DNA from: Desulfuromonadales bacterium
Lineage (GTDB): Bacteria > Desulfobacterota > Desulfuromonadia > Geobacterales > Pseudopelobacteraceae
Direction of reading: 5' to 3'
Length of the DNA stretch: 64,000 nucleotides
Assembly: GCA_013349405.1 (NCBI GenBank)
Contig: DUZS01000003.1
Coordinates: 62,001-126,000 of the forward strand
Of this stretch, positions 1 through 64,000 are shown in pieces. Below the pieces are notes generated by a model that ran no database searches, was not told the DNA's origin, and was given only the letters and a program-made list of their open reading frames with translations. Position 1 is the stretch's first letter. The number at the start of each line of letters is the position of its first letter. The position numbers were made by a program, and so were the translations under genes.

Positions 1-1
1 T

Positions 2-1030
2 GAATCGCTTACCCGCCGTGAAGAGGAAGCACGTGTGGTGACTAAAACTGTTGATGGAGCGGAAACGGCCGAACCGCAGGATGGAGGTATAAACCTTAAA
101 AACATTCCCCGCGCCGATCTAGAGGACATCAAGAAGCTGCTCCTTGCGACACTGGCTAAAAGTCAGGAGGGTGGCACCAAGAGTGTTCAATGGCCAACGA
201 TAACTGCTGAGAAGAGCGCACTGGACGGACAGTCCGGGGCAGATCTTCTGCCTGATGACTCTCCTCTGGCACGGGAGCTGGTATACAGTGGCATCTCTCC
301 CGAACTGATCAGAAAGATAATTGATACACTCAACACTCTGCCGTTACAAAGTGGCGACCAGACTGTCAAGGGGCGTCTTGTCGAAGCACTGGGGCGCCTC
401 ATTAAATTTGCCGGTACGCTCAAGTTGAAAAAAAATTCTCCCCGGATTATCGCACTGGTCGGGCCGACCGGAGTTGGCAAAACCACGACAACAGCGAAGC
501 TGGCAGCTATGTATGCCCTCAATCGCGGTAACAAAGTGGCCCTTATTACCATGGATATTTTCAGGGTAGGAGCGGTCGAACAGCTTAAAACCTACTCCCG
601 CATTATGGGTATCCCGCTTGAGGTCGCTTCTACTCCCAAAGAGCTCGAAAAAGCTGTTGAGAAACACTCTGCCTGTGATCTGATTCTTATCGATACCGCC
701 GGTCGCAGTCACAAAGATAAGGAAAAGCTCGATGAAATGAAGAACTTCCTTGAGGACAAAATTCCGGTGGAGGTTTATCTCTGCCTTTCAGCCACCACTA
801 AAGATCGTGAACTGGAGGAGATTTTATCCCGCTTCAGAATTTTTCAGGTAAGCAAAGTAGTGTTCACCAAAATTGATGAATGTGAAAGTTTTGGCAACAT
901 GGTGAACCTTTTAATGAAAGATAATTTGCAGATAGCTTATTTTACTACCGGCCAGCGTGTCCCTGAAGATATTGAAATAGCGACACCGGCGAAACTGGCA
1001 GATATGATTTTTTGTGAGGGGGCAGAATGA
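2..1030 (+). CDS. flhF: Flagellar GTPase FlhF (5' end outside window)
   Basis: This is an SRP54-type GTPase that places polar flagella and sets their number together with FlhG. The reading frame is open from base 2, so the gene starts before the window and the N-terminal B domain is missing. Visible motifs are the G1 loop VGPTGVGKTTT (around base 460), MDIFRVGAVEQL, the DTAGR motif (around 700) and TKIDE (around 870), in the order expected for the NG domain. The stop overlaps the start of flhG by 4 bases, which suggests translational coupling. Family identity is near certain; only the true start cannot be seen. Confidence 0.93.
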   Translation, partial: ESLTRREEEARVVTKTVDGAETAEPQDGGINLKNIPRADLEDIKKLLLATLAKSQEGGTKSVQWPTITAEKSALDGQSGADLLPDDSPLARELVYSGISPELIRKIIDTLNTLPLQSGDQTVKGRLVEALGRLIKFAGTLKLKKNSPRIIALVGPTGVGKTTTTAKLAAMYALNRGNKVALITMDIFRVGAVEQLKTYSRIMGIPLEVASTPKELEKAVEKHSACDLILIDTAGRSHKDKEKLDEMKNFLEDKIPVEVYLCLSATTKDRELEEILSRFRIFQVSKVVFTKIDECESFGNMVNLLMKDNLQIAYFTTGQRVPEDIEIATPAKLADMIFCEGAE

Positions 1031-1950
1031 GCAGCGTACCGGGAACAGGCGATCAGGCAGATACTCTTCGCCAGATGGCTCGCACGGCAAAAAACAACCA
1101 AAAGGCTGATTCAGCGGCGCCCGGCGTTCTGGCTGATCAACAGGGCATCCGGGTTATTTCCGTCACCAGTGGCAAAGGGGGGGTCGGCAAGAGTAATGTC
1201 GTTTCAAATCTTGCCATAGCCCTTTCAGCCCAGGGAAAAAAGGTGTTGCTGATTGATGCCGACCTGGGACTGGGGAATCTTGATGTTCTGTTAGGACTCT
1301 CGCCCGTTTACAACCTCAATCATGTTTTGAATGGCGATAAAAGTATTATTGACATTCTGATTGACGGCCCCGCCGGCATCAAAATCATCCCGGCAGGCAC
1401 CGGCGTTCAGGAGTTGACCAGCCTGGGACAGCATGAGAAGCTGAAGTTGCTCGATGAACTGGACATGCTTGAAGAACAGTTCGACATCCTGATAGTCGAT
1501 ACAGAAGCGGGCATTTCGGAAAATGTTACCTATTTTACCGTTGCCGCGCAGGAAATTTTTGTCGTGGTAACGCCCGAGCCGACCTCAATCACCGATGCCT
1601 ATGCGTTAATCAAGCTTCTGGCAACACGCTACTCGGAACATCATTTCAAGGTACTGGTCAATATGGCCAAGGACAGCGAGGATGCGCTGGAGGTTTTCCG
1701 GAAACTGGCTAATGTTGCCGGTCGTTTTCTTGACATCTCGCTTGATTATCTGGGCTGCGTGGTCAAGGACGAAAAAGTGGTTGAAGCGGTTAAGCGTCAA
1801 AAAGCCGTCACGGAACTTTTCCCTGATTCAGAAGCGGCCCAATGCTTTAACACAATTGCCAAAAGGGTTATTGAAAACAAACGTCAGACCAGGATTAAGG
1901 GGAACATTCAGTTCTTTTTCCGCCGAATGCTTGATGCGGGGGGCAGCTAA
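1027..1950 (+). CDS. flhG: MinD-like ATPase FlhG/FleN
   Basis: A ParA/MinD-family ATPase that limits flagellar number and works against FlhF at the pole. It has the deviant Walker A motif SGKGGVGKSN at about residues 46-56, then IDADLGLGNLDVLLGL (a FlhG signature) and IVDTEAG. Length is 307 aa, typical for the family. The N-terminal residues before the P-loop (DTLRQMA...) match the FlhF-stimulating DQAxxLR-type segment seen in FlhG proteins. It lies between flhF and fliA, the usual order. Confidence 0.93.
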   Translation: MSSVPGTGDQADTLRQMARTAKNNQKADSAAPGVLADQQGIRVISVTSGKGGVGKSNVVSNLAIALSAQGKKVLLIDADLGLGNLDVLLGLSPVYNLNHVLNGDKSIIDILIDGPAGIKIIPAGTGVQELTSLGQHEKLKLLDELDMLEEQFDILIVDTEAGISENVTYFTVAAQEIFVVVTPEPTSITDAYALIKLLATRYSEHHFKVLVNMAKDSEDALEVFRKLANVAGRFLDISLDYLGCVVKDEKVVEAVKRQKAVTELFPDSEAAQCFNTIAKRVIENKRQTRIKGNIQFFFRRMLDAGGS

Positions 1951-1954
1951 AGGG

Positions 1955-2701
1955 ATGACCGGCGGGTGCGACATCGATTCAGGGGTAAGCCAGGCTTCCG
2001 ATCGTGAACAGCTGATACTTGAGCATATACCGCTCGTTCGCTACCTGGTTAGCAGAATGGCCTCCAAACTCCCGCCTCACCTTGACTTACAGGATTTGAT
2101 GAGTGCCGCGATGATTGGCTTGATAAATGCAGCCGACCGTTTTGACTCTGAGAGGGGCGTGCTCTTTAAAACGTTTGCAGAACAGCATGTTCGTGGGACG
2201 ATTCTGGACGAACTCCGCTCATACGATGTGCTCAGCAGGTCAATGCGGGACAAATACAAGCGGCTGGAGCGTGAACTGCGGCAGCTTGAACACCTGCTGG
2301 GCCGTAATCCAACAAGTGAAGAGGTCGCCGATGCCCTGCAGATGAACCTTGAGGACTATTTCGGACTGCTTGACGACGTTCATGCGTTTACCTTTATCAG
2401 TCTGGACGATAGTTGGGAAGGGGATGACGGCAGTCCACTCTGTCTTGCTGACGTGCTCTGTGAAGCTGAAGCAAAAAACCCGCAGCAGCTGGTCATAAGC
2501 AAACAGCTGGCCGAGGCCCTTGGACAGGCCATTGACACACTGCCCGTAAAAGAACGCCAGGCGATAACGCTCTATTATAATGAAGATTTAAATCTCAAAG
2601 AGATTGGTGAATTGCTTGGCCTGACCGAATCACGCATTTCACAGATTATCAGTCAGGCGATGGTCAGACTCCGATCTCGGCTCAGGCTGTACAAAACGTA
2701 A
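1955..2701 (+). CDS. fliA: Flagellar sigma factor FliA (sigma-28)
   Basis: Alternative sigma factor for late flagellar genes, 248 aa. Sigma region 2 (LVRYLVSRMASKLP...DLMSAAMIGLINAADRFD), region 3 (LGRNPTSEEVADAL) and region 4 (LPVKERQAITLYYNEDLNLKEIGELLGLTESRISQI) are all visible. A longer open frame runs back into flhG, but the ATG at 1955 lies 4 bases after the flhG stop, starts just before the conserved region and is preceded by a G-rich stretch, so it is the better start. No flgM anti-sigma gene is seen in this operon. Confidence 0.92.
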   Translation: MTGGCDIDSGVSQASDREQLILEHIPLVRYLVSRMASKLPPHLDLQDLMSAAMIGLINAADRFDSERGVLFKTFAEQHVRGTILDELRSYDVLSRSMRDKYKRLERELRQLEHLLGRNPTSEEVADALQMNLEDYFGLLDDVHAFTFISLDDSWEGDDGSPLCLADVLCEAEAKNPQQLVISKQLAEALGQAIDTLPVKERQAITLYYNEDLNLKEIGELLGLTESRISQIISQAMVRLRSRLRLYKT

Positions 2702-2716
2702 CAGGAGGTAACAGGT

Positions 2717-3472
2717 ATGAATAGCGGTATATACCCTGCCGTGTCAGGAAGTCTGGCCGCCATGCGCAAGCTCGATGTTATCAGCAACAATCTGGCGAAT
2801 ATGAATACTCCCGGATTTAAAAGAGACAAAATGACCTTCGAAGGAGTTCTGGCCGGCACCGTTAACCCACCGGCTGTTCCTCAGGGCATGACGGCAGACC
2901 CTATCCTGCAGAAGGAAAATGTCTATATTGACCATACCAGCGGGCCGACCAGCCAGAGCGGCAATCCACTTGATATGGCGCTTGACGGTGACGGTTTCTT
3001 TGCTGTTACGATTCCGGAAGGTACCGCTTATACCCGGCAGGGCAATTTTCGCACCTCTGCCGACGGCACTCTTGTTACGATGGAAGGGTATCCGGTCCAG
3101 GGAGTTGAGCGGGACAAACAGGGCAAGGCAGTGCCCATAAAAATCAAGGGAAACCGCGTTGAAGTTGACAGCAAAGGAAATGTGAGGGTTGACGATGCTC
3201 CGGCCGGCACAATTTCTATTGTAGACTTTAAAAAACCGTATGCACTTATAAAAAGTGGCACAGCCCTGTTCATTCCCTCCGATCCGCTTGCAAAGCCGCA
3301 ACCGGGAAAGGCACAGGTTCAGCAGGGATTTACCGAAGGGTCGAACGTTGACAGCATTTCGGAAATGGTGCAGATGATCGAGACAAACCGCTACTTTGAA
3401 GCGTGTTCAAAAGTAATAAAAGGGTTCGATGATATTGCCGCAAAGTCGGTTAATGAACTGGGCAAGGTCTAG
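2717..3472 (+). CDS. flgF: Flagellar proximal rod protein FlgF
   Basis: A rod protein of the flagellar basal body, exported by the flagellar type III apparatus. It has the N-terminal rod/hook signature SGSLAAMRKLDVISNNLANMNTPGFK and a C-terminal helix ending in ETNRYFEACSKVIKGFD. At 251 aa it is shorter than FlgG, and it precedes flgG as usual. A strong Shine-Dalgarno AGGAGG lies at about 2702. FlgF and FlgG are paralogues; gene order and length are the basis for the split. Confidence 0.9.
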   Translation: MNSGIYPAVSGSLAAMRKLDVISNNLANMNTPGFKRDKMTFEGVLAGTVNPPAVPQGMTADPILQKENVYIDHTSGPTSQSGNPLDMALDGDGFFAVTIPEGTAYTRQGNFRTSADGTLVTMEGYPVQGVERDKQGKAVPIKIKGNRVEVDSKGNVRVDDAPAGTISIVDFKKPYALIKSGTALFIPSDPLAKPQPGKAQVQQGFTEGSNVDSISEMVQMIETNRYFEACSKVIKGFDDIAAKSVNELGKV

Positions 3473-3504
3473 ATATTCATAAAAAGTCATAAAGGAGTTC
3501 AACC

Positions 3505-4293
3505 ATGATTCGTTCACTTTATACGGCTGCATCCGGAATGCAGGGTCAACAGAGGAGCATTGACGTTGTTGCCAACAACCTGGCGAACGTAAATACAACC
3601 GGGTTCAAGCGGAGTCGGGCTGATTTTCAGGATCTGATTTACCAGAATTTAAAAACAACCGGTTCTCCGTCCACGAGTACGACTCAGGTACCGACGGGAA
3701 TCCAGATAGGCCTGGGAAGCCGTCTGGCTGCCGTTACAAAAATATTCACGGCGGGAGACTTCACCCAGACCGGTAATGATCTGGACCTGGCAATCGAAGG
3801 AGGCGGTTTTTTCCAGGTCACCCTGCCTGACGGCACCGTCGGCTATACCAAGTCCGGCTCTTTCAAGCACGATAGTATCGGACAGATTGTCACTCCGGAT
3901 GGCAATCCGCTCTCCCCTTCGATTACCATACCAAGCAATGCCACGAAAATTAACATCGGCAACGACGGCACGGTTTCTGTACAGATCCCGGGCCAGAGTA
4001 CCACGAGTACCATAGGAAATATCCAGTTGGCGTACTTTCCTAATGCGGCGGGCCTCGCCAGTCAGGGTAAAAACATCTATCTGCCGTCAGATGCCTCCGG
4101 AGCCGCAACAACCGGGACACCGGGGCAGGATGGCCTTGGCACGGTCGCCCAGGGTTTTCTTGAGATGAGTAACGTTAATGTTGCCGAAGAGATGGTAAAT
4201 ATGATTGTCGGCCAGCGTGCCTACGAGATCAACTCAAAGGCGGTCACCACTTCGGATGAGATGCTGCAAACAGCCAATAACCTGAAACGCTAG
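3505..4293 (+). CDS. flgG: Flagellar distal rod protein FlgG
   Basis: Distal rod subunit, 262 aa. The N-terminus [20 protein letters not shown] and the [22 protein letters not shown] motif are diagnostic for FlgG. The C-terminal [24 protein letters not shown] helix is the axial-protein zipper. AAAGGAG lies 6 bases before the ATG. It follows flgF and precedes flgA, the common Geobacter-type order. Confidence 0.95.
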
Positions 4294-4311
4294 GACTGGA
4301 CCTGATTCCTC

Positions 4312-5025
4312 ATGAAATGCTTACGGCTCCCTGTTTTTGCACTGTTTTTGATAGTGACAGCCTTCTGCCCACGGTCGGTTCCGGCTGCTGATGAGCGGGA
4401 GCAGGAGATTCAACACGCGGTCACCTCATTCGTTACTACCCGCACTGCAGCGATGGGGTGGGACGTGCATCTCCGCCGGATAACCATCCCTGACTCTTTG
4501 AAGCTTCCGGACGGGGCCATTGATTATGAAGTTGTTGCTCCGCAAAAGTGGGAAGGGTGGGGAAACATCACTGTTACCGTTCTGGCCCGCCAGAAAGAAC
4601 GATTGCTGCGTAATATTCCGGTGCGGATCGATGTGGAGGCTCTGGCCGATACGGTTGTCGCTGTTCGTCAGATAGAACATGGCACCACCATATCGGTTGA
4701 TGACCTGACCCTTCAGAGACGCGAACTCGCACAAAATTCACATCTTGGCGTGCGATCGATTGATGAAGCGGCCGGCAAAAAAGCTCGTACCACCATTCGG
4801 GCGAATCAACCGGTGCGCACAGACCAGATTGAACGGGTTCCGCTGATTAAGAGCGGCCAGATGGTGACGATAATTGCTGAAAACGGGGTATTTAAAATAT
4901 CGGTAACCGGAAAGGCCCACAGTTCCGGAGCTGAGGGAGATATAATTCGAGTTCAGAACCTGACTTCTCTTAAAGAAATTCCGGCCAAAGTCGTTGATGG
5001 ATCTACTGTCCAGGTAGCTTTTTGA
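4312..5025 (+). CDS. flgA: P-ring assembly chaperone FlgA
   Basis: Periplasmic chaperone needed for FlgI P-ring assembly, 237 aa. A signal peptide is visible (MKCLRLPVFALFLIVTAFC, cleavage near AA-DEREQ). The C-terminal SAF/FlgA region is seen from TVVAVRQIEHGTTISVDDL through VPLIKSGQMVTIIAENG to the final QVAF. It sits between flgG and flgH as expected. Confidence 0.9.
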   Translation: MKCLRLPVFALFLIVTAFCPRSVPAADEREQEIQHAVTSFVTTRTAAMGWDVHLRRITIPDSLKLPDGAIDYEVVAPQKWEGWGNITVTVLARQKERLLRNIPVRIDVEALADTVVAVRQIEHGTTISVDDLTLQRRELAQNSHLGVRSIDEAAGKKARTTIRANQPVRTDQIERVPLIKSGQMVTIIAENGVFKISVTGKAHSSGAEGDIIRVQNLTSLKEIPAKVVDGSTVQVAF

Positions 5026-5050
5026 ACAGAGCCGGAGCGAAGGAAACCCT

Positions 5051-5722
5051 ATGAAACGCATATTTCTCTTGTTTGTACTGTTTTTGACCGGATGTGCTGT
5101 TGAAAAAACCGAAATAAAAACTGCCGGTTTTGAAGATGTGACGCAACGTGCCGGGGCGGATTATTCGAATGGCTCTATCTGGCAGGCAACCTCGACCAGC
5201 CTGACGGAAGATATGAAGGCACGGCGCAGAGGGGACACCCTCACCATCGTGATTTCCGAGACCGCCAGCGCCTCCAAGGAAGCAAAGACCGGAACATCGC
5301 GTGACAGCTCAGTGAAGGCAGGAATCACAAATATGCTCGGGCTGGAAACATCAAAGTTTGCAAAAACGAATTTTGCGGATCTGGCGGCTCTGATCAATGC
5401 TACGTCTAACAGCGCATTCAAAGGATCCGGTAATACTTCACGTCAGGAAAATTTGAAGGCGACTATAACTGCGCGGGTGATGGATGTGCAGGCGAATGGA
5501 AACCTGATGATCGAGGGGCGCCGCAACATTAAGGTTAACGATGAAGATCAGATCATCGTGTTGGAAGGGGTCGTACGTTCACGCGATATTGCACCGGATA
5601 ATACGATAAATTCAATCTATATTGCCGATGCACGCATCAGTTATTCAGGGAGGGGCATCATCTCTGATCAGCAGAGCCCGGGCTGGCTGATGGGTATCTT
5701 TACAAAAATCTGGCCATTCTGA
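5051..5722 (+). CDS. flgH: Flagellar L-ring lipoprotein FlgH
   Basis: Outer-membrane L-ring subunit, 223 aa. It has a lipoprotein signal with lipobox LTGC near residue 15. Family motifs include SIWQA, the RRGDTLTIVISE strand and the C-terminal NTINSIYIADARISYSGRG segment that closes most FlgH proteins. It is followed directly by flgI. Confidence 0.94.
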   Translation: MKRIFLLFVLFLTGCAVEKTEIKTAGFEDVTQRAGADYSNGSIWQATSTSLTEDMKARRRGDTLTIVISETASASKEAKTGTSRDSSVKAGITNMLGLETSKFAKTNFADLAALINATSNSAFKGSGNTSRQENLKATITARVMDVQANGNLMIEGRRNIKVNDEDQIIVLEGVVRSRDIAPDNTINSIYIADARISYSGRGIISDQQSPGWLMGIFTKIWPF

Positions 5723-5761
5723 AATACCTGCCAAAATTTACGCGGCAGGTAAAGGAAAACT

Positions 5762-6865
5762 ATGAAGAGTGCAGTTTCTGCCATATTGATGGTGACGGTA
5801 TTATTGTTTACCACAAACTCTCACGCCATACGCATCAAGGATCTGGCGTCGTTTGAGGGCATTCGTGACAACCAGTTGATGGGATACGGGCTGGTTGTCG
5901 GCCTGAACAGTTCCGGGGATAGCGACCAGACCAAATTTCAGATCCAGTCAGTGATGAATATGCTCGAAAGGATGGGGATAACCACATCCATTAAAGACAA
6001 CATCAAGACAAAAAACGTTGCTGCCGTCATGGTGACGGCAACTCTTCCCCCCTTTGCGAAACAGGGAAATCGTTTGGATGTCCTTGTCTCTTCTCTCGGT
6101 GATGCCAAAAGTATTGCCGGCGGCACGTTGATCATGGCCCCGTTGAAAGGTGCTGATAATCAGGTATATGCCGTTGCACAGGGCTCAATTCTGACCAACT
6201 CGTTTGCTTTTGGCGGTCAGGGGGCAACCGCTCAGAAAAACCATCCAACAGCCGGGCGCATACCGAACGGAGCTCTGGTAGAACGGGAACTTCCGAACTC
6301 TTTGATAGGAAAGTCGATCATAAACCTGAATCTGCATGAAGCAGACTTTACGACAGCCTCACGTATCGTAGCAGTTGTTAATGATAAATTCCAGGGCCCG
6401 GTTGCCGCCAGTAAAGACCCCGGCTCAGTGACGTTGACCATTCCGGAAGCGTATGCGAACCGTGCCGTTGAGTTTGTGGCAGCGCTGGAAAGGCTTGAGA
6501 TTAAGCCGGATGTCCAGGCCAAAGTAGTGCTGAACGAGCGTACCGGAACGGTGGTTATGGGTGAAAGCGTCCGCATATCAACGGTCGCAGTCACTCACGG
6601 CAGTCTGTCGCTGGTTATTAAAGAGACACCGCAGGTATCACAGCCAAATCCGCTCAGCAAGGGGGGCGAAACCAAGGTTGTTCCGGAGACTGAGATGAAG
6701 GTAACGGAGGAGAGCCGACAATTGATGGTGATGCCGGAAGGCGCAAGTATCGGTGATGTTGTTCGGGCGCTCAATCTGCTGGGGGTAACTCCGCGTGATA
6801 TGATCAGTATCATTCAGGCAGTCAAGTCCGCAGGGGCACTGCAGGCGGAGCTTTCAATAATTTAG
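5762..6865 (+). CDS. flgI: Flagellar P-ring protein FlgI
   Basis: Periplasmic P-ring subunit, 367 aa. A signal peptide (residues 1-22, ending SHA) is followed by the hallmark RIKDLASFEGIRDNQLMGYGLVVGLNSSGD and later GTVVMGESVRISTVAVTHG. The C-terminal SIIQAVKSAGALQAEL motif is also typical. An AGGTAAAGG-type ribosome site precedes the start. Confidence 0.95.
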   Translation: MKSAVSAILMVTVLLFTTNSHAIRIKDLASFEGIRDNQLMGYGLVVGLNSSGDSDQTKFQIQSVMNMLERMGITTSIKDNIKTKNVAAVMVTATLPPFAKQGNRLDVLVSSLGDAKSIAGGTLIMAPLKGADNQVYAVAQGSILTNSFAFGGQGATAQKNHPTAGRIPNGALVERELPNSLIGKSIINLNLHEADFTTASRIVAVVNDKFQGPVAASKDPGSVTLTIPEAYANRAVEFVAALERLEIKPDVQAKVVLNERTGTVVMGESVRISTVAVTHGSLSLVIKETPQVSQPNPLSKGGETKVVPETEMKVTEESRQLMVMPEGASIGDVVRALNLLGVTPRDMISIIQAVKSAGALQAELSII

Positions 6866-6903
6866 CGCTTAACAAAAGTGCGGATCGTGACGATAAGAAC
6901 TTA

Positions 6904-7281
6904 ATGGATATGAAAATTACCTCCATACCTCCTGATGTGTCGGGAGTCTCTGCGGATAAGGCGCGCCTGCTGCAGCGCACAGCGGCGGACAGAAGTTCCG
7001 GGGTTACCGAAAAGCAGCGGCAGCAGGCAAAAAAAGTATCTCAGGATTTTGAAGGACTGTTCGTTGGCATGATGATGAAGTCGATGCGCGCCACCGTCGG
7101 GAAAGACACACTGACCGGCGGAGGCCACGGTGAAGATGTCTACCGTTCGATGCTCGATCAGCAATACGCCGATGCTTCGGTAAAACGGGGCGGCGGGTTG
7201 GGGCTCGCAAAACTGATTGAAAAAGATATAATCCGTCAGGAAAGCAGAAAAACCGTTCGGACTGTTGATACGAAGGAATAG
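6904..7281 (+). CDS. flgJ: Rod-binding protein FlgJ, short form
   Basis: Rod cap/scaffold protein of only 125 aa. It contains the rod-binding domain (KKVSQDFEGLFVGMMMKSMRATV ... GHGEDVYRSMLDQQYA) and stops there. It lacks the C-terminal peptidoglycan-hydrolase domain found in enterobacterial FlgJ, so another enzyme would have to open the wall, as is known for other delta-proteobacteria. No convincing Shine-Dalgarno precedes the ATG. Confidence 0.88.
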   Translation: MDMKITSIPPDVSGVSADKARLLQRTAADRSSGVTEKQRQQAKKVSQDFEGLFVGMMMKSMRATVGKDTLTGGGHGEDVYRSMLDQQYADASVKRGGGLGLAKLIEKDIIRQESRKTVRTVDTKE

Positions 7282-7312
7282 CTTTTAGTCTTTACCTCCT
7301 TGTTAGATTGGA

Positions 7313-7804
7313 ATGAATATGAAAGAGTTAGACGATGCCCTCGCTCGCCAACTGGAATTGCAGGAAGAGCTTCACGCTCTGCTGAAGCGGGAGACGCAGG
7401 AGCTCTCCGAAGTTCATGTGGACGCGATGGCGGAAATAAATGCTCTGAAAAATGACCTTTCCTTACGTATCGCCGAGCATGGCCCGATTCTTAAGCAGGC
7501 TATCCAGGAGATTGCCGCTCGTGAAGGACTTACGCCAGACGCCACGTTGGGTGATTTGAATATTAAACTGAGTAAAAAGGGCAACCGTGACATCACTCGC
7601 CTCTATGCCGAGTTGAACGTCACCGCCGATCAGATCAAGGAACTCCTCGCCCTCAATTATGAGATCGCGGAGCGCTTTGCGGCATCGATAGGCCATTCTC
7701 TTGAGTTGATAGCCCGCATCATCAATCAAAACAGTACCTATGGCGCTTCTGGCACCTATCAGCAACGACCGTCCAGCGCGGTCTTGATTAACAGGGAGGC
7801 CTGA
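7313..7804 (+). CDS. flgN: Flagellar export chaperone FlgN
   Basis: 163-aa alpha-helical protein predicted to chaperone the hook-filament junction proteins FlgK and FlgL, which are the next two genes. It shows the FlgN-type helical N-terminus (LDDALARQLELQEELHALLKRE) and a C-terminal YG..G tail. Sequence recognition is moderate; placement between flgJ and flgK is strong support. An alternative start lies at 7319. It ends one base before flgK. Confidence 0.78.
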   Translation: MNMKELDDALARQLELQEELHALLKRETQELSEVHVDAMAEINALKNDLSLRIAEHGPILKQAIQEIAAREGLTPDATLGDLNIKLSKKGNRDITRLYAELNVTADQIKELLALNYEIAERFAASIGHSLELIARIINQNSTYGASGTYQQRPSSAVLINREA

Positions 7805-7805
7805 G

Positions 7806-9197
7806 ATGGGAATAAATGCTACTATGGAGATCGGTAAAAACGGTCTCAATGTGTTTCGCAGCGCGACTGCAGTGGTTTCACAAAATATCGCCAATGTCAG
7901 TACTCCCGGCTACTCGAGGCAGAAAGCCATTATTGAAACGTCGCCAGTGTCTATGTTAGCCGGCTTTACACTGGGCACCGGAGCTATGATTACCAGTGTT
8001 GATCGCTTCTACGATGGGTTGTTGCAGCAGCAAATGGCCAGCTCAGAAACGACTCTGGGCTATGATTCGACCAAATCCACCGTACTGCAACAGATAGAAC
8101 CGGCATTCAACGAGATCAGTACTGCGGGGACCGGGGCAGCAATATCCAATTTTTTCGTGGCCTGGCAGGATTTGACGAACAATCCTGGCGGAACCGCAGA
8201 GCGGCAGTCCGTATTAAGTAATGCGCAGATATTGGCCGATGAATTTCATTCGACCAGCAAGACATTGAGCGACACCGTCTCTTTACAGAATTCCTCGCTG
8301 GTACCCGTGATTGACAGTATTAATGCGACGATCAAGGATATTGCCAAATTGAACGCCCAGGTCAGCTCGACTGATCTGGTCGCCGGCAATGCCAATGAGG
8401 TTAAAGATAAGCGCGATCTGTTAGTGCGGCAGCTTGCCAAACAGATCGGGATAACCTCGACAGAAAACAGTGACGGCACGACCGATATAAAATTAGCTGA
8501 CGGCGGCGGTGCCCTCGTTACAGGAGGAGCGTTTGGCACGCTCTCTCTCAACAAGACCAATCCAAACAGCTTCGTGGTACAATTGACCCCCGCCGGTGGT
8601 GCTCCGCCACCGGTAACCGTAACACCAACGACCGGAAGTCTTGGGGCAACTCTTGCGTTGAGAGACAGTATCCTCCCCGGGTACCAGGCACAGTTAGATT
8701 CTCTGGCAACAACGTTGGCTGCCGAAGTTAACAAACAGCACATGGCTGGATTTGACTTGAATGGCAATCTGGGAATAGCCCTGTTTGACCCGGCAGCCAC
8801 GACTGCTGCCACCTTTGGCATTAACCCGGCGATGAACAGCACTACCCTGATAGCGGCGTCATCAAATACCAGTGCAGCAGGAGACAATATTAATGCCGTA
8901 ACGATTGCCGGTCTCCAGAGCCAGAGACTCATGTCAGGAAATACCCTTACGTTCAACGGTTTCTGGAATGGACTGGTTAGCCAGGTTGGGCTGAATGTGT
9001 CTTCGAGCAAAACAAATGTTACCCAGGACGAGGCATTCAGCAATCAGTTGCACATCTTGAGGGATACCAATTCCGGAGTGTCGCTCGACCAGGAATTATC
9101 TGATCTGATGATGTATCAGCGTTCCTATCAGGCGTGCGCTCAGGTTATTACAACCGCGACATCAATGATGGACACGGTACTTGGCATAATCCGCTAG
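7806..9197 (+). CDS. flgK: Hook-filament junction protein FlgK (HAP1)
   Basis: 463-aa hook-associated protein 1. The N-terminal axial motif (SATAVVSQNIANVSTPGYSRQ) and the C-terminal SLDQELSDLMMYQRSYQACAQVITTATSMMDTVLGII helix are diagnostic. The middle domain includes the TDLVAGNANEVKDKRDLLVRQLA segment typical of FlgK. It overlaps no neighbour and is followed by flgL. Confidence 0.94.
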   Translation: MGINATMEIGKNGLNVFRSATAVVSQNIANVSTPGYSRQKAIIETSPVSMLAGFTLGTGAMITSVDRFYDGLLQQQMASSETTLGYDSTKSTVLQQIEPAFNEISTAGTGAAISNFFVAWQDLTNNPGGTAERQSVLSNAQILADEFHSTSKTLSDTVSLQNSSLVPVIDSINATIKDIAKLNAQVSSTDLVAGNANEVKDKRDLLVRQLAKQIGITSTENSDGTTDIKLADGGGALVTGGAFGTLSLNKTNPNSFVVQLTPAGGAPPPVTVTPTTGSLGATLALRDSILPGYQAQLDSLATTLAAEVNKQHMAGFDLNGNLGIALFDPAATTAATFGINPAMNSTTLIAASSNTSAAGDNINAVTIAGLQSQRLMSGNTLTFNGFWNGLVSQVGLNVSSSKTNVTQDEAFSNQLHILRDTNSGVSLDQELSDLMMYQRSYQACAQVITTATSMMDTVLGIIR

Positions 9198-9223
9198 TTA
9201 TTGAGACGTCAGGAGGAGCAACT

Positions 9224-10321
9224 ATGAGAGTTACAGCAAATATGTCGGCAGATATCTCTGTATATAATATTCAGCAGCAACGTGGCCGCATTGACAAACT
9301 TGTGGAAAAACTCAACGCAAACCAGTCAATAACCCGGCCAAGTGATGATCCTGTCTCAAGCGGTACGCTGCTTGATATCAGCGACAAATCAAAGGCATAT
9401 GACCAGTACGGCAGCAATATGGTAAAAGCAAAATCGTGGATGGAGTTCACAAATAATGGTTTAAGCGGCATAAGTGGCATTCTCGACTCGGTTCGCGGTA
9501 TGATTTCCGGTAGTTCATCCCTTAGTATTCAGGACCCGACAGATCGCCAGATTGCGCATGACCAGCTTGTTGAACTGAAAAAGCAGCTTATTGAAATGGC
9601 TAATATGAAGTATGGTGATCAGTACATTTTCGGCGGGGGAAACAACCTCGTACCGCCGTTCAGTGAAAAAACAGGCAATCTGGCCAACGGCTCCACAATT
9701 GTGCCGGTCACCGATGTGACCGGTCTGAAGCCCGGAATGCAGGTGTCTGGCACGGGAATACCGGCAAATACGATTATTTCTGCGTTTACGGCGGGCCCCC
9801 CCTCTACGGTAACGTTAAGCAATCCCGCCACCATGACTACCACCGCTTCAAAACTCAATTTTTATGCCGGCGACGGCACTCAGCGGGAGGTGGAGATTGC
9901 TACAAGTACACGCCAGCCCATCAGCACTACGGGTGACCGGCTCCTGCTGGGTAGCGGGTCAAACCCGAGCTACGGGACGACCAATGTTCTGCAGACAATG
10001 GACGACATGATTGCTGCGGTCGGAGATGCCAACAACCCAAGTATTCCCGCAGATGTTACCGCTGCAGGAAAGGCACTTGAATCGGCATCGAGACAGGTTT
10101 TCTCTGCAATCACGACCAACATTTCCCGTATTCACCGGGTCGATAACATGGTCAAACTGAATGATCTCAATAAAAGCACTCTTACCAGTATCGCCGACAG
10201 CATTCAGAATGTCGATCTGGTCAAGTACGGCATGCAGCTCAATATTGAGAAGAACGCCTTTGAGGCGTCACTGTCAGCCACCGCCAAGGTATCGCAGATG
10301 TCATTATTAAATTACCTGTAG
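9224..10321 (+). CDS. flgL: Hook-filament junction protein FlgL (HAP3) with inserted segment
   Basis: 365-aa flagellin-like junction protein. The start at 9224 is chosen because AGGAGGAGC lies just upstream and the protein then begins MRVTANMSADISVYNIQ, a normal FlgL N-terminus; the open frame also extends upstream into flgK. The N-terminal flagellin helix has ITRPSDDPVSSGTLLDI, and YIFGGGN marks the end of the D1 helices. Residues about 156-212 form an extra segment with GMQVSGTGIPANT, a motif better known from phage and adhesin beta-domains. The flagellar operon ends here at a terminator. Confidence 0.93.
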   Translation: MRVTANMSADISVYNIQQQRGRIDKLVEKLNANQSITRPSDDPVSSGTLLDISDKSKAYDQYGSNMVKAKSWMEFTNNGLSGISGILDSVRGMISGSSSLSIQDPTDRQIAHDQLVELKKQLIEMANMKYGDQYIFGGGNNLVPPFSEKTGNLANGSTIVPVTDVTGLKPGMQVSGTGIPANTIISAFTAGPPSTVTLSNPATMTTTASKLNFYAGDGTQREVEIATSTRQPISTTGDRLLLGSGSNPSYGTTNVLQTMDDMIAAVGDANNPSIPADVTAAGKALESASRQVFSAITTNISRIHRVDNMVKLNDLNKSTLTSIADSIQNVDLVKYGMQLNIEKNAFEASLSATAKVSQMSLLNYL

Positions 10322-10348
10322 CTGAGCAAGCTATCACCCAGTACTATT

Positions 10349-10380
10349 TAAAGCGGGACTCTGTAAAGAGCCCCGCTTTT
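10349..10380 (+). terminator. Rho-independent terminator after flgL, probably bidirectional
   Basis: The stem AAAGCGGG-A-CTCT pairs with AGAG-C-CCCGCTTT around a GTAA loop, with T/A runs on both sides. It ends the flagellar operon (+) and can also serve the convergent 4Fe-4S gene (-), which stops at 10382. Confidence 0.85.
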
Positions 10381-10381
10381 A

Positions 10382-11131
10382 TTACGCCTTGATCTGCCCC
10401 TGAATCCCGATGGTAACCTCATGGTACGGAATCTGCCTGCCGGATGCTGCCAGAGCCTGGCGGGCAGCCACTGCAATGCCGCCACAGCAGGGCACTTCCA
10501 TCTTCAGAACAGTCACGCTTTTTATCTCGGATTTGCTGAACAGCTCTGTCAGTTTCTGCTGGTAGAAGCTGTTATCATCAAGCTTCGGGCAGCCCATGAC
10601 GACCGCTTTGCCTTTGAGGAAATCCTCGTGATAGCCGGCATAGGCAACCGGTACGCAGTCGGCGGTAATTAACAGATCGGCACCCTGAAAGTACGGGGCG
10701 GTGGTTGAAACAAGATGGAGCTGCACCGGCCATTGTGCCAGTTGACTCTGGCGACTGCCGCCTGACACGGCTTCGGCTGTCGCCTGTGGCGCGGCAAAGC
10801 TCATGGCGCGTGACCCGGGGCAGCCGCCGCCATGATGATGCGCTGCTGCCGGTGCCTGCGGAGTCTGCTGGTGAAGCGGAGCCGGTTTCCCCAGAGCGGC
10901 CAGATGCTTCTCTACGGCCGCTTCATCAAATTCGTCAGCCTCGCGCTCCTCAATCTTGATGGCATCACGCGGGCACTCGCCGAGGCAGGCGCCCAGCCCG
11001 TCACAGAGATTATCCGCCGACAATACCGCTTTGCCGTTAATCATAGTTATAGCCCCTTCAGCGCACGATGGTACGCAGAGTCCGCAGCCGTCACATTTTT
11101 CCGGGTCAATTGTTACAATTTTTCTCTTCAT
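10382..11131 (-). CDS. 4Fe-4S dicluster ferredoxin-domain protein
   Basis: A 249-aa protein with two ferredoxin CxxCxxCxxxC clusters at the N-terminus (CDGCGLCVPSC and a variant CDGLGACLGEC). A His/Gly-rich linker (HHHGGGCPGSR) follows, then a C-terminal domain with PCCGG. It belongs to a group of electron-transfer or oxidoreductase accessory proteins common in anaerobes; the exact partner is unknown. The start at 11131 is favoured over 11137 because AAGGAG lies 7 bases before it. It is convergent with the flagellar operon. Confidence 0.75.
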   Translation of the reverse strand: MKRKIVTIDPEKCDGCGLCVPSCAEGAITMINGKAVLSADNLCDGLGACLGECPRDAIKIEEREADEFDEAAVEKHLAALGKPAPLHQQTPQAPAAAHHHGGGCPGSRAMSFAAPQATAEAVSGGSRQSQLAQWPVQLHLVSTTAPYFQGADLLITADCVPVAYAGYHEDFLKGKAVVMGCPKLDDNSFYQQKLTELFSKSEIKSVTVLKMEVPCCGGIAVAARQALAASGRQIPYHEVTIGIQGQIKA

Positions 11132-11164
11132 GGTCATGCTCCTTTTAGTTTGTTTTTTTGTCAG

Positions 11165-11527
11165 TCAAAAGAAATAGTGCCAAAGATAATCCACTCTGCC
11201 CCGCATCACCATTCTCCGCCCCACGTACGACATGATCTCCCGTACCTTTTCGCGGTGCTGCCGGTCATAACAGTGAATCCGGCAGTTCTTGCAGGTCGGT
11301 TTTTCAGCTTCAAGCGGGCAGTTTAACCTCTTTGCTATGGCGTACTCAAGAAAAGAGCGACACTCCGGACAGATGGTGCGCACTCCCAATCCGGCAGGAA
11401 GGGAAACCTGAATGAATTCGGCATTACAATGTTTTACACGGCAAAAGATCTCGGTAAACTTTCCGAGCAGCTTGATATCTTTTTTCTGCTGAATGGTGAT
11501 TGTCTCCATAAGTTGAACATGCCCCAT
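11165..11527 (-). CDS. Cys-rich protein of the 'nitrous oxide-stimulated promoter' family
   Basis: About 120 aa with a C-terminal Cys-rich pattern CPECRSFLEYAIAKRLNCP...KPTCKNCRIHCY followed by REIMSYVGRRMVMR. This matches, by memory, the PF11756 family; its function is unknown despite the name, and the cysteines suggest metal binding. The start is uncertain (ATG at 11527 or 11509). It lies 33 bases upstream of the ferredoxin-like gene on the same strand, so the two may be co-transcribed. Confidence 0.65.
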   Translation of the reverse strand: MGHVQLMETITIQQKKDIKLLGKFTEIFCRVKHCNAEFIQVSLPAGLGVRTICPECRSFLEYAIAKRLNCPLEAEKPTCKNCRIHCYDRQHREKVREIMSYVGRRMVMRGRVDYLWHYFF

Positions 11528-11812
11528 ATCCGTTTTGAATTACATGACTCAGATCAATTTTTCAGATGTTATTCAGTTCGATACGACTTCAAAGGAACAG
11601 TTGCCAATCATAATAAAACACTGTATACATTCGGCAGTATCCATCTCCGAGCAGTATCAGCCTAAAGAAGCGGTTTCTATGGCCTGCTGCCTGCGGGTAT
11701 CGCCGGAAACGGCGTTGCCTTCCTGTAGTGAGTTAGTAAATATTTTCTGCATGTTCTGGTAGAAAATAGTTACGTAAACGAACTATCCTGTATTTCAAGG
11801 GCTGAAAAGGGG
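11528..11812. other. Intergenic region upstream of the formate dehydrogenase genes
   Basis: This stretch separates divergent transcription units. A short open frame on + (11535-11762) has no Shine-Dalgarno and no recognisable domain, so I do not call it a gene. It probably holds the promoter for the formate dehydrogenase operon, but I cannot pick a convincing promoter by eye. Confidence 0.5.
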
Positions 11813-11847
11813 ATGGTTGGCATCGTTAATAATACGATAACAACCAT
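11813..11847 (+). promoter_or_regulatory. Interrupted palindrome before the formate dehydrogenase start
   Basis: The arms ATGGTTG..ATCGT and ACGAT..CAACCAT face each other around TAATAAT, just upstream of the ribosome site AAGGAGG. It may be an operator or an mRNA hairpin in the 5' leader controlling the Sec-containing dehydrogenase gene. The symmetry is direct observation; the role is inference. Confidence 0.5.
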
Positions 11848-11867
11848 TTAAACAAGGAGGTACAGCA

Positions 11868-14800
11868 ATGGCGGTTTCACGCAGAGATTTTTTAAAGCTC
11901 TCCGGTTCCGGTTTTGCGGCAGCCACCCTCGGTTTCAACCTCGCTCCTGTCGAGGCCAAAGCTGAGGATCTGGCCATCCGCTACGCCAAAGAATCAACAA
12001 CCATCTGCCCCTATTGCTCGGTCGGCTGCGGCATGATCGTGCATACCCTGGGGGGGAACATCATCAATGTTGAGGGTGATCCTGATCATCCGATTAACGA
12101 GGGTTCGCTCTGTCCGAAGGGGGCGTCGGTCTATCAGCTGCGTGATAACAAGGCTCGCGTGACCACCCCGATGTATCGTGCCGCCGGTGCCAGTGAATGG
12201 AAGTCCGTCTCCTGGGAATGGGCGCTTGACGAGATTGCCGTGAAGGTTAAAAAGAGCCGCGATGCTTCCTTTGTGCCAACCTCTAAAATAAAGATCAAGG
12301 AAAAAGTCGGCGGCGTTGATGTCGAAAAAGAGATCGAAGCCGTCGTTAACCGTACCATGGGCATGGCCTCGGTCGGCAGCGCCGCGCTGGACAATGAAGA
12401 GTGTTATCTGTACCAGAAATTCTTAAGGGGGTTAGGCCTGGTGTATATTGAACATCAGGCACGCATTTGACACAGCGCAACAGTTGCGGCTCTGGCAGAG
12501 TCGTTCGGACGCGGTGCAATGACGAACCACTGGATAGATTTCAAAAATGCTGACGTAATCCTTATCATGGGGGCCAACCCCGCTGAAAACCACCCGGTCT
12601 CATTCCGTTGGATTATGAAGGCAAAAGACGCCGGGGCGAAAGTAATCACCGTAGACCCCCGCTTTACCCGCAGTGCGGCCAAGTCGGATCTCTACGCGCC
12701 GCTGCGCTCGGGTACCGATATCGCCTTCCTCGGCGGCATGATCAACTACATCATCGAGAACAAGCTCTATTTCGAGCAGTACGTGCGGGACTACACCAAT
12801 TCGGCGTATCTGGTCAACGGCGATTTCAAAATGCCGGGCGAACTGGCCGGACTCTTCTCCGGCTATGATCCGAAAAAGCGGAGCTATGATGCCAAGGCGT
12901 GGTCGTTCCAGAAGGATAAGGATGACAACCCGCTGAAAGATCCAACGTTACAGGACCCGAACTGCGTTTTCCAGTTGATGAAGAAGCATTACGGACGCTA
13001 CACGCCGGAACTGGTTGCCAAAACCACCGGCACGCCCAAAGAAAAACTACTGGAAGTGTACAAGCTGTTTGCTTCCACCGGCAAACCTGACAAGGCGGGC
13101 ACTTCGCTTTATGCCATGGGGTGGACCCAGCATACCGTCGGTACCCAGAACATCCGCGCCATGTCGATCATTCAGCTGCTGCTCGGTAATATGGGTGTCG
13201 CCGGCGGCGGCATCAACGCCCTGCGCGGCGAGTCGAATGTTCAGGGCTCAACGGATCATGGCCTGCTGTTTCACATCCTTCCCGGCTACATGCCGGTGCC
13301 TTCGGCGGATTTGAAAGACACCGCCGCCTACATCGAAAAACATTCGCCGAAATCGAAAGATCCGCAGAGTGCCAACTGGTGGCAGAACCGCAACAAGTAC
13401 CTGATCAGCTACATGAAGGCGATCTACGGCGCCAAAGCCACTAAAGAGAATGACTTCGGCTACGACTGGCTCCCCAAGCTCGATCCGGGCATGAACGCAT
13501 CCTGGCTGATGATCTTCGACAATATGATCAAGGGTAAATTCAAAGGTTTCTTCGCCTGGGGGCAGAATCCGGCCTGCTCCGGTTCCAACTCCAACAAAGT
13601 CCGCAACGCCCTGGCAAAGCTCGATTGGATGGTGACCACCAACCTGTTCGACAATGAAACCGCGTCATTCTGGAAAGGACCGGGCATGGATCCGGCAACG
13701 GTCAAGACCGAAGTGTTCTTCCTGCCAGCCGCAGCCTCGTTTGAAAAAGAGGGGAGTATTTCCAATTCCGGGCGCTGGGCACAGTGGCGCACCGCTGCCG
13801 TAAAGCCTCTCGGCCAGTCCAAACCGGATGCCGAAATAATTCACGAGCTGTTTCAGAAATTGAAAGCACTGTACGCCAAAGAGGGGGGAGCGCTGCCGGA
13901 ACAGCTGACCAACCTCACCTGGAACTACGGCTTCAAACGTGCCGACGGCACCATTAAAGCAATCGACATACATGCCGTAGCCAAAGAGATCAACGGTTAC
14001 TTCCTCGAAGATGTCGAGGAGAAGCCGAAACCGCTCAAGCCGGGAGAAAAAGCGCCGCCACCCCCGCCTCCCGGAACACCGAAAAAGATGCTCGGTAAAA
14101 AAGGCGAACTGGTGGGCGGCTTTGCCATGCTGCAGGCCGACGGCACCACCTCGTGCGGGTCGTGGATCTACTGCCAGAGCTACAACGAAAAAGGCAACAT
14201 GATGGCACGACGGGTCAAGAAAGACCCGACCGGACTCGGGCTGTTCCCGGAATGGGCCTGGTGTTGGCCGGTCAACCGGCGCATCATTTACAATCGCGCT
14301 TCCTGCGATCAGGACGGCAAACCGTACAATCTCAAAAAAGCGGTGGTCTACTGGAATCCGACCGCCGTACAGCCGACCGGCGCTCTCGGGGCCTGGATCG
14401 GTGATGTTCCCGACGGCCCGTGGCCGCCGATGTCCAACGAAAAAGAGGGGCGCAAACCGTTCATCATGCGCTCCGACGGCGTTGCTGCCATCTTCGGGCC
14501 CGGCTTGAAGGACGGGCCGTTCCCGGAGCATTACGAACCGGTGGAATGTCCGGTGCCGGAGAACTTTTTCTCCAAGCAGATGACTAATCCGGCGAGCAAG
14601 ATCTTCAGCGATGCCGGCGTCAAGGAAGATGTGCTGGCAACATGCGATGTCCGCTTCCCGCTGGTGGCCACCACCTACCGGGTGACCGAGCATTGGCAGA
14701 CCGGCGTCATGACGCGCAACACCCCGTGGCTGCTGGAACTGCAGCCGCGCCAGTTCTGCGAGATCAGCGTCGAACTGGGCAAGGAGAAGAACATCAGTAG

Positions 14801-15047
14801 CGGCGATATTGTCGAAGTCTCGTCAGCCCGCGGCGCGATTGAGGCGGTGGCAATGGTAACCCCGCGCATGAAGCCGTTTAAAATCGGCGACCGCATCGTT
14901 CATGAGATCGGCCTCCCCTGGTGCTTCGGCTGGCATACCCCCGGCGTGGGTGACGCCGCCAATCTGCTGACCTCCACTGCGGGCGATGCCAATACGATGA
15001 TTCCCGAGACCAAAGCCTTCATGGTCGGAATCGCGAGAAAGGGGTAA
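11868..15047 (+). CDS. fdnG: Formate dehydrogenase catalytic subunit, selenocysteine-containing
   Basis: A molybdopterin (or tungsten) formate dehydrogenase alpha subunit of 1059 aa if the in-frame UGA at 12468 is read as selenocysteine (residue 201). The context QARI-U-HSATVA matches the active-site Sec of FdnG/FdhF enzymes. It has a twin-arginine signal SRRDFLK and an N-terminal 4Fe-4S site CPYCSVGCG...SLCPKG. Downstream come the bis-MGD motifs (MGANPAENHPVSF, GGGINALRGESNVQG) and a C-terminal cofactor-binding domain. A Pro-rich stretch near base 14040 is unusual. The Tat signal predicts a periplasmic enzyme attached to the two following subunits. fdhE and mobA downstream supply maturation and cofactor functions. 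Confidence 0.95.
12468..12504 (+). promoter_or_regulatory. Selenocysteine UGA codon and candidate bacterial SECIS hairpin
   Basis: The in-frame TGA (12468-12470) is followed by a stem CGGCTCT/AGAGTCG (12487-12493 with 12497-12503) closed by a GGC loop. Its apex lies about 24 bases after the UGA. Bacterial SECIS elements recognised by SelB sit inside the coding region at about this distance and carry a G-rich apical loop, so position and form fit. selA, selB and selC are not in the window. Confidence 0.72.
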
Positions 15048-15050
15048 GTC

Positions 15051-15842
15051 ATGGCCGATACTGTAAACCAAGCTACCCGTAAAGGGTTTCTCGTCGATAC
15101 CTCCCGCTGCATCGGCTGCCGCTCATGTCAGGTTGCCTGCAAACAGTGGAACAAGCTGGAAGCCGACAAAACGGCCAATAAGGGGACCTTTGAGAATCCC
15201 CGCGACCTGACGCCGGCGCTCTATAACCGCATCAAATTTATTGAAAAAGAGACCGACGGTGCAATCTCGTGGCAGTTTTTCAACGAGCGCTGCATGCACT
15301 GCGGCGATGCCGGCTGCATGAAGGTCTGCCCGTCACCGGGAGCGCTCTCCCGCACCAGTGACGGCATTGTCGTCTTCAACAAGGATAAATGCATCTCCTG
15401 CAAATACTGTGTCTCCGCCTGCCCCTTCAATATTCCCCGCTACGGGGCGGATGACAAGGTATCCAAATGCCACCTCTGCACCGATCGCATCAATGGCGGC
15501 ATGACTCCGGCCTGTGCCAAGGCCTGCCCGACTGAAACACTGAAATACGGCAGACGGAGTGAATTAATTGCCAAAGCGACCGCCGCAAAAAAGACTCTGT
15601 ACGGGGTGGATGACCTGATGGGACTTGGCGTGGTCTACGCACTCGAAGGGCCGCCGGAGCAGTACGGCTTGCCTGCCAGACCGAGTATTCCGCTGTCAAT
15701 TTTCCTCTGGAAGGATGTCATCAAGCCGCTCGGTATTCTTGGCTTCTGGAGCAGTATCGGCGCCATGCTGCTGCATTATGTGACGATCGGCCCAAAAAAG
15801 GTTGATGATGATCTTGACTCCAGGGAGGACGGCCATGAGTGA
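15051..15842 (+). CDS. fdnH: Formate dehydrogenase iron-sulfur subunit
   Basis: A 263-aa FdnH/HybA-type electron-transfer subunit with four [4Fe-4S] motifs: CIGCRSCQVACKQW, CMHCGDAGCMKVCP, CISCKYCVSACPFNIP and CHLCTDRI...CAKACP. A hydrophobic segment near the C-terminus (IKPLGILGFWSSIGAMLLHYV) is the expected membrane anchor. It starts 3 bases after the catalytic subunit and overlaps the cytochrome gene by 8 bases, so the three form one transcription unit. It lacks its own Tat signal and would be exported together with the alpha subunit. Confidence 0.92.
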   Translation: MADTVNQATRKGFLVDTSRCIGCRSCQVACKQWNKLEADKTANKGTFENPRDLTPALYNRIKFIEKETDGAISWQFFNERCMHCGDAGCMKVCPSPGALSRTSDGIVVFNKDKCISCKYCVSACPFNIPRYGADDKVSKCHLCTDRINGGMTPACAKACPTETLKYGRRSELIAKATAAKKTLYGVDDLMGLGVVYALEGPPEQYGLPARPSIPLSIFLWKDVIKPLGILGFWSSIGAMLLHYVTIGPKKVDDDLDSREDGHE

Positions 15843-16449
15843 GTATATCGAGCGTTTCAGAACCAGCGAAAGAGTGTTGCACTGGGTCGTTACCGCCAGC
15901 TTTTTTACCTTGCTCCTGACCGGACTCGGCCTCTATTCACGGCTGTTTCATGGCTATTTCGGTCTGTTCGGCGGCGGGATGAATGCAATCTTTATCCACA
16001 AAATTTCAGGAGTCATATTTTTCTTCAGTTCAATCTACATGTATCTTAATCATAAAAAGGATGTTTCCTCTTTTGATGAGGATGATAAATTGTGGATTGA
16101 CAAAAGCGGCGGCTACCTGTCACGGGATGCCAGCCATTTCAACATCGGCAAGTACAACCCCGGGCAGAAACTGTTTGCACTTTGTATTGCTGCGGCCACT
16201 GCGGTTCTCGGAGTTACCGGAGTGATTGCCTGGCTGCCGCTGTACTTCCCGCGCTTTATCGTGCAGGTCTCCCTGATGATGCATAGTCTGTTTTTTATCG
16301 GCTCGATCATGTTTGTTGTTGTGCATGTCTACCTGGCAACCATCGGAAATCCAGGTACCATTGAAGCGATGTTGTATGGTAATGTCCGTAAAATATGGGC
16401 CAAAAAACATCATCCCAAGTGGTACAAGGAAACAACCGAACCTCAGTAA
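15835..16449 (+). CDS. fdnI: Formate dehydrogenase cytochrome b subunit
   Basis: A 204-aa di-heme cytochrome b of the FdnI/HydC type that passes electrons from formate to the quinone pool. It begins MSEYIERFRTSERVLHWVVTASFFTLLLTGL, with the helix-I heme His in the VLHW motif. Four hydrophobic helices are visible; further candidate heme His residues are in IFIHKISG and the late VVVHVYLA. The ATG at 15835 gives an 8-base overlap with the FeS subunit and has CAGGGAGG upstream. Confidence 0.9.
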   Translation: MSEYIERFRTSERVLHWVVTASFFTLLLTGLGLYSRLFHGYFGLFGGGMNAIFIHKISGVIFFFSSIYMYLNHKKDVSSFDEDDKLWIDKSGGYLSRDASHFNIGKYNPGQKLFALCIAAATAVLGVTGVIAWLPLYFPRFIVQVSLMMHSLFFIGSIMFVVVHVYLATIGNPGTIEAMLYGNVRKIWAKKHHPKWYKETTEPQ

Positions 16450-16471
16450 CATTTCATCTTATGCTGCGCCG

Positions 16472-16495
16472 AAGGCGGCCTCCGGGTCGCCTTTT
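16472..16495 (+). terminator. Rho-independent terminator after fdnI
   Basis: A 9-bp stem AAGGCGGCC/GGGTCGCCTT with a TCCG tetraloop, followed by TTTT. It would end or attenuate the formate dehydrogenase operon before the glutaredoxin gene. Confidence 0.75.
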
Positions 16496-16525
16496 GTGCA
16501 AAACATATTTTCCGGAGGGGAGTTT

Positions 16526-16918
16526 ATGATGGCTGCAACAAAAACTGCGCTCTGCGTGCTGCTCGTTGCGGCATTCACCCTTTATGCCGACATCGGCACA
16601 AATGCCGCCGTCCCATCTTCTCAAACGGTACTTAATCCGGCAGCACCCCGAAAATCCGTCTATCCCCGGATTGTCATCTATACGGTTGCCTGGTGTCCGC
16701 ACTGCCGTGAATTGAAGGAGTATCTGACGACGCGCAACATCCCCTTTATAAACAGGGACGTCGAGCTTGAACAGGCAGCGATGAATGATCTGACGCAAAA
16801 ATATAACACTTATAGCGTACCTGTCGTGATCATCGGTAATGATCAGGAGGTTCTCAAAGGCTTTACCGTCGAGCAGTTTGAAAAGGCGGTCAGCAAGGTG
16901 AAAGCCGCGGGCCGGTAG
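16526..16918 (+). CDS. Exported glutaredoxin-like protein
   Basis: A 130-aa protein with a signal-peptide-like N-terminus (KTALCVLLVAAFTLYAD) followed by a glutaredoxin fold: IYTVAWCPHCRELKEYL carries the CPHC redox motif, YSVPVVIIG is the cis-Pro strand, and KGFTVEQFEKAV the last helix. The start at 16526 has GGAGGGG upstream; the longer frame reaching back into fdnI is rejected. With the next gene it may form a periplasmic thiol-peroxide system. Confidence 0.8.
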   Translation: MMAATKTALCVLLVAAFTLYADIGTNAAVPSSQTVLNPAAPRKSVYPRIVIYTVAWCPHCRELKEYLTTRNIPFINRDVELEQAAMNDLTQKYNTYSVPVVIIGNDQEVLKGFTVEQFEKAVSKVKAAGR

Positions 16919-16948
16919 CGGATTATTCTCATAGTACGGAGGTATCTC

Positions 16949-17584
16949 TTGAATGTATCACTGACATCTACCGCTGTCCGGACGCTCTGCCTGATCCTGT
17001 TGCTCACGTTCTGCCCCGGAACCGGCCGCGCCGCTCAATCTGCTCCGGTTGTCCGCAGCAGCGGTGCCAAAGTGGGTGAACCTGCCCCGGCATTCAAGGT
17101 TGAGGCCGTTGCAGGTACGGAAATTAAGAGCGTCAGCCTTGATGATTACCGTGGTAAATGGCTGGTGCTTTTTTTCTACCCGGCGGATTTCTCTTTTATC
17201 TGTCCGACCGAAATCACCGGGTTCAACAAGGAACTGGATCGTTTTAAAAAACTGAATGCCGAGGTTTTGGGCGGTTCCGTTGACGGCAAGTATGCCCATC
17301 TGGCCTGGATCAAACGGGGAGATCTGGGCGAACTGAAATATCCTCTGTTTTCAGACATTAAAAAGGAGATGGCTGAACAGTACGGTATACTCGACGCAAA
17401 GGAAGGTGTCGCCTTGCGCGGTCTTTTCATTATTGATCCCGATGGGGTCGTTCAGTATCAGGTTGTTCATAATCTTTCCGTCGGACGGAGTGTTGAAGAG
17501 GTGCTGAGGGTTTTGGAAGGGTTGCAGACCGCACATCTCTGTCCCCTGAACTGGAAACCGGGCCAGAAAACCCTTAACAGGTAG
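16949..17584 (+). CDS. Exported 2-Cys peroxiredoxin (AhpC/TSA family)
   Basis: A 211-aa thiol peroxidase. A signal peptide (RTLCLILLLTFCPGTGRAAQ) precedes the peroxiredoxin domain. The peroxidatic Cys is in FSFICPTEITGF and the resolving Cys in HLCPLNWKPG near the C-terminus, the typical 2-Cys arrangement. The start is TTG at 16949 with ACGGAGGT 6 bases upstream. Adjacency to the exported glutaredoxin suggests that pair works together. Confidence 0.88.
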   Translation: MNVSLTSTAVRTLCLILLLTFCPGTGRAAQSAPVVRSSGAKVGEPAPAFKVEAVAGTEIKSVSLDDYRGKWLVLFFYPADFSFICPTEITGFNKELDRFKKLNAEVLGGSVDGKYAHLAWIKRGDLGELKYPLFSDIKKEMAEQYGILDAKEGVALRGLFIIDPDGVVQYQVVHNLSVGRSVEEVLRVLEGLQTAHLCPLNWKPGQKTLNR

Positions 17585-17616
17585 CATCAGAATCTAAATG
17601 AGCGAGAGGAATCCTC

Positions 17617-18459
17617 ATGCCTTCCACGAGTCAAAAAATCGCCGCACTGCAGCGTGCAGCTCAAACCTCTCCGGAATACGCCGATATTGTTCCCCTGTTT
17701 ATCGGGATTTATGACTATCTTCTCGGTCGGGAGAACCAGACCGGCATTTCGATTGAGCTGTCAAACGGCAATCCGGCGGAAAAGGTCGAAAAAGGCATCC
17801 CGCTACTTGTTTTCTCCGATCTGAAAGTTGATCGGAAGCAGACCGTTGCCTTTCTGCGGGGAGTTATTGGTGTGCTTATCGAAAAAGGTCAGGAGAACGC
17901 TGAATACCTCCAGCATATCGGTACCGCCCTGCAGGAGGGAACCATTGAGCCGTCCGCTTTGTATGCCGCAATTCTGGAACGTCGACGTGCACCGATAAAT
18001 GATATCTCCGAGCAATTGTCCATACCATCTCCACTCGTTGAGTTCATCTTTGAAATTCCGCTCAAAACAGCACTTGAGTATTTTGCCGCAAATTATGAAG
18101 CAGAACAGTTTGCCGGGTGGCAGGAACGGATCTGCCCGATCTGCGGTTCCCGGGCCGGAATGGCCGAATTATCCGGTGAAGAGGGGCGGCGTTTGCTTGC
18201 CTGTTCGACCTGTTCCTTCATCTGGCCGTTCAAACGTCTAACCTGCCCCTTTTGCGGCTGCGATGACCCTGAAAAGTTATCCTACTTTAGCGCCGGAGAA
18301 GGGGCAACACGGGTTGACACCTGCACGGCCTGCAGTCGCTACATCAAGACACGGGATTCACGAAAATCAGGCAGTGACGTACCGCTGGAGATTGAAGACC
18401 TGCTGACGATACATCTTGACCTGTTGGCAGCGAAAGAAGGTCTTGAGCGGGGCAAATAA
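17617..18459 (+). CDS. fdhE: Formate dehydrogenase accessory protein FdhE
   Basis: A 280-aa maturation factor that binds the catalytic subunit of formate dehydrogenases. The C-terminal half has the rubredoxin-like metal sites ICPICGSRAGMAEL, LACSTCSFIWPFKRLTCPFCG and DTCTACSRYIKT, the family signature. Its presence supports the upstream fdn genes being a functional Sec/Mo enzyme. Confidence 0.93.
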   Translation: MPSTSQKIAALQRAAQTSPEYADIVPLFIGIYDYLLGRENQTGISIELSNGNPAEKVEKGIPLLVFSDLKVDRKQTVAFLRGVIGVLIEKGQENAEYLQHIGTALQEGTIEPSALYAAILERRRAPINDISEQLSIPSPLVEFIFEIPLKTALEYFAANYEAEQFAGWQERICPICGSRAGMAELSGEEGRRLLACSTCSFIWPFKRLTCPFCGCDDPEKLSYFSAGEGATRVDTCTACSRYIKTRDSRKSGSDVPLEIEDLLTIHLDLLAAKEGLERGK

Positions 18460-18488
18460 GTACTGGTAACAGAAGATGCGGTGAATCT

Positions 18489-19148
18489 ATGACAAGTGCC
18501 TCTACAAAACGTATCCAAAATATAACAGCGGTGATTCTGGCCGGAGGAACCTCTTCGCGGATGCAGAGCAACAAGGCCCTGCTGCCGTACCGTGGCGGAC
18601 GGTTTATCGAGGCCATCTACCGGTTGCTGCGTTCAATATTCGCCGACGTTATCGTGGTTACCAATAATCCGGAGCAGTACGAGTTTCTGCCATGCAACAA
18701 GGTCCCCGACATTTACCAGGGGATGGGGGTAATGGCAGGAATTCATTCCGGCCTCTATCACAGCAGCAACCCTGCCATATTTGCCGTTGCGTGCGATATG
18801 CCCTATCTGAAGGAAAGCCTGATCAGATATATGGCGGCCCGTGCCGATGCCGGCGGTGTTCTGATCCCTGAAAGTCCCGGCGGCCTTGAACCGCTCCATG
18901 CTTTTTACGGCAAGGACTGCCTTACCGCCATTGAGACCGCCTTACAGAACGGCCAGAAGAGAATTGTCTCCTTTTTTGATGGCACGGCTGTCAGCAAGAT
19001 AGAGACTGAACAGATTGCCTACTTCGACCCCGCATTTACGTCATTCATAAATATAAACACTCCTGACGATTACTATGGCATGCGTAGCAGAGAGCATATC
19101 CGTACTATCGCACCCATCGAAGAATTTTATATAAATGCAGCAGTATGA
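18489..19148 (+). CDS. mobA: Molybdenum cofactor guanylyltransferase MobA
   Basis: Transfers GMP to molybdopterin to make the guanine dinucleotide cofactor used by formate dehydrogenase. It has the nucleotidyltransferase loop VILAGGTSSRMQSNKALLPY, VACDMPYL with the metal-binding Asp, and FININTPDDY near the C-terminus. Length 219 aa is slightly above the family average. It follows fdhE by 29 bases. Confidence 0.92.
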   Translation: MTSASTKRIQNITAVILAGGTSSRMQSNKALLPYRGGRFIEAIYRLLRSIFADVIVVTNNPEQYEFLPCNKVPDIYQGMGVMAGIHSGLYHSSNPAIFAVACDMPYLKESLIRYMAARADAGGVLIPESPGGLEPLHAFYGKDCLTAIETALQNGQKRIVSFFDGTAVSKIETEQIAYFDPAFTSFININTPDDYYGMRSREHIRTIAPIEEFYINAAV

Positions 19149-19262
19149 CCACTGATATCACTTTACGGAAAGGAGAGAATCATCATATCCAGGATAAAAT
19201 AGTCTGTTTCTCGTCACTTTTTCCCGTTTTTTTCTTTGCCTCGCAGACACCATTCCAGTAGT

Positions 19263-21644
19263 ATGCAGCGGTTACTTAATCTCTACTTCCCGGACACCTT
19301 TACAAACATGGATGAAGCAAAAAAAGATAAGATGACCAAAGAGTTGCAAGGAATGGGACTGGGAACAGTCGGTATTTTTATCCTGCTCTCGTTTCTGACC
19401 TATAATGCCGCCGATGTTTCCTGGAACAGTTATTCTAACGAAGGCACCATTCATAATCTCGGGGGACGCCTGGGAGCTCAGATTGCCGATCTATTTTTTA
19501 TCAGCTTCGGCCTCGCCTCATATCTGATACCGCTTACGCTGCTCTACATCGCCTATACTCTCTTTCGCTTTAAAGAGATTCGTCTCCGTTCCTACAAACT
19601 GGCGGCAGCATTTGCACTGCTCTTCTCTCTGGCGACCCTGTTTGCATTCTTCAGGGACAAGACTTTCTTGTTTGGCCAGCTGGTGGCCACTGGCGGAGCG
19701 TTTGGTGTGGTTGTGTCGCGAACCCTTAAAGGGACTGTCGGCATTACTGGTGCTCTGCTCCTGTTGCTGCCGCTTCTTGCCGCGTCGATCATGATACTGT
19801 CCAAATTCTCCTTTATTCTATTTGCCGGCTGGTGGTTGGATAATTTTAAGCATAAATGGGCGACATGGCAGGAACGCCGTAATCATGATCGAGCTGCAAA
19901 AGAGAAGGAAAACGCCAAAAGAAATGGGGTATCTATTGCTACCGTCGGACCTGTTATAAAGCCAATGACGCCTCCACCTCCTCGAGCCAACCCCGTCAAG
20001 AAAGAAAAAGACAAAAAGAAAGAGGACGCCAAGACGGCTGCCGTTCAGGAAACGTTTGAGTTTATCAAAGCAGAAGGTGATTTTCATACACCCCCCTTCT
20101 CGCTGCTTGACGTACCACCTGCCGCAGAGAAAACGCTCGACCGCGATGCCCTGACCATGAATGCGCGGCTGCTGGAGAAGAAACTCAAAGATTATAACAT
20201 CGACGGTGAAGTTGTTGAAATCTGCCCCGGCCCGGTCATCACCATGTATGAATTCTCGCCGGCCCCCGGAATAAAAATCAGCAGGATTGCCGGCCTGACC
20301 GATGATCTGACCATGGCTCTGCAGGCCATGTCTATCCGTATCGTGGCTCCCATCCCCGGCAAGGGGGTCGTCGGCATTGAGGTGCCCAATCGTGACCGCG
20401 ACATGGTGTACCTCCGTGAGATTTTCAACTGCGAACATTTTTCCCATAGCAAAATGAAGCTGCCGCTTGCCCTCGGTAAAGATATCGCGGGGCTTCCGGT
20501 CGTCACCGACCTGGCGAAAGCACCGCATCTGCTGGTGGCAGGATCAACCGGTTCCGGCAAGTCGGTGTCGATCAACACCATGATTCTCTCTCTGCTCTAT
20601 ACCTCCACTCCCAAAGATGTGCGTATGATCATGGTTGATCCGAAGATGCTGGAATTCTCCATGTACGAGGGGATTCCGCACCTGCTGCTGCCGGTCGTAA
20701 CTGAACCGAAGAAGGCGTCGTTGGCTCTCAAATGGGCGGTTAATGAGATGGAGCGCCGCTATGCCCTCTTGTCAGACAAAGGCGTCCGCAATATAGAGTC
20801 ATACAACAAAAAACTCGCCGCCGAACTCCTCGAACTGGAAGAGCATGGTTCGATATCGGAGGCCGAAATTATAGAAGATCTGGAAGAACTCCGCGAAGGA
20901 GGAGTTGCCGATCTCGACGATTCGATCCCGTTTGTCTTTGATGATGACATCGCGCTGGAGCACAGCCACCTCCCCTATATCGTTGTCATCGTCGACGAGT
21001 TGGCCGACCTGATGATGGTCGCCGGGCGCGAAGTAGAGGAACATATTGCCCGCCTGGCCCAGAAGGCGCGTGCCTCCGGAATTCACCTGATTCTGGCTAC
21101 CCAGCGCCCCTCGGTCGACGTCATTACCGGTCTGATCAAGGCCAACCTGCCGTCTCGAATCTCCTTCCAGGTCACCTCGAAAGTAGATTCGCGCACTATT
21201 CTGGACACTAATGGCGCAGAAAGTCTGCTTGGAAATGGTGATATGCTCTATATGCCGCCAGGCACTTCACGCCTGCAGCGTATTCATGGTGCCTTCGTGT
21301 CAGACTCTGAAGTCCAGCGGGTAGTCGATTTCCTCAAGAAACAGGGGAAGCCGGTCTACGAAAAATCGATTTTAGACATGAAGGAGAGTGATGAGAAGGG
21401 GATCGGCGACGACGAGGAGCAGGACGAACGCTGGGAGGATGCGCTGCGGCTGGTTGCGGAAACCAAGCAGGCGAGCATCTCTATGGTACAGCGCCGTCTC
21501 AGAATCGGTTATAACCGCGCCGCCCGTATTGTCGAAATGATGGAAAGCGAGGGGATGATTGCCCATAGCGACGGCACCAGCAAACCCCGCGAGATTTATA
21601 TGGAAGTCATTCATGCCTACCTGAATTCCCAGTTAACGAGGTGA
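19263..21644 (+). CDS. ftsK: DNA translocase FtsK
   Basis: Septum-located DNA pump that clears the chromosome terminus. Four N-terminal hydrophobic helices (residues about 20-190), a short linker, then the motor with Walker A AGSTGSGKSVSIN, Walker B IVVIVDELADLMMVAG and a C-terminal gamma winged helix (ISMVQRRLRIGYNRAARIVEMMESEG). It is about 793 aa. The start is uncertain: ATG 19263, ATG 19308 or TTG 19236 are possible and none has a good ribosome site. Its last 28 codons are duplicated 670 bp downstream. Confidence 0.93.
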   Translation: MQRLLNLYFPDTFTNMDEAKKDKMTKELQGMGLGTVGIFILLSFLTYNAADVSWNSYSNEGTIHNLGGRLGAQIADLFFISFGLASYLIPLTLLYIAYTLFRFKEIRLRSYKLAAAFALLFSLATLFAFFRDKTFLFGQLVATGGAFGVVVSRTLKGTVGITGALLLLLPLLAASIMILSKFSFILFAGWWLDNFKHKWATWQERRNHDRAAKEKENAKRNGVSIATVGPVIKPMTPPPPRANPVKKEKDKKKEDAKTAAVQETFEFIKAEGDFHTPPFSLLDVPPAAEKTLDRDALTMNARLLEKKLKDYNIDGEVVEICPGPVITMYEFSPAPGIKISRIAGLTDDLTMALQAMSIRIVAPIPGKGVVGIEVPNRDRDMVYLREIFNCEHFSHSKMKLPLALGKDIAGLPVVTDLAKAPHLLVAGSTGSGKSVSINTMILSLLYTSTPKDVRMIMVDPKMLEFSMYEGIPHLLLPVVTEPKKASLALKWAVNEMERRYALLSDKGVRNIESYNKKLAAELLELEEHGSISEAEIIEDLEELREGGVADLDDSIPFVFDDDIALEHSHLPYIVVIVDELADLMMVAGREVEEHIARLAQKARASGIHLILATQRPSVDVITGLIKANLPSRISFQVTSKVDSRTILDTNGAESLLGNGDMLYMPPGTSRLQRIHGAFVSDSEVQRVVDFLKKQGKPVYEKSILDMKESDEKGIGDDEEQDERWEDALRLVAETKQASISMVQRRLRIGYNRAARIVEMMESEGMIAHSDGTSKPREIYMEVIHAYLNSQLTR
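21558..21644 (+). repeat. Direct repeat copy 1: 3' end of ftsK
   Basis: 87 bp covering the last 28 codons and stop of ftsK. It matches 22229-22315 at 84 of 87 positions, and all three differences are synonymous (CCC/CCT, GAG/GAA, TTA/TTG). The GAGGTGA at its end also serves as ribosome site of the following toxin-like gene. Confidence 0.95.
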
Positions 21645-21647
21645 TTA

Positions 21648-21968
21648 TTGCCCTTTAGTAATTCAGAACAATTTTCAGCGGCAATCCAAAAAGGCGCTGT
21701 TGAGTGGCACCGTCATGCGTTGGAACGCATGCTGGAACGAGGTGTTGCCAGGCGTGATGTCATGAATGTTCTTCTTACTGGAGAGGTAATTGAAGAATAC
21801 CCGACAGATTATCCATATCCAAGTGTTCTTATGCTTGGTAAACTTGATGATACGCCGCTTCATGTGGTTGTAGCATTTGATAGCGAGCTGGAAATAATCT
21901 TCATAATAACGGCATATTGCCCCGATGTATTGCACTTTCTGGATGACTACAAAACCAGGAGAAAATAA
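21648..21968 (+). CDS. DUF4258-type putative toxin
   Basis: A 106-aa protein with the DUF4258 pattern: VEWHRHALERMLERGVARRDVMNVLLTGEVIEEYP, then LHVVVAFDSELEIIFIITAYCPD. Such proteins resemble RelE/BrnT-like RNases and are usually paired with a YgiT-type zinc protein, as here. The start is TTG at 21648, four bases after the GAGGTG of the ftsK tail. It sits inside the ftsK 3' duplication, so the cassette is an insertion. Confidence 0.75.
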   Translation: MPFSNSEQFSAAIQKGAVEWHRHALERMLERGVARRDVMNVLLTGEVIEEYPTDYPYPSVLMLGKLDDTPLHVVVAFDSELEIIFIITAYCPDVLHFLDDYKTRRK

Positions 21969-21969
21969 C

Positions 21970-22227
21970 ATGACTAATAACACTAAAATTAATAATTGTC
22001 CTCTCTGCAAAGGTCACAAAAAAGTCGGACATGCTCTGTTTTCCGTAGATATGGGGTTCGGTGTGGTAGTTGTTCGTCATGTGCCGGCCACTGTTTGTGA
22101 CCAATGTGGCGCAGAATGGTTTTCAGATTCTGTTGCAGCCAAACTGGAGGCCATTGTTGCTGAAGCTCGTGCCAAAAAGGCACTTGTAGAAGTAACATCG
22201 CTCGACGATCTGCCACTGGCTGCCTGA
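21970..22227 (+). CDS. YgiT-type zinc-finger putative antitoxin
   Basis: An 85-aa protein with two CxxC knuckles (CPLCKG and CDQCGAEWF) separated by about 35 residues, then a short helix EAIVAEARAKKALVEV. This is the MqsA/YgiT N-terminal zinc domain; the DNA-binding HTH of full MqsA is absent. It starts one base after the DUF4258 gene, with CAGGAGA upstream. The order toxin then antitoxin is the same as in mqsRA. Confidence 0.78.
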   Translation: MTNNTKINNCPLCKGHKKVGHALFSVDMGFGVVVVRHVPATVCDQCGAEWFSDSVAAKLEAIVAEARAKKALVEVTSLDDLPLAA

Positions 22228-22228
22228 A

Positions 22229-22315
22229 ATTGCCCATAGCGACGGCACCAGCAAACCTCGCGAAATTTATATGGAAGTCATTCATGCCTACCTGAATTCC
22301 CAGTTGACGAGGTGA
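22229..22315 (+). repeat. Direct repeat copy 2: ftsK 3' end remnant
   Basis: This 87-bp segment repeats the ftsK tail after the toxin-antitoxin cassette. It is in no gene of its own and is followed by unrelated sequence. The synonymous-only divergence shows both copies evolved as coding ends of ftsK before they were brought together. Confidence 0.93.
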
Positions 22316-22384
22316 GAGTTTTTTGCTCTGCTGTTTTGCGCACCCTGAAGCACATAACTTTTTACGTTTACACGGAGAATCGCT

Positions 22385-25366
22385 ATGCCTACTGATGATT
22401 TAGACGCTGCTGCTCTCCAAAATGACACCACTCCGGGGGAAATCATCTCCGAAATTCGTAGTGAAGCAACCCTGCTCAAAGCGGGGGCCCTCCAGAACGC
22501 AATTTTCAATAGTGCAAACTTCTCAAGCATAGCTACTGATGCAAACGGCGTCATACAGATCTTCAACGTCGGTGCCGAACGAATGCTTGGTTACACCGCT
22601 GCCGAAGTAATGAACAAGATCACTCCGGCCGATATTTCCGATCCGCAGGAAGTTATCATCCGCGCAGAAGCATTGAGCATCGAGCTTGAAACCGTAATCA
22701 CACCCGGTTTCGAGGCGCTGGTGTTCAAGGCCTCGCGCGGCATTGAGGATATTTACGAGCTGACGTACATCCGCAAGGATGGCAGTCGCTTCCCGGCGGT
22801 AGTCTCCGTCACGGCGCTGCGCGACGCACAGGAGACCATCATCGGCTATCTGTTGATCGGTACTGACAATACGGCTCGCAAGCAGGCCGAAGAAGCGCTG
22901 CTGAAAGCGGGGGCGCTGCAGAGCGCGATTTTCAACAGCGCCAACTTCTCCAGCATCGCCACCGACGCCAAAGGGGTCATCCAGATCTTCAACGTCGGTG
23001 CCGAACGGATGCTCGGTTTCACCGCTGCCGAAGTAATGAACAAGATCACGCCGGCAAACATTTCAGACCCGCAGGAACTCATCGTACGCGCAGAAGAGTT
23101 GAGCCATGAGCTGGGGACTCCGATAACTCCCGGTTTCGAAGCGTTGGTGTTCAAGGCTTCGCGCGGCATTGAAGATATTTATGAGTTGACCTACATCCGT
23201 AAAGACGGCAGCCGCTTTCCGGCGGTCGTATCAGTCACGGCGCTGCGCGACGATCAGGATGCGATCATCGGCTATCTACTGATAGGTACTGACAATACCG
23301 CGCGAAAACAGATTGAAGCTGAACAGCAGCAGCTCAGTCAGCGGCTGCGCGACCACCAGTTCTATACCCGCTCTCTCTTTGAATCCAACATCGATGCGAT
23401 CATGACTACCGATCCGTCCGGTATTATCACTGATGTCAACAAACAGATGGAGGTCCTCACCGGCTGCACGCGTGACGAGTTGATCGGCGCACCGTTCAAG
23501 AACTACTTCACTGAGCCTGATCGGGCCGGGACGAGCATCAAGCTGGTATTGAGAGAGAAAAAGGTCACTAACATCGAGCTCACTGCACGCGCCAGAGACG
23601 GTAAGGAAACGGTGGTCTCCTTCAATGCAACCACCTTCTATGACCGGGACAGGAAGCTGCAGGGTGTGTTCGCCGCTGCGCGCGATGTTACAGAACGCAA
23701 ACGTCTGGATCAGGTGCTTCAGGAAAAGAATCTTGAACTGGAGAGCGCCAGGTCTTTCGCTGAAAAAACAACCCTTGCAAAGTCAGAATTTCTGGCCAAC
23801 ATGAGTCACGAGATCCGTACCCCCATGAACGGTGTCATTGGCATAACACAGCTGCTTGCGATGACCGATCTGGACAAGGAGCAGCAGGTGTATCTCGATG
23901 CGCTTGCGCAGTCCGGCAACAATCTACTGTCATTAATTAACGATATCCTCGACCTGTCAAAAATCGAGGCGGGAAAAATCGAGCTCGATATAATTAATTT
24001 TGATCTGCGGCTGGAAATGCCGAATACCGTCAACCTTCTTATCCACCGTGCCCACGAAAAAGGGGTGGAGCTGGTCTCTCTGATAGACCCTGATGTCCCG
24101 CTGCACTTAAAGGGGGACGTGGGACGACTGCGTCAGATACTTATCAACCTGGCTGGAAATGCCATCAAGTTTACCCAAAAAGGTTCAGTAAACATTCACA
24201 TTAAAATGGACCACGAAGACGAGGCGACCGTCACTCTGCGTTTTTTGATACGTGACAGCGGCATTGGCATTTCAGCAGACAAACTGGAATCAATATTTGA
24301 AGCATTCACCCAGGCGGACGGCTCCACCACCCGTAAATTCGGCGGCAGCGGACTGGGATTGACAATTTCGCGACAACTTGCGGAGCTGATGGGAGGAAGC
24401 GTTGGCGTAGAGAGCGTTGAGGGGAGAGGTTCGACATTCTGGTTTACGGCACGCTTGGCAAAACAGACCGATTCTCTCGCCTGGACGGAAGGGGCTGAAC
24501 TGCCCACCGCCAGCACGAGGGGGGTGAGAAGGGGGGATTTGTGCGGAGACTCTACCCGACTGCTGTTGGCCGAGGATGAACCCACCAATCAGCTGGTTAT
24601 AAAATCAATACTCAAAAAATTCGGCTTTCATGTGGACGTCGTAAGCAATGGCTGTGATGCCCTCAAAGCGCTGGAGAACAACGACTACGCCCTGGTGTTG
24701 ATGGATTGTATGATGCCAGAACTGAACGGCTACGAAACGACGGGTGTCATTCGAGATCAGGCCTCGGCAGTGAGAAATCACGCCATACCGGTGATTGCAC
24801 TGACAGCCAACGCCTTTAAGGAAGATCGGGATAAATGCCTGGCAGCCGGCATGGATGATTATCTGAGTAAACCTCTTGATATTGATACGTTGCTGGCGAT
24901 GCTGGAAAAATGGATCCCATTAGACTCCACTTACGCAACTGTTCATAAAAAAATACCGTCAGGTATGCAGTCAGGTGTGGATATGCAGTCATTATCAGTG
25001 TCCGGAATATTCGATATGACTGACTTTGTAACCCGAAACGAAGGAGACATGTGCTTGTCTCGTACTGTGGCTTCGCTGTTCTGCAACAGTGCGCAGGAAT
25101 ATGTTGCGGCAATCCGCAGCTCTCTCGCACCGAAAACAGCAGATGTTGTTGCCGTGCGCCAGTCAGCGCATACATTAAAAGGTGCTGCAGCGAATCTCTC
25201 ATTGCCGTTACTGACCGAAACTGCACGATTGATTGAATCAAGTGCCGAATCCGGTGACGTGGAAAAGGCCCGGCAACTGCTGCCGGAGTTGGCGGTGCGC
25301 TTTGCTCAGGCGGTTGATGCTCTTAACATAATGCTTGGTATACCGATAGGAAAGGGAAAATTATGA
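22385..25366 (+). CDS. Hybrid sensor histidine kinase (PAS-PAS-PAS-HK-REC-HPt)
   Basis: A 993-aa phosphorelay protein without obvious membrane helices. Two PAS units of exactly 142 residues (about 30-171 and 172-313) are nearly identical; a third, different PAS follows (about 320-445). The kinase has FLANMSHEIRTPMNG (His475) and ATPase boxes DSGIGI and GGSGLGL. The receiver's phospho-acceptor lies in VLMDCMMPELNG (Asp774) and the HPt domain has SAHTLKGAAANL (His929). The phosphoryl path His-Asp-His would need an unlinked output regulator. It overlaps the next gene by 4 bases. Confidence 0.93.
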   Translation: MPTDDLDAAALQNDTTPGEIISEIRSEATLLKAGALQNAIFNSANFSSIATDANGVIQIFNVGAERMLGYTAAEVMNKITPADISDPQEVIIRAEALSIELETVITPGFEALVFKASRGIEDIYELTYIRKDGSRFPAVVSVTALRDAQETIIGYLLIGTDNTARKQAEEALLKAGALQSAIFNSANFSSIATDAKGVIQIFNVGAERMLGFTAAEVMNKITPANISDPQELIVRAEELSHELGTPITPGFEALVFKASRGIEDIYELTYIRKDGSRFPAVVSVTALRDDQDAIIGYLLIGTDNTARKQIEAEQQQLSQRLRDHQFYTRSLFESNIDAIMTTDPSGIITDVNKQMEVLTGCTRDELIGAPFKNYFTEPDRAGTSIKLVLREKKVTNIELTARARDGKETVVSFNATTFYDRDRKLQGVFAAARDVTERKRLDQVLQEKNLELESARSFAEKTTLAKSEFLANMSHEIRTPMNGVIGITQLLAMTDLDKEQQVYLDALAQSGNNLLSLINDILDLSKIEAGKIELDIINFDLRLEMPNTVNLLIHRAHEKGVELVSLIDPDVPLHLKGDVGRLRQILINLAGNAIKFTQKGSVNIHIKMDHEDEATVTLRFLIRDSGIGISADKLESIFEAFTQADGSTTRKFGGSGLGLTISRQLAELMGGSVGVESVEGRGSTFWFTARLAKQTDSLAWTEGAELPTASTRGVRRGDLCGDSTRLLLAEDEPTNQLVIKSILKKFGFHVDVVSNGCDALKALENNDYALVLMDCMMPELNGYETTGVIRDQASAVRNHAIPVIALTANAFKEDRDKCLAAGMDDYLSKPLDIDTLLAMLEKWIPLDSTYATVHKKIPSGMQSGVDMQSLSVSGIFDMTDFVTRNEGDMCLSRTVASLFCNSAQEYVAAIRSSLAPKTADVVAVRQSAHTLKGAAANLSLPLLTETARLIESSAESGDVEKARQLLPELAVRFAQAVDALNIMLGIPIGKGKL

Positions 25367-26136
25367 CCATCACCGCCGCCTCAATTCAATTTAACGTCAA
25401 ACAGGGAGATGTTGATGCCAACCTGGCCTACGTTCGCGAGGCACTTGCCCGTGTTGCCGCTCAGGGTGCGAATCTGGTTGTACTGCCGGAAATGTGGTCA
25501 AGCGGGTTTTCATACAAAAATCTGAACGAACTTGCTCTCCGCACCAAGGGGATAGTTGATGAATTACTGGAATTTTCAGCCCGGCATAAAATGGTGATCA
25601 TCGGCAGTATGCCGGAACCGAACGGCGACAAGGTATTCAATACGGTCTCTGTTATTGATAGTGGGTCTTTGGCGGGAGTCTACCGCAAGATGCACCTCTT
25701 CTCCCTTCTGGGCGAGGAACGCGCTTTTTCCGGTGGCGATTCATGGCTTTGTGCCGAAACATCGCTCGGCAAGGTGGGAGTCATTATCTGTTACGATCTG
25801 CGCTTTCCTGAACTCTCACGACGTTTGGCACTCGAAGGGGCTCAGGTAATATGTGTACCGGCGCAGTGGCCGAGGCCGAGACAGGAGCATTGGCGCACGC
25901 TGCTGCGGGCACGGGCGATGGAGAATCAGCTCTTCATCGTCGCCTGTAACGCCTGCGGCACCATTGGAAAACTGGATTTCTTTGGCATGAGTATGATTAT
26001 TGATGCAAAAGGAGATTTACTGACTGAAACGGGAGATGTTGAGGGGGAGATTCTCTCTTCACTTGATATGCAGACCATGACCGACTGGCGGGCGCAGATT
26101 CCTTGTTTCAACGATCGCAAGCCGGAGTGCTATTAA
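25363..26136 (+). CDS. Carbon-nitrogen hydrolase (nitrilase superfamily)
   Basis: A 257-aa omega-amidase/Nit-like hydrolase. The catalytic triad is visible: Glu in VLPEMWSSGF, Lys in YRKMHLF and Cys in VIICYDLRFPE. The substrate cannot be told; relatives act on omega-amides or damaged glutathione. The ATGA overlap with the kinase suggests co-translation. Confidence 0.88.
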   Translation: MTITAASIQFNVKQGDVDANLAYVREALARVAAQGANLVVLPEMWSSGFSYKNLNELALRTKGIVDELLEFSARHKMVIIGSMPEPNGDKVFNTVSVIDSGSLAGVYRKMHLFSLLGEERAFSGGDSWLCAETSLGKVGVIICYDLRFPELSRRLALEGAQVICVPAQWPRPRQEHWRTLLRARAMENQLFIVACNACGTIGKLDFFGMSMIIDAKGDLLTETGDVEGEILSSLDMQTMTDWRAQIPCFNDRKPECY

Positions 26137-26154
26137 CTTTTTGGCGCGGAAAAA

Positions 26155-26514
26155 TTAGCCGTTAATGCTTGTTGCCACCTGATTATTAGTCATCAACTCC
26201 TGCGCTTTAACGACCATCTCAGAAGGCGTTTGATATATGACTTTGTTGCTGCTGTCCATGTATTTTGTAATCACTTTACCTCTGGCATCATAGGACTCTG
26301 CAATATGACTCATTCCCCTGACGGGATTCTTGTCGACGATACCTGCAGGTGCAGAGACCTTAACGGCGTCAGGAGCTTTAGATGAGTCCTCTGTTGTTTT
26401 TGCAGACACAACTGCCTCAGCTGTTTCCTTTACAGGCTGTTTCAACTGCATTGCGGCTTTAAATGCTTGCAGCTTGAACGTAGCCACTCCATCTGCTATC
26501 GAATTCATGCTCAT
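26155..26514 (-). CDS. Small protein with FlaG-like C-terminus
   Basis: 119 aa. The C-terminal part DARGKVITKYMDSSNKVIYQTPSEMVVKAQELM resembles the FlaG/YvyC pattern (ending in 'IPSE' and a helix), but the match is weak. The N-terminus is a short Met-rich helix and a Ser/Ala/Lys-rich linker. GGGAG lies 6 bases before the ATG. It is followed upstream by another small gene on the same strand and is convergent with the hydrolase. Confidence 0.5.
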   Translation of the reverse strand: MSMNSIADGVATFKLQAFKAAMQLKQPVKETAEAVVSAKTTEDSSKAPDAVKVSAPAGIVDKNPVRGMSHIAESYDARGKVITKYMDSSNKVIYQTPSEMVVKAQELMTNNQVATSING

Positions 26515-26542
26515 GACGAACTCCCACTAAATAGTAAATATA

Positions 26543-26773
26543 TTACGCTTTTCCTTTAGCTGCTTCTCCCGCTTTTTCCGCTGAACTCTCCTGAGCTTCC
26601 AATGCTGCAGGATCGCCATCACTAGCCAACTGTTGAGCCATTTTAGATATGCTCACGGTGTCAGTTTTAGGTGCCTGTTGCTGAGGAGCTTTCGCTGCTG
26701 CCTGCTGCTGTGCAGGTGGCGGTGTATATGCTGCTGCAACGGTATATCCTGATGCTATTCCAGATATTGACAT
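26543..26773 (-). CDS. Small Ala/Gln/Pro-rich protein
   Basis: 76 aa, MSISGIASGYTVAAAYTPPP followed by a Gln/Ala/Pro-rich tract and DTVSISKMAQQLASDGD. The DTVSIS segment resembles short motifs in flagellum-associated small proteins of Geobacter, but no function is known. The start at 26773 is set by AGGAGGG 8 bases upstream; a longer version from 26794 is less likely. Confidence 0.5.
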   Translation of the reverse strand: MSISGIASGYTVAAAYTPPPAQQQAAAKAPQQQAPKTDTVSISKMAQQLASDGDPAALEAQESSAEKAGEAAKGKA

Positions 26774-26980
26774 ATGGTCACCCTCCTGATGCAACTGATT
26801 CCTTCGTTATCCTCCTTATCGGCGCTAGTCACAATATATAAAGGATTATTTCAATCCCATTGATATTTATTTTCCCACTTTTGGGAGTGTTCTTGGAGTA
26901 TTACAGGCGGGATATTTGTGGTCAGATGTAAATGACTGCACTAAATCTGTACTCAATCTGTTTACAGGGGAGAAACTGCC
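26774..26980. other. Intergenic region left of the integrated element
   Basis: AT-rich stretch containing the ribosome site and presumably the promoter of the small - strand gene. I see no other gene or repeat in it. Confidence 0.5.
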
Positions 26981-27015
26981 AAGAAAAAAGACCTTGCGGA
27001 AAAAACCGCAAAGCC
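26981..27015 (-). terminator. Original tRNA-Leu terminator, now separated by the element
   Basis: Read on the - strand it has a 10-bp stem GGCTTTGCGG/CCGCAAGGTC around TTTTTT, followed by TCTTTTTT. It stands 11 bases beyond the left att repeat, exactly where the tRNA-Leu terminator would stand before integration. Confidence 0.78.
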
Positions 27016-27025
27016 TTTATTCATC

Positions 27026-27051
27026 GATGGTGCCCGGGACTAGACTCGAAC
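27026..27051 (-). repeat. Left attachment site (tRNA-Leu 3' end fragment)
   Basis: A 26-bp perfect copy of 34049-34074, covering the CCA end, acceptor stem and part of the T-arm of tRNA-Leu(CAG). It marks the distal end of the integrated element. Confidence 0.95.
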
Positions 27052-27527
27052 AACGCCATAACATACTGTAATTGATAATAGTTTATTTCAATAAATTGAT
27101 AGACACCCCCAAATACACCCCTAAAATAAAACTGTTGTAAAAATGCCACACTTCACTTTTACATTCAACGATTGCCTCCCATTATGACACTTTCCGTTTT
27201 TCCACCACAATAATTTTGCTGTTCGTAGTCAGAGTGAGCGCGTTTACCAACCCGTAGGGGGAAACACCGTCACAGTACCTTTGATTAATCTGAGTACACT
27301 ACAACCCCAATATCATAAATAATAAGTTCGTGGGGGAATTTACAAACGGATTTGTTCAATGTCTTATGGGGTGCGGGGTGAATGATCCAAGAGAATGAAT
27401 AGCAACGGGCAGGCGGTGGCGGTGATGCCTGGGTGATGATGGCGTCAATGTACGGCGATACAAACAGACAAGCGGCAGGGCGGCTTTATAGTTCCCTACC
27501 CCTTGTCTGTGTATGCCTTCGGTGGTG
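27052..27527. other. Non-coding left end of the element
   Basis: About 475 bp without a credible gene. It includes AT-rich stretches (for example 27300-27360). It could hold the distal integrase arm sites, but I could not identify repeats with confidence. Confidence 0.45.
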
Positions 27528-27740
27528 CTAATCGCTTGCAGGCTGTTTTTGTGCTTCGTTCATTTCGTCGGCCTGATTCTTTTGACGGGCAAGCAGCGCC
27601 AGGCGATGATCTCGTACACGGTCAGCAATGTCTGCATATTTACCGCGCTTGATGGTGGCCTGGGTGGTGCTACGCCAGGATGATCGCAGGGGCGGCTGTT
27701 GCCGGTGTCGGTCGTTATGGGTGCAGGGATGTTTAGCCAT
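27528..27740 (-). CDS. Small basic protein of the element
   Basis: 70 aa, rich in Arg, His and Gln, with KRGKYADIADRVRDHRLALLARQK. I recognise no family. It overlaps the upstream small gene by 8 bases, which is the main reason to accept it. An overlapping frame (27560-27751) is less likely because it lacks such coupling. Confidence 0.4.
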   Translation of the reverse strand: MAKHPCTHNDRHRQQPPLRSSWRSTTQATIKRGKYADIADRVRDHRLALLARQKNQADEMNEAQKQPASD

Positions 27741-28023
27741 GACAGGTACACCCCCCTGATCGCTGTTGTCTCAATTCATTGATGATGGTTTGCAGCTTGG
27801 CTGATAGCGACAATTCAAGTTGGCACAACTGCATTACGACGGCGTTTTCAAGCTCCCCAGATAGTTCCGCCTCGATGTCTCCTACTGCGTTACTGATCGT
27901 TGACAAGTAGTGAAGCAGCATTTCTTCATAATCGTTTTCAGCCTCAAACGGAATGTTGTCATAGTCAGGGATCATTTTCCCAAATTCGCGCTTTGCTTCG
28001 CTAGGCACACGGTTTGCTTTCAT
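27733..28023 (-). CDS. Small acidic helical protein of the element
   Basis: 96 aa; the middle (ENDYEEMLLHYLSTISNAVGDIEAELSGELENAVVMQL) is acidic and helical, and the end carries a CTCHG motif. No family is recognised. It overlaps its neighbours on both sides (ATGA-type with the upstream gene), which indicates a compact operon. AGGAGGATC precedes the start. Confidence 0.5.
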   Translation of the reverse strand: MKANRVPSEAKREFGKMIPDYDNIPFEAENDYEEMLLHYLSTISNAVGDIEAELSGELENAVVMQLCQLELSLSAKLQTIINELRQQRSGGCTCHG

Positions 28024-28205
28024 TGGTGATCCTCCTGCAGGTCGGTAATCTGTGAGCGGAGCGATGCCGCCTGTTGTGTCAATACAGCCAGCAGTTTTTC
28101 TGTAACCTGCAATGCTCCGTTAAGCTGCGCCAGTTTTAAAACGGTTTCTTTTGTCATGGTAATGATCTCCTGTAGTTCCGCTATTGGAGCGGGTTTATGT
28201 GCCAT
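28020..28205 (-). CDS. Small coiled-coil protein of the element
   Basis: 61 aa, almost entirely helical with heptad-like Leu spacing (LKLAQLNGALQVTEKLLAVLTQQAASLRSQI). It is the first gene of the three-gene small operon that lies just downstream of iteron cluster A. Function unknown. Confidence 0.45.
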   Translation of the reverse strand: MAHKPAPIAELQEIITMTKETVLKLAQLNGALQVTEKLLAVLTQQAASLRSQITDLQEDHQ

Positions 28206-28251
28206 TTATGGCGGTTTATGTCGTGTATTTTGTTGGATGTCTGTACTTTGT

Positions 28252-28361
28252 GGTGTTCCCTGTGTTCCGGTGTTCCGTGCTATATAACCAACTGAATTAA
28301 AAAACAAATTACGGAACACCACAAAAAAGCAGACGGAACACCTACAAGCGCAGGTGTTCCC
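28252..28361. repeat. Iteron cluster A (GGTGTTCCG repeats)
   Basis: Six copies of the 9-mer GGTGTTCC(G/C), allowing one mismatch, in 110 bp: at 28252, 28261 (TGTGTTCCG) and 28269 in + orientation, 28312 and 28334 inverted, and 28353 in + orientation. The central 28278-28311 gap is AT-rich. The cluster lies between the helicase gene and the small operon. Form and spacing resemble the type I iterons bound by the P4 alpha protein. Confidence 0.85.
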
Positions 28362-28369
28362 GCAATTAC

Positions 28370-29776
28370 TCAAAACGGTATGCTGTCAGGTAGTCCGCCA
28401 TTATCGACACCAGGAAAGAAATGATAGCAGCGGATTTTACCCATGCCAGGCAACATTTTGCTAATGCTGTTTTTGCCGTTGCCGTCTCCTCTGATGATGC
28501 CATGTGCTGCGAGTTGTTTCGCTGCCCAGCGATAGTCGAAGTTAGCGCAGATGTCCTTGAAGCGCGTAGATAAGACAAAATATTCCGTAGTTTTTTCACC
28601 GGATGGCACACTGTCAACAGTGCGCCTGAATCCATAGCGGTCATTAACGGGGTGGTTATTCTTTCGTTCGTCACCATCCAGAGCGACAAAGCAGCTTTCC
28701 CCATTCCGATCAAAGAACGCCTCAATCTGATCTAGTAGCTTCGTGATTTCAGCTTGACCGATACCGCCGCGCCGATCCAGCCAGGCATTGAAGCAAGTCA
28801 ATGCTCCCCAGGCTGCGTCACCTTCAGGCCAGCCGGTGACGCCATAATGACTCGCCAGTTCGCCACCGGCGGCAACAATGGCAAAACGTGAAGCAACACG
28901 GAACACTTGACCATCTGCGCCAGGTGGTACGGCACCATGCAGAAAGTTTTTAATGTAGCTGTTCAGGCGTTCATGCAGGTCGGTTTCATTGGTGTTCAAG
29001 TCGTTGACCAGGTGCGTCATATACTCCCGAAAAGCGGTGCCGTGCTGTTTCTGTGTCGCTTTGCGGAAATGTTCTGACAGAGCCGCGCCGCCTGGGTGGT
29101 CGTGCAGCGTTTCATAGACACCATTACCAGTGCCAGCATTGGCGGGAATATTGGCAAGGCGCAGGGATTGACCGGCAAAGGTTTTGCGGTTGCCGGTTTT
29201 CATCATGGTTTCAAGGTCAGTTTCTCCGGTGGTAACAAACAGGATGCGCCAGGTGTTTCGCGCTTTGGCGTTGCCGTGTTGATCCGCTCGGCCTCTCCCT
29301 TTGCCTCCAGCCAGTTTATAAATTATGCTGCCGATCTGTTCTGGTGGCGCTTCTCCCAGTTCATCCAGAAACATAACTGCATCATTGGAATTAGCCGCCT
29401 CGCCTTCAAACGAGTTGGCGGTAGCGTTCATCGGCTTGATTGTGTTATCTGGGTTGCCGATAACAGACGCGCCGACGTATTCCAGTGACGTTTTCCCTTC
29501 ACTCGATTGACCGTCAATGTGGAAGCCGCCACCTTCTTTATTCAGGATGCCCAGCAGCGGGGCGGCAAAGGGGATGCTTGTAATATGCAGCAGACGGCTG
29601 TTGTTGATGCAGTAGGTGGCAACATCTCGCCGCCATTCTGCCAGGGTGCCGGATGTCTCGTAGCCGGTGGCGTCTGCTCCCTGCTTCAATATGACTTTTT
29701 CTGTCATGGTGCCGATAGTGGCGTCAGGTAATACATAGGCGTACATGGTTATTTTCCCCCTTTCAATTGAACCCAT
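28370..29776 (-). CDS. DUF927-type helicase, C-terminal part
   Basis: 468 aa as an independent frame, with the helicase-like ATPase motifs GFHIDGQSSEGKTSLEYVGASVIG (Walker A) and AVMFLDELGEA (Walker B). It begins MGSIERGKITMYAYVLPD; YVLPDATIG is the usual continuation of the domain that ends the preceding frame (ERTGW). The two frames overlap by 28 bases and are related by a -1 shift at a GGGAAAA heptamer. It is expected to be the replicative helicase of the element, either alone or as a fusion. Confidence 0.85.
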   Translation of the reverse strand: MGSIERGKITMYAYVLPDATIGTMTEKVILKQGADATGYETSGTLAEWRRDVATYCINNSRLLHITSIPFAAPLLGILNKEGGGFHIDGQSSEGKTSLEYVGASVIGNPDNTIKPMNATANSFEGEAANSNDAVMFLDELGEAPPEQIGSIIYKLAGGKGRGRADQHGNAKARNTWRILFVTTGETDLETMMKTGNRKTFAGQSLRLANIPANAGTGNGVYETLHDHPGGAALSEHFRKATQKQHGTAFREYMTHLVNDLNTNETDLHERLNSYIKNFLHGAVPPGADGQVFRVASRFAIVAAGGELASHYGVTGWPEGDAAWGALTCFNAWLDRRGGIGQAEITKLLDQIEAFFDRNGESCFVALDGDERKNNHPVNDRYGFRRTVDSVPSGEKTTEYFVLSTRFKDICANFDYRWAAKQLAAHGIIRGDGNGKNSISKMLPGMGKIRCYHFFPGVDNGGLPDSIPF

Positions 29777-30243
29777 CCGGTTCGTTCTGCCAGGGTGATG
29801 CGTGGCAGGTTTTTGCTGTTTTTCATAATGCTGTTGACGAAGTCGGCAAAGGCTTGCTTGGTGCGGATGCCAGCGCCGAAAGAGCCGCCGCGCTTGGCGT
29901 ACTCGATCCGCGCCACCTCGCCGCCGCCGATGTGCAGGGATTCCAGAGACAACAAAAATTGCACAAGCTGCCCGTCTGGGTTTTTCATCTCGAATAAAAT
30001 GGAATAGTCCGCGCCCTTGATGTTTCGCGCCAGGCCGACGGGTGACAGGTAGGTGCAGAAAAATATTTCTTCTTTCGGTTTGCCTTCACGGTCAACGGTG
30101 GTCATATAAACGCCGTCGGGTTTAATGATAAACTGCCCGAAGGGTAAGCCCTTTGCTGCGTCAATCGCCGTGTTGATCTTCTTGGCAACGGCGAGCTTGC
30201 CGCCGCGCTTGGCTTGGTCGTTAAAATCCGAATCCGCTCCCAT
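29749..30243 (-). CDS. DUF927-type protein, N-terminal part
   Basis: 164 aa with the beta-rich N-terminal domain of DUF927 proteins (GVYMTTVDREGKPKEEIFFCTYLSPVGLARN) and a tail that reaches ITLAERTGW, where full-length relatives continue into YVLPDG and the helicase. Here the frame stops 8 residues later at TAA. The start codon overlaps the stop of the primase gene by one base (TAATG). Confidence 0.78.
   Translation of the reverse strand: MGADSDFNDQAKRGGKLAVAKKINTAIDAAKGLPFGQFIIKPDGVYMTTVDREGKPKEEIFFCTYLSPVGLARNIKGADYSILFEMKNPDGQLVQFLLSLESLHIGGGEVARIEYAKRGGSFGAGIRTKQAFADFVNSIMKNSKNLPRITLAERTGWVQLKGGK
29752..29758 (-). promoter_or_regulatory. Candidate -1 slippery heptamer G-GGA-AAA
   Basis: On the - strand the zero frame reads GGG-GGA-AAA-TAA. 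The heptamer G GGA AAA fits the X-XXY-YYZ form and ends directly before the stop. A -1 slip gives GGG AAA ATA ACC ATG TAC and continues into the helicase frame. A downstream stimulatory hairpin is not obvious by eye. Confidence 0.55.
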
Positions 30244-31064
30244 TACGCCACCTCCGAAAAGTCAGGAATGACAACAGAGCCGCCGACGGCTGCGGCTGCG
30301 GCTTCAGCAGAGCGGATGCCGACGGGGTCGCAGTCGGCGGCAATGATGATGGTGATGCCGGGGAATTTGTCACGGATTGCCAGGGCAACGGGTTTCAGGT
30401 TGCCAGCATTGAAAGCGCAGGCGGTCGGTTGGCCGGTGATCTCGAAGATAGTGGCGGCTGTTGCGTAACCTTCGGCAATCAGGATGCTGTCAACAGGTTT
30501 ACCGCCGATGGCGTGATAGCAACCGGTAATCTCGCCGCCATAGAGAAACTTTTTCGAGCCGTCTTTTTCGAGATATTGTAGGGATGTCAGCACACCGGCG
30601 GCGTTGCGTATTGGAATAAGCAGTGTTCCGCAATTCTGCCGTATGCCATGCACAGCAACACCTTTTTTAATTAGGTATGGGTGGTGAGGGTCAGCAGGTT
30701 GTGAAACATTAAAATGAACGTCTGCCCGTTTCCGTGCTGTTGCGTGGCGCTGTTGGCGTTCGGCCTGCTCCTTCTCCCGCGCCTCGTTCATGCGTCGGGC
30801 GTATTCGATCCGCTCGGCCTGGGTGAACTCTTGACGGCTGCGGCTATTCCAATTGCGTTTGATGTTCAGCCGCCAGTGGCCGACGGTGCCGCCGAATGAA
30901 TCACCATTGTCGCAGGCTTTATACCAGGCGTTTTTCTCTCCAGGCTTGTCAGTCAGTGGGCAGTGGTAGCGGTGAACGCCACCATCAAAGATGATACTTG
31001 ACGGCGGGGTAGTGCCGATCTCGGCGCAGGCGGTGCGGATGGCTTCGGATGGGTCGTTATCCAT
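30243..31064 (-). CDS. TOPRIM-domain primase-like protein
   Basis: 273 aa. It has a possible zinc/CHC2-like start (HRYHCPLTDKPGEKNAWYKACD), and a TOPRIM domain with the catalytic Glu in ILIAEGYATAATI and the Asp pair in IIAADCD. This organisation is that of P4-alpha/phage primases. The start at 31064 has GGGAGGG upstream and overlaps alpA by 8 bases. With the downstream DUF927 helicase it supplies primase plus helicase as separate polypeptides. Confidence 0.85.
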   Translation of the reverse strand: MDNDPSEAIRTACAEIGTTPPSSIIFDGGVHRYHCPLTDKPGEKNAWYKACDNGDSFGGTVGHWRLNIKRNWNSRSRQEFTQAERIEYARRMNEAREKEQAERQQRHATARKRADVHFNVSQPADPHHPYLIKKGVAVHGIRQNCGTLLIPIRNAAGVLTSLQYLEKDGSKKFLYGGEITGCYHAIGGKPVDSILIAEGYATAATIFEITGQPTACAFNAGNLKPVALAIRDKFPGITIIIAADCDPVGIRSAEAAAAAVGGSVVIPDFSEVA

Positions 31065-31284
31065 TGGTAAGCCCTCCCGTTGCCAGAGCGACAATATCGG
31101 CATACTTCCAGGCGGTGCATCTTCCCAGGTGAATCGGTGCGGGTGCTTTGCCCTGTTTTACCCAGAGCCACCATGTACTTTTCTTGACGGGCAGGATTTG
31201 CAGGATTTCGGGCAGGCGTACAAGGCGGTTCGGGTCAGGGGGTGGTGCTGTTGGATGTAACGGGGTGTTGATGGTCTTTTTCAT
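31057..31284 (-). CDS. alpA: AlpA-family transcriptional regulator
   Basis: 75 aa MerR-like small HTH: RLVRLPEILQILPVKKSTWWLWVKQGKAPAPIHLGR followed by WKYADIVAL. AlpA proteins activate excision genes or act as excisionases in P4-like elements. AGGAG lies in front of the ATG. It is first of an operon alpA-primase-DUF927. Confidence 0.88.
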   Translation of the reverse strand: MKKTINTPLHPTAPPPDPNRLVRLPEILQILPVKKSTWWLWVKQGKAPAPIHLGRCTAWKYADIVALATGGLTNG

Positions 31285-31351
31285 ATCTTATGCTCCTTGG
31301 ATGGTTTGCTGTGGCCACCGTTGGAGCAATAAAGACACAAGAAATATTTAT

Positions 31352-31386
31352 AAAAAAGGCCGGTTTCTGTGAAGAAACCAGCCGGT
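31352..31386 (-). terminator. Rho-independent terminator after the 167-aa gene
   Basis: On the - strand a stem GGCTGGTTTC/GAAACCGGCC with a TTCACA loop is followed by TTTTTT. It ends the transcript of the upstream unknown gene and insulates the alpA operon. Confidence 0.82.
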
Positions 31387-31428
31387 TAAGATTCTATCTA
31401 TCTGTTATAAAAGCAGAAAAAACAGGGA

Positions 31429-31932
31429 TTATTTTTTGCTTGCAGGGCGTGGGCCTCGCTTAAATGGATTGCAGACACTCTTTATCCGTTCTCGTTGCTT
31501 TTCGCCGACGTTGTGTTTATCCAAGTAAGCGTCTACCTTTGCCCCGTAATTGGTTTTTCCTGACGCTTTGGACGCCGCATACTCCCAGGCTTTCAAGGCA
31601 AGTGACAACTCTTCAGAATAAAAAGTGTGTTCAGGATTAAGGCATGGATGCTGCTGTGGTGATGTGACTTTCTGCTTTGTAGAATAAGTTTTTTCATATA
31701 GCGCAATATCTTGCGGCGAGAGTTGAAGATAATTGGGGTTTCCAATTGTACGCCGCCATACTTCTTCCCAAATTTCCTCACGTCCTGTTTCAATGAAAAA
31801 ACGCTTGATCTCCCGTAGAGCGTCGCGGCGAGAATACTGGTATTTGTTTGCAAAATCATCAACATTGTACCAGTCGGTAAAATCAAGGTTCTGCAAGGCT
31901 TTGTGGCGTTCTAACTCTTCTTCGTCGGTCAT
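31429..31932 (-). CDS. Unknown element protein
   Basis: 167 aa. The N-terminal half has an HTH-like region (VDDFANKYQYSRRDALREIKRFFIETG). The C-terminal half (YSEELSLALKAWEYA ... AYLDKHNVGEKQRERIKSVCNPFKRGPRP) follows a pattern I have seen in small hypothetical proteins of phage-like islands, though I cannot name the family. It is monocistronic between iteron cluster B and alpA, a location where satellites often carry accessory or defence genes; no such role can be shown here. Confidence 0.6.
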   Translation of the reverse strand: MTDEEELERHKALQNLDFTDWYNVDDFANKYQYSRRDALREIKRFFIETGREEIWEEVWRRTIGNPNYLQLSPQDIALYEKTYSTKQKVTSPQQHPCLNPEHTFYSEELSLALKAWEYAASKASGKTNYGAKVDAYLDKHNVGEKQRERIKSVCNPFKRGPRPASKK

Positions 31933-32034
31933 GATCCGCTCCCTTCGTTGGCGGTGATCCCTTCAATAAGAAACTCCCAGGGCAGGTCAGGAAGGGTTCT
32001 GACTTTTCTCGCCGTCGCGATAGCCCTGAAAAGG

Positions 32035-32144
32035 TGGAACACCTCATTTTAAGGGTGTTCCGTCTGCGTTTTGGGGGTGTTCCGTAATTGCCGTTTTAAT
32101 TCGGCAGGTTACAAGGTGCAGAACACCGGAACACATGGAACACC
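32035..32144. repeat. Iteron cluster B (GGTGTTCCG repeats)
   Basis: Second group of the same 9-mer: 32035 inverted, 32054 and 32076 in + orientation, then 32119, 32127 and 32136 inverted, two of these with single mismatches. The span is 110 bp, the same as cluster A. It lies between the integrase 3' end and the start of the 167-aa gene. Confidence 0.83.
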
Positions 32145-32168
32145 TCAAAAACATAATACTTGTACTTT

Positions 32169-33410
32169 TTATGCAGCTTTTGCCATAAACGGCAACACCT
32201 TTGCGCCCTTCTTCAGGCCTTCCAGGTATTCAGACCAGACCTGCATCATCTGTCGGCGCTTGGCGATAAACTGCGTCCGGTTGTAGGCATTACCCAGCCG
32301 ATCCGGTACGGCGTGGGCAAGCTGCGCCTCTATTGCGTCCGGTGGAAAGTTCAAGACTTCATGCAGCAGCGTCCGCGCCATTGCCCTGAATCCGTGGGCA
32401 CATATCTCATCTTTATCAAAACCCAGACGGCGCAGTGATGCGTTTATGGTGTTTTCACTCATGCAGGTAAGCGGTGAACGATGGCAGGGAAAAACATACT
32501 TTCCGGTTCCGGTCAGGCGGTGCAGGTCGGTCAGGATGTCAACGGCCTGGGTGGACAGTGGCACAAGATGCGGTTTCTTCATCTTCATTTTGACGGCTGG
32601 AATATTCCATTCAGCGGCGTCAAGGTCAAGCTCGTTCCATTCCATACTGCGCAGTTCACCAGGGCGGACAAACAATAACGGCGTGAGCTTCAAAGCGCAC
32701 TTGGTGACATACGATCCAGAAAAACCGTCAATGGCCTTGACCAGCTCCGCCACCTTCTTCGGTTCGGTCGGTGCCGCCATGTGTTTGTTGATGACTCTTG
32801 GTACGATGCCTTTCAGGTCAGCAGCCGGATTATGCTTAATCAGGCCTTGGTTCAGGGCGTGAAGGAATACACCGGAAAAGGCAACTTTCAGACGGATAGC
32901 GGTTTCAACGGTACGGGCGGCAATACGGCGTAATTCGTTGACCAGCTCCGCTCGCTCTATTTCAACAATCGGCCTGTTACCGATAGTGGGGAATACATCC
33001 ACTTCAAGACGGTGCAACAGCCGGTCGGCATGGTTTGCAGACCATACCTGCTTTTTTTCTTCGTGCCATTCCCGCGCCACCTTCTCGAAGGTGTTGGCGT
33101 CAATTGCTTTCTGGACTTGTTCTTGTTCCTTCAACGCCTTAACTACTGCGCCAGGGTCAACACCTTTAGCCAGCAGTTGACGGGCGTTGTCGCGGTCAGT
33201 TCGTGCGTCTGCAAGAGATTTGTCAGGGTAGGACTTGAGGAAAAGTGTCTTTTCTTTGCCGTCAAAACGGTAATTGAAGCGCCAGAGCTTGCCGCCTGAT
33301 GGAGTAACCAGCAGATAGAGTCCGCCACCGTCTGAATGTTTTTTGTTTACTTCAGTCGGTTTGACCGTCTCAACTCCACGTGCTGTAAGTTTATTTATCG
33401 GCTTTGCCAT
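32169..33410 (-). CDS. int: Tyrosine integrase of the element (P4 type)
   Basis: 413 aa. An N-terminal arm-binding domain (DUF4102: LTARGVETVKPTEVNKKHSDGGGLYLLVTPSGGKLWRFNY) is followed by a core-binding domain and a catalytic domain with Arg in VRPGELRSMEW, HGFR in ICAHGFRAMARTLLHE and the nucleophile Tyr in GNAYNRTQF. It lies next to the tRNA-Leu gene that forms the right att site, as expected for site-specific integration. Confidence 0.95.
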   Translation of the reverse strand: MAKPINKLTARGVETVKPTEVNKKHSDGGGLYLLVTPSGGKLWRFNYRFDGKEKTLFLKSYPDKSLADARTDRDNARQLLAKGVDPGAVVKALKEQEQVQKAIDANTFEKVAREWHEEKKQVWSANHADRLLHRLEVDVFPTIGNRPIVEIERAELVNELRRIAARTVETAIRLKVAFSGVFLHALNQGLIKHNPAADLKGIVPRVINKHMAAPTEPKKVAELVKAIDGFSGSYVTKCALKLTPLLFVRPGELRSMEWNELDLDAAEWNIPAVKMKMKKPHLVPLSTQAVDILTDLHRLTGTGKYVFPCHRSPLTCMSENTINASLRRLGFDKDEICAHGFRAMARTLLHEVLNFPPDAIEAQLAHAVPDRLGNAYNRTQFIAKRRQMMQVWSEYLEGLKKGAKVLPFMAKAA

Positions 33411-33423
33411 ACGTCACCCCCTG

Positions 33424-33873
33424 TTATTCAGTCAGTCTACAGAGTTGGTTCTTGATAAAAATAGCCTCATCGTTAGTAAGTCTGATGGCGTTTTTGCCTT
33501 TCCAGATTTCAATAACACCATCAATGTCAACACGGACGGCCGCCAGGCGTTGCGCTGCCTGGGATTCTCTGCGCTCTAACTTTTCAACAGTAGCCAGTTG
33601 TCTGTGAAGTTCTAAAGGATCAATAGCGTTAGCCAGCAGTTGCCGCGCCTCTTTATGGATTGTTCGTGCTTCTTCAAGTGATCTATCGGGGTAGCATTTC
33701 AGGCAAAGTGTTTTCCGTTTACCATCAAAACGGTAATTCATACGCCAGAGCTTGCCGCCTGATGGAGTAACCAGCAGATACAATCCGCCACCGTCTGAAA
33801 GTTTGTATTCTCTTGCTCTTGGTTTGGCGTTCTCAATATCCAGGGGTGTGAGTGGTTCAACCAGCTTCGGCAT
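33424..33873 (-). CDS. Stand-alone integrase arm-binding-domain protein
   Basis: 149 aa. Residues 1-90 parallel the arm domain of the neighbouring integrase (YKLSDGGGLYLLVTPSGGKLWRMNYRFDGK), with near-identical DNA at 33283-33316 and 33746-33779. Instead of the core and catalytic domains it ends in a different tail (VDIDGVIEIWKGKNAIRLTNDEAIFIKNQLCRL). It has a normal start and stop and is 13 bases upstream of int. It could compete for arm sites and act as directionality factor, or be an evolving relic. Confidence 0.75.
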   Translation of the reverse strand: MPKLVEPLTPLDIENAKPRAREYKLSDGGGLYLLVTPSGGKLWRMNYRFDGKRKTLCLKCYPDRSLEEARTIHKEARQLLANAIDPLELHRQLATVEKLERRESQAAQRLAAVRVDIDGVIEIWKGKNAIRLTNDEAIFIKNQLCRLTE

Positions 33874-33992
33874 TGACTTTCTCCTAGTTGCGGGTTCCTG
33901 TTTTTGCGAATTTCTTATGATACCGCAAATGCACCCGCAATAAAACCGGATTCAAGCATAACAGGGTAGACCGTCACGGACAAGACAAAAGA

Positions 33993-34020
33993 AAAAGCCC
34001 TTGAAAAATCAAGGGCTTTA
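33993..34020 (-). terminator. Terminator downstream of tRNA-Leu, supplied by the element
   Basis: Read on the - strand: AAAGCCCTTGA/TCAAGGGCTTT stem around TTTT, with T-run after it. It lies inside the element 30 bases after the CCA end, so the element provides a new tRNA terminator in place of the one displaced to 26981-27015. Confidence 0.85.
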
Positions 34021-34048
34021 GCTCTCTGCGGACTTCTTTAGATTTACT

Positions 34049-34074
34049 GATGGTGCCCGGGACTAGACTCGAAC
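34049..34074 (-). repeat. Right attachment site inside tRNA-Leu
   Basis: The 26-bp repeat identical to 27026-27051; 24 bp are the 3' end of the tRNA including CCA. Integration leaves the tRNA intact. Confidence 0.95.
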
Positions 34075-34137
34075 TAGCACACCCTTGCGAGCACAAGAAC
34101 CTGAATCTTGCGTGTCTACCAATTCCACCACCCGGGC
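34051..34137 (-). tRNA. tRNA-Leu, anticodon CAG
   Basis: 87 nt on the - strand, from GCCCGGGTGG to the encoded CCA. The acceptor stem GCCCGGG/CCCGGGC, a class II variable arm (TGCTCGCAAGGGTGTG region), T-loop GTTCGAGTC and anticodon stem CAAGA/TCTTG with loop TTCAGGT are all visible. The anticodon CAG reads CUG leucine codons. It hosts the integrated element. Confidence 0.95.
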
Positions 34138-34217
34138 AAGTGAGCAGTCTTCTTATCATCTCCTCTTTGATATTGCAAGTACAAAAAAGCAAATACCTGC
34201 GAAAAGTCGCTAAAAAC

Positions 34218-34247
34218 TTGACAAAATGGCGCTCAAAGTGATATCAG
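34218..34247 (+). promoter_or_regulatory. Candidate promoter for ndk
   Basis: TTGACA at 34218-34223 and TATCAG at 34242-34247 with an 18-base spacer, 40 bases before the ndk start. The -10 is imperfect. Confidence 0.45.
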
Positions 34248-34286
34248 GGACGACACTATTTTCAGATATCTTTTGGAGGCAACATC

Positions 34287-34700
34287 ATGGAACGTACGTT
34301 CGCAATTATCAAGCCGGATGCAGTTGAGCGCAAACTGGCTGGTCAAATCCTGGCCAGAATCGAAGAAAAAGGCTTCACTATCGCTGGAATGAAAAAAATA
34401 CAGCTGACCAGGAAGCAGGCTGAAGGCTTCTATTATGTGCACAGCGCACGTCCTTTCTTCAACGACCTGTGTGCTTTCATGTCCCGCAGTCCGGTGATCG
34501 TACTCTGCCTGGAAAAAGAGAATGCCATTGCTGACTGGCGCGCCCTTATGGGAGCAACCAATCCAGCCAATGCAGAGCCGGGAACTATTCGTAAGGATTT
34601 TGCCGTCAATATCGAGGAAAATTCATCCCACGGTTCCGACGCTCCCGAAACGGCCGCATTTGAAATTCCGTATTTTTTCAGCGCACTGGAGCTGGTATAG
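34287..34700 (+). CDS. ndk: Nucleoside diphosphate kinase
   Basis: 137 aa. [38 protein letters not shown] and the phosphohistidine motif [12 protein letters not shown] are all present. It equilibrates NTP pools using ATP. TTGGAGG precedes the ATG. It is followed by its own terminator. Confidence 0.96.
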
Positions 34701-34727
34701 CTCATTCTTCTCCGTTAATGAATCACC

Positions 34728-34757
34728 AAAGGCCCTGTTTATGCGGGGCCTTTTTTT
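34728..34757 (+). terminator. Rho-independent terminator after ndk
   Basis: Stem AAAGGCCC/GGGCCTTT followed by a T-run (34751-34757). Confidence 0.85.
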
Positions 34758-34862
34758 GTGCGCCCGGCAGGGCGTGTGCTGAGCAAACAAACAGTCAACT
34801 CGGAAAAGGTTTGTTGAAATGGCCGGGGTTGGCGGAACGTCACAGGAATTGGAAACGGAGGT

Positions 34863-35354
34863 CTATACAGCTTTTTCCAGTTTTTCTTCGAGGAGTGGAA
34901 TAATAACGACCTTAATTTTACCCTTGCCCCAGAGACCGATTTTTTTGGCGGCGGCACGGGAAAGATCGATAAAGTGGAAGGATTTTGAAGCGCAACGGTC
35001 GGTAATAGTAACGTGGACTTCCTTTTTGTTGGCTGGATTAACTACTCGTACGACCGTTCCAAGCGGCAGACTTTCGTGAGCTGCGGTCATTTTATCCGGA
35101 TTATATCGGTGTCCCGATGTTGTGCGACGGCCCTCAAAACGACTGGCATAATGGGAGGCAAAGCCCTCAACTGATTCGTACGGACTGCTCTTAAGGAGTA
35201 ACTCTTCCAGCAAGAGTGTCGCAGGTCGAGAGCCCTCCTGTTGTGGCGCAGTAACTGTACTCGTTCCGGGGTCTGCGCAGGCAACAGGTACCGTCTGGCT
35301 CAGGACCACGACAACGGTTACAGCAGTTATCATACTGGAAAACAAATGATTCAT
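34863..35354 (-). CDS. rlpA: RlpA-like double-psi beta-barrel protein
   Basis: 163 aa with a signal peptide (SSMITAVTVVVVLSQTVPVACA). The RlpA domain is visible: GFASHYASRFEGRRTTSGHRYNPDKMTAAHESLPLGTVVRVVN and VTITDRC..SFHFIDLSRAAAKKIG. RlpA proteins are septal lytic transglycosylases or their relatives. There is no SPOR domain, so septal localisation is not assured. The start at 35354 is preferred to 35390 because it begins the signal peptide. Confidence 0.85.
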   Translation of the reverse strand: MNHLFSSMITAVTVVVVLSQTVPVACADPGTSTVTAPQQEGSRPATLLLEELLLKSSPYESVEGFASHYASRFEGRRTTSGHRYNPDKMTAAHESLPLGTVVRVVNPANKKEVHVTITDRCASKSFHFIDLSRAAAKKIGLWGKGKIKVVIIPLLEEKLEKAV

Positions 35355-35423
35355 GGTGACGCTTATATCCCGTCTCAAACAGATTGTCAAGATTTACCCA
35401 AAGTTACCACCATACTTGAAGTC

Positions 35424-36854
35424 TCACGGCCTGGGAATGTTCAGCTTAAGATCGAGCTCCCGCACCGTGCCAAGCGATTCGAGTGGCAGATCAAATTTTG
35501 CCGCGTCTCCGATAACTACAATTTGAAACGCATCAGGATGGAGGTATTTACGGGCTGTGTTCAATATGTCGGCTTTCGTGACTTTTGCAATATTATCGCG
35601 ATACTGTTCCAGGTATCCGTCGGGATAGCCGTAATACTCAAGCCGTGCGCGCTGAGTTACAATGGACACCGGGCTGGTGAAGCCGAACATGAACGAGTTT
35701 ATCAGGTACTCCCGTGCCGCAGTAAGCTCATCATCGGTAACCGGCTCCTTTGTCATGGCAGAGATAATGCTGTTCATCAGGGTGATCGCTTTGCCGGTCG
35801 ACTCAGCTTTTGTTTCCGTCTCGGCTATAAAGCTGCCGGTGAAGCGGCGACCTATGTCGAAACGGCTACCGACGCTGTAGGCCAGGCCCTGATTGGTGCG
35901 GATTTCCATCGTTAACCGCGAGGTAAAACTCCCCCCCAGAATATAATCGAGCAGGCGGATTGCATAGATATCAGGGGAATCCTTGGTCAGCCCCAGATGA
36001 CCCATGCGGATGACCGTCTGGTTGACGTCCTTCTTGCCGTAGATGACCGCGCCCTGCAGCTGCTCTGCCGGCTGAGGCACAGGTGGCAGAACCAGCGGGG
36101 CCGGATATTTTTCCGCTTTAAAAACGCCGTTCAACTCTTTCAGCAGCGCAGCGCGGTCAAAATCACCGGAAACGGCAAGAATCATGTTGTCAAGGCGGTA
36201 ATAGCGGTGATGAAAATCAACCAGATCCTGGCGGGTGATGGTGCCGACAGAAGCAAAAGTGGCGATATTTCCCAGTGGATGACCGGCATAAATCGCCCGG
36301 TTTATCTCCCTGCCGGCGATCTCCTTGGGATCATCATTTTGACGCCGCAAGCCCTCAATTGTCTGCTTCCGGGCAATTTCAAGCCGCTTGGCACTGAAGT
36401 CGGGGCGCAGCAGCACATTGCTGAAAACCTGCAGCGTGCGGCTGAAATTCTTTTTCAGTGTTGTCAGTGAGACCGTTCCCATATCGCTGCCGATGCCGCT
36501 CTCAACAGACGATGCCATGAACTCGAGCTCGTCGTCCATCTGCTCGGGTGCCATTCCTCCGGCGCCGCCGCTGCGCATGACGCTGCCGGTTATTCCAGAC
36601 AGTCCCGTTTTTGCTGCCGGTTCATAGACCGATCCGACCCGTACCATGGCAGTCATGTTAATGATCGGCAGTTCGGTGTCACGCAGCAGATAGACCGGCA
36701 TCCCGCACTGGAGCACGACCCGCTCGGCTTGCGGAATCTGGAAATTCAGAGCCGGGAATTTCATGGTACGAGGATTGGCACGCTGTTGATCGGCGGCAGA
36801 AACAGATGCAGCAGCGGTAACCAGAAAGCAGAGCAGCAGAAGAAACCGGCTCAT
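35424..36854 (-). CDS. M16 family peptidase-like protein, non-catalytic
   Basis: 476 aa with a signal peptide (LLLLCFLVTAAASVSA). It has the two M16 domains, but the zinc motif HxxEH is absent: the corresponding place reads GSVMRSGGAGGMAPEQMDDELE. Later motifs (RTNQGLAYSVGSRFD) are typical of the partner subunit. It is probably the inactive half of a periplasmic heterodimer with the overlapping upstream M16 gene (4-base ATGA overlap). Confidence 0.88.
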   Translation of the reverse strand: MSRFLLLLCFLVTAAASVSAADQQRANPRTMKFPALNFQIPQAERVVLQCGMPVYLLRDTELPIINMTAMVRVGSVYEPAAKTGLSGITGSVMRSGGAGGMAPEQMDDELEFMASSVESGIGSDMGTVSLTTLKKNFSRTLQVFSNVLLRPDFSAKRLEIARKQTIEGLRRQNDDPKEIAGREINRAIYAGHPLGNIATFASVGTITRQDLVDFHHRYYRLDNMILAVSGDFDRAALLKELNGVFKAEKYPAPLVLPPVPQPAEQLQGAVIYGKKDVNQTVIRMGHLGLTKDSPDIYAIRLLDYILGGSFTSRLTMEIRTNQGLAYSVGSRFDIGRRFTGSFIAETETKAESTGKAITLMNSIISAMTKEPVTDDELTAAREYLINSFMFGFTSPVSIVTQRARLEYYGYPDGYLEQYRDNIAKVTKADILNTARKYLHPDAFQIVVIGDAAKFDLPLESLGTVRELDLKLNIPRP

Positions 36855-38335
36855 TTGTCACCCCCTTTTTTGCTGATAAACCCGACGGTGCGGTTCTCAC
36901 GAGTGAAATAGGTTGCCGCTACCCGTTGAATGTCGGCAGGTGTAACTTTGGCAATTTTGCCGCGATTCTCTGTCATATAGCGCCAACTTCCGGTGGTCGC
37001 TTCGTACTCTGTCAGGTTTCGGGCCAGACCGCCATTGGTACCCATCCGGCGTGCCTCCTCATACTCTATCTTATTGAGAATCCGCTGCAGATCCCGCTCT
37101 GCCACCGGGGTCGTTTTCAGCAGATCCAACTCCACCTGAATGGCATCTTCAACCTCTTTGACCGTGTGTGGCGCGCGCGGGTTGGCGCTTATGACAAACA
37201 GGTTCGGATAGCGATCTCCCGGCGCATCAAACGCTCCGATTTCAGTGGCGAGCTGCGCTTCAATCACCAGTTTTTTATGAAAACGCGAAGTACGCCCGCT
37301 GCCCAGAATCATGCTAATGACATCAAAAACATAATCATCAGGAGTGGCGATTCCCGGCTTATGGAAGCCCATCATAATTGTCGGCTCAGCTTCCGCAACC
37401 AGTTCGATACGGCGTTCCCCCGCCTGTTTCGGTTCCTGGGTGGTAACCGGCGGCACCTCTTTACCCGGCTTGATTGCGCCGAAATAGCGCTCGATAAGAG
37501 CGATGGTCTCTTTTGTGTTGATATCTCCGACAATAGCCACAATGGCATTATTCGGCGCATAGTAATTATGAAAGAACTGTTCCGCCTTGGTACGGGTGAG
37601 ATTTTCGATGTCCGACATCCAGCCGATCGTCGGCTGCCCGTAGGAGTGAGCAAGAAAACTGGCGGCCACAAATGTTTCCCACAATTTACTCTCCGGGTCG
37701 GCATCATATGATCTGCGACGTTCTTCCATAACAACCGAACGCTCGGTATAGAATTCCCGCAGCACCGCATTCTGCAGACGATCGGACTCGATGGCGGCCC
37801 ACAACTCCAGCTTGTTGGAGGGGAGATTTATCAAATACGTCGTCCCATCGCGGCTGGTGAAAGCGTTATAGCCGGTACCGCCGTTCTTGGAGTAGAGCTC
37901 GAAAAATTCATCTTTTACGACGTATTTTGACGCATCTGCTTCCAGCTTTACCAGTTGCTTCTCTAATTCCGCTCTCTTGGCAGAGTCCGACTTTTCTCTT
38001 TTTGCCTTCTCCGCCGTTAGTGCCTGAGCGGTTACTTCAATAGCGTCAAGGATCGGTTTCTCTGCCGCGAAATCCCTTGTGCCGAGTGTAGTCGTCCCTT
38101 TAAAGAGCATATGCTCCAGCAGATGGGCAATCCCGCGCTCATCACTCCGTTCATCGACACTTCCGACCCTGAAACGAATCCAGGCAGCAACCGTCGGTGA
38201 GGTATGCCGCTCCATCACCAACAATTTCATTCCGTTTTTCATGGTGTGTTCAACGACCTTCTCTTCAAGAGTTGCTGCGTGAAGTGATGTGCTGAGTAAC
38301 ATAACGGCTATTGTTATAAACAATTTTATTTTCAT
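36851..38335 (-). CDS. M16 family zinc metallopeptidase
   Basis: 494 aa with signal peptide (LFITIAVMLLSTSLHA). The inverted zinc motif is intact: RGIAHLLEHMLFKGT, with the downstream Glu expected in the YDADPESKLWETF region. A lysine/glutamate-rich helical insert follows the zinc site. It is the active partner of the next gene. It lies 21 bases after mlaD. Confidence 0.9.
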   Translation of the reverse strand: MKIKLFITIAVMLLSTSLHAATLEEKVVEHTMKNGMKLLVMERHTSPTVAAWIRFRVGSVDERSDERGIAHLLEHMLFKGTTTLGTRDFAAEKPILDAIEVTAQALTAEKAKREKSDSAKRAELEKQLVKLEADASKYVVKDEFFELYSKNGGTGYNAFTSRDGTTYLINLPSNKLELWAAIESDRLQNAVLREFYTERSVVMEERRRSYDADPESKLWETFVAASFLAHSYGQPTIGWMSDIENLTRTKAEQFFHNYYAPNNAIVAIVGDINTKETIALIERYFGAIKPGKEVPPVTTQEPKQAGERRIELVAEAEPTIMMGFHKPGIATPDDYVFDVISMILGSGRTSRFHKKLVIEAQLATEIGAFDAPGDRYPNLFVISANPRAPHTVKEVEDAIQVELDLLKTTPVAERDLQRILNKIEYEEARRMGTNGGLARNLTEYEATTGSWRYMTENRGKIAKVTPADIQRVAATYFTRENRTVGFISKKGGDK

Positions 38336-38356
38336 GTTAAGCTGCTCCTAAAGGTT

Positions 38357-39439
38357 TCAGAATACTGAAAATTTAATATACTTCCGGGGATCTTCCTTGA
38401 AATCTTTTACCAATGCATTCAGATCGTCAACCATCCTGTTCATTTTGTCATAGAGTGCACTGTCGTTAACCAACTGCCCTGCGGTACCGTTGCCGCCGTT
38501 GACTTTCCCCGTGACCTCTTCGATCGCTTTTACCGATGACTCGGCCCGGGTAAGGAGAGATACTCCCTTGTCATAAAATTCCCGGTCATTAAGCAGCAGC
38601 CCGATCGTGGCATCTTTTGACGTTATCCGTTTTTGCAGGCCACTGACATCATCGGCAGCCTGGATGCTTTTGTCCGCTAGTGACGTCAGTTTTGCATAGA
38701 GGGTTTTATCGTAGATTAATTTGTTAAGGGTACCATCCGATGTTTGAATATCCTGGAGCGTCCGGTCGGCACGGTTGAGAATGCTGACCAACCGGTTATA
38801 TGGTTCAGGATCGCGGTTAAGCCGGCCAAGCGTGCCGTCGCCCCGGTTTATGGTGACCACCAGCTCTTTCATCTCAACGGCCAGCCGCGCAACATTACTG
38901 TACAGAGTCTCGTCCTTGTTAAGCTTCCCCAGTGTTCCCTTCCCTTTTTCAATGTTATCAATAATCCCGTTGACTCTGTCAAAGGCATCACCAGCCTTTT
39001 GAATGACATCGTCCAGCCGTGCTACCGGTGTGCCCTTCAAGAGAGTGGGGGGGGTTTCGGAGTACTGCTTTGAAGGGAGAATATCAACATACTTTTCTCC
39101 CATGAGGCCACGGGTCTTAATTGTCACTTTAGAATCAACCCCGATTTTCTTCAGCGCATTGGTATCGACTTCTATATCAATACTGACTTCATTACTGTCT
39201 TTGGGATTGGCAAAGAAAATGCCGGTGACAAGTCCGACATCCACGCCGGCAAGCCAGACCGGAGCGCCGATTTTAAGCCCGACGACATCATTCATGACAA
39301 TGCGCAGGTCTCCCTTGTCAACAAACATCTTGGTTTTCTGCCCCATCAGCAGTACCCCGCCGGCAAAAAAGATCAGGGCGAGAAAGATGAAAACGCCTCC
39401 CCGTACCTGGGCCCAGCCGATCTGATTACTCCGTTTCAT
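38357..39439 (-). CDS. mlaD: MlaD-like MCE-domain lipid transport protein
   Basis: 360 aa: one N-terminal membrane helix (VFIFLALIFFAGGVLLMG), an MCE domain (VGLKIGAPVWLAGVDVGLVTGI) and a long helical C-terminus with five G-T-x-x-x-L-x-x-D type repeats (for example GTLGKLNKDETLY, GTLGRLNRDPEPY). It forms the periplasmic ring of a lipid transporter between inner and outer membrane. It overlaps mlaF by 4 bases. Confidence 0.9.
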   Translation of the reverse strand: MKRSNQIGWAQVRGGVFIFLALIFFAGGVLLMGQKTKMFVDKGDLRIVMNDVVGLKIGAPVWLAGVDVGLVTGIFFANPKDSNEVSIDIEVDTNALKKIGVDSKVTIKTRGLMGEKYVDILPSKQYSETPPTLLKGTPVARLDDVIQKAGDAFDRVNGIIDNIEKGKGTLGKLNKDETLYSNVARLAVEMKELVVTINRGDGTLGRLNRDPEPYNRLVSILNRADRTLQDIQTSDGTLNKLIYDKTLYAKLTSLADKSIQAADDVSGLQKRITSKDATIGLLLNDREFYDKGVSLLTRAESSVKAIEEVTGKVNGGNGTAGQLVNDSALYDKMNRMVDDLNALVKDFKEDPRKYIKFSVF

Positions 39440-40236
39440 AGCAATTCCACCTGTTCCGGTTGCCTGTCATGCGTCGTTTGCACATCATAAAATAATGACC
39501 TGTCCGTTGGTTCCAGAAATTCGCACACCTCAGGTATGCTGCTTGCTTTCATTTCTTCTTCACTCCCTTCAAACAGTACGCGCGCCTTATGCAGAAAGGT
39601 GAATCGCTGTGACGTTGAAAAAGCGGTGGCAAGATCGTGAGTGACCATCAACGTGGTTTTTCCCTCAGCCTGCAGTCGCTGCATAAGGTTGCAGATATTG
39701 TGAACCCCGATCGGATCCAGTCCGGTCGTCGGCTCATCGAAGAAGATGTAATCCGGATCGGCTGCAAGCGCGCGGGCGATAGCCACCCGCTTTTTCATGC
39801 CGCCCGACAGTTCGGCAGGATAAAGGTTAAGAGCTGCCTCAACACCGACAAAGCTGAGCTTTTCAAGTACTGTTTTCGTTATCTCTGCCTGCGTCAGCCG
39901 CCCCTCTTCAAAGAGGCGATAGCCGACATTTTCCCCGACAGTCATCGAATCAAAGAGCGCCCCACCCTGAAAAACGATGGCGATCCGTTTCCGCTGCTGG
40001 ATGAATTGCGCTTCCGGCAGGCCGGTGATGCAGAGATCGCCGATAAAAACTTTTCCGGAGTCAGGCTCAAGAAGTCCGAGCAGCAGTTTGAGTATGGTTG
40101 TCTTCCCCGCGCCGCTGACCCCCAGAATCGTACGATTAACACCGCGCTCCAGATGAAAATCAAAATCCTGAAGGATCCTGCGACCGCCGATCGAATAACA
40201 TAATTTTTCAATACGGATGGAGTCGCTGGTGGTCAC
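39436..40236 (-). CDS. mlaF: MlaF-like ABC transporter ATPase
   Basis: About 266 aa with Walker A LGVSGAGKTTILK, signature LSGGMKKRVAIARALA and Walker B YIFFDEPTTGLDP. It drives phospholipid transport through MlaE. The GTG start at 40236 gives a GTGA overlap with the EVE gene; a longer frame begins at GTG 40275. The start is thus a judgement. Confidence 0.9.
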   Translation of the reverse strand: MTTSDSIRIEKLCYSIGGRRILQDFDFHLERGVNRTILGVSGAGKTTILKLLLGLLEPDSGKVFIGDLCITGLPEAQFIQQRKRIAIVFQGGALFDSMTVGENVGYRLFEEGRLTQAEITKTVLEKLSFVGVEAALNLYPAELSGGMKKRVAIARALAADPDYIFFDEPTTGLDPIGVHNICNLMQRLQAEGKTTLMVTHDLATAFSTSQRFTFLHKARVLFEGSEEEMKASSIPEVCEFLEPTDRSLFYDVQTTHDRQPEQVELL

Positions 40237-40703
40237 GGGATTTTTGTCCCCCCCATGGCCAGTATGATCTGCCACTCATCTTCTGTAACCGGCTGAATCG
40301 AGAGGCGACTGCGCTTGATCAGCGGCATATCGGCCAGCAGCGGATTCTGCTTGATGCGTTCCAAGGTCACAATCTTTGGGAGCGGTTTGACATAGCGGAC
40401 ATCGACCATGTACCAGATCGGTTTGTCAACGGAAGCTTTGGGATCGAAATGCTCTCCGTTTGGATTCAGAGCGGTTGTGTCAGGATAGCCGGGCCTGACA
40501 ATCTCTGCGAGGCCAACAACGGCAGGTTCCGCTATATTGCTGTGATAGAACAGCACCCGGTCGCCAACTTTGACCGTATCCCGCAAAAAATTGCGAGCCT
40601 GGAAATTACGCACACCATCCCACGCTTCGGTCATGCCAGGACGTGCCTTCAAATCATCGAAGGAAAAACAGCCCGGTTCGGTTTTAAACAGCCAGTAGTT
40701 CAT
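40233..40703 (-). CDS. EVE-domain protein
   Basis: 156 aa, NYWLFKTEPGCFSFDDLKARPGMTEAWDGVRNFQARNFLRD...VGDRVLFYHSN, the EVE/PUA-like fold. Such proteins bind modified bases in DNA or RNA; the conserved W and the FYHSN strand are present. The gene lies inside the mla operon, one base after mlaE and overlapping mlaF, which is unexpected for a nucleic-acid-binding protein. Confidence 0.92.
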   Translation of the reverse strand: MNYWLFKTEPGCFSFDDLKARPGMTEAWDGVRNFQARNFLRDTVKVGDRVLFYHSNIAEPAVVGLAEIVRPGYPDTTALNPNGEHFDPKASVDKPIWYMVDVRYVKPLPKIVTLERIKQNPLLADMPLIKRSRLSIQPVTEDEWQIILAMGGTKIP

Positions 40704-40704
40704 C

Positions 40705-41478
40705 TTATCCCCGAAACACCACAAAGATCTTCGCCATAAAAAAGTCCGCCACCAGAATCAGTACCGAAGAGAGCACCACCGCCTGCTTGGCTGCCGCGCC
40801 GACCCCGGCAGCCCCTCCTTTTGTATTAAGCCCCACATAGCAAGCGGTTATGGCAATAATCACCCCGAACAGCGCCGGTTTGACCACTCCTTCGATCAGA
40901 TCCTGAAAGACCATGAACTGGGGCAGGCCGCTGATGTACAAGAGCGGGTTGATGCTGTAGCCGGATGCCATGATATAGCCGCCGAACACAGAGATGACAT
41001 CCGTCACAATTGTCAGGAGCGGCAGTGCAATAAGCATTGCAATAAGGCGCGGTACAACCAGGCGTTTGATAATATCGGTCCCTTCCACCCGCATGGCATC
41101 TACCTGTTCGGTTACCACCATCGTTCCCAGTTCGGCGGTAATGGCGGAACCGACCCGCCCTGCAACCATAAGTGCTGCCAGCACCGGTCCCAACTCCTTG
41201 ATCATTGTCACCGCCACCATACCGCCGACATAGCTGGTTGCCGCAAACGGTTTGAGCTGGATCAGTGACTGCAGCGCCATGACCATGCCGGAGAAAAGGC
41301 CGGTCAGGGTGCAGATAAACAGGGAGGAAAATCCCAATGTGTCAAACTGGATGGCACATTCGCGATAATAAAAGGGACGACGGAAAATCCGCACAACAGT
41401 GCGCCCCGCCAGGGTGAAATAGCTCTGCAGCCCGTGAAAAAAAATCAGCAGAATTTTATCGATTGCGGCAACATTCAT
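40705..41478 (-). CDS. mlaE: MlaE-like ABC transporter permease
   Basis: 257 aa with 5-6 hydrophobic helices and family motifs ALQSLIQLKPFAATSYVGGMVAVTMIKELGPVLAALMVAGRVGSAITAELGTM. It is the membrane core of the lipid transporter. It starts 6 bases after the stop of lon, so these genes may be read together. Confidence 0.93.
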   Translation of the reverse strand: MNVAAIDKILLIFFHGLQSYFTLAGRTVVRIFRRPFYYRECAIQFDTLGFSSLFICTLTGLFSGMVMALQSLIQLKPFAATSYVGGMVAVTMIKELGPVLAALMVAGRVGSAITAELGTMVVTEQVDAMRVEGTDIIKRLVVPRLIAMLIALPLLTIVTDVISVFGGYIMASGYSINPLLYISGLPQFMVFQDLIEGVVKPALFGVIIAITACYVGLNTKGGAAGVGAAAKQAVVLSSVLILVADFFMAKIFVVFRG

Positions 41479-41484
41479 GCCTGT

Positions 41485-43800
41485 CTACAGGGCCACAGCC
41501 AGCGCTTCTGCCGCTTCACTGACAAAGATGAACTGCAGGTCATTACGGACGTTCTCTGGAATATCTTCCAGATCATCACGATTGCGCTCAGGAGCTATGA
41601 GCGTACTGACTCCCGCTCGATGAGCTGCCAATACCTTTTCTTTCAATCCGCCAATCGCCAGTACCCGACCGGTCAGGGTTATCTCTCCGGTCATGGCAAC
41701 ATTGCGTCGCGCCGGTTTTCCGGTCAGGAGCGAAACCAGCGCCGTAACCATGGTGACACCTGCTGAAGGGCCGTCTTTTGGAATGGCACCGGACGGGACA
41801 TGAATGTGAATGGTGCGATTCTCAAAGGCTTCCGGCTTGATGCCGAATTCATCGGCGTGCGCTTCGATGTACGAGAGCGCAGCCCGGGCCGATTCCTTCA
41901 TGACATCGCCCAATGAACCGGTCAGAATAAGCTCGGCCTTACCCGGCATTGAGGTGACCTCAATAAAGAGGATATCTCCGCCCGACTCCGTCCAGGCGAG
42001 TCCGGTCACCACGCCGATACGGTCATGCTCGGCCGCCACTTCGTTATGGAATTTTTTCGGCCCGAGCAGTTCCGCAACGGCTTCAGCGGTAATGCAGCTC
42101 CGCGCAGCTTTCTGCTGGGTGATCTCCTTGGCCACCTTGCGACAGATCGAAGCCACCGTGCGCTGCATGCCGCGCACTCCGGCCTCGCGGGTGTAGTCTC
42201 CGATAACTTTCTCCAGCGCTGCATCTGAAAACGTAAGCCCCCGGTCAGTCAGGCCGTTCTCCTCAAGCTCGCGCCGGACAATAAAATCTTTGGCAATCTG
42301 CAGTTTTTCCTGACTGCTGTAGCCAGCCAGCCGGATGACTTCCATGCGATCCTTAAGCGGGCCCGGTATAGGGTCAAGCTGGTTCGCGGTGGTGATGAAC
42401 ATTACTTTTGACAGGTCAAAGGCAACATCGAGGTAATGGTCATTGAAGGTGAAATTCTGCTCCGGGTCAAGTACCTCCAGAAGGGCACTGGCCGGATCGC
42501 CACGGAAGTCGTTGCCCAGCTTGTCGATTTCGTCCAGCATGAAGATCGGATTGTTGGCGCCGCAGCGGTAGAGTTCCTTGATAATGCGCCCCGGCAAAGC
42601 TCCGATGTAGGTACGGCGATGGCCGCGGATTTCCGCTTCATCCCGGACGCCTCCCAGTGAAATGCGCACAAATTTACGCCCCATCGCACGGGCGATCGAC
42701 TTGCCGAGCGACGTCTTACCCACTCCCGGCGGACCGACAAAACAGAGCACCGGCCCCTTCATGTTCTCTTTCAGTGAACGTACGGCTAAAAACTCCAGAA
42801 TCCGCTCTTTGACTTTTTTCAGGTTGTAATGGTCTTCGTTGAGAATCTCCTCGGCCCGCACCATGTCAAGAGTGTCAGCCGTGCTGATATTCCATGGCAT
42901 ACCGGCCAGATAATCAAGATAGGTCCGCGCCACGTTGTATTCCGGCGACGCCTGATTGATGCGCTCCAGGCGTTTCAACTCCTTGTCGGCAATTTTTTTG
43001 ATATCTTCCGGGAGCCCCGCCTCTTCAATTTTTTTGCGCAGCTCGTTCATATCAGCCGAGCGCGGGTCTTCATCCCCCAGCTCTTCCTGAATATGCTTCA
43101 TCTGCTCGCGCAGAATATATTCCTTCTGGTTCTTACCCACCCGCTTGGTAACTTCCCCTGCCACCTCATTCTTGATCTGCATCCGCTGTACTTCGTTGGT
43201 CAGATGCACATAGACCTTTTTAAGGCGTTCCAGAGGATCGGTCGTCTCCAGGAGTTCCTGCAGATCAGATACCGGCAGATTCACATACAGCGCGACAAGA
43301 TCCGACAGACGGGCAGGGTTATCGATGTAGTCAATCATCTTCAAAATATCTTCAGGGAGCGGCTTTCCGTGCGAAAGCGCGATTTTCAGCAGCGCATTGA
43401 GACTTTGAACCAGCGCGTCCGAGACAAGATTTTTTTCGACAAACTCCCGGACAATTTCGCACTGGGCCCACATCAGCGCTCCGGCCGGCTCGGTATCCAG
43501 AATCCGCACTCTGGTAACCCCTTCCAATGAAACTTTATAGCGACCGTCATCAAGTTTTTTAATCTGATTGACCTTGCAGAGTGTGCCGATTTCGCATCTG
43601 CCGGCGGGATATTCGCTGCTCCCGGTATCAGGGCGCTCAAAGGTAAGGGCTACGTAATTTTCACAACTCTCCGCTTCACGGAAGGTAGCGATATCTTTCT
43701 CGCCGACATACAAAGGAAGGAGCATATAGGGGAAAACAACCGTCTCTTTTTGGGTGAAAAGCGGTAATTTGGCAGGTATTTCAATAATAGTGTGCGGCAT
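41485..43800 (-). CDS. lon: ATP-dependent protease Lon
   Basis: 771 aa: N-terminal substrate domain, AAA+ with Walker [14 protein letters not shown] and MLDEIDKLG, and the C-terminal protease domain with the catalytic Ser in [11 protein letters not shown] and Lys in [10 protein letters not shown]. Length is normal. The mla operon follows closely on the same strand. Confidence 0.96.
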
Positions 43801-43975
43801 CTTCTGTCAGTCCTTTTATCCGTGTAATGCTCTTACTATTCAAACCATAGTTTTCTTGATACTAACATACTTCAAACCACAAGCAAAGCTTCAGATAGCC
43901 CACGTAAATATCGCTTCGGCGTCATCAAATCATTGACAAAAAAATGCTTTCCGGGATAGCCTGCCCATCTAACTC
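43801..43975. other. Divergent intergenic region upstream of lon
   Basis: This stretch must hold the lon promoter. I could not identify a convincing heat-shock or housekeeping promoter by eye. Confidence 0.4.
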
Positions 43976-44093
43976 CGATTTCAAATCAAAGATGCCATCA
44001 AGGCGGCGAGGAATGAGGCGACGAAGGCATACAAATAGTATGCTGAGGAGCCGAAGACGAGCCAACGAAGATGGGGCTTTGATTTGGAATTGG
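43976..44093. repeat. Large palindromic repeat element (MITE/REP-like)
   Basis: About 118 bp with matching inverted ends (TTTCAAATCAAAG...CCATC on the left, GATGGGGCTTTGATTTGGAA on the right) and a perfect central hairpin GCATAC-AAATA-GTATGC at 44027-44043. The two halves pair imperfectly over most of their length. The - strand can be read as a short hydrophobic peptide (RWLVFGSSAYYLYAFVASF), but no start or ribosome site supports a gene. I recall similar sequences scattered in Geobacter-like genomes; this needs a search. Confidence 0.72.
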
Positions 44094-44119
44094 TATAATA
44101 CGTAAAAAGAGGGGGGTGT

Positions 44120-45127
44120 ATGGAGAACGCACCGAAGTTTAAGGCACTTGTCGTGGAAAAAACGGCTGACAAACAGTTTGTGAGGGCTATCCGGGAGCGG
44201 TGTGTCAATGACCTGCCGCCGGGTGACCTGGTGGTTCGGGTCCACTACTCATCCCTCAACTACAAAGATGCTCTGTCGGCCACCGGCCATCCCGGTGTTA
44301 CCCGGCAGTTTCCGCATACTCCCGGTATTGATGCAGCGGGAGAAGTGGTCTCCTGCCTGAGCGGCGCCTTTCTCCCGGGGGAAAAGGTCATCATAACCGG
44401 CTATGACCTCGGCATGGAGACTGACGGCGGCTGGGGGCAGCTGATCCGGATTCCGTCAGAATGGGCCCTTCGGCTCCCGGAGGGATTATCCCTGCGCGAC
44501 AGCATGGCGCTCGGAACGGCCGGGCTCACGGCGGGATTATCGGCGCTGAAGCTGGTTCAGGCCGGGGTGCGCCCGGATCAAGGGGATGTCCTTGTGACCG
44601 GGGCAACCGGCGGCGTCGGCAGCATTGCTGTTTCGATACTAGCCGGTGCCGGATACCGGGTCGTGGCATCAACCGGTAAAGAGGCTGATACGGAGTATCT
44701 CAAAGGTCTTGGCGCTGCAGAGGTCATCAACCGTGATGCGGTGGCTGCCGGAGCCGAAAAGGCCGTTCTCGTCGAACGGTGGGGCGGGGTTGTCGATGTC
44801 GTTGGCGGCACAACGTTGGTGGCGGCACTCAAAAGCACGAAATACGGCGGCACCGTCACCTGCTGTGGCCTGGTCGGTTCCCCGGAACTGCCGCTTAACG
44901 TCTATCCGTTCATCCTGCGCGGGGTAAGCCTGATCGGGATCGATTCGGTCCAGTGCCCCGGAGCGGTTCGTGGAGAGATCTGGAAACGTCTCGCTTCAGC
45001 ATGGAAACCGTCCCGTCTGGCCGAGGTTGCAACCGAATGTACCCTGCAAAATATTGAACCGATGATTGAGGCGATTCTGAAGGGGGGCGTCACCGGACGC
45101 GTCGTGGTAAACATGCTGGCGTGCTGA
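44120..45127 (+). CDS. YhdH/AcuI-type quinone oxidoreductase
   Basis: 335-aa zinc-free medium-chain reductase. FKALVVEK, SLNYKDALSATGHPGVTRQFPHTPGIDAAGEV and the NADPH-binding VTGATGGVGSIAVSILAGAGYRVVASTGK are typical of YhdH/AcuI, which reduces acryloyl-CoA. AGAGGGGGG precedes the start. The substrate in this host is not known. Confidence 0.9.
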   Translation: MENAPKFKALVVEKTADKQFVRAIRERCVNDLPPGDLVVRVHYSSLNYKDALSATGHPGVTRQFPHTPGIDAAGEVVSCLSGAFLPGEKVIITGYDLGMETDGGWGQLIRIPSEWALRLPEGLSLRDSMALGTAGLTAGLSALKLVQAGVRPDQGDVLVTGATGGVGSIAVSILAGAGYRVVASTGKEADTEYLKGLGAAEVINRDAVAAGAEKAVLVERWGGVVDVVGGTTLVAALKSTKYGGTVTCCGLVGSPELPLNVYPFILRGVSLIGIDSVQCPGAVRGEIWKRLASAWKPSRLAEVATECTLQNIEPMIEAILKGGVTGRVVVNMLAC

Positions 45128-45185
45128 CTCGCGCGATAGTCCCGAATCGGCGCCGCCTCTCTTAAATCATAGCACCCCGGCATGA

Positions 45186-45653
45186 TCAACTTTCTCCCAG
45201 ACCCTGCTCCAGCAGCACCTGATACGGTTTCAGCGTGTAGGAGCGGTAGTTGATCATGCCGTCAAAGTGGAGCAGAACCTGGAGGCGCTCTTTCATGACT
45301 TTATTGGAGACCTCTTCCAGTGCTTTATCGGGAGCAATCCAGCGTGCCTCAGCGCTGTCACCGGTCGGCGCCAGGTCGCCACTCAGGTAGCGCCCCAGAA
45401 AGGTAAAGATCACCGCCGGCGGAGCCGTGACCTTTGACCATACGGCGGCCAGCGCCCCCTTTTCGATCTCGATGCCGGCCTCTTCGCGAACTTCGCGGTG
45501 CAGCGCGTCAATGAGGTTCTCCCCCTCCTCTACCCGCCCCTGTGGTATCTCCCATCCCCGTTTCTGATGCCTGATAAGCAGGATTTCATCGTTCGCATTG
45601 CGCACCAGACAGCCGACGACCAGGGTATGCAGAGGTTCTTTCGCGGTGGACAT
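45186..45653 (-). CDS. NUDIX hydrolase
   Basis: 155 aa with a full NUDIX box GRVEEGENLIDALHREVREEAGIEI and the preceding KRGWEIPQG, similar to RppH/Ap4A-type or house-cleaning NUDIX proteins. Substrate not determinable from sequence. It is transcribed 33 bases downstream of the DRTGG-type ATPase gene. Confidence 0.88.
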   Translation of the reverse strand: MSTAKEPLHTLVVGCLVRNANDEILLIRHQKRGWEIPQGRVEEGENLIDALHREVREEAGIEIEKGALAAVWSKVTAPPAVIFTFLGRYLSGDLAPTGDSAEARWIAPDKALEEVSNKVMKERLQVLLHFDGMINYRSYTLKPYQVLLEQGLGES

Positions 45654-45686
45654 AATATTCCTTTCGTGCCAGTTGGATTATGTGTG

Positions 45687-46784
45687 TCAGGAGAACAGTT
45701 CGTCAATAGCATCAAAATCAAAGCTCACCTCGGCAAGTGACCTGATGAGGTCAAGCTTTTCGGTATCATCGGCAATGATTTTGGAAACGTCCCGGTCGAT
45801 TTTCTGGTACAGCTCAGCCGAGGTTCGCAGTTCATCGCGCAGGTAGGGAATTCTGCTCTTGTCAAGAATCTGCTGGGTGATCGGGTCTATGGGGGCAGCG
45901 CCTGAAATGACCAGGCCGACAATAAGGGAACGATACTGCGGCATCCCGTACAGATGCGCCAGGGTCACCAGAAGTTCATCCCTGCTGCTGGTCACCAGGA
46001 TGAGGGAGGGATCCTGCATCAGCTCAATAAATCGATGCGTGGAGGCGGCGCCGATAAGAACCCGGTAGATTATTTTCTGCAGATCCCGCCGGTTCCCGCG
46101 AACGGGAAGCCCGAGCAGCGAGGAGATACGGTGCAGTGTGGGGTTGGCCAGTATCGGCTGATAGTTAAACCCACCGATAACTTTGAACGGTTCGTTCTTC
46201 AGGGCTCTGCTCAGATAATCGAGGCTTCGTTCCCGCTTTTCGGCATCGAGCCGGTTGACCAGAATCGCCCGTACGTCAACACACTCTTTTTCAAAGAGCG
46301 GCAGAATCAGAGCAAGCCGGTCAACCACGTTTCCAAGACCGCCGCCGGTAACAAGCAGCACCGGTGTGCCGAGGAGTTTTGCGATGTGGGCATTGGAGAT
46401 GCCCATGACCGACCCGACCCCGGGATGCCCTGAACCTTCAACAATGATGAAATCACACTCTTTTTCCAGCTCGGCGTACGCATGAATTATTTTCTCCTGA
46501 AGTTCGACCGGCGAAATTTTTCCGTCCACAACTTTGTGGGTAGTATCTGATGAGAGCACCACCGGGGACATGGTTCCGGGGGCTGTTTTCAGGTCGAAGA
46601 CCTGAGCCATCAGGGCGACATCCTTGTCGACGATCGTTCTCCGAAAGCGGAGCGTCTGTCCGCCGAACGGTTTGAAAAAACCGACCCGCCGGTATTTTTT
46701 CCGGGCAAGATGCATCAGGCATATGCTGGTAGTTGTTTTGCCGCTATCCTTGTCGATTGCGGCGATGAACAGGCTTTTTGCCAT
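45687..46784 (-). CDS. BioD-like P-loop NTPase with DRTGG-type region
   Basis: 365 aa. The N-terminal domain resembles dethiobiotin synthetase (FIAAIDKDSGKTTTSICLMHLARKKYRRVGFFKPFG, IVEGSGHPGVGSV), and the C-terminal part resembles the DRTGG region found ahead of phosphotransacetylase (RSLIVGLVISGAAP). This is the N-terminal half of long Pta proteins as a stand-alone protein; its role is unknown. The start at 46784 has AGAGGAC upstream. Confidence 0.78.
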   Translation of the reverse strand: MAKSLFIAAIDKDSGKTTTSICLMHLARKKYRRVGFFKPFGGQTLRFRRTIVDKDVALMAQVFDLKTAPGTMSPVVLSSDTTHKVVDGKISPVELQEKIIHAYAELEKECDFIIVEGSGHPGVGSVMGISNAHIAKLLGTPVLLVTGGGLGNVVDRLALILPLFEKECVDVRAILVNRLDAEKRERSLDYLSRALKNEPFKVIGGFNYQPILANPTLHRISSLLGLPVRGNRRDLQKIIYRVLIGAASTHRFIELMQDPSLILVTSSRDELLVTLAHLYGMPQYRSLIVGLVISGAAPIDPITQQILDKSRIPYLRDELRTSAELYQKIDRDVSKIIADDTEKLDLIRSLAEVSFDFDAIDELFS

Positions 46785-47034
46785 AGTGTCCTCTTTGGTA
46801 CAGACAAATATCAGTTTCTGGGTCGCAACCATACCCCCCGGACAAGAAACAGTCAAGCGGGAGAGTGTTACGTGAATCCACCGGAGTCAGGCTGCTAATT
46901 TCTGACCTTTCCGAGTTCATTCATGAACATCCGCTGGACGGCACGCATCATCTCTTCACCTCTGCTGTAGTAGATACCAGATTTTAAAAACCGTGGAGGT
47001 CTTGTTTTAAAAGTGGAAGTGGATGGATGTTTCT

Positions 47035-47421
47035 TCAGGCGGGCCTGAACTGTAAACCTTTTATCATTGAAAAATGCTTTGCATTGCCGCTGACAAGTAC
47101 ACGCCCGGTAATCAAAGCAGTGGCAGCAATAAGAGCATCGGCAATCAAAAGACCATGGCTCAAACGATATGATTTCAGGAGTGTGATAGCAGACTTGGTA
47201 ATTTCCGGAGTAAGAGGTAGTGTAGCAAACCGCTCCAGCAGCTTTGACAGGTTTTGCAGTTCGGCCTTATTACGGCATCCGACAACAAGCTCTATTTCGG
47301 TAACAGCGCTGATATACGTCGAACCTGATTTCAAGATAGCGTTCACCTGCGCCACAGCACCATTATCTCCACGTCCGACATTTACAATGATGTCGGTATC
47401 CAAAAGAAGCTCATTATTCAT
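47035..47421 (-). CDS. VapC-like PIN-domain RNase toxin
   Basis: 128 aa PIN domain: acidic residues in LLLDTDIIVNV, SAVTEIELVVG, GLLIADALIAATA and ALITGRVLVSGNAKHF. These are the expected Mg-binding positions. It overlaps the antitoxin gene by 8 bases. Likely a tRNA- or rRNA-cleaving toxin. Confidence 0.88.
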   Translation of the reverse strand: MNNELLLDTDIIVNVGRGDNGAVAQVNAILKSGSTYISAVTEIELVVGCRNKAELQNLSKLLERFATLPLTPEITKSAITLLKSYRLSHGLLIADALIAATALITGRVLVSGNAKHFSMIKGLQFRPA

Positions 47422-47671
47422 GTCTGCTCCAGGCAGATTCCCTCTGTTCCCGCACCCATCCGGCAGCATCCTTCATATCCGTCCGGTCTTTCCATATCCC
47501 GACAAAACAATCGTCTGAAAGCGTTTGAACCGCCATCTCTTTTTTCTTTCCGTGCCCGGTTGCCTGCACTCGGTATTTTTTCTTCAGAAACTGATAAAAA
47601 TCAGTTACTTCCCGCCGGGCCTGCTCGGGAAGGCTGGAAAGATCAAGAGTCGATGCGCCTGCTGCTTTCAT
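47414..47671 (-). CDS. DUF2281-like antitoxin partner of VapC
   Basis: 85 aa; LSSLPEQARREVTDFYQFLKKKY is the DUF2281-type helix found in antitoxins of PIN toxins, and the C-terminal tail ends next to the toxin. The start at 47671 has GAGGTG 4 bases upstream. Confidence 0.8.
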   Translation of the reverse strand: MKAAGASTLDLSSLPEQARREVTDFYQFLKKKYRVQATGHGKKKEMAVQTLSDDCFVGIWKDRTDMKDAAGWVREQRESAWSRHE

Positions 47672-47704
47672 GTTACACCTCACAACTGCATGAATAATCA
47701 AGAA

Positions 47705-47920
47705 TGGCGTTACTTTATCGCACATGGATTGTCAAAGCAATCCCGGATTTCTTACATTCGCATTGCCCGTGCGCTTGAGGTGGAAATCAAGGATTTATTT
47801 GAATTCGCCCATCTGCAGGCGGGTGCCATGAAGGTTGAGGAAATCGAACAGCTTCTGGCGGGTGCGGATGAGGTGAAGAAGAGGATGATTATGAAGATCT
47901 TGCGGGCGGTGGTACGGTAG
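47705..47920 (+). pseudogene. Remnant of an XRE-type HTH regulator
   Basis: The frame carries ISYIRIARALEVEIKDLFEF followed by an acidic helix ending in MKILRAVVR, the C-terminal half of a small XRE regulator. The N-terminal HTH start (usually LRxLRxxxGLSQ) is missing or replaced by unrelated residues (MNNQEWRYFIAHGLSKQSR). It is divergent from the VapBC-like pair, so it may be debris of a former neighbour. Confidence 0.55.
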
Positions 47921-48178
47921 GAATTGTCTCAAATAGTGCTGGAAGAGATACGCTGAAAAATTTCAAGACATTTCACAAAAACTTTCTTTAGCTTCACGAT
48001 TACTCACGATTTTGCAACCAAAGTATTTTTTAGATTCACAATCGAGGCCTTTTCGTGAGGCTTAAACCTTTTTAAGTACGTCCTTGACTCGATTCAACCG
48101 GGGGTTATGCTGCCAGATCATAAGCCGCTGAGTTTCACGATAGTGCCGTTCAGCGACCTTGGAGCACAAATATGCTGT
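47921..48178. other. Intergenic region between HTH remnant and rluD
   Basis: No confident gene. On the - strand the rluD frame continues after its stop for about 38 codons without another stop (RETQRLMIWQHNPRLNRVKDVLKKV), but nothing supports translation. Confidence 0.4.
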
Positions 48179-49126
48179 TCACTCCTTCCGCAGGTAGTTC
48201 AGCAACTCCTGCAGATCCTCCGGAGGTTCAGTGGTAAACTCCATATATTCGCCGCTTGAGGGATGGATGAAGCCGAGGCAGCGGGCGTGCAGCGCCTGAC
48301 GGCCAAGATGGTTGATCATGCCGCGCAGCCTGGTATCGGGAATGTTGTTGCAGCGCCCGCCATCCGGGTAGAGCGGATCCCCGAGCAGCGGGAAACCGGC
48401 TTCGGTCAGATGAACCCGGATCTGGTGGGTGCGACCGGTCTCCAGGCGCAGCTCCACGAGTGAAACCCTGCCGTAACGTTCCTTCACCTTCCAGCGGGTA
48501 ACCGCGTGTTTCCCGTTTTTGGCCTTGCCGGACAAGCGGAGCCGCTCCGTCGGATGACGTCCGATGATACCCTCGATTTTGCCGGTATCCTCTTGTGGTG
48601 CCCCGTAAATTAATGCCTGATACATTCGTTTTACGGTGTGCGCACCGAACTGTTCGGAAAGCGCCTGGTGGGCACGATCATGCTTGGCGGCAACCAGCAC
48701 GCCGGAGGTCCCCTTGTCGAGGCGGTGGACGATGCCGGGGCGCAGCTCGCCGCCGATACCGGCCAGATCAGAACAGTGCGCCAGAAGGGCGTTGACCAGC
48801 GTGCCGCTGGTGTTGCCGGCTCCGGGGTGTACCACCATACCGGCCGCCTTGTTGATCACGATCAGATCACTGTCTTCATAGAGTACCTCCAGCGGAATCG
48901 CTTCGGCCAGCGGCTCGGCGGGGAGCGGTGGGGGGATGTCGACATCGATCTGTTCTCCCCCCTTCAGCTTCAAGGAAGTGCGCACCTGTTTGCCATCAAC
49001 CAGTACTCTGCCGGTTTCTATAAGTCTCTGTACTGTAGCCCTCGATTCGCCGATTTCATTGCCGAGGAAAAGATCAATTCTGGTCGGTTCGTTTTCAGGG
49101 GGAAAAATGAGTGAATGATGAGTCAT
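48179..49126 (-). CDS. rluD: Ribosomal large-subunit pseudouridine synthase RluD
   Basis: 315 aa with an N-terminal S4 domain (RIDLFLGNEIGESRATVQRLIETGRVLVDGK) and the catalytic motif GIVHRLDKGTSGVLVAAK, where Asp is the nucleophile; later ETGRTHQIRVHL. It modifies 23S rRNA helix 69 in the known family. The start at 49126 follows AAGAGGT. Confidence 0.93.
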   Translation of the reverse strand: MTHHSLIFPPENEPTRIDLFLGNEIGESRATVQRLIETGRVLVDGKQVRTSLKLKGGEQIDVDIPPPLPAEPLAEAIPLEVLYEDSDLIVINKAAGMVVHPGAGNTSGTLVNALLAHCSDLAGIGGELRPGIVHRLDKGTSGVLVAAKHDRAHQALSEQFGAHTVKRMYQALIYGAPQEDTGKIEGIIGRHPTERLRLSGKAKNGKHAVTRWKVKERYGRVSLVELRLETGRTHQIRVHLTEAGFPLLGDPLYPDGGRCNNIPDTRLRGMINHLGRQALHARCLGFIHPSSGEYMEFTTEPPEDLQELLNYLRKE

Positions 49127-49201
49127 GGTATACCTCTTAAAAAAAAGCAAAGGCGCACCGAAGCAGGTACGCCTTGCAGAATTGGTTTGTGTGGCAATCA
49201 G

Positions 49202-49465
49202 TTACCAGATGGAGGATTCTATTTTCCCGGCCCGCTTGATAAGAACATCCACCACAGCCGTTCCATAGATGACTTCCGGATTGACATCGGCGGAAACCCG
49301 GGAGAGAAAATGCTGACGCCCCTCTTCAAGTTCATCCTTGAGGAGATCAAAAATAGTGTCGCTTTTAATACCTGTCTCGACCTTTTCCTTGTTATACATG
49401 GCCACGTCGGAGAGTATGGCCCTGGCCAAACGCCTTGCCTGATCCGGATTATCAATCAAATTCAT
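49202..49465 (-). CDS. Conserved small protein of unknown function
   Basis: 87 aa, MNLIDNPDQARRLARAILSDVAMYNKEKVETGIKSDTIF, charged and mostly helical, with GAGGGAC before the start. I do not know the family name. It is on the same strand as rluD, 76 bases upstream of it. Confidence 0.6.
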   Translation of the reverse strand: MNLIDNPDQARRLARAILSDVAMYNKEKVETGIKSDTIFDLLKDELEEGRQHFLSRVSADVNPEVIYGTAVVDVLIKRAGKIESSIW

Positions 49466-49488
49466 GGATAATGTCCCTCACATTCATA

Positions 49489-49508
49489 GGGGCGTATTGC
49501 ATACGCCC
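49489..49508. repeat. Short hairpin repeat GGGCGTAT/ATACGCCC
   Basis: An 8-bp inverted repeat around TGC in the gap between the small gene and the protease. Its sequence resembles short dispersed repeats known in many genomes, but only one copy is in this window. Confidence 0.5.
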
Positions 49509-49552
49509 AATTGCTATACACCCTGATAGAAACAAGTGTATGCACCATAGCA

Positions 49553-51028
49553 CTATTTTATGCGTAATGCAAAGTAGATGCTTGCGTCTCCGCGCCGAAC
49601 CAGAACCGTCAGACTGCCGGTCCGTCCTGCCTGCTGAAGCATCCTGGCATATTCGGTCGTGTTAGCTATCCGTGAGCGGTTAATGGAAACAATCACGTCG
49701 CCCCGTTTAATGCCTGATTCCGCCGCCGCACCGCCCCGCAGCGCATCAATGACAACAACGCCGTCATCCTGATCACTGTTTTCAACGATCAGGCCAAGCA
49801 GATCGGCCTCACCCTCCTGGTGGTTTCCTCCGCGGTCAACTTTTTGACGTTGCCTGGGTGCATTTTCGGCGCTTGCCAGGGTGACGCTCAACTCAAGAGC
49901 CTTACCGTCACGAAAGATGGACATTTTGACAATTTTACCGATGCCTGCTTCGGCGACTAACCGTTGAAGGTGGGAGGGGTCCTTGACTTCGATACCGTTC
50001 AACCCGGTAATAACGTCCCCCTGTTTTACTCCGGCCTTGTCGGCAGGGCCACCCGTTATAATGTCATTAATCAGCGCACCTTTCGCCTGCTTCAGGCCGA
50101 ATGATTTTGCCAGCTCTTCAGTGATCGGCTGGATCGTGACACCCATGTAGCCACGGCTGACGCTCCCTTTGGCCATTAACTGGGCGAAAACCGGTTTGGC
50201 CATGTTAACCGGAATCGCGAAGCCGATTCCCTGCCCGGCCGCAACAATGGCAGTGTTGATGCCGACCACCTCTCCATAGACATTAAGAAGCGGTCCACCC
50301 GAGTTACCTGGGTTGATGGAGGCATCGGTCTGAATAAAGTTCTCATACGTTTCAATGCCCATATTTGACCGACCGGTGGCCGAGATGACACCGACCGTCA
50401 TGGTTCGGTCGAGCCCGAAAGGATTACCGATGGCAATGGCCCATTGTCCGACTTCAAGTTTGTCGGAATCTCCAAGTACCGCAGTCGGAAGATCGGCGGC
50501 ATTGATCTTGATGACAGCAATGTCTGTTTTCTGGTCTCCACCAACTACTTTGGCATCGTACACCTTGTCGTTTGACAGTTTGACCTGGATACTCTCGGCA
50601 TCACGCACAACATGATCGTTGGTCACGATGTAGCCATCCTTGCTGATCAAAAAGCCGGAACCGAGACTTTTGTTCTGGCGGGTCTGTGGTCCTCCAAAAA
50701 AATCTTCAAAGAAAGGATTGGCTTCAAAAAAGGGTTGAATGACTTTTTTGCGGCTGACCGTTGAGATATTGACAACCGAGGGGGTCACTTTTTTTGAGAC
50801 GTTACTGAATGCCCGTTGAGTGGAAAGAATATCGACCGGAACATCTTTTACCGGAGGGTCCGCTTCTCCGCTTTTACGATTCGATTCCTCAAAAAGAGGT
50901 GTGTCGTTTTTTTTGCTGCAACCGCCAAGGGGTGCAACGCTCAACCAGATGGCGGTCAACAGGAGAAATGTGCGGAGAAGTGTTTTCACTTTTGACGTTC
51001 CCGGTCTCGAAATTTTTTGCGTTAACAT
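49553..51028 (-). CDS. HtrA/DegQ-like periplasmic serine protease, lipoprotein
   Basis: 491 aa. A signal with lipobox LGGC (residues about 30-35) predicts a lipid-anchored protein. The trypsin-like domain has His in VTNDHVV, Asp in DIAVIK and Ser in GNSGGPLL. Two PDZ domains follow (PITEELAKSFGL...GDVITGLNG and the final GDVIVSINRSRI). The start at 51028 is chosen as the longer version has no signal peptide. Confidence 0.92.
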   Translation of the reverse strand: MLTQKISRPGTSKVKTLLRTFLLLTAIWLSVAPLGGCSKKNDTPLFEESNRKSGEADPPVKDVPVDILSTQRAFSNVSKKVTPSVVNISTVSRKKVIQPFFEANPFFEDFFGGPQTRQNKSLGSGFLISKDGYIVTNDHVVRDAESIQVKLSNDKVYDAKVVGGDQKTDIAVIKINAADLPTAVLGDSDKLEVGQWAIAIGNPFGLDRTMTVGVISATGRSNMGIETYENFIQTDASINPGNSGGPLLNVYGEVVGINTAIVAAGQGIGFAIPVNMAKPVFAQLMAKGSVSRGYMGVTIQPITEELAKSFGLKQAKGALINDIITGGPADKAGVKQGDVITGLNGIEVKDPSHLQRLVAEAGIGKIVKMSIFRDGKALELSVTLASAENAPRQRQKVDRGGNHQEGEADLLGLIVENSDQDDGVVVIDALRGGAAAESGIKRGDVIVSINRSRIANTTEYARMLQQAGRTGSLTVLVRRGDASIYFALRIK

Positions 51029-51183
51029 GGCGAAACAATAGTTACTGTTTTCCGGCGTGTCAAGGGATTCCGGCATGATACGGAGTGACACATGCCCCGT
51101 TCTACACACCATAATAATGTTATTGAAACGCCGCTCACTTTGTGTAAAAGTGATCAACAAAACAAATTGTGATGGGAGTGAGT

Positions 51184-51789
51184 ATGACAACAGACATCAA
51201 GGCTCAGATCAAGGAATTTCGCATCGGTGAGAAGGTCAGGGCGCTCCGTCAGCAAAAACGGCTGACACTGCAGGAATTGTCGGAACTGACGACCCTTTCC
51301 AAGCCATTGTTGTCGCAGATCGAAAATCAGCAGGTCATCCCGCCTCTGGCCACTCTGCTCAAGATTGCCAGGGGGCTTAAGGTCGACATTCACTTTTTCT
51401 TTGCGGATGCCGCGAATAGTCAAAAATATGTGCTGACAAGGCGTGAAGATGTCCGTGAGGACGAAAAAGTACCGCGGCTGGTAGCCAATGCCACTCCCCG
51501 CCCGTATGCCTATCATTCATTGGCTCAGGGGCTGCGCCACAAACATATGGAACCGTTTCTGGTGGAATTTGAAAACAGGGTGTGGGACGATTCGCTCTTC
51601 TTCAAGCATGAAGGTGATGAGGAATTTATTTACATTACATCAGGTGAACTGGATTTCCACTACAACAATGAAGTCCTGCGGATGCGCAGTGGCGACAGCA
51701 TCTATTACGATTCCAGCCAGCCGCATGGTTGGGTGGCTGTCGGTGAAGGCAATGCCCGGGCGGTGGCAGTCATGTATACCAGGGAGTGA
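51184..51789 (+). CDS. XRE-family regulator with cupin domain
   Basis: 201 aa: HTH (VRALRQQKRLTLQELSELTTLSKPLLSQIENQQVIPP) and a C-terminal cupin (EGDEEFIYITSGELDFHY...SGDSIYYDSSQPHGW). Such regulators respond to small metabolites. It is divergent from the HtrA gene. GGGAG lies 6 bases before the ATG. Confidence 0.9.
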   Translation: MTTDIKAQIKEFRIGEKVRALRQQKRLTLQELSELTTLSKPLLSQIENQQVIPPLATLLKIARGLKVDIHFFFADAANSQKYVLTRREDVREDEKVPRLVANATPRPYAYHSLAQGLRHKHMEPFLVEFENRVWDDSLFFKHEGDEEFIYITSGELDFHYNNEVLRMRSGDSIYYDSSQPHGWVAVGEGNARAVAVMYTRE

Positions 51790-51802
51790 TCAGGAAGAGT
51801 CA

Positions 51803-52561
51803 TCACTTGCCCGACCGGTTCAGTTTACCTACCCGGAACTGTTCATCAAAGTAGCCCCGCACCTTGTCCGGATCAAAATCGAGGAAAGTCCCGCCGGAGG
51901 CGAAATGCTGGATGAAAACCCGCCCGACCGCGTAGGAAAACGCCCCGTTTACCGCCGGCATGGCGGCAATCGAGAAGGCGCCGAGAAACGGTATCAGCTT
52001 GGCACTGCTGGCGCCCAGGTAGGTGCTGCTGATACCGCTTGCAAGAATGGCAATAGCGGATTTGGAACGCTGGGTGTCAAAGGGTATGTTGTACAGTGCG
52101 CAGAGTCTTTTCAGCATCATCAGCTGCATCGCCATAAATCCGGCCATATCCACCAGAGGCACCGGTATTAAACCTGTCGCGGCAGACAATGCCGAATATC
52201 TATACACGGTGGCCATGGCACTCCGGAACGGCTCTTCCATTTCTGTATGCTCAGGCGCTTCCGCCGTAAGAGCGTCATGAGCCGCTGATTCAGCCGCAAA
52301 CTCCAACGCAGCTATCTCCATTGCAGACAGCTCTCTTTCCACAACAGGTTCCTGTGCAACCGGCTCAACGGATGCGGACGGAGAACCGGCGTCCTGAATT
52401 ACCGCCTCCACCGTTTCCGCCGCCATATCCAGCGGTGGCGCTGCAATTTCGGCAACCGGGTCCTGCAGCAGAGACTCAGTCTCCGGCGCATCCTCCTGCT
52501 GTGTCTCGTAAATCCGCTTTCTGGTGCGATTTATTTTTAGCTTTTCAGCCGGCTGACTCAT
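51803..52561 (-). CDS. DUF697 membrane protein, last gene of the ParA operon
   Basis: 252 aa. Residues 1-130 are a Pro/Ala/Glu-rich soluble region; residues about 135-235 are a DUF697-type domain with hydrophobic hairpins (SAATGLIPVPLVDMAGFMAMQLMMLKRLCALYNIPF and AKLIPFLGAFSIAAMPAVNGAFSYAVG). It lies 19 bases after parA1. DUF697 proteins are often linked to dynamin-like or GTPase proteins; their function is unknown. Here it could anchor part of the assembly to the membrane. Confidence 0.78.
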   Translation of the reverse strand: MSQPAEKLKINRTRKRIYETQQEDAPETESLLQDPVAEIAAPPLDMAAETVEAVIQDAGSPSASVEPVAQEPVVERELSAMEIAALEFAAESAAHDALTAEAPEHTEMEEPFRSAMATVYRYSALSAATGLIPVPLVDMAGFMAMQLMMLKRLCALYNIPFDTQRSKSAIAILASGISSTYLGASSAKLIPFLGAFSIAAMPAVNGAFSYAVGRVFIQHFASGGTFLDFDPDKVRGYFDEQFRVGKLNRSGK

Positions 52562-52580
52562 GACGCTCCCTACCTGTTAT

Positions 52581-53531
52581 TCATGTTTCCAGACTAATCC
52601 CCAGCAATGCGGAGACGTGCCGGTCATAATCATCCCTGGCGCTGTTTTTGGCATAGCGGGAAAAAACTGTTTCCCCGGCAGCCAATACCTTTGAAAATTC
52701 GCTGCTGGTGCGTATCACCGCCAGCGGCAGCTCCGGATGCCTCTCCCTGATTCTGGCCAGAGCGGTGCGGGAGACGGTTTCCCGCTGGTCATAGCGGGTA
52801 TAGAGGATTCTTACGGCTGGATGAGGCAACCCGAAGGTATCGCAGATCGAATGGATCTCGCCCAGCGTCAGATCAAGCCCTTTCAGAGAAAAGGCATCAC
52901 TCCCCACCGGGACCACGATCGTTTGAGCGGCACAGATGGCAGATATAACGGCAATCCCGAGCGAAGGCGGGCAGTCAACGATGACGGTGTCAAAGCCGAG
53001 AACGCGCAGCTGGTCACACACACCCCTGACCGCTTTTTTCTGTGATCCCGGATTAAGCAGGCTGGCATCGAGAAGTGCATTTTCAAGCGAAGACGGTAGT
53101 ATGCTCAGATGGCTGCTCAATTCGACCAGCGCATCGGCGAGCAGCTCTTCAGGACGCTGCCAGATATCGAAAAAAATCGGGTCGTCATCCTCGGGGACCG
53201 CTCCCAGCGCAAGACTGGAAGATCCCTGGGGGTCGAGATCGAGGACGCAGGTTTTGAAACCGTATTGGGCAGCACGCACTGCGGTAGAAATGGTGCCGGT
53301 GGTCTTGCCGATGCCTCCGCGCATCGTCGTATGCGCAATCACCCGGAACGGGTAAGAGACACCCTCTTCAGTCAGAAAACGTCTGACGCCCTCGGGAGTA
53401 ACGCCGTTGGTTGCGGCATTCAGACGCACCAGCTCATCACCCTGGAAGCGCTCCTCCAACTCCCCGATAGAGATACGGCATTTTGCTGCCAGTTCGCGGG
53501 AGGTCAGAAGTGAATATCGTTCAGTTGTCAT
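52581..53531 (-). CDS. ParA-type ATPase with N-terminal HTH-like region (ParA1)
   Basis: 316 aa. The N-terminal 60 residues (LLTSRELAAKCRISIGELEERFQG) look like a MerR/ParA-type HTH. The ATPase has the deviant Walker A RGGIGKTTG, switch region DLDPQGSSSLALG and DTVIVDCPPSLG. Such ATPases move or position DNA or protein complexes on the nucleoid or at poles. It follows the giant coiled-coil gene by 57 bases. Confidence 0.88.
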   Translation of the reverse strand: MTTERYSLLTSRELAAKCRISIGELEERFQGDELVRLNAATNGVTPEGVRRFLTEEGVSYPFRVIAHTTMRGGIGKTTGTISTAVRAAQYGFKTCVLDLDPQGSSSLALGAVPEDDDPIFFDIWQRPEELLADALVELSSHLSILPSSLENALLDASLLNPGSQKKAVRGVCDQLRVLGFDTVIVDCPPSLGIAVISAICAAQTIVVPVGSDAFSLKGLDLTLGEIHSICDTFGLPHPAVRILYTRYDQRETVSRTALARIRERHPELPLAVIRTSSEFSKVLAAGETVFSRYAKNSARDDYDRHVSALLGISLET

Positions 53532-53588
53532 TGATTAATCCCTCCGGTCATGCATGCATAGAGCTCCATGCCTGAGATCACCGGTCTT

Positions 53589-56500
53589 TTATTCTTCCAG
53601 ATGCACTACAAAGGCGCTGATTTTGTTCGACGGCTGCATGCGGTACACCGTCAGTTTCGCCCGGGGGCCGACACTGTTGCGCTGAATAATAAAGCCCTCC
53701 TTCCGCTCGCTGGAAACAGGCGTGTACTCGCTGCTGCCGGCCATCTCCCGCAGTGCTGTTTGCATAAAAGCGTCCGCAACCACATGGTTTTTCTTTGCCA
53801 GAACCTGAATTGCCTTGATTTGACCGGCAACACGATAAATACGAACGTCATGTGCTTTATCAATAAAGCGTTCCCAGCCGGGGGTCCGGGCCGGGTATGT
53901 GCTGTCTCGCCCGGCGGCGCTCACAAATGTCGGCAGAGGCGAATCTGCCCCAGGAGCAGCTTTTGTTGCGGCCGTCATTTTTTTCTGTATCGGCGCAGGT
54001 GGTGCCGGAACTGCCGCCTTCTTCTCCACCGGTGGCGTTTCAGCAACCGGCGCCGGCGTAACTACCGGCACAGTCGCTTTTGAGCTTTTCGCATCAGATT
54101 GAGTCTGTGGTTTTCTTTTAAACAGATACACTCCACCAGCCACAGAACTTAGCAGAACAAGGGCGATGAGCAGAAAAATCCAGAACTGAGAGGCGGAAGG
54201 ACTCTTTTCTTCCTGCTCCGGTGGGATATCTTCGCTATATGTCTGCGCTTGCTCTGCTGGTATCTGCTCGTCGGTGGGCTCGGGCTGCTGCTGCTTCCTG
54301 GCAACTTCGGCGGATAAAGTGGCAAGGCGCGATTTGGGGCTTTCGCTAACTTCCGGAGCAATGTCTTCGCTATCCGCCGGTGGCTTCTCGGCTTTTTTGC
54401 GTCTGGCGAGCTCGGCCTGTAAATGTTCCTTTGCCGCCTCGGCGGCTATTTCGGCCAGATGCAATCTCTCTTCCGCCTCCTTGCGCTCAGCACGTTCAAC
54501 TTGTAACTGTCCGGTAACACTCGCCAATTCCTGGGTGAATTCTGTGATTGTCTGTTCAAGGCTGTTTTTCACCCACTTCTGTTCAGCAAGCTCGGCCTGC
54601 AGCTGTTCGTTGGCCGCTTCAGCCGCTATTACGGCCTGATGCAGTTTTTCTTCAGCATCTCTGTGCTCGGCACATTCAGTGTGCATCTGCTCGCTGACAC
54701 TCGCCAATTGTTGCTTCCGTTCGGCAAGTTCCTCCTGCAGCTGATCGTTGGTTGATTCCGCTGCTATTACGGCCTGATGCAGTTTTTCTTCCGCATCTCT
54801 ATGTTCAGCACATTCACTCAGCAACTGATCATCGTAAGCTGCTGTTTTCTGCTTCAATCCGGCAAGTTCAGCTGCGACGGCTATGAAGGCCTGATTCAAT
54901 TTTTCTTCGGCATCTTTCTGTTCGGCAAGTTCAGCCTGCAACCGTTCATTAGCAGTCTCAGCGGCTATCATTGCCTGATGCAGTTTTTCTTCGGCATCCC
55001 TGTGTTCGGTAAATTCAATCTGGGACTGTTCGGTGGCAGCCTCCAGCTTCTGCTTCAGTTCAGCACGTTCAGCCTGCAACTGTTGGTTGGCAACTTCTGC
55101 CATTGTCATTTCCTGCAGCAGTTTTTCTACAGCCGCTGTGCGCTCGTTACGTTCAGCCTGCAGCTGTTCAGTAAATGTTTCAGATTCCAGCCTCCGCTCT
55201 GCAAGCTCAGCCAGTAATTCTTCTTTGGCAGATTCAGCAGCTAATATGGCGCGGTGTAAATTTTCTTCGGCATCCTTGTGTTCGGTAAATTCAACCAGAG
55301 ACTGTTCGGCAACAGCCTCTAATTCCTGCTTCCGTTCAGCACGTTCAGCCTGCAGCTGTTCAGCAATAGTTTCACATTCCAGCCTCCGCTCTGCAAGCTC
55401 AGCCAGTAATTCTTCTCTGGCAGATTCGGCAGCTATTATGGCCCGGTGTAATTTTTCTTCGGCATCCTTGTGTTCGGTAAGCTCACTCTGCAGCTGTTCG
55501 TTTACAGACTCCAATTCACGCTTTCGTTCACCATGTTCAGCCTGAAACTCCTGGTTGGCAGCTTCGAGTGTGTTCATTACCTGCAGCAGTTTCTCTTCGA
55601 CATCAGTGCGCTCGGCACGTTCTGTCCGCACCTGTTCTGCCAAAGACTCAGATTCCAGCCGCCGCTCGGCAAGCTCAGCCAGTAATTCTTCTTTGGCAGA
55701 TTCGGCAGCTATTATGGCTTGATGCAGTTTTTCTTCGGCATCCTTGTGTTCGGCACATTCAACCTGCAACTGTTCATTGGCAGCCTCTAATTTATTTCCC
55801 CACTCGGAACGCTCGGACTGCGCCTGTTGGTTGACATCCTCTGCTGCTGTTATGGCATACTGCAGTTTTTCTTCGGTATCTTTGTGCGCGGCACGTTCTG
55901 CCTGCAACTGCTCAGCAAGTATCTCAGATTCCCTTATCCGCTCGGCAAGCTCGGTCACGTGCTGCTCGTTGGCAGATTCAGCGGCTATTATGGCCTGAAG
56001 CAATTCTTCTTCGGCATCTTTGTGCTCGGCAATTTCGGCCTGCAGCTGCTCTTTGTCCGCTACAGCGGTTATTATGGCCTGATGCAGTTTTTCTTCGGCA
56101 TCTTTGTGCTCAGCAAATTCAACATGCAGCTGCTCACTGACAGCCTCCAACTCCTTGTGCCGGGCAGCAATCTCAGCGCGCAACTGCTCAGCGGCAGCTT
56201 CTGCAGCAGATAGCGCCTCCTGCAATTTTTCTTCGGCATCTCTCCGCTCAGCAAGTTCAGTCAACAGCTGCTGGTTGGCTGAGGCTGCGGTAATCCGGGC
56301 CTGTTTCGCTTTTTCTTCGGTATCTTTACGCAGCTGCTCAGCAGCTGCTTCCAATTCCAGTCTCTGTTCAGCAAGTTCAGCCTGTAACTGTTCTTTGGCG
56401 GATTCGGCCGCTATTACAGCTCGATGCAATTTTTCTTCGGCATCTTTGTGCTCGGTAAATTCAATGTGCAACTGTTCGTTGACATTCTCGAGCTCCTGCT

Positions 56501-57941
56501 TCCGCTCAGCAAGCTTGGCCAGCAAACGTTCGTTGGCAGCTTCGGCAGCTATTCTGGCCTGCTTAAATTTTTCTTCATTATCTTTACGCTCGGCACGTTC
56601 AATCTTCAGCTGCATAACGACAGTCTGCAATTCGAGCGTTCTCTCTGATACGGCCTGTTCAAGGTTTTCGCATTTATGGAGAGCCTCTTTCAGCAATTTG
56701 TTTTCGAAAAGATCATCCCCCACGGACTGGATCCGGGAAGCGGCCTGTATCTGGTCAGCGGCCGGATCTGCTGATTCCGGCGAAGCGCCGCCCTTTGAGG
56801 CTTTTCCCGACTTCTTTTTCAGCGGTTTTTCACTTTTGGCCTGATCCTCGCGCAGCGTTGCAGCGGCCTGATCAGCATCGGTCAGGCTGAAGATGTCACT
56901 GATGCGCGTTTCAGCCATTAACGGCAAGGTGCCTTGTTCCCCACTCACAGGCGTATCCTGAGGCTCGGTCTCTTCGGGCAGCAGCTCTGTCTCCTGCTCC
57001 GGAGCAGAGGTTTCCGGGCTATCAGCATCAGCGGAATCAGTCATTAGCGGGTTCTTCAGCCACTTTTCAAGAACCTCGGCCAGCTGGGCTTTCTTTACCG
57101 GCTTTACCAGATAGTCATTCATTCCGGCCTCGAGGCATTTTTCGCGGTCACCAGGCTCTTTGTTGGCAGTCAAAGCGATGATCGGCACGTCATGATTGAG
57201 AACTCCGGACTGCTTGTCCCGGATTCTGGCGGTCGCTTCCAGGCCATCCATCAGCGGCATCAACCAATCCATAATCACCAGGTCATAGTGTATCGACGCA
57301 AGTGCAGTAATCGCTTTCAGGCCGTTCGGAGCAATATCAACGCTGTAACCAAGATTTGACAGTCTCGTGAGCGTCAACTGCTGGCTGATCAGGTTGTCTT
57401 CAACGAGGAGGATACGCGGCTGCCCGTTTTCATTGCCTGGCAGAGGGGGGGGCAAATCGGGGAGAGTATCTTCATCCATAGTAGCAGCAGCGATGCGTGC
57501 TTCCAGCGAAACAGGAACAGGTGCAGCAGCTGTCTGCTGAGGCGGATGGGGGAATCCGGCATCCATAAACTGCTCTCCCCCGATAATCCGTTCCACCAGG
57601 GAAGTGATCTCTACACCGAGTGTCTCATCCGGTTGATGCAAATTTGCAAAACCGTTGAAGAGTCCCTTTTGCGGGCTGACTCCGACATCGCCTTCGTAGA
57701 GCATGATGAACGCGGGGGCCTCGCTGCCGAGCATCTGACGCATATAGCGCACGACGCTGTCGCAGGCGACGCCCGCGATAGATCCCTGGATTATGACTGT
57801 GGCGGGGCTCTTTTCAAAAACTTCATTCAAGCCGTCATCGAAATCGGTTGCGAGAACGATTTCTGACTTGATCAGAGGCTGAACGAATTTTTGAATCAGT
57901 TTTGCTTTGGGGTTATTTGATATGATAAGCAGGCTGAGCAT
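53589..57941 (-). CDS. Giant receiver/coiled-coil/membrane protein
   Basis: 1450 aa. Residues 1-125 look like a degenerate receiver; residues about 173-293 are a canonical receiver (RILLVEDN, VIMDWLMPLMDG with Asp225, IIALTAN and a Lys in LVKPV). Residues about 415-1180 are an uninterrupted coiled coil made of about twenty imperfect repeats with the theme EEKLHQAIIAAESAKEELLAEL, also visible as DNA repeats. A single membrane helix (FWIFLLIALVLLSSVAGGVYLF, about 1253-1274) leads to a Pro/Ala linker and a C-terminal domain of about 120 residues, probably periplasmic. The design recalls AglZ/FrzS (pseudo-receiver plus coiled coil) and polar landmark proteins, but I know no homologue with this exact order. 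Confidence 0.9.
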   Translation of the reverse strand: MLSLLIISNNPKAKLIQKFVQPLIKSEIVLATDFDDGLNEVFEKSPATVIIQGSIAGVACDSVVRYMRQMLGSEAPAFIMLYEGDVGVSPQKGLFNGFANLHQPDETLGVEITSLVERIIGGEQFMDAGFPHPPQQTAAAPVPVSLEARIAAATMDEDTLPDLPPPLPGNENGQPRILLVEDNLISQQLTLTRLSNLGYSVDIAPNGLKAITALASIHYDLVIMDWLMPLMDGLEATARIRDKQSGVLNHDVPIIALTANKEPGDREKCLEAGMNDYLVKPVKKAQLAEVLEKWLKNPLMTDSADADSPETSAPEQETELLPEETEPQDTPVSGEQGTLPLMAETRISDIFSLTDADQAAATLREDQAKSEKPLKKKSGKASKGGASPESADPAADQIQAASRIQSVGDDLFENKLLKEALHKCENLEQAVSERTLELQTVVMQLKIERAERKDNEEKFKQARIAAEAANERLLAKLAERKQELENVNEQLHIEFTEHKDAEEKLHRAVIAAESAKEQLQAELAEQRLELEAAAEQLRKDTEEKAKQARITAASANQQLLTELAERRDAEEKLQEALSAAEAAAEQLRAEIAARHKELEAVSEQLHVEFAEHKDAEEKLHQAIITAVADKEQLQAEIAEHKDAEEELLQAIIAAESANEQHVTELAERIRESEILAEQLQAERAAHKDTEEKLQYAITAAEDVNQQAQSERSEWGNKLEAANEQLQVECAEHKDAEEKLHQAIIAAESAKEELLAELAERRLESESLAEQVRTERAERTDVEEKLLQVMNTLEAANQEFQAEHGERKRELESVNEQLQSELTEHKDAEEKLHRAIIAAESAREELLAELAERRLECETIAEQLQAERAERKQELEAVAEQSLVEFTEHKDAEENLHRAILAAESAKEELLAELAERRLESETFTEQLQAERNERTAAVEKLLQEMTMAEVANQQLQAERAELKQKLEAATEQSQIEFTEHRDAEEKLHQAMIAAETANERLQAELAEQKDAEEKLNQAFIAVAAELAGLKQKTAAYDDQLLSECAEHRDAEEKLHQAVIAAESTNDQLQEELAERKQQLASVSEQMHTECAEHRDAEEKLHQAVIAAEAANEQLQAELAEQKWVKNSLEQTITEFTQELASVTGQLQVERAERKEAEERLHLAEIAAEAAKEHLQAELARRKKAEKPPADSEDIAPEVSESPKSRLATLSAEVARKQQQPEPTDEQIPAEQAQTYSEDIPPEQEEKSPSASQFWIFLLIALVLLSSVAGGVYLFKRKPQTQSDAKSSKATVPVVTPAPVAETPPVEKKAAVPAPPAPIQKKMTAATKAAPGADSPLPTFVSAAGRDSTYPARTPGWERFIDKAHDVRIYRVAGQIKAIQVLAKKNHVVADAFMQTALREMAGSSEYTPVSSERKEGFIIQRNSVGPRAKLTVYRMQPSNKISAFVVHLEE

Positions 57942-57969
57942 GTCGACCCTTTGAGTCGTTTTGTAGGTA

Positions 57970-60348
57970 TTACGGCAGCGTCCAGGTCGCCGACTGCTTC
58001 ATTTTAATCCAGTAGCCCATACCCGGTTCGAGAGTGGTCAAACTGTTTATCTGCCTGTTGGGAACGTATGAAAGCCATTGACCGCTGCTCCAGCCCCAAA
58101 TGCTTTCTATTAATGTGGTTATGGAACTGATGGCATGGTGCACCGGTTGTGAATACACAGCGTCGTAGCCAACCAGATTCCAGCCCGCCGCAAGTGCAAG
58201 AGGTTTATCCGACTGTCCGGCCCCCAGGCCGCTCAAGGCGAATGATACGGTGGGGTTGGCCGCGTCATTGCCGGTGGCACCCCAGTGCAGTTTAAACAAG
58301 GCATCCAGCCCGATCTCTTCAGCTTTACCTTCACCTGTCCTCAATTGTTCCAGGGCAAAAGAATTGACCCGCTCCAGCAGTTCCTGGTAAAGCGGTGCCT
58401 CCGGGTCAGCCAGAAACGCTTGCAGCGAATTTTCAAATTCGAGCTCAACGATCTTCGCCTGTGCAGAGAGGTCATTTTCGTGCTGGTGCTGCAACGCCTC
58501 AGCGCGCAGCTCCTCCGCAGTCCGGTAGTTGGCCGGGCGTGGATAAATGCCGCCGGTGATCATAAGGCGGTCGTAAAACCAGCTGATCATATCCTTCTTC
58601 ACGATCTCACGGCGCTTGTTTGTTTCAAGGTCGAAGCGAGCCCATTCGAGCTGCTGGTGCATCTGCTCCGGCTCAACGCCGAACGTGGCACACCACTTTT
58701 GGGCAAGCGGCTCTTCCAGTCCTTCTTTCTGCCAATATTCCGCCACCGCGCCACTTAAGACCGGCGGTTCAGCAGGGGCAGCAGGCGTTTCTGTTACTTT
58801 TTCTTTTTGGAGCGCAGGATTTTGCTTTTCTTTTGCCACACTGCTGCTGAAGATGATCGGTTGTGGAATCGGCGCTCCGGACGCCGGTCTCTCCGAACGC
58901 CAGATAGACACTTCCGGCAGGTGCCCCTGCGCGGGCTCCCCGCCCCCTCTCACTCTCGCGGCGTATCGGGAACAGAGGTAATTGTTCATCCTGTAGCTGA
59001 ACCCGGCAGGGTTGACCCGGCTGTCCCGTTTCTTGTCAAGGAGGTATAAATATCCTTCCGTAACAAGTACAAGCAATGATTCCCGCACCGTATGACTGTC
59101 AATAGTGAGGTCTCTGCTGATAGTTTCAACGTTTGAGCAGCCTTGAGCAACCTCATACAGATACACCAGAATCATCCCCTGCTCCTTCGACAGAGGTCTC
59201 CTCCGTGACTGGGATGAGAGATCCTCACACTGTGGCTGCGGATGAACCAGGATTTGAGAAAGTGATTTTTCAACCGGCACGGCGACTTTCGCAGGGAGGG
59301 GGGCTTCCACAGCAGTCACCGGTGTTGACACGTTTACGGGAGCCGGGGTGACGACAGGCGCCGGTGTCGCCACGGGAGCTGACTTGACGCCGGGAGCCGC
59401 GATATTGACAAGGGCTGGCTGATGATGGACAAACGGAGCGACATCAGGGGCCTGCAGAGCGGCATGAGCAGCAACCGGAGCATAAGAGGGCAGCTTGAGT
59501 TTGGCTTTCCGTGAAAAAAAGTCTTCAATCAGGTGATCATCATCGTCATCGTCGCCGCTGGAATTTACCGTGGCACCAGAGGCTGACGGGGCAACCGTCA
59601 CCGGAGCAGCAACAGCCTCAGGCATGGTCACCGAGTGAACAAGCGGTGTGACAACAACCTCACGTACATCCGGAGCCGGGGCAGCCGCACTGACAGCAGC
59701 TTCAGGCTCTGCGACAGCATCCGGCACATCTTCAAGTGCATTTTCGAGGACAGGTTCATCAATATCAATGACCGGCAGCTGGTCTACAGCTTCCCCCTGC
59801 GCATGACCTTCCGTCGGCACGATGTCCATCTCAACAGTCAGCTGTTCGAGTAATTCAATGCTCCATCCTGTTGTCAGCTCGCTTGATATGGCGTTCAGCT
59901 GTTCCAGTTGATCCGGGTCAAGATCCTGAGCCTGCTCCTGTTCCGTTTTGTCCGGCATGATCTCTTTTTTTGGAGCAACGCTTTTAAGGCTGACGGGAGT
60001 TTTTGCGGTCACAACCGGAGCGGCAACCGGCTTCCTGGCAGCAGCGGGGGCGGCAGGAGCGACAACCTGTTTTTTCGTGGCAACCGGAACGGCAACGGGG
60101 GGGACAACCTGCTTTTTCCTGGTAACCGGAGCAGCAGGAATAACCACCTGTTTTTTCGTGGCAGCCGGAGCAGTGGCAGGGGCCCGCTTGGCAACAGTCG
60201 GGGCGGCCGGTGCTTCAGCGTGCTGTTCGGCTTCCGCCGAAGAAAAATTGTCATGCAGACTGTCAACAGCAGATTTGAGGCCGGGCTCGTCGAAAAACCG
60301 GGAAAAAAGAGCATCAAAACCTTTGCCACCGCGAACTTTTGTCATCAT
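57970..60348 (-). CDS. Putative winged-helix DNA-binding protein with GWNLVGY-type C-terminal domain
   Basis: 792 aa. Residues 1-370 are Ala/Pro/Val-rich and low complexity with acidic patches, no signal peptide. Residues about 385-450 form a winged-helix-like region (RRPLSKEQGMILVYLYEVAQGCSNVETISRDLTIDSHTVRESLLVLVTEGYLYLL). Residues 535-620 (AEYWQKEGLEEPLAQKWCATFG..IYPRPANYRTAEEL) recall the C-terminal parts of plasmid/ICE replication proteins, a weak impression. The last 70 residues (AAGWNLVGYDAV...LEPGMGYWIKMKQSATWTLP) match a domain usually found at the end of exported Geobacter proteins. It overlaps parA2 by 4 bases and is its likely partner. Confidence 0.75.
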   Translation of the reverse strand: MMTKVRGGKGFDALFSRFFDEPGLKSAVDSLHDNFSSAEAEQHAEAPAAPTVAKRAPATAPAATKKQVVIPAAPVTRKKQVVPPVAVPVATKKQVVAPAAPAAARKPVAAPVVTAKTPVSLKSVAPKKEIMPDKTEQEQAQDLDPDQLEQLNAISSELTTGWSIELLEQLTVEMDIVPTEGHAQGEAVDQLPVIDIDEPVLENALEDVPDAVAEPEAAVSAAAPAPDVREVVVTPLVHSVTMPEAVAAPVTVAPSASGATVNSSGDDDDDDHLIEDFFSRKAKLKLPSYAPVAAHAALQAPDVAPFVHHQPALVNIAAPGVKSAPVATPAPVVTPAPVNVSTPVTAVEAPLPAKVAVPVEKSLSQILVHPQPQCEDLSSQSRRRPLSKEQGMILVYLYEVAQGCSNVETISRDLTIDSHTVRESLLVLVTEGYLYLLDKKRDSRVNPAGFSYRMNNYLCSRYAARVRGGGEPAQGHLPEVSIWRSERPASGAPIPQPIIFSSSVAKEKQNPALQKEKVTETPAAPAEPPVLSGAVAEYWQKEGLEEPLAQKWCATFGVEPEQMHQQLEWARFDLETNKRREIVKKDMISWFYDRLMITGGIYPRPANYRTAEELRAEALQHQHENDLSAQAKIVELEFENSLQAFLADPEAPLYQELLERVNSFALEQLRTGEGKAEEIGLDALFKLHWGATGNDAANPTVSFALSGLGAGQSDKPLALAAGWNLVGYDAVYSQPVHHAISSITTLIESIWGWSSGQWLSYVPNRQINSLTTLEPGMGYWIKMKQSATWTLP

Positions 60349-61112
60349 AAGAGCCCTAAAACTTCATTAGCAAGTGATCGGAATTTATGGCTGGCAGTAC
60401 AGGAAGGAGAATGCCGTAAAACAGTCATCTTTTGCGCGACGGCCTCTTTTATTTTCGTGTCTGTATGAATAACGGTGGAAAACACTTTAGCCGCAAACTT
60501 ACGCTGGATATGGTCAACTGACGCACGGCTGATGCTCGTGCGGCCGTCCGCCTTGTTAATAACTGCTTTGAGGAAACGCAGCTCCGGGTTAACACGCGCA
60601 GCGATCGAGCTGATCGCGTCAAGAGCGGCAACAAAACCGTCCAGTGAATAGCGGCAACCGGCTTCGATCGGTATAATGGCACAATCACTGGCAATCAGGC
60701 TGTTGATTGTATAGAGCCCAAGGGAGGGATTGTTATCTATGATGGTGACATCATAGTGCTCAGTGGCATATTTCCGCATATTCTTGCGTAATATCTGATA
60801 CGACTTTTTTACGTCCTGGTAAAGGTCGACTTCAAGGTGGGTTATCTGGGGGGAGTTAATTACCACATCAATATTTTCATACGAAGTTTTATGAATACAT
60901 TTATCCGCCGGAGTATTATGTGCATAGATGTCATACAAGGATTTCGGCTCGGCAATGTCACCTTCGGGAGTAAAAATAGATGACGTATTACACTGGGGGT
61001 CACAATCGATAACCAGCACTTTCTTGCCGCGAGCAGCCAGTGCATGCGCAAGATTAGTGGCAATGCACGATTTGCCGACCCCGCCCTTATGGTTAATAAC
61101 GGATATAATCAA
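60345..61112 (-). CDS. ParA-type ATPase, first gene of the operon (ParA2)
   Basis: 255 aa. Starts MIISVINHKGGVGKSCIATNLAHALA with the deviant Walker A, then VLVIDCDPQCNTSS and DVTIIDNNPSLGLYTINSLIASD. The start TTG at 61112 is chosen because GGGAG lies 8 bases upstream and the protein then begins directly with the first strand; the longer frame would run through the promoter. It overlaps the winged-helix gene by ATGA. Similar to plasmid and chromosomal partition ATPases. Confidence 0.9.
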   Translation of the reverse strand: MIISVINHKGGVGKSCIATNLAHALAARGKKVLVIDCDPQCNTSSIFTPEGDIAEPKSLYDIYAHNTPADKCIHKTSYENIDVVINSPQITHLEVDLYQDVKKSYQILRKNMRKYATEHYDVTIIDNNPSLGLYTINSLIASDCAIIPIEAGCRYSLDGFVAALDAISSIAARVNPELRFLKAVINKADGRTSISRASVDHIQRKFAAKVFSTVIHTDTKIKEAVAQKMTVLRHSPSCTASHKFRSLANEVLGLL

Positions 61113-61136
61113 TGGGTAGCTCCCTGCAGACCAATA

Positions 61137-61209
61137 ATATTTTGCGAGACAATATATCTGTAAATGGCTGGCTGTCAACATATTTTGCCAGTATACATAT
61201 TTTGGCAGT
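61137..61209 (-). promoter_or_regulatory. ParA-operon promoter bracketed by three 15-bp repeats
   Basis: On the - strand TTGACA (61173-61178) and TATATT (61151-61156) are 16 bases apart, a good housekeeping promoter. Three related 15-mers surround it: 61137-61151 (ATATTTTGCGAGACA), 61178-61192 (ACATATTTTGCCAGT) and 61195-61209 (ACATATTTTGGCAGT). The second touches the -35 and the first the -10, as operators of an autoregulated partition operon would. Confidence 0.72.
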
Positions 61210-61341
61210 ACCTCCACTTTGAGCGGAGTGAAAGCGGTAACGGCTCCCCGGATCATTGAAGCTCAAATATTGACGCAACCGAAACAATATGAGAATGTGC
61301 AACTTTGGTAATCCGTACTCGTCACAGAAAAGGAATAGTCA

Positions 61342-63282
61342 TTGAAGAAGATATTACTGGTTGGTTTACCGAATGTGGGGAAAAGTACTCTTTTCGACCG
61401 ATTAATTACCGACAAAATCAGGACCGGCTCTTACCCCGGCTCATCAGTTGGAGTGAGAAGGGGCGATTTGAAGATTGATGGCGATGATGTTGAAATAATT
61501 GACATACCCGGTGTCTGTAACCTTTTTTTCAACGAAGACAATGAACGGGTCGCGAGAAACATCCTTATTGACGAAATGCCGGATCTGATTATTCAGGTCT
61601 GTGATGCCAAAAACCTTAATCGCTCGCTGGCGCTTACCGCCCTGCTCGCCGAGCTGTCCATCCCCGTGGTAATTGCCGTGAATATGGTGGATGAGGCTGC
61701 GCAAAAAGGGATCAAGGTCAAACGGCACAAGTTGGAAGAGATGCTGGGAGCGCCCGTTGTTGAGACGATTGCATCTGAAGGCGTCGGCGTTCCGACGCTG
61801 ATTTCAGCTTTGAGCAGGGGGCAGGTACCCGCTTACCCCTCCAGACTGTCGGCGACTCTTGTTGCCGCAGTTAATGATTTGACTGGACTGATCGGGACAG
61901 GGGCGTGTGAGGCGCGGGAAAAAACGGTTCTGGCCATTTTTTCACTCGCCGGTGACCACGCAACCTCCCAATGGGCACTGCAAAAAAGCGGTCTGGAGAA
62001 CGATGAGGCAGCCGGTCACATTATAAAAAATACGACGCAAACATTCCATCGCCATCTCGGCCTTGTTTTTTCCCGGGCAAACGACCTCTGGGCAGAGGCG
62101 CTCTATATGGAGTCGATCTATGTAACACCGGTAACATCAACGCCGCTGTTAAACAGGCTCGGTGATATGGCCTTAACTCCGGTAGCCGGATCGGTAATTC
62201 TTGTCGCACTGATTGCCCTGCTCTACTTCATCGTCGGAAAATTTGCTGCCGGTATCGTCGTTGATTTTCTGCTGAACGATTTTTTCGGCGCCATGGTGGC
62301 CCCGCACCTGAAAAACGTGGTAGCAGTCATCCCGTATGCCTTTGTGCGGGATATTATCGTCGGCGAATACGGTTTGTATACCATGGCGCTTGTTCCTGTC
62401 CTCGGCCTGTTATTGCCGATCCTCACGGTGTTCTTCTTTACGTTCGGCTTTATTGAAGATTCAGGATATATCCCCCGCCTCTCAATTCTGCTGGACAGAA
62501 CTTTTCGGAAAATCGGGCTGAACGGTAAAGCAGTGCTTCCGATGGTGCTTGGTTTTTCCTGCGTCACCATGGCAACAATATCCACCAGGGTGCTCGATAA
62601 CAAAAGGGAGCGCTTCATCGCCATCTTTCTGCTCTCGCTCGGCATCCCCTGCTCTGCCAAATTAAGTATCATTCTGGCTATTCTGGCACAGGTTTCGTTT
62701 GCCGGTTTTCTGGTGGTGTTCGGGGTTATTTTTTCTTTAACTGTCGTTACCGGCTTTGTGCTGAATAAACTGATGCCTGTAGAAACCTCTAATTTTATTA
62801 TGGAAATCCCGCCAATCCGCATCCCGAGCCTGAAAAACGTGCTTGCAAAGACCTCCTACCGGTCATTGCTGTTTCTCCAGGAGGCGGTGCCGCTTTTTCT
62901 TATCAGTGCTCTGGGACTGTTTTTTGCTGATAAAATCGGCCTGCTGACCATTATAGAAACCCTTTCGGCGCCGATTATCAGCGGTTTCCTCGGATTGCCG
63001 CCTCAGTTTGCAGAATCACTCATCATGGGTTTTATACGGGGTGAAGCCGGGGTTGCCGTGCTGAAAAAGATGGTCGATTCCGGGGTGATGAATCATGCGC
63101 AGCTGGTTGTCGCGATGGTTGTAACAATACTTTTCATCCCCTGCGTCACGAATTTCATGCTCATAATTAAAGAGCAGGGAGCGCAAAAGGCACTCGCAAT
63201 TATCGTTTCTGTGACTACCTGCGCCATTGTGACCGGCGGCATCCTGAACCATTTTTTCCGCTGGGCTAATATTGTATTTTAA
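61342..63282 (+). CDS. feoB: Ferrous iron transporter FeoB
   Basis: 646 aa. An N-terminal GTPase domain (GLPNVGKSTLFDRLI, IIDIPGVCNLF, NMVD) is followed by a spacer and membrane helices with two Gate motifs (MVLGFSCVTMATISTRVL...LGIPCSAKLSII and later LIMGFIRGEAGVAVL). It is shorter than E. coli FeoB. The start is TTG at 61342 with AAGGAATAG upstream. No separate feoA gene precedes it. Confidence 0.93.
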   Translation: MKKILLVGLPNVGKSTLFDRLITDKIRTGSYPGSSVGVRRGDLKIDGDDVEIIDIPGVCNLFFNEDNERVARNILIDEMPDLIIQVCDAKNLNRSLALTALLAELSIPVVIAVNMVDEAAQKGIKVKRHKLEEMLGAPVVETIASEGVGVPTLISALSRGQVPAYPSRLSATLVAAVNDLTGLIGTGACEAREKTVLAIFSLAGDHATSQWALQKSGLENDEAAGHIIKNTTQTFHRHLGLVFSRANDLWAEALYMESIYVTPVTSTPLLNRLGDMALTPVAGSVILVALIALLYFIVGKFAAGIVVDFLLNDFFGAMVAPHLKNVVAVIPYAFVRDIIVGEYGLYTMALVPVLGLLLPILTVFFFTFGFIEDSGYIPRLSILLDRTFRKIGLNGKAVLPMVLGFSCVTMATISTRVLDNKRERFIAIFLLSLGIPCSAKLSIILAILAQVSFAGFLVVFGVIFSLTVVTGFVLNKLMPVETSNFIMEIPPIRIPSLKNVLAKTSYRSLLFLQEAVPLFLISALGLFFADKIGLLTIIETLSAPIISGFLGLPPQFAESLIMGFIRGEAGVAVLKKMVDSGVMNHAQLVVAMVVTILFIPCVTNFMLIIKEQGAQKALAIIVSVTTCAIVTGGILNHFFRWANIVF

Positions 63283-63296
63283 GGAGAGTGTAACCT

Positions 63297-63959
63297 GTGA
63301 AAACGATACATGTAACGGATGAGGTTCTCGAGACCGTCTGGAGATTTGAGGAGAGGGGTGGCTGCACAGTAGAAGATGTTAAAAAAGAACATGAAGATGC
63401 ATCCGGATATGTCGTCAATGATGAACTGTTATCGGAGCTGGAAAAAGACGGTCTGGTCACAATACGCGGAGCGCTGATAGCGCTCACAACAGCCGGCAAG
63501 GCGCACGCCCTCCCGGTTATCCGCAGGCATAGAATTGCAGAACGACTCCTCGTCGATGTCCTCGGTATGCCGTTTGATGCCATCGAAGAGTCGGCCTGTG
63601 AATATGAACATACACTGGCGCCCGGGCTTACCGAGGCGATCTGCACCCTGCTCGGGCACCCGCGGGAGTGCCCCCACGGCTCGCCCATACCTGAAGGTGA
63701 CTGCTGCCGGCGTTCCGAGCGCTCGGTGGAGTCATTCGTCAAACCGCTGAACGAGATGGAGATCGGTGATTCGGTGCGCATCTCGTTCATCCGCAAGGAC
63801 GACCCGGTGCTGATTGGCAAGCTGGTCTCCTTTGGTGTTTCGCCGGGAAAAACGATAAAAATCCGCCAGAAGTTTCCCGCGTATGTCATTCAGATTGAGC
63901 ATTCCCAGATCGCACTGGAGCAGGATATTGCAGCAGACATCTACGGGGTGAAGATATAA
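63297..63959 (+). CDS. DtxR-family repressor fused to FeoA domain
   Basis: 220 aa. A winged helix (ETVWRFEERGGCTVEDVKKEHEDASG), a DtxR metal-binding middle (RHRIAERLLVDVLGMPFDAIEESACEYEHTLAPG and HPRECPHG) and a C-terminal FeoA/SH3-like domain (LNEMEIGDSVRISFI...LVSFGVSPGKTIKI). It probably senses Fe(II) (or Mn) and controls feoB, 14 bases upstream, which also supplies the missing FeoA function. The start is GTG at 63297 with AAGGAGAG. Confidence 0.9.
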   Translation: MKTIHVTDEVLETVWRFEERGGCTVEDVKKEHEDASGYVVNDELLSELEKDGLVTIRGALIALTTAGKAHALPVIRRHRIAERLLVDVLGMPFDAIEESACEYEHTLAPGLTEAICTLLGHPRECPHGSPIPEGDCCRRSERSVESFVKPLNEMEIGDSVRISFIRKDDPVLIGKLVSFGVSPGKTIKIRQKFPAYVIQIEHSQIALEQDIAADIYGVKI

Positions 63960-63987
63960 TACCAGACCGCTTCAGAGGAAGATTCTC

Positions 63988-64000
63988 ATGGAAAAAGCAC
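63988..64000 (+). CDS. Start of the next gene, cut by the window end
   Basis: ATGGAAAAAGCAC with AGAGGAAG 6 bases upstream gives MEKA and then the window ends. It follows the iron locus on the same strand; no product can be named. Confidence 0.4.

Follow-up and report, generated by a model that had tools for sequence, protein, structure and literature searches.

Two ParA modules and a receiver-bearing membrane protein that co-occur in a genus of Geobacterales: a candidate positioning system

Five neighboring genes in a 64,000-nucleotide stretch of a Desulfuromonadales genome (the window) encode two ATPases with a ParA-type domain (Pfam AAA_31), ParA1 and ParA2, a putative partner for each (P2 and the DUF697 protein P5), and a large membrane protein, P3. 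The reading that we tentatively favor is that these proteins constitute a two-ParA system with a receiver-bearing scaffold, which would place a membrane machine. An ORF check recovered the five minus-strand genes as an earlier note on this DNA had claimed, with spacings of -4, 28, 57, and 19 bases from ParA1 through P2, P3, and ParA2 to the DUF697 gene (Table 1), and ParA1 has orthologs (78-93%) in five other genomes, so the locus is not a chance arrangement. In an alignment of G000, G004, G014, G021, and G030, the TTGACA of the promoter-like site before ParA1 is shared by all five sequences, and the scan for sigma-70 sites was near chance overall (7 found, 5.2 expected). We also considered a defense system and rejected it: the PADLOC matches of the five proteins were all weak, the best being that of ParA1 to PDC-M28B in the Walker A region (3.3e-7).

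Table 1. Positions of the genes, domains, and motifs in the window
Feature	Position	Strand	Basis or remark
Sigma-70 promoter-like site TTGACA-16-TATATT	61149..61178	-	before ParA1; 11/12 match
ParA1 ATPase, 255 aa	60345..61112	-	TTG start; Walker A NHKGGVGKS; Pfam AAA_31 6.1e-43
P2, 792 aa	57970..60348	-	ORF; no significant Pfam family
P2 conserved N-terminal peptide MTKVRGGKGFDALFSRFF	60244..60348	-	candidate ParA1-activating peptide
P2 winged-helix domain	58945..59187	-	predicted model and fold comparison; weak AspA profile match
P3, 1450 aa, membrane scaffold (putative)	53589..57941	-	ORF; Pfam Response_reg; hydropathy
P3 pseudo-receiver	57567..57941	-	acceptor Asp absent (alignment); fold predicted from sequence, no Pfam match
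P3 receiver	57069..57413	-	acceptor Asp in IMDWLMP; Glu in G008
P3 repetitive coiled-coil-like region, unconserved	54384..56762	-	composition rule
P3 transmembrane segment	54117..54179	-	hydropathy
P3 C-terminal domain, presumably periplasmic	53592..53969	-	conserved across order
ParA2, 316 aa: N-terminal extension and ParA domain	52581..53531	-	Pfam AAA_31 4.9e-27
ParA2 variant Walker A TMRGGIGKTT	53298..53327	-	signature lysine replaced by arginine
P5, DUF697 protein, 252 aa, probable membrane-associated ParA2 partner	51803..52561	-	Pfam DUF697 2.4e-9
P5 basic N-terminal motif INRTRKRIYE	52505..52534	-	candidate ParA2-activating peptide

We compared 39 genomes of the genus, 9 of which miss the mark of 90% complete and 5% contaminated; the window's own assembly is 96% complete. 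The five genes had been read as a single operon, but they are contiguous in only two of the six genomes that carry ParA1-P2-P3 (G000 and G008). The other four carriers (G004, G014, G021, and G030) hold two unlinked loci, with ParA1-P2-P3 beside feoB and ParA2-DUF697 elsewhere, and a conserved five-gene operon was rejected on these grounds. ParA2-DUF697 was nevertheless present in all six genomes with ParA1-P2-P3 versus 1 of the 33 others (Fisher p 2e-6, kinship ignored). This co-occurrence is found in at least two lineages, and in three according to the best tree, which requires three Fitch changes; part of it is due to shared descent. Gene order, which the earlier note had offered as a check, thus gave a divided answer: within the genus ParA1-P2-P3 never occurs without ParA2-DUF697, while the five-gene order is limited to two genomes and ParA2-DUF697 also stands alone, in G012 and at five distant loci in unrelated bacteria. 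Because the two modules co-occur even where they are unlinked, a dedicated positioning-type system is plausible.

These data also bear on a second explanation, which we find rather doubtful, namely, that two unrelated ParA systems have become neighbors by accident, with ParA1-P2-P3 serving a cargo of its own and a self-contained ParA2-DUF697 pair serving any locus. The separation of the modules in four of six genomes and the solitary ParA2-DUF697 pairs argue for such independence, as do the single NRPS gene that adjoins the pair in G012 and the two that flank it at locus L122 (Pfam); the unbroken association of ParA1-P2-P3 with ParA2-DUF697 across the 39 genomes argues against it. ParA2 and its neighbor are themselves closely tied, since DUF697 is adjacent to ParA2 at 12 of 13 loci (7/7 in the genus and 5/6 of the distant ones). 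At E 1e-70, a strict limit applied to an even sample, the ParA2 profile matched 1 of 395 phylum genomes, the window's own, and no ParA2 relatives were found on plasmids at 1e-30.

The available text of PMC10241942 gives the ParA/MinD signature as xKGGxxK[T/S]. ParA1 matches it, and ParA2 has RGGIGKT, with arginine at the signature position in 9 of 13 aligned rows and lysine in 4. A helix-turn-helix ascribed to ParA2 was not confirmed, as Pfam gave only ParA-type families (modeling began after the first 60 residues). According to the parts of PMC10241942 and PMC13170346 that we consulted, ParA partners work via a positively charged N-terminus, and we found a basic motif at this position in most of the DUF697 proteins in question. 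With the narrow first pattern it occurred in 9 of 12 ParA2-adjacent proteins and in 3 of 4 adjacent to a motor pair described below (control, 26 of 587 genes); with a wider pattern, set after a first look at the data, the counts were 10/12 and 4/4 (control, 30 of 585 genes). Two ParA2-adjacent proteins from Thiotrichales lack the motif, and two other DUF697 proteins of G012 lack it under either pattern. P5 is marginally hydrophobic (best 19-residue mean, 1.56), so its anchoring in the membrane is something we infer. Through its pairing with ParA2 and its conserved basic peptide, DUF697, so far without an assigned function, would acquire a role that can be tested, that of a ParA adaptor. In the literature within reach, from which most subscription journals fall away, we found no publication on the five-gene set among the titles listed, none on DUF697 together with ParA, none on a link of ParA-like proteins, MotA/MotB, and DUF697 to gliding, no pertinent title on DUF697 by itself, and on ParA positioning of Zorya/MotAB-type stators a single paper, which concerns TolQRA.

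A candidate cargo is a ZorAB/MotAB-like pair, whose ZorA-like protein is present in five of the six ParA1-P2-P3 carriers versus none of the 33 other genus genomes (Fisher 1e-5, kinship ignored). A DUF697 gene neighbors the pair in four of these five genomes, the G030 pair being without it. Of the two proteins, the MotB-like one has matches to ZorB models (best, 1e-15), while none of the ZorA models was matched by the MotA-like one and the alignment of ZorA-like proteins returned nothing at 0.01 in a PDB profile search. The ZorA-like protein was not found in the window's own genome, nor did its profile match in any of six distant ParA2 genomes (a search without positive control); hence we rejected the idea that ParA2 is generally partnered by this motor. 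ParA2-DUF697 goes with a motor pair within one genus and with NRPS genes at two loci, which suggests that it can exchange its cargo. A more ambitious proposal, which we regard as unlikely, joins three loci in one envelope machine: an ion-driven ZorAB/MotAB-type motor would be placed by a ParA ATPase via DUF697 adaptors, all with the same activating peptide, and the membrane scaffold with its receiver and a second ParA pair, of plasmid type, would be further parts. If true, Geobacterales would possess a motility or envelope-work system of a new kind.

ParA1 followed by a putative DNA-binding-type partner is an arrangement like that of plasmid partition cassettes. P2 consists of a conserved N-terminal peptide, an Ala/Pro-rich linker, a winged helix, a helical domain, and an extra C-terminal domain; the winged helix had been proposed previously, and both the predicted model and fold comparison bear it out. 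The N-terminus is weakly basic (net charge of +1 to +2 over the first 30 residues). These features raise the possibility, quite improbable in our judgment, that the locus segregates DNA, with ParA1-P2 being a domesticated or integrated partition cassette and P3 anchoring the bound DNA to the membrane. P2 is related to short ParA-adjacent proteins, and at four loci of the genus a ParA paralog has a P2-like neighbor of 484-499 aa, which favors this idea, as do the plasmid of Desulfosarcina sp. BuS5, where a ParA and P2-like pair follows traF at a distance of two genes, the 28 plasmid records with ParA1 relatives (up to 40.6%), and small P3-family genes one gene from chromosomal parAB in G051, G054, G064, and G075. 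The P2 profile also matched, up to E 0.1 against the PDB, three AspA sequences of the pNOB8 partition system (best, 0.0033) and archaeal TFE (0.036), but the AspA match is weak. Further, ParA1-P2-P3 adjoins feoB in five genomes, and no conserved repeated site was found upstream of ParA1, both of which count against segregation. As to candidate centromere repeats, CATATTTTG repeats were seen upstream of ParA1 in G000 only (eight upstream regions sought, seven found, G008 missing), and matches to the pattern within the window are near chance. No P2 relatives were found in phages at 1e-3. A fifth P2-like gene in the genus is truncated by a contig end.

The receiver and the hydrophobic membrane segment that the note had described in P3 were both found, at residues 177-291 (Pfam Response_reg, 1.5e-25) and at about residues 1255-1275 (hydropathy, 2.48). 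Up to E 0.1, Pfam gave only Response_reg and a sub-threshold Insulin_TMD, with no LysM. P3 is an enlarged member of a pseudo-receiver/membrane family that spans the order and has no Pfam name, sharing its pseudo-receiver with the small members; LysM occurs in separate neighbors of the small family genes. The best fold match of the C-terminal domain, Z 6.8 to a DUF4309 protein, is within the common range of the tool, so we leave this fold without assignment.

A long coiled coil had been taken as the functional core of P3, acting as a polar organizer or track. By a custom composition rule, used in place of a coiled-coil predictor, such a region spans residues 394-1186 in G000, 362-1380 in G008, and 378-760 in G030, and it is visible by eye in the G021 fragment, whereas the G004 and G014 orthologs, two of the five full ones, have receivers (three in G004, Pfam) and Pro/Glu linkers instead. 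Within the coiled-coil-like region the sequence recurs with a period of 46 residues, which the DNA shows in part as tandem repeats of 138 bases, so the region can change in length. We rejected the track as the core of the system on this lack of conservation, and consider such a role very unlikely.

Returning to the two-ParA system, the data show which genes are present, their modular arrangement and co-occurrence, the conserved peptide, and the domain composition, while all activities, the matrix, the cargo, and the phosphorylation step are what we infer; the model runs as follows. Two ParA positioning modules would have been joined in one lineage. In the first, a plasmid-type pair, P2 may bind DNA via its winged helix, and its N-terminal peptide may stimulate ParA1; the P2-like neighbors of ParA at four loci of the genus and on a plasmid favor this model as well. 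In the second pair, which is rare and scattered, ParA2 in its ATP-bound form would occupy a surface, with the nucleoid as the likeliest one, and DUF697 proteins embedded in the inner membrane or attached to it would trigger its ATP hydrolysis by their basic N-terminal peptide and thereby be moved and spaced. P3 would be the membrane scaffold, its cytoplasmic receiver taking a phosphorylation signal and its presumably periplasmic domain meeting an envelope partner. Both modules and P3 would position a membrane machine. The ZorAB/MotAB-like pair, present in five of six genomes, is the best candidate for it, and the DUF697 neighbor of this pair (4/5) has a similar peptide. Counting against the model are the lack of a ZorA-like protein in the window's genome and in the distant ParA2 genomes, the G030 motor pair without a DUF697 neighbor, the Thiotrichales proteins without the motif, the weakly basic P2 N-terminus, the marginal hydropathy of P5, and the solitary ParA2-DUF697 of G012.

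In Zorya defense, ZorC, ZorD, or ZorE stands beside ZorAB. The MotB-like protein here resembles ZorB, but the MotA-like protein lacks a ZorA match, and PADLOC found no Zorya model among ten neighbor proteins, a subset, of the five motor loci. TipN is a polar birth-scar marker, and HubP/FimV carry a LysM domain within the membrane protein itself, unlike P3.

Closer comparisons, as far as the available parts of the cited papers describe these systems, are with ParA-based positioning. What links a ParA ATPase to its cargo varies widely, and a large number of ParAs are termed orphans (PMC10241942). Like McdAB, ParC, and PpfA in ParA/MinD cargo positioning (PMC10241942), the present system has a ParA ATPase beside a partner whose N-terminal peptide is basic; here, however, the partner is a DUF697 protein, the signature lysine of ParA2 is mostly arginine, and a receiver scaffold accompanies two ParA modules. 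In Myxococcus xanthus, PomXYZ (PMC13170346) likewise combines a ParA-type ATPase with at least two activating partners, which here would be P5 and the motor-side DUF697 protein. P3 differs in its receivers, membrane segment, and unconserved coiled coil, and does not match a PomX-like coiled-coil activator with a basic N-terminal peptide, as it begins with a receiver-like domain. In pNOB8 partition (PMC5120986) a winged-helix protein also works with a ParA, but AspA reaches ParA via ParB, whereas P2, a weak match to it in sequence, has 792 residues and bears its own conserved N-terminal peptide. AglZ (PMC3169522) and FrzS (PMC1974792) resemble P3 in having a receiver-like domain without the acceptor Asp and, as in some P3 orthologs, a coiled coil, and the AglRQS motor that accompanies AglZ has a counterpart in the MotA/ExbB-family pair of five of six genomes; P3 differs in that it is membrane anchored and its coiled coil is unconserved, with ParA in the place of MglA.

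The earlier note had read five minus-strand genes, encoding ParA1, P2 (a winged-helix protein), P3 (a 1450-aa receiver and membrane protein), ParA2 and P5 (a DUF697 protein), as one operon. The genes lie where that note placed them, with intergenic gaps of -4, 28, 57 and 19 bases, and Pfam bore out two ParA-type ATPases, one receiver (P3) and DUF697 (P5), with no significant family in P2. ParA1 is divergent from feoB, and a convergent HTH/cupin gene lies 13 bases from the end of the DUF697 gene. We searched 78 genomes (the window's own, G000, 38 others of its genus, and the rest from the family and order) with ParA1, P2, ParA2 and DUF697 as queries. Close orthologs of ParA2 (83-93%) were found in six other genus genomes and of ParA1 (78-93%) in five, and the DUF697 query also matched G076, outside the genus (39%). 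Among the loci read, the complete five-gene order occurs in G000 and G008 only. Genomes G004, G014, G021 and G030 instead have two separate loci: one holds ParA1-P2-P3, with feoB divergent from it, and the other holds ParA2-DUF697 (contig ends interrupt P2 and P3 of G021), so the proposed operon is really two modules. These probably joined in the common ancestor of G000 and G008, since the two are sister genomes in our tree (support 0.954). Five of the six carriers of the first module have feoB and ParA1 in divergent orientation; the exception is G008, whose operon does not adjoin feoB.

Features of the window and their positions
Feature	Window position	Remark
Five-gene set	51803-61112	minus strand
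Three direct repeats, ATATTTTG-type	61136-61208	before ParA1; seen in G000 only
feoB and the gene after it (domains: iron-dependent repressor, FeoA)	61342-63959	
P2 terminal domain, GWNLVGY...SIWGW...NSL..LEPG.GYWI	57973-58242	end of P2
ParA2 signature lysine	53298-53327	Arg in 9/13 members
PIN-domain gene (3.7e-15) overlapping a 103-aa gene without Pfam match	47035-47725	probable toxin-antitoxin pair

The second module is present in 6/6 genus genomes with the first, versus 1/33 of the others. Completeness is below 90% or contamination above 5% in nine of the 39 genus genomes, which means that gaps could account for some of the absences. On a tree of 37 genomes from parA-parB plus atpA (atpA for 30, none for G004 or G014; G002 and G024 excluded), the carriers form three groups, which takes three Fitch changes; sets of six tips drawn at random averaged 5.68 changes, and no more than 3 sufficed for 0.1% of 1000 such sets. 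Because the carriers are clustered, the Fisher values of 2e-6 (first with second module) and 1e-5 (motor) overstate independence. G000, G008 and G030 group together (0.995), nested among the non-carriers G031 (1.0) and G019 (0.998), and the grouping of G004 with G014 is firm (1.0). Nodes parting G021 from the other carrier groups are weak (0.07 to 0.84), and an atpA-only tree puts G021 beside G032 instead (0.961). It is safe to say that carriers span at least two lineages.

In G004, G008, G014 and G021, an extra DUF697 gene stands divergent beside a ~550-aa MotA_ExbB protein and an OmpA/MotB-like protein, which in the one motor pair scanned matches ZorB models. These ZorAB/MotAB-like pairs (loci L084-L087 and L207) are limited within the genus to carriers. 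A genus-wide search found the MotA-like protein in 5/39 genomes, those four and G030 (whose pair has no adjoining DUF697 gene), every one a carrier; it was absent from the window's own genome, where the motor link fails. The strongest statement we can make is that two ParA modules, frequently accompanied by a motor, are kept together by something favouring their joint presence.

The earlier note had also seen in P3 the elements of a polar organiser or track. Five full P3 orthologs have in common a receiver-like N-terminus, a receiver (its acceptor Asp is Glu in G008), a membrane segment and a C-terminal domain. The coiled coil on which a track would depend is present by a composition rule in G000, G008 and G030 but absent from the G004 and G014 orthologs, which makes a polar track unlikely; the G021 fragment has a coiled-coil appearance by eye. 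The G004 protein has three receivers (Pfam), and that of G014 has three acceptor-type motifs. A 46-residue periodicity and 138-base tandem repeats reveal how the coiled-coil region grows.

The P3 C-terminal domain occurs in 65/78 genomes, and 14 of 20 loci retrieved encode small family members (413-544 aa). We read six of these in full and aligned five small members to the P3 N-terminus; all five have the same receiver-like domain, plus a hydrophobic segment by eye. A scan of two small members gave no Pfam match at 0.01. Since small order-wide proteins share the receiver-like and C-terminal domains, P3 is, judged by sequence, an enlarged member of an envelope family found across the order. Small genes with receiver-like domain, membrane segment and unnamed C-terminal domain are found order-wide (L150, L151, L152, L153, L156, L157, L159). 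Some precede a secreted-protein gene (of two scanned, LysM was above the cut-off in one and just below in the other), some loci include a T2SSE-type ATPase (one scanned), and some genes are one gene away from parAB. A structure comparison of the predicted C-terminal domain (pLDDT 91.9) found no clear structural relative; topology would make it periplasmic.

Scanning genome_contigs (described as covering 84,980 species) for ParA2 gave 14 loci, an undercount because the scan requires a peptide-pattern match: six in the genus, six distant (45-54%) and two weak (26%), which we left out. The distant loci, all in MAGs, are assigned by record title to Bacteroidales, Proteobacteria, Desulfobacteraceae, Desulfobacterales, Thiotrichales and Thiomargarita; the MotA-like profile had no match in these six genomes. 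DUF697 adjoins ParA2 in 7/7 genus genomes and, in either gene order, at 5/6 distant loci, with no DUF697 gene near ParA2 at L123. These DUF697 proteins have a common basic N-terminal motif (e.g., TRKRIYE, RQRRRLYE). A widened pattern, set after a first look at the data, matched 10/12 ParA2-adjacent copies, 4/4 motor-adjacent copies, one further Thiomargarita copy and 0/2 other G012 copies, against 30/585 genes of the same loci, DUF697 proteins included (the L124 motif was read across a masked stretch). The narrower first pattern gave 9/12, 3/4, one and 0/2, against 26/587. The pair at L122 is flanked on both sides by NRPS genes, and G012 has ParA2-DUF697 alone, immediately adjacent to an NRPS gene (Pfam). 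A DUF697 gene in G012 also immediately follows a PKS module (L083 (G012), L122 and L089 are the NRPS-associated and PKS cases). Placing of megasynthases is possible in these neighbourhoods.

Mechanistically, the likeliest reading is that ParA drives the placing of a membrane machine, together with a scaffold that bears a receiver. The ParA modules would place the machine and a P3-type scaffold would carry the receiver, with a cargo and matrix that we infer; a membrane anchor for the DUF697 protein has no more than marginal support.

ParA (44-47%) paired with a P2-like protein (484-499 aa) also occurs in G014, G020, G023 and G032, and G008 has an additional P2-like gene ended by a contig end. 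On a Desulfosarcina sp. BuS5 plasmid, two genes past traF, a ParA (36%) precedes a gene matching 148 P2 residues (27%, 3e-6). The ~90-residue P2 C-terminal domain is absent from short P2 relatives; we take its type to be one known from secreted proteins, P2 itself being presumably cytoplasmic. In the predicted P2 model (mean pLDDT 62.7, pTM 0.29) a winged helix is modelled with fair confidence, and fold comparison placed it closest to ArsR/MarR-type proteins (Z about 10). Against solved structures, the P2 sequence profile best matched, weakly (E 0.003), AspA, described in PMC5120986 as the centromere-binding protein of pNOB8.
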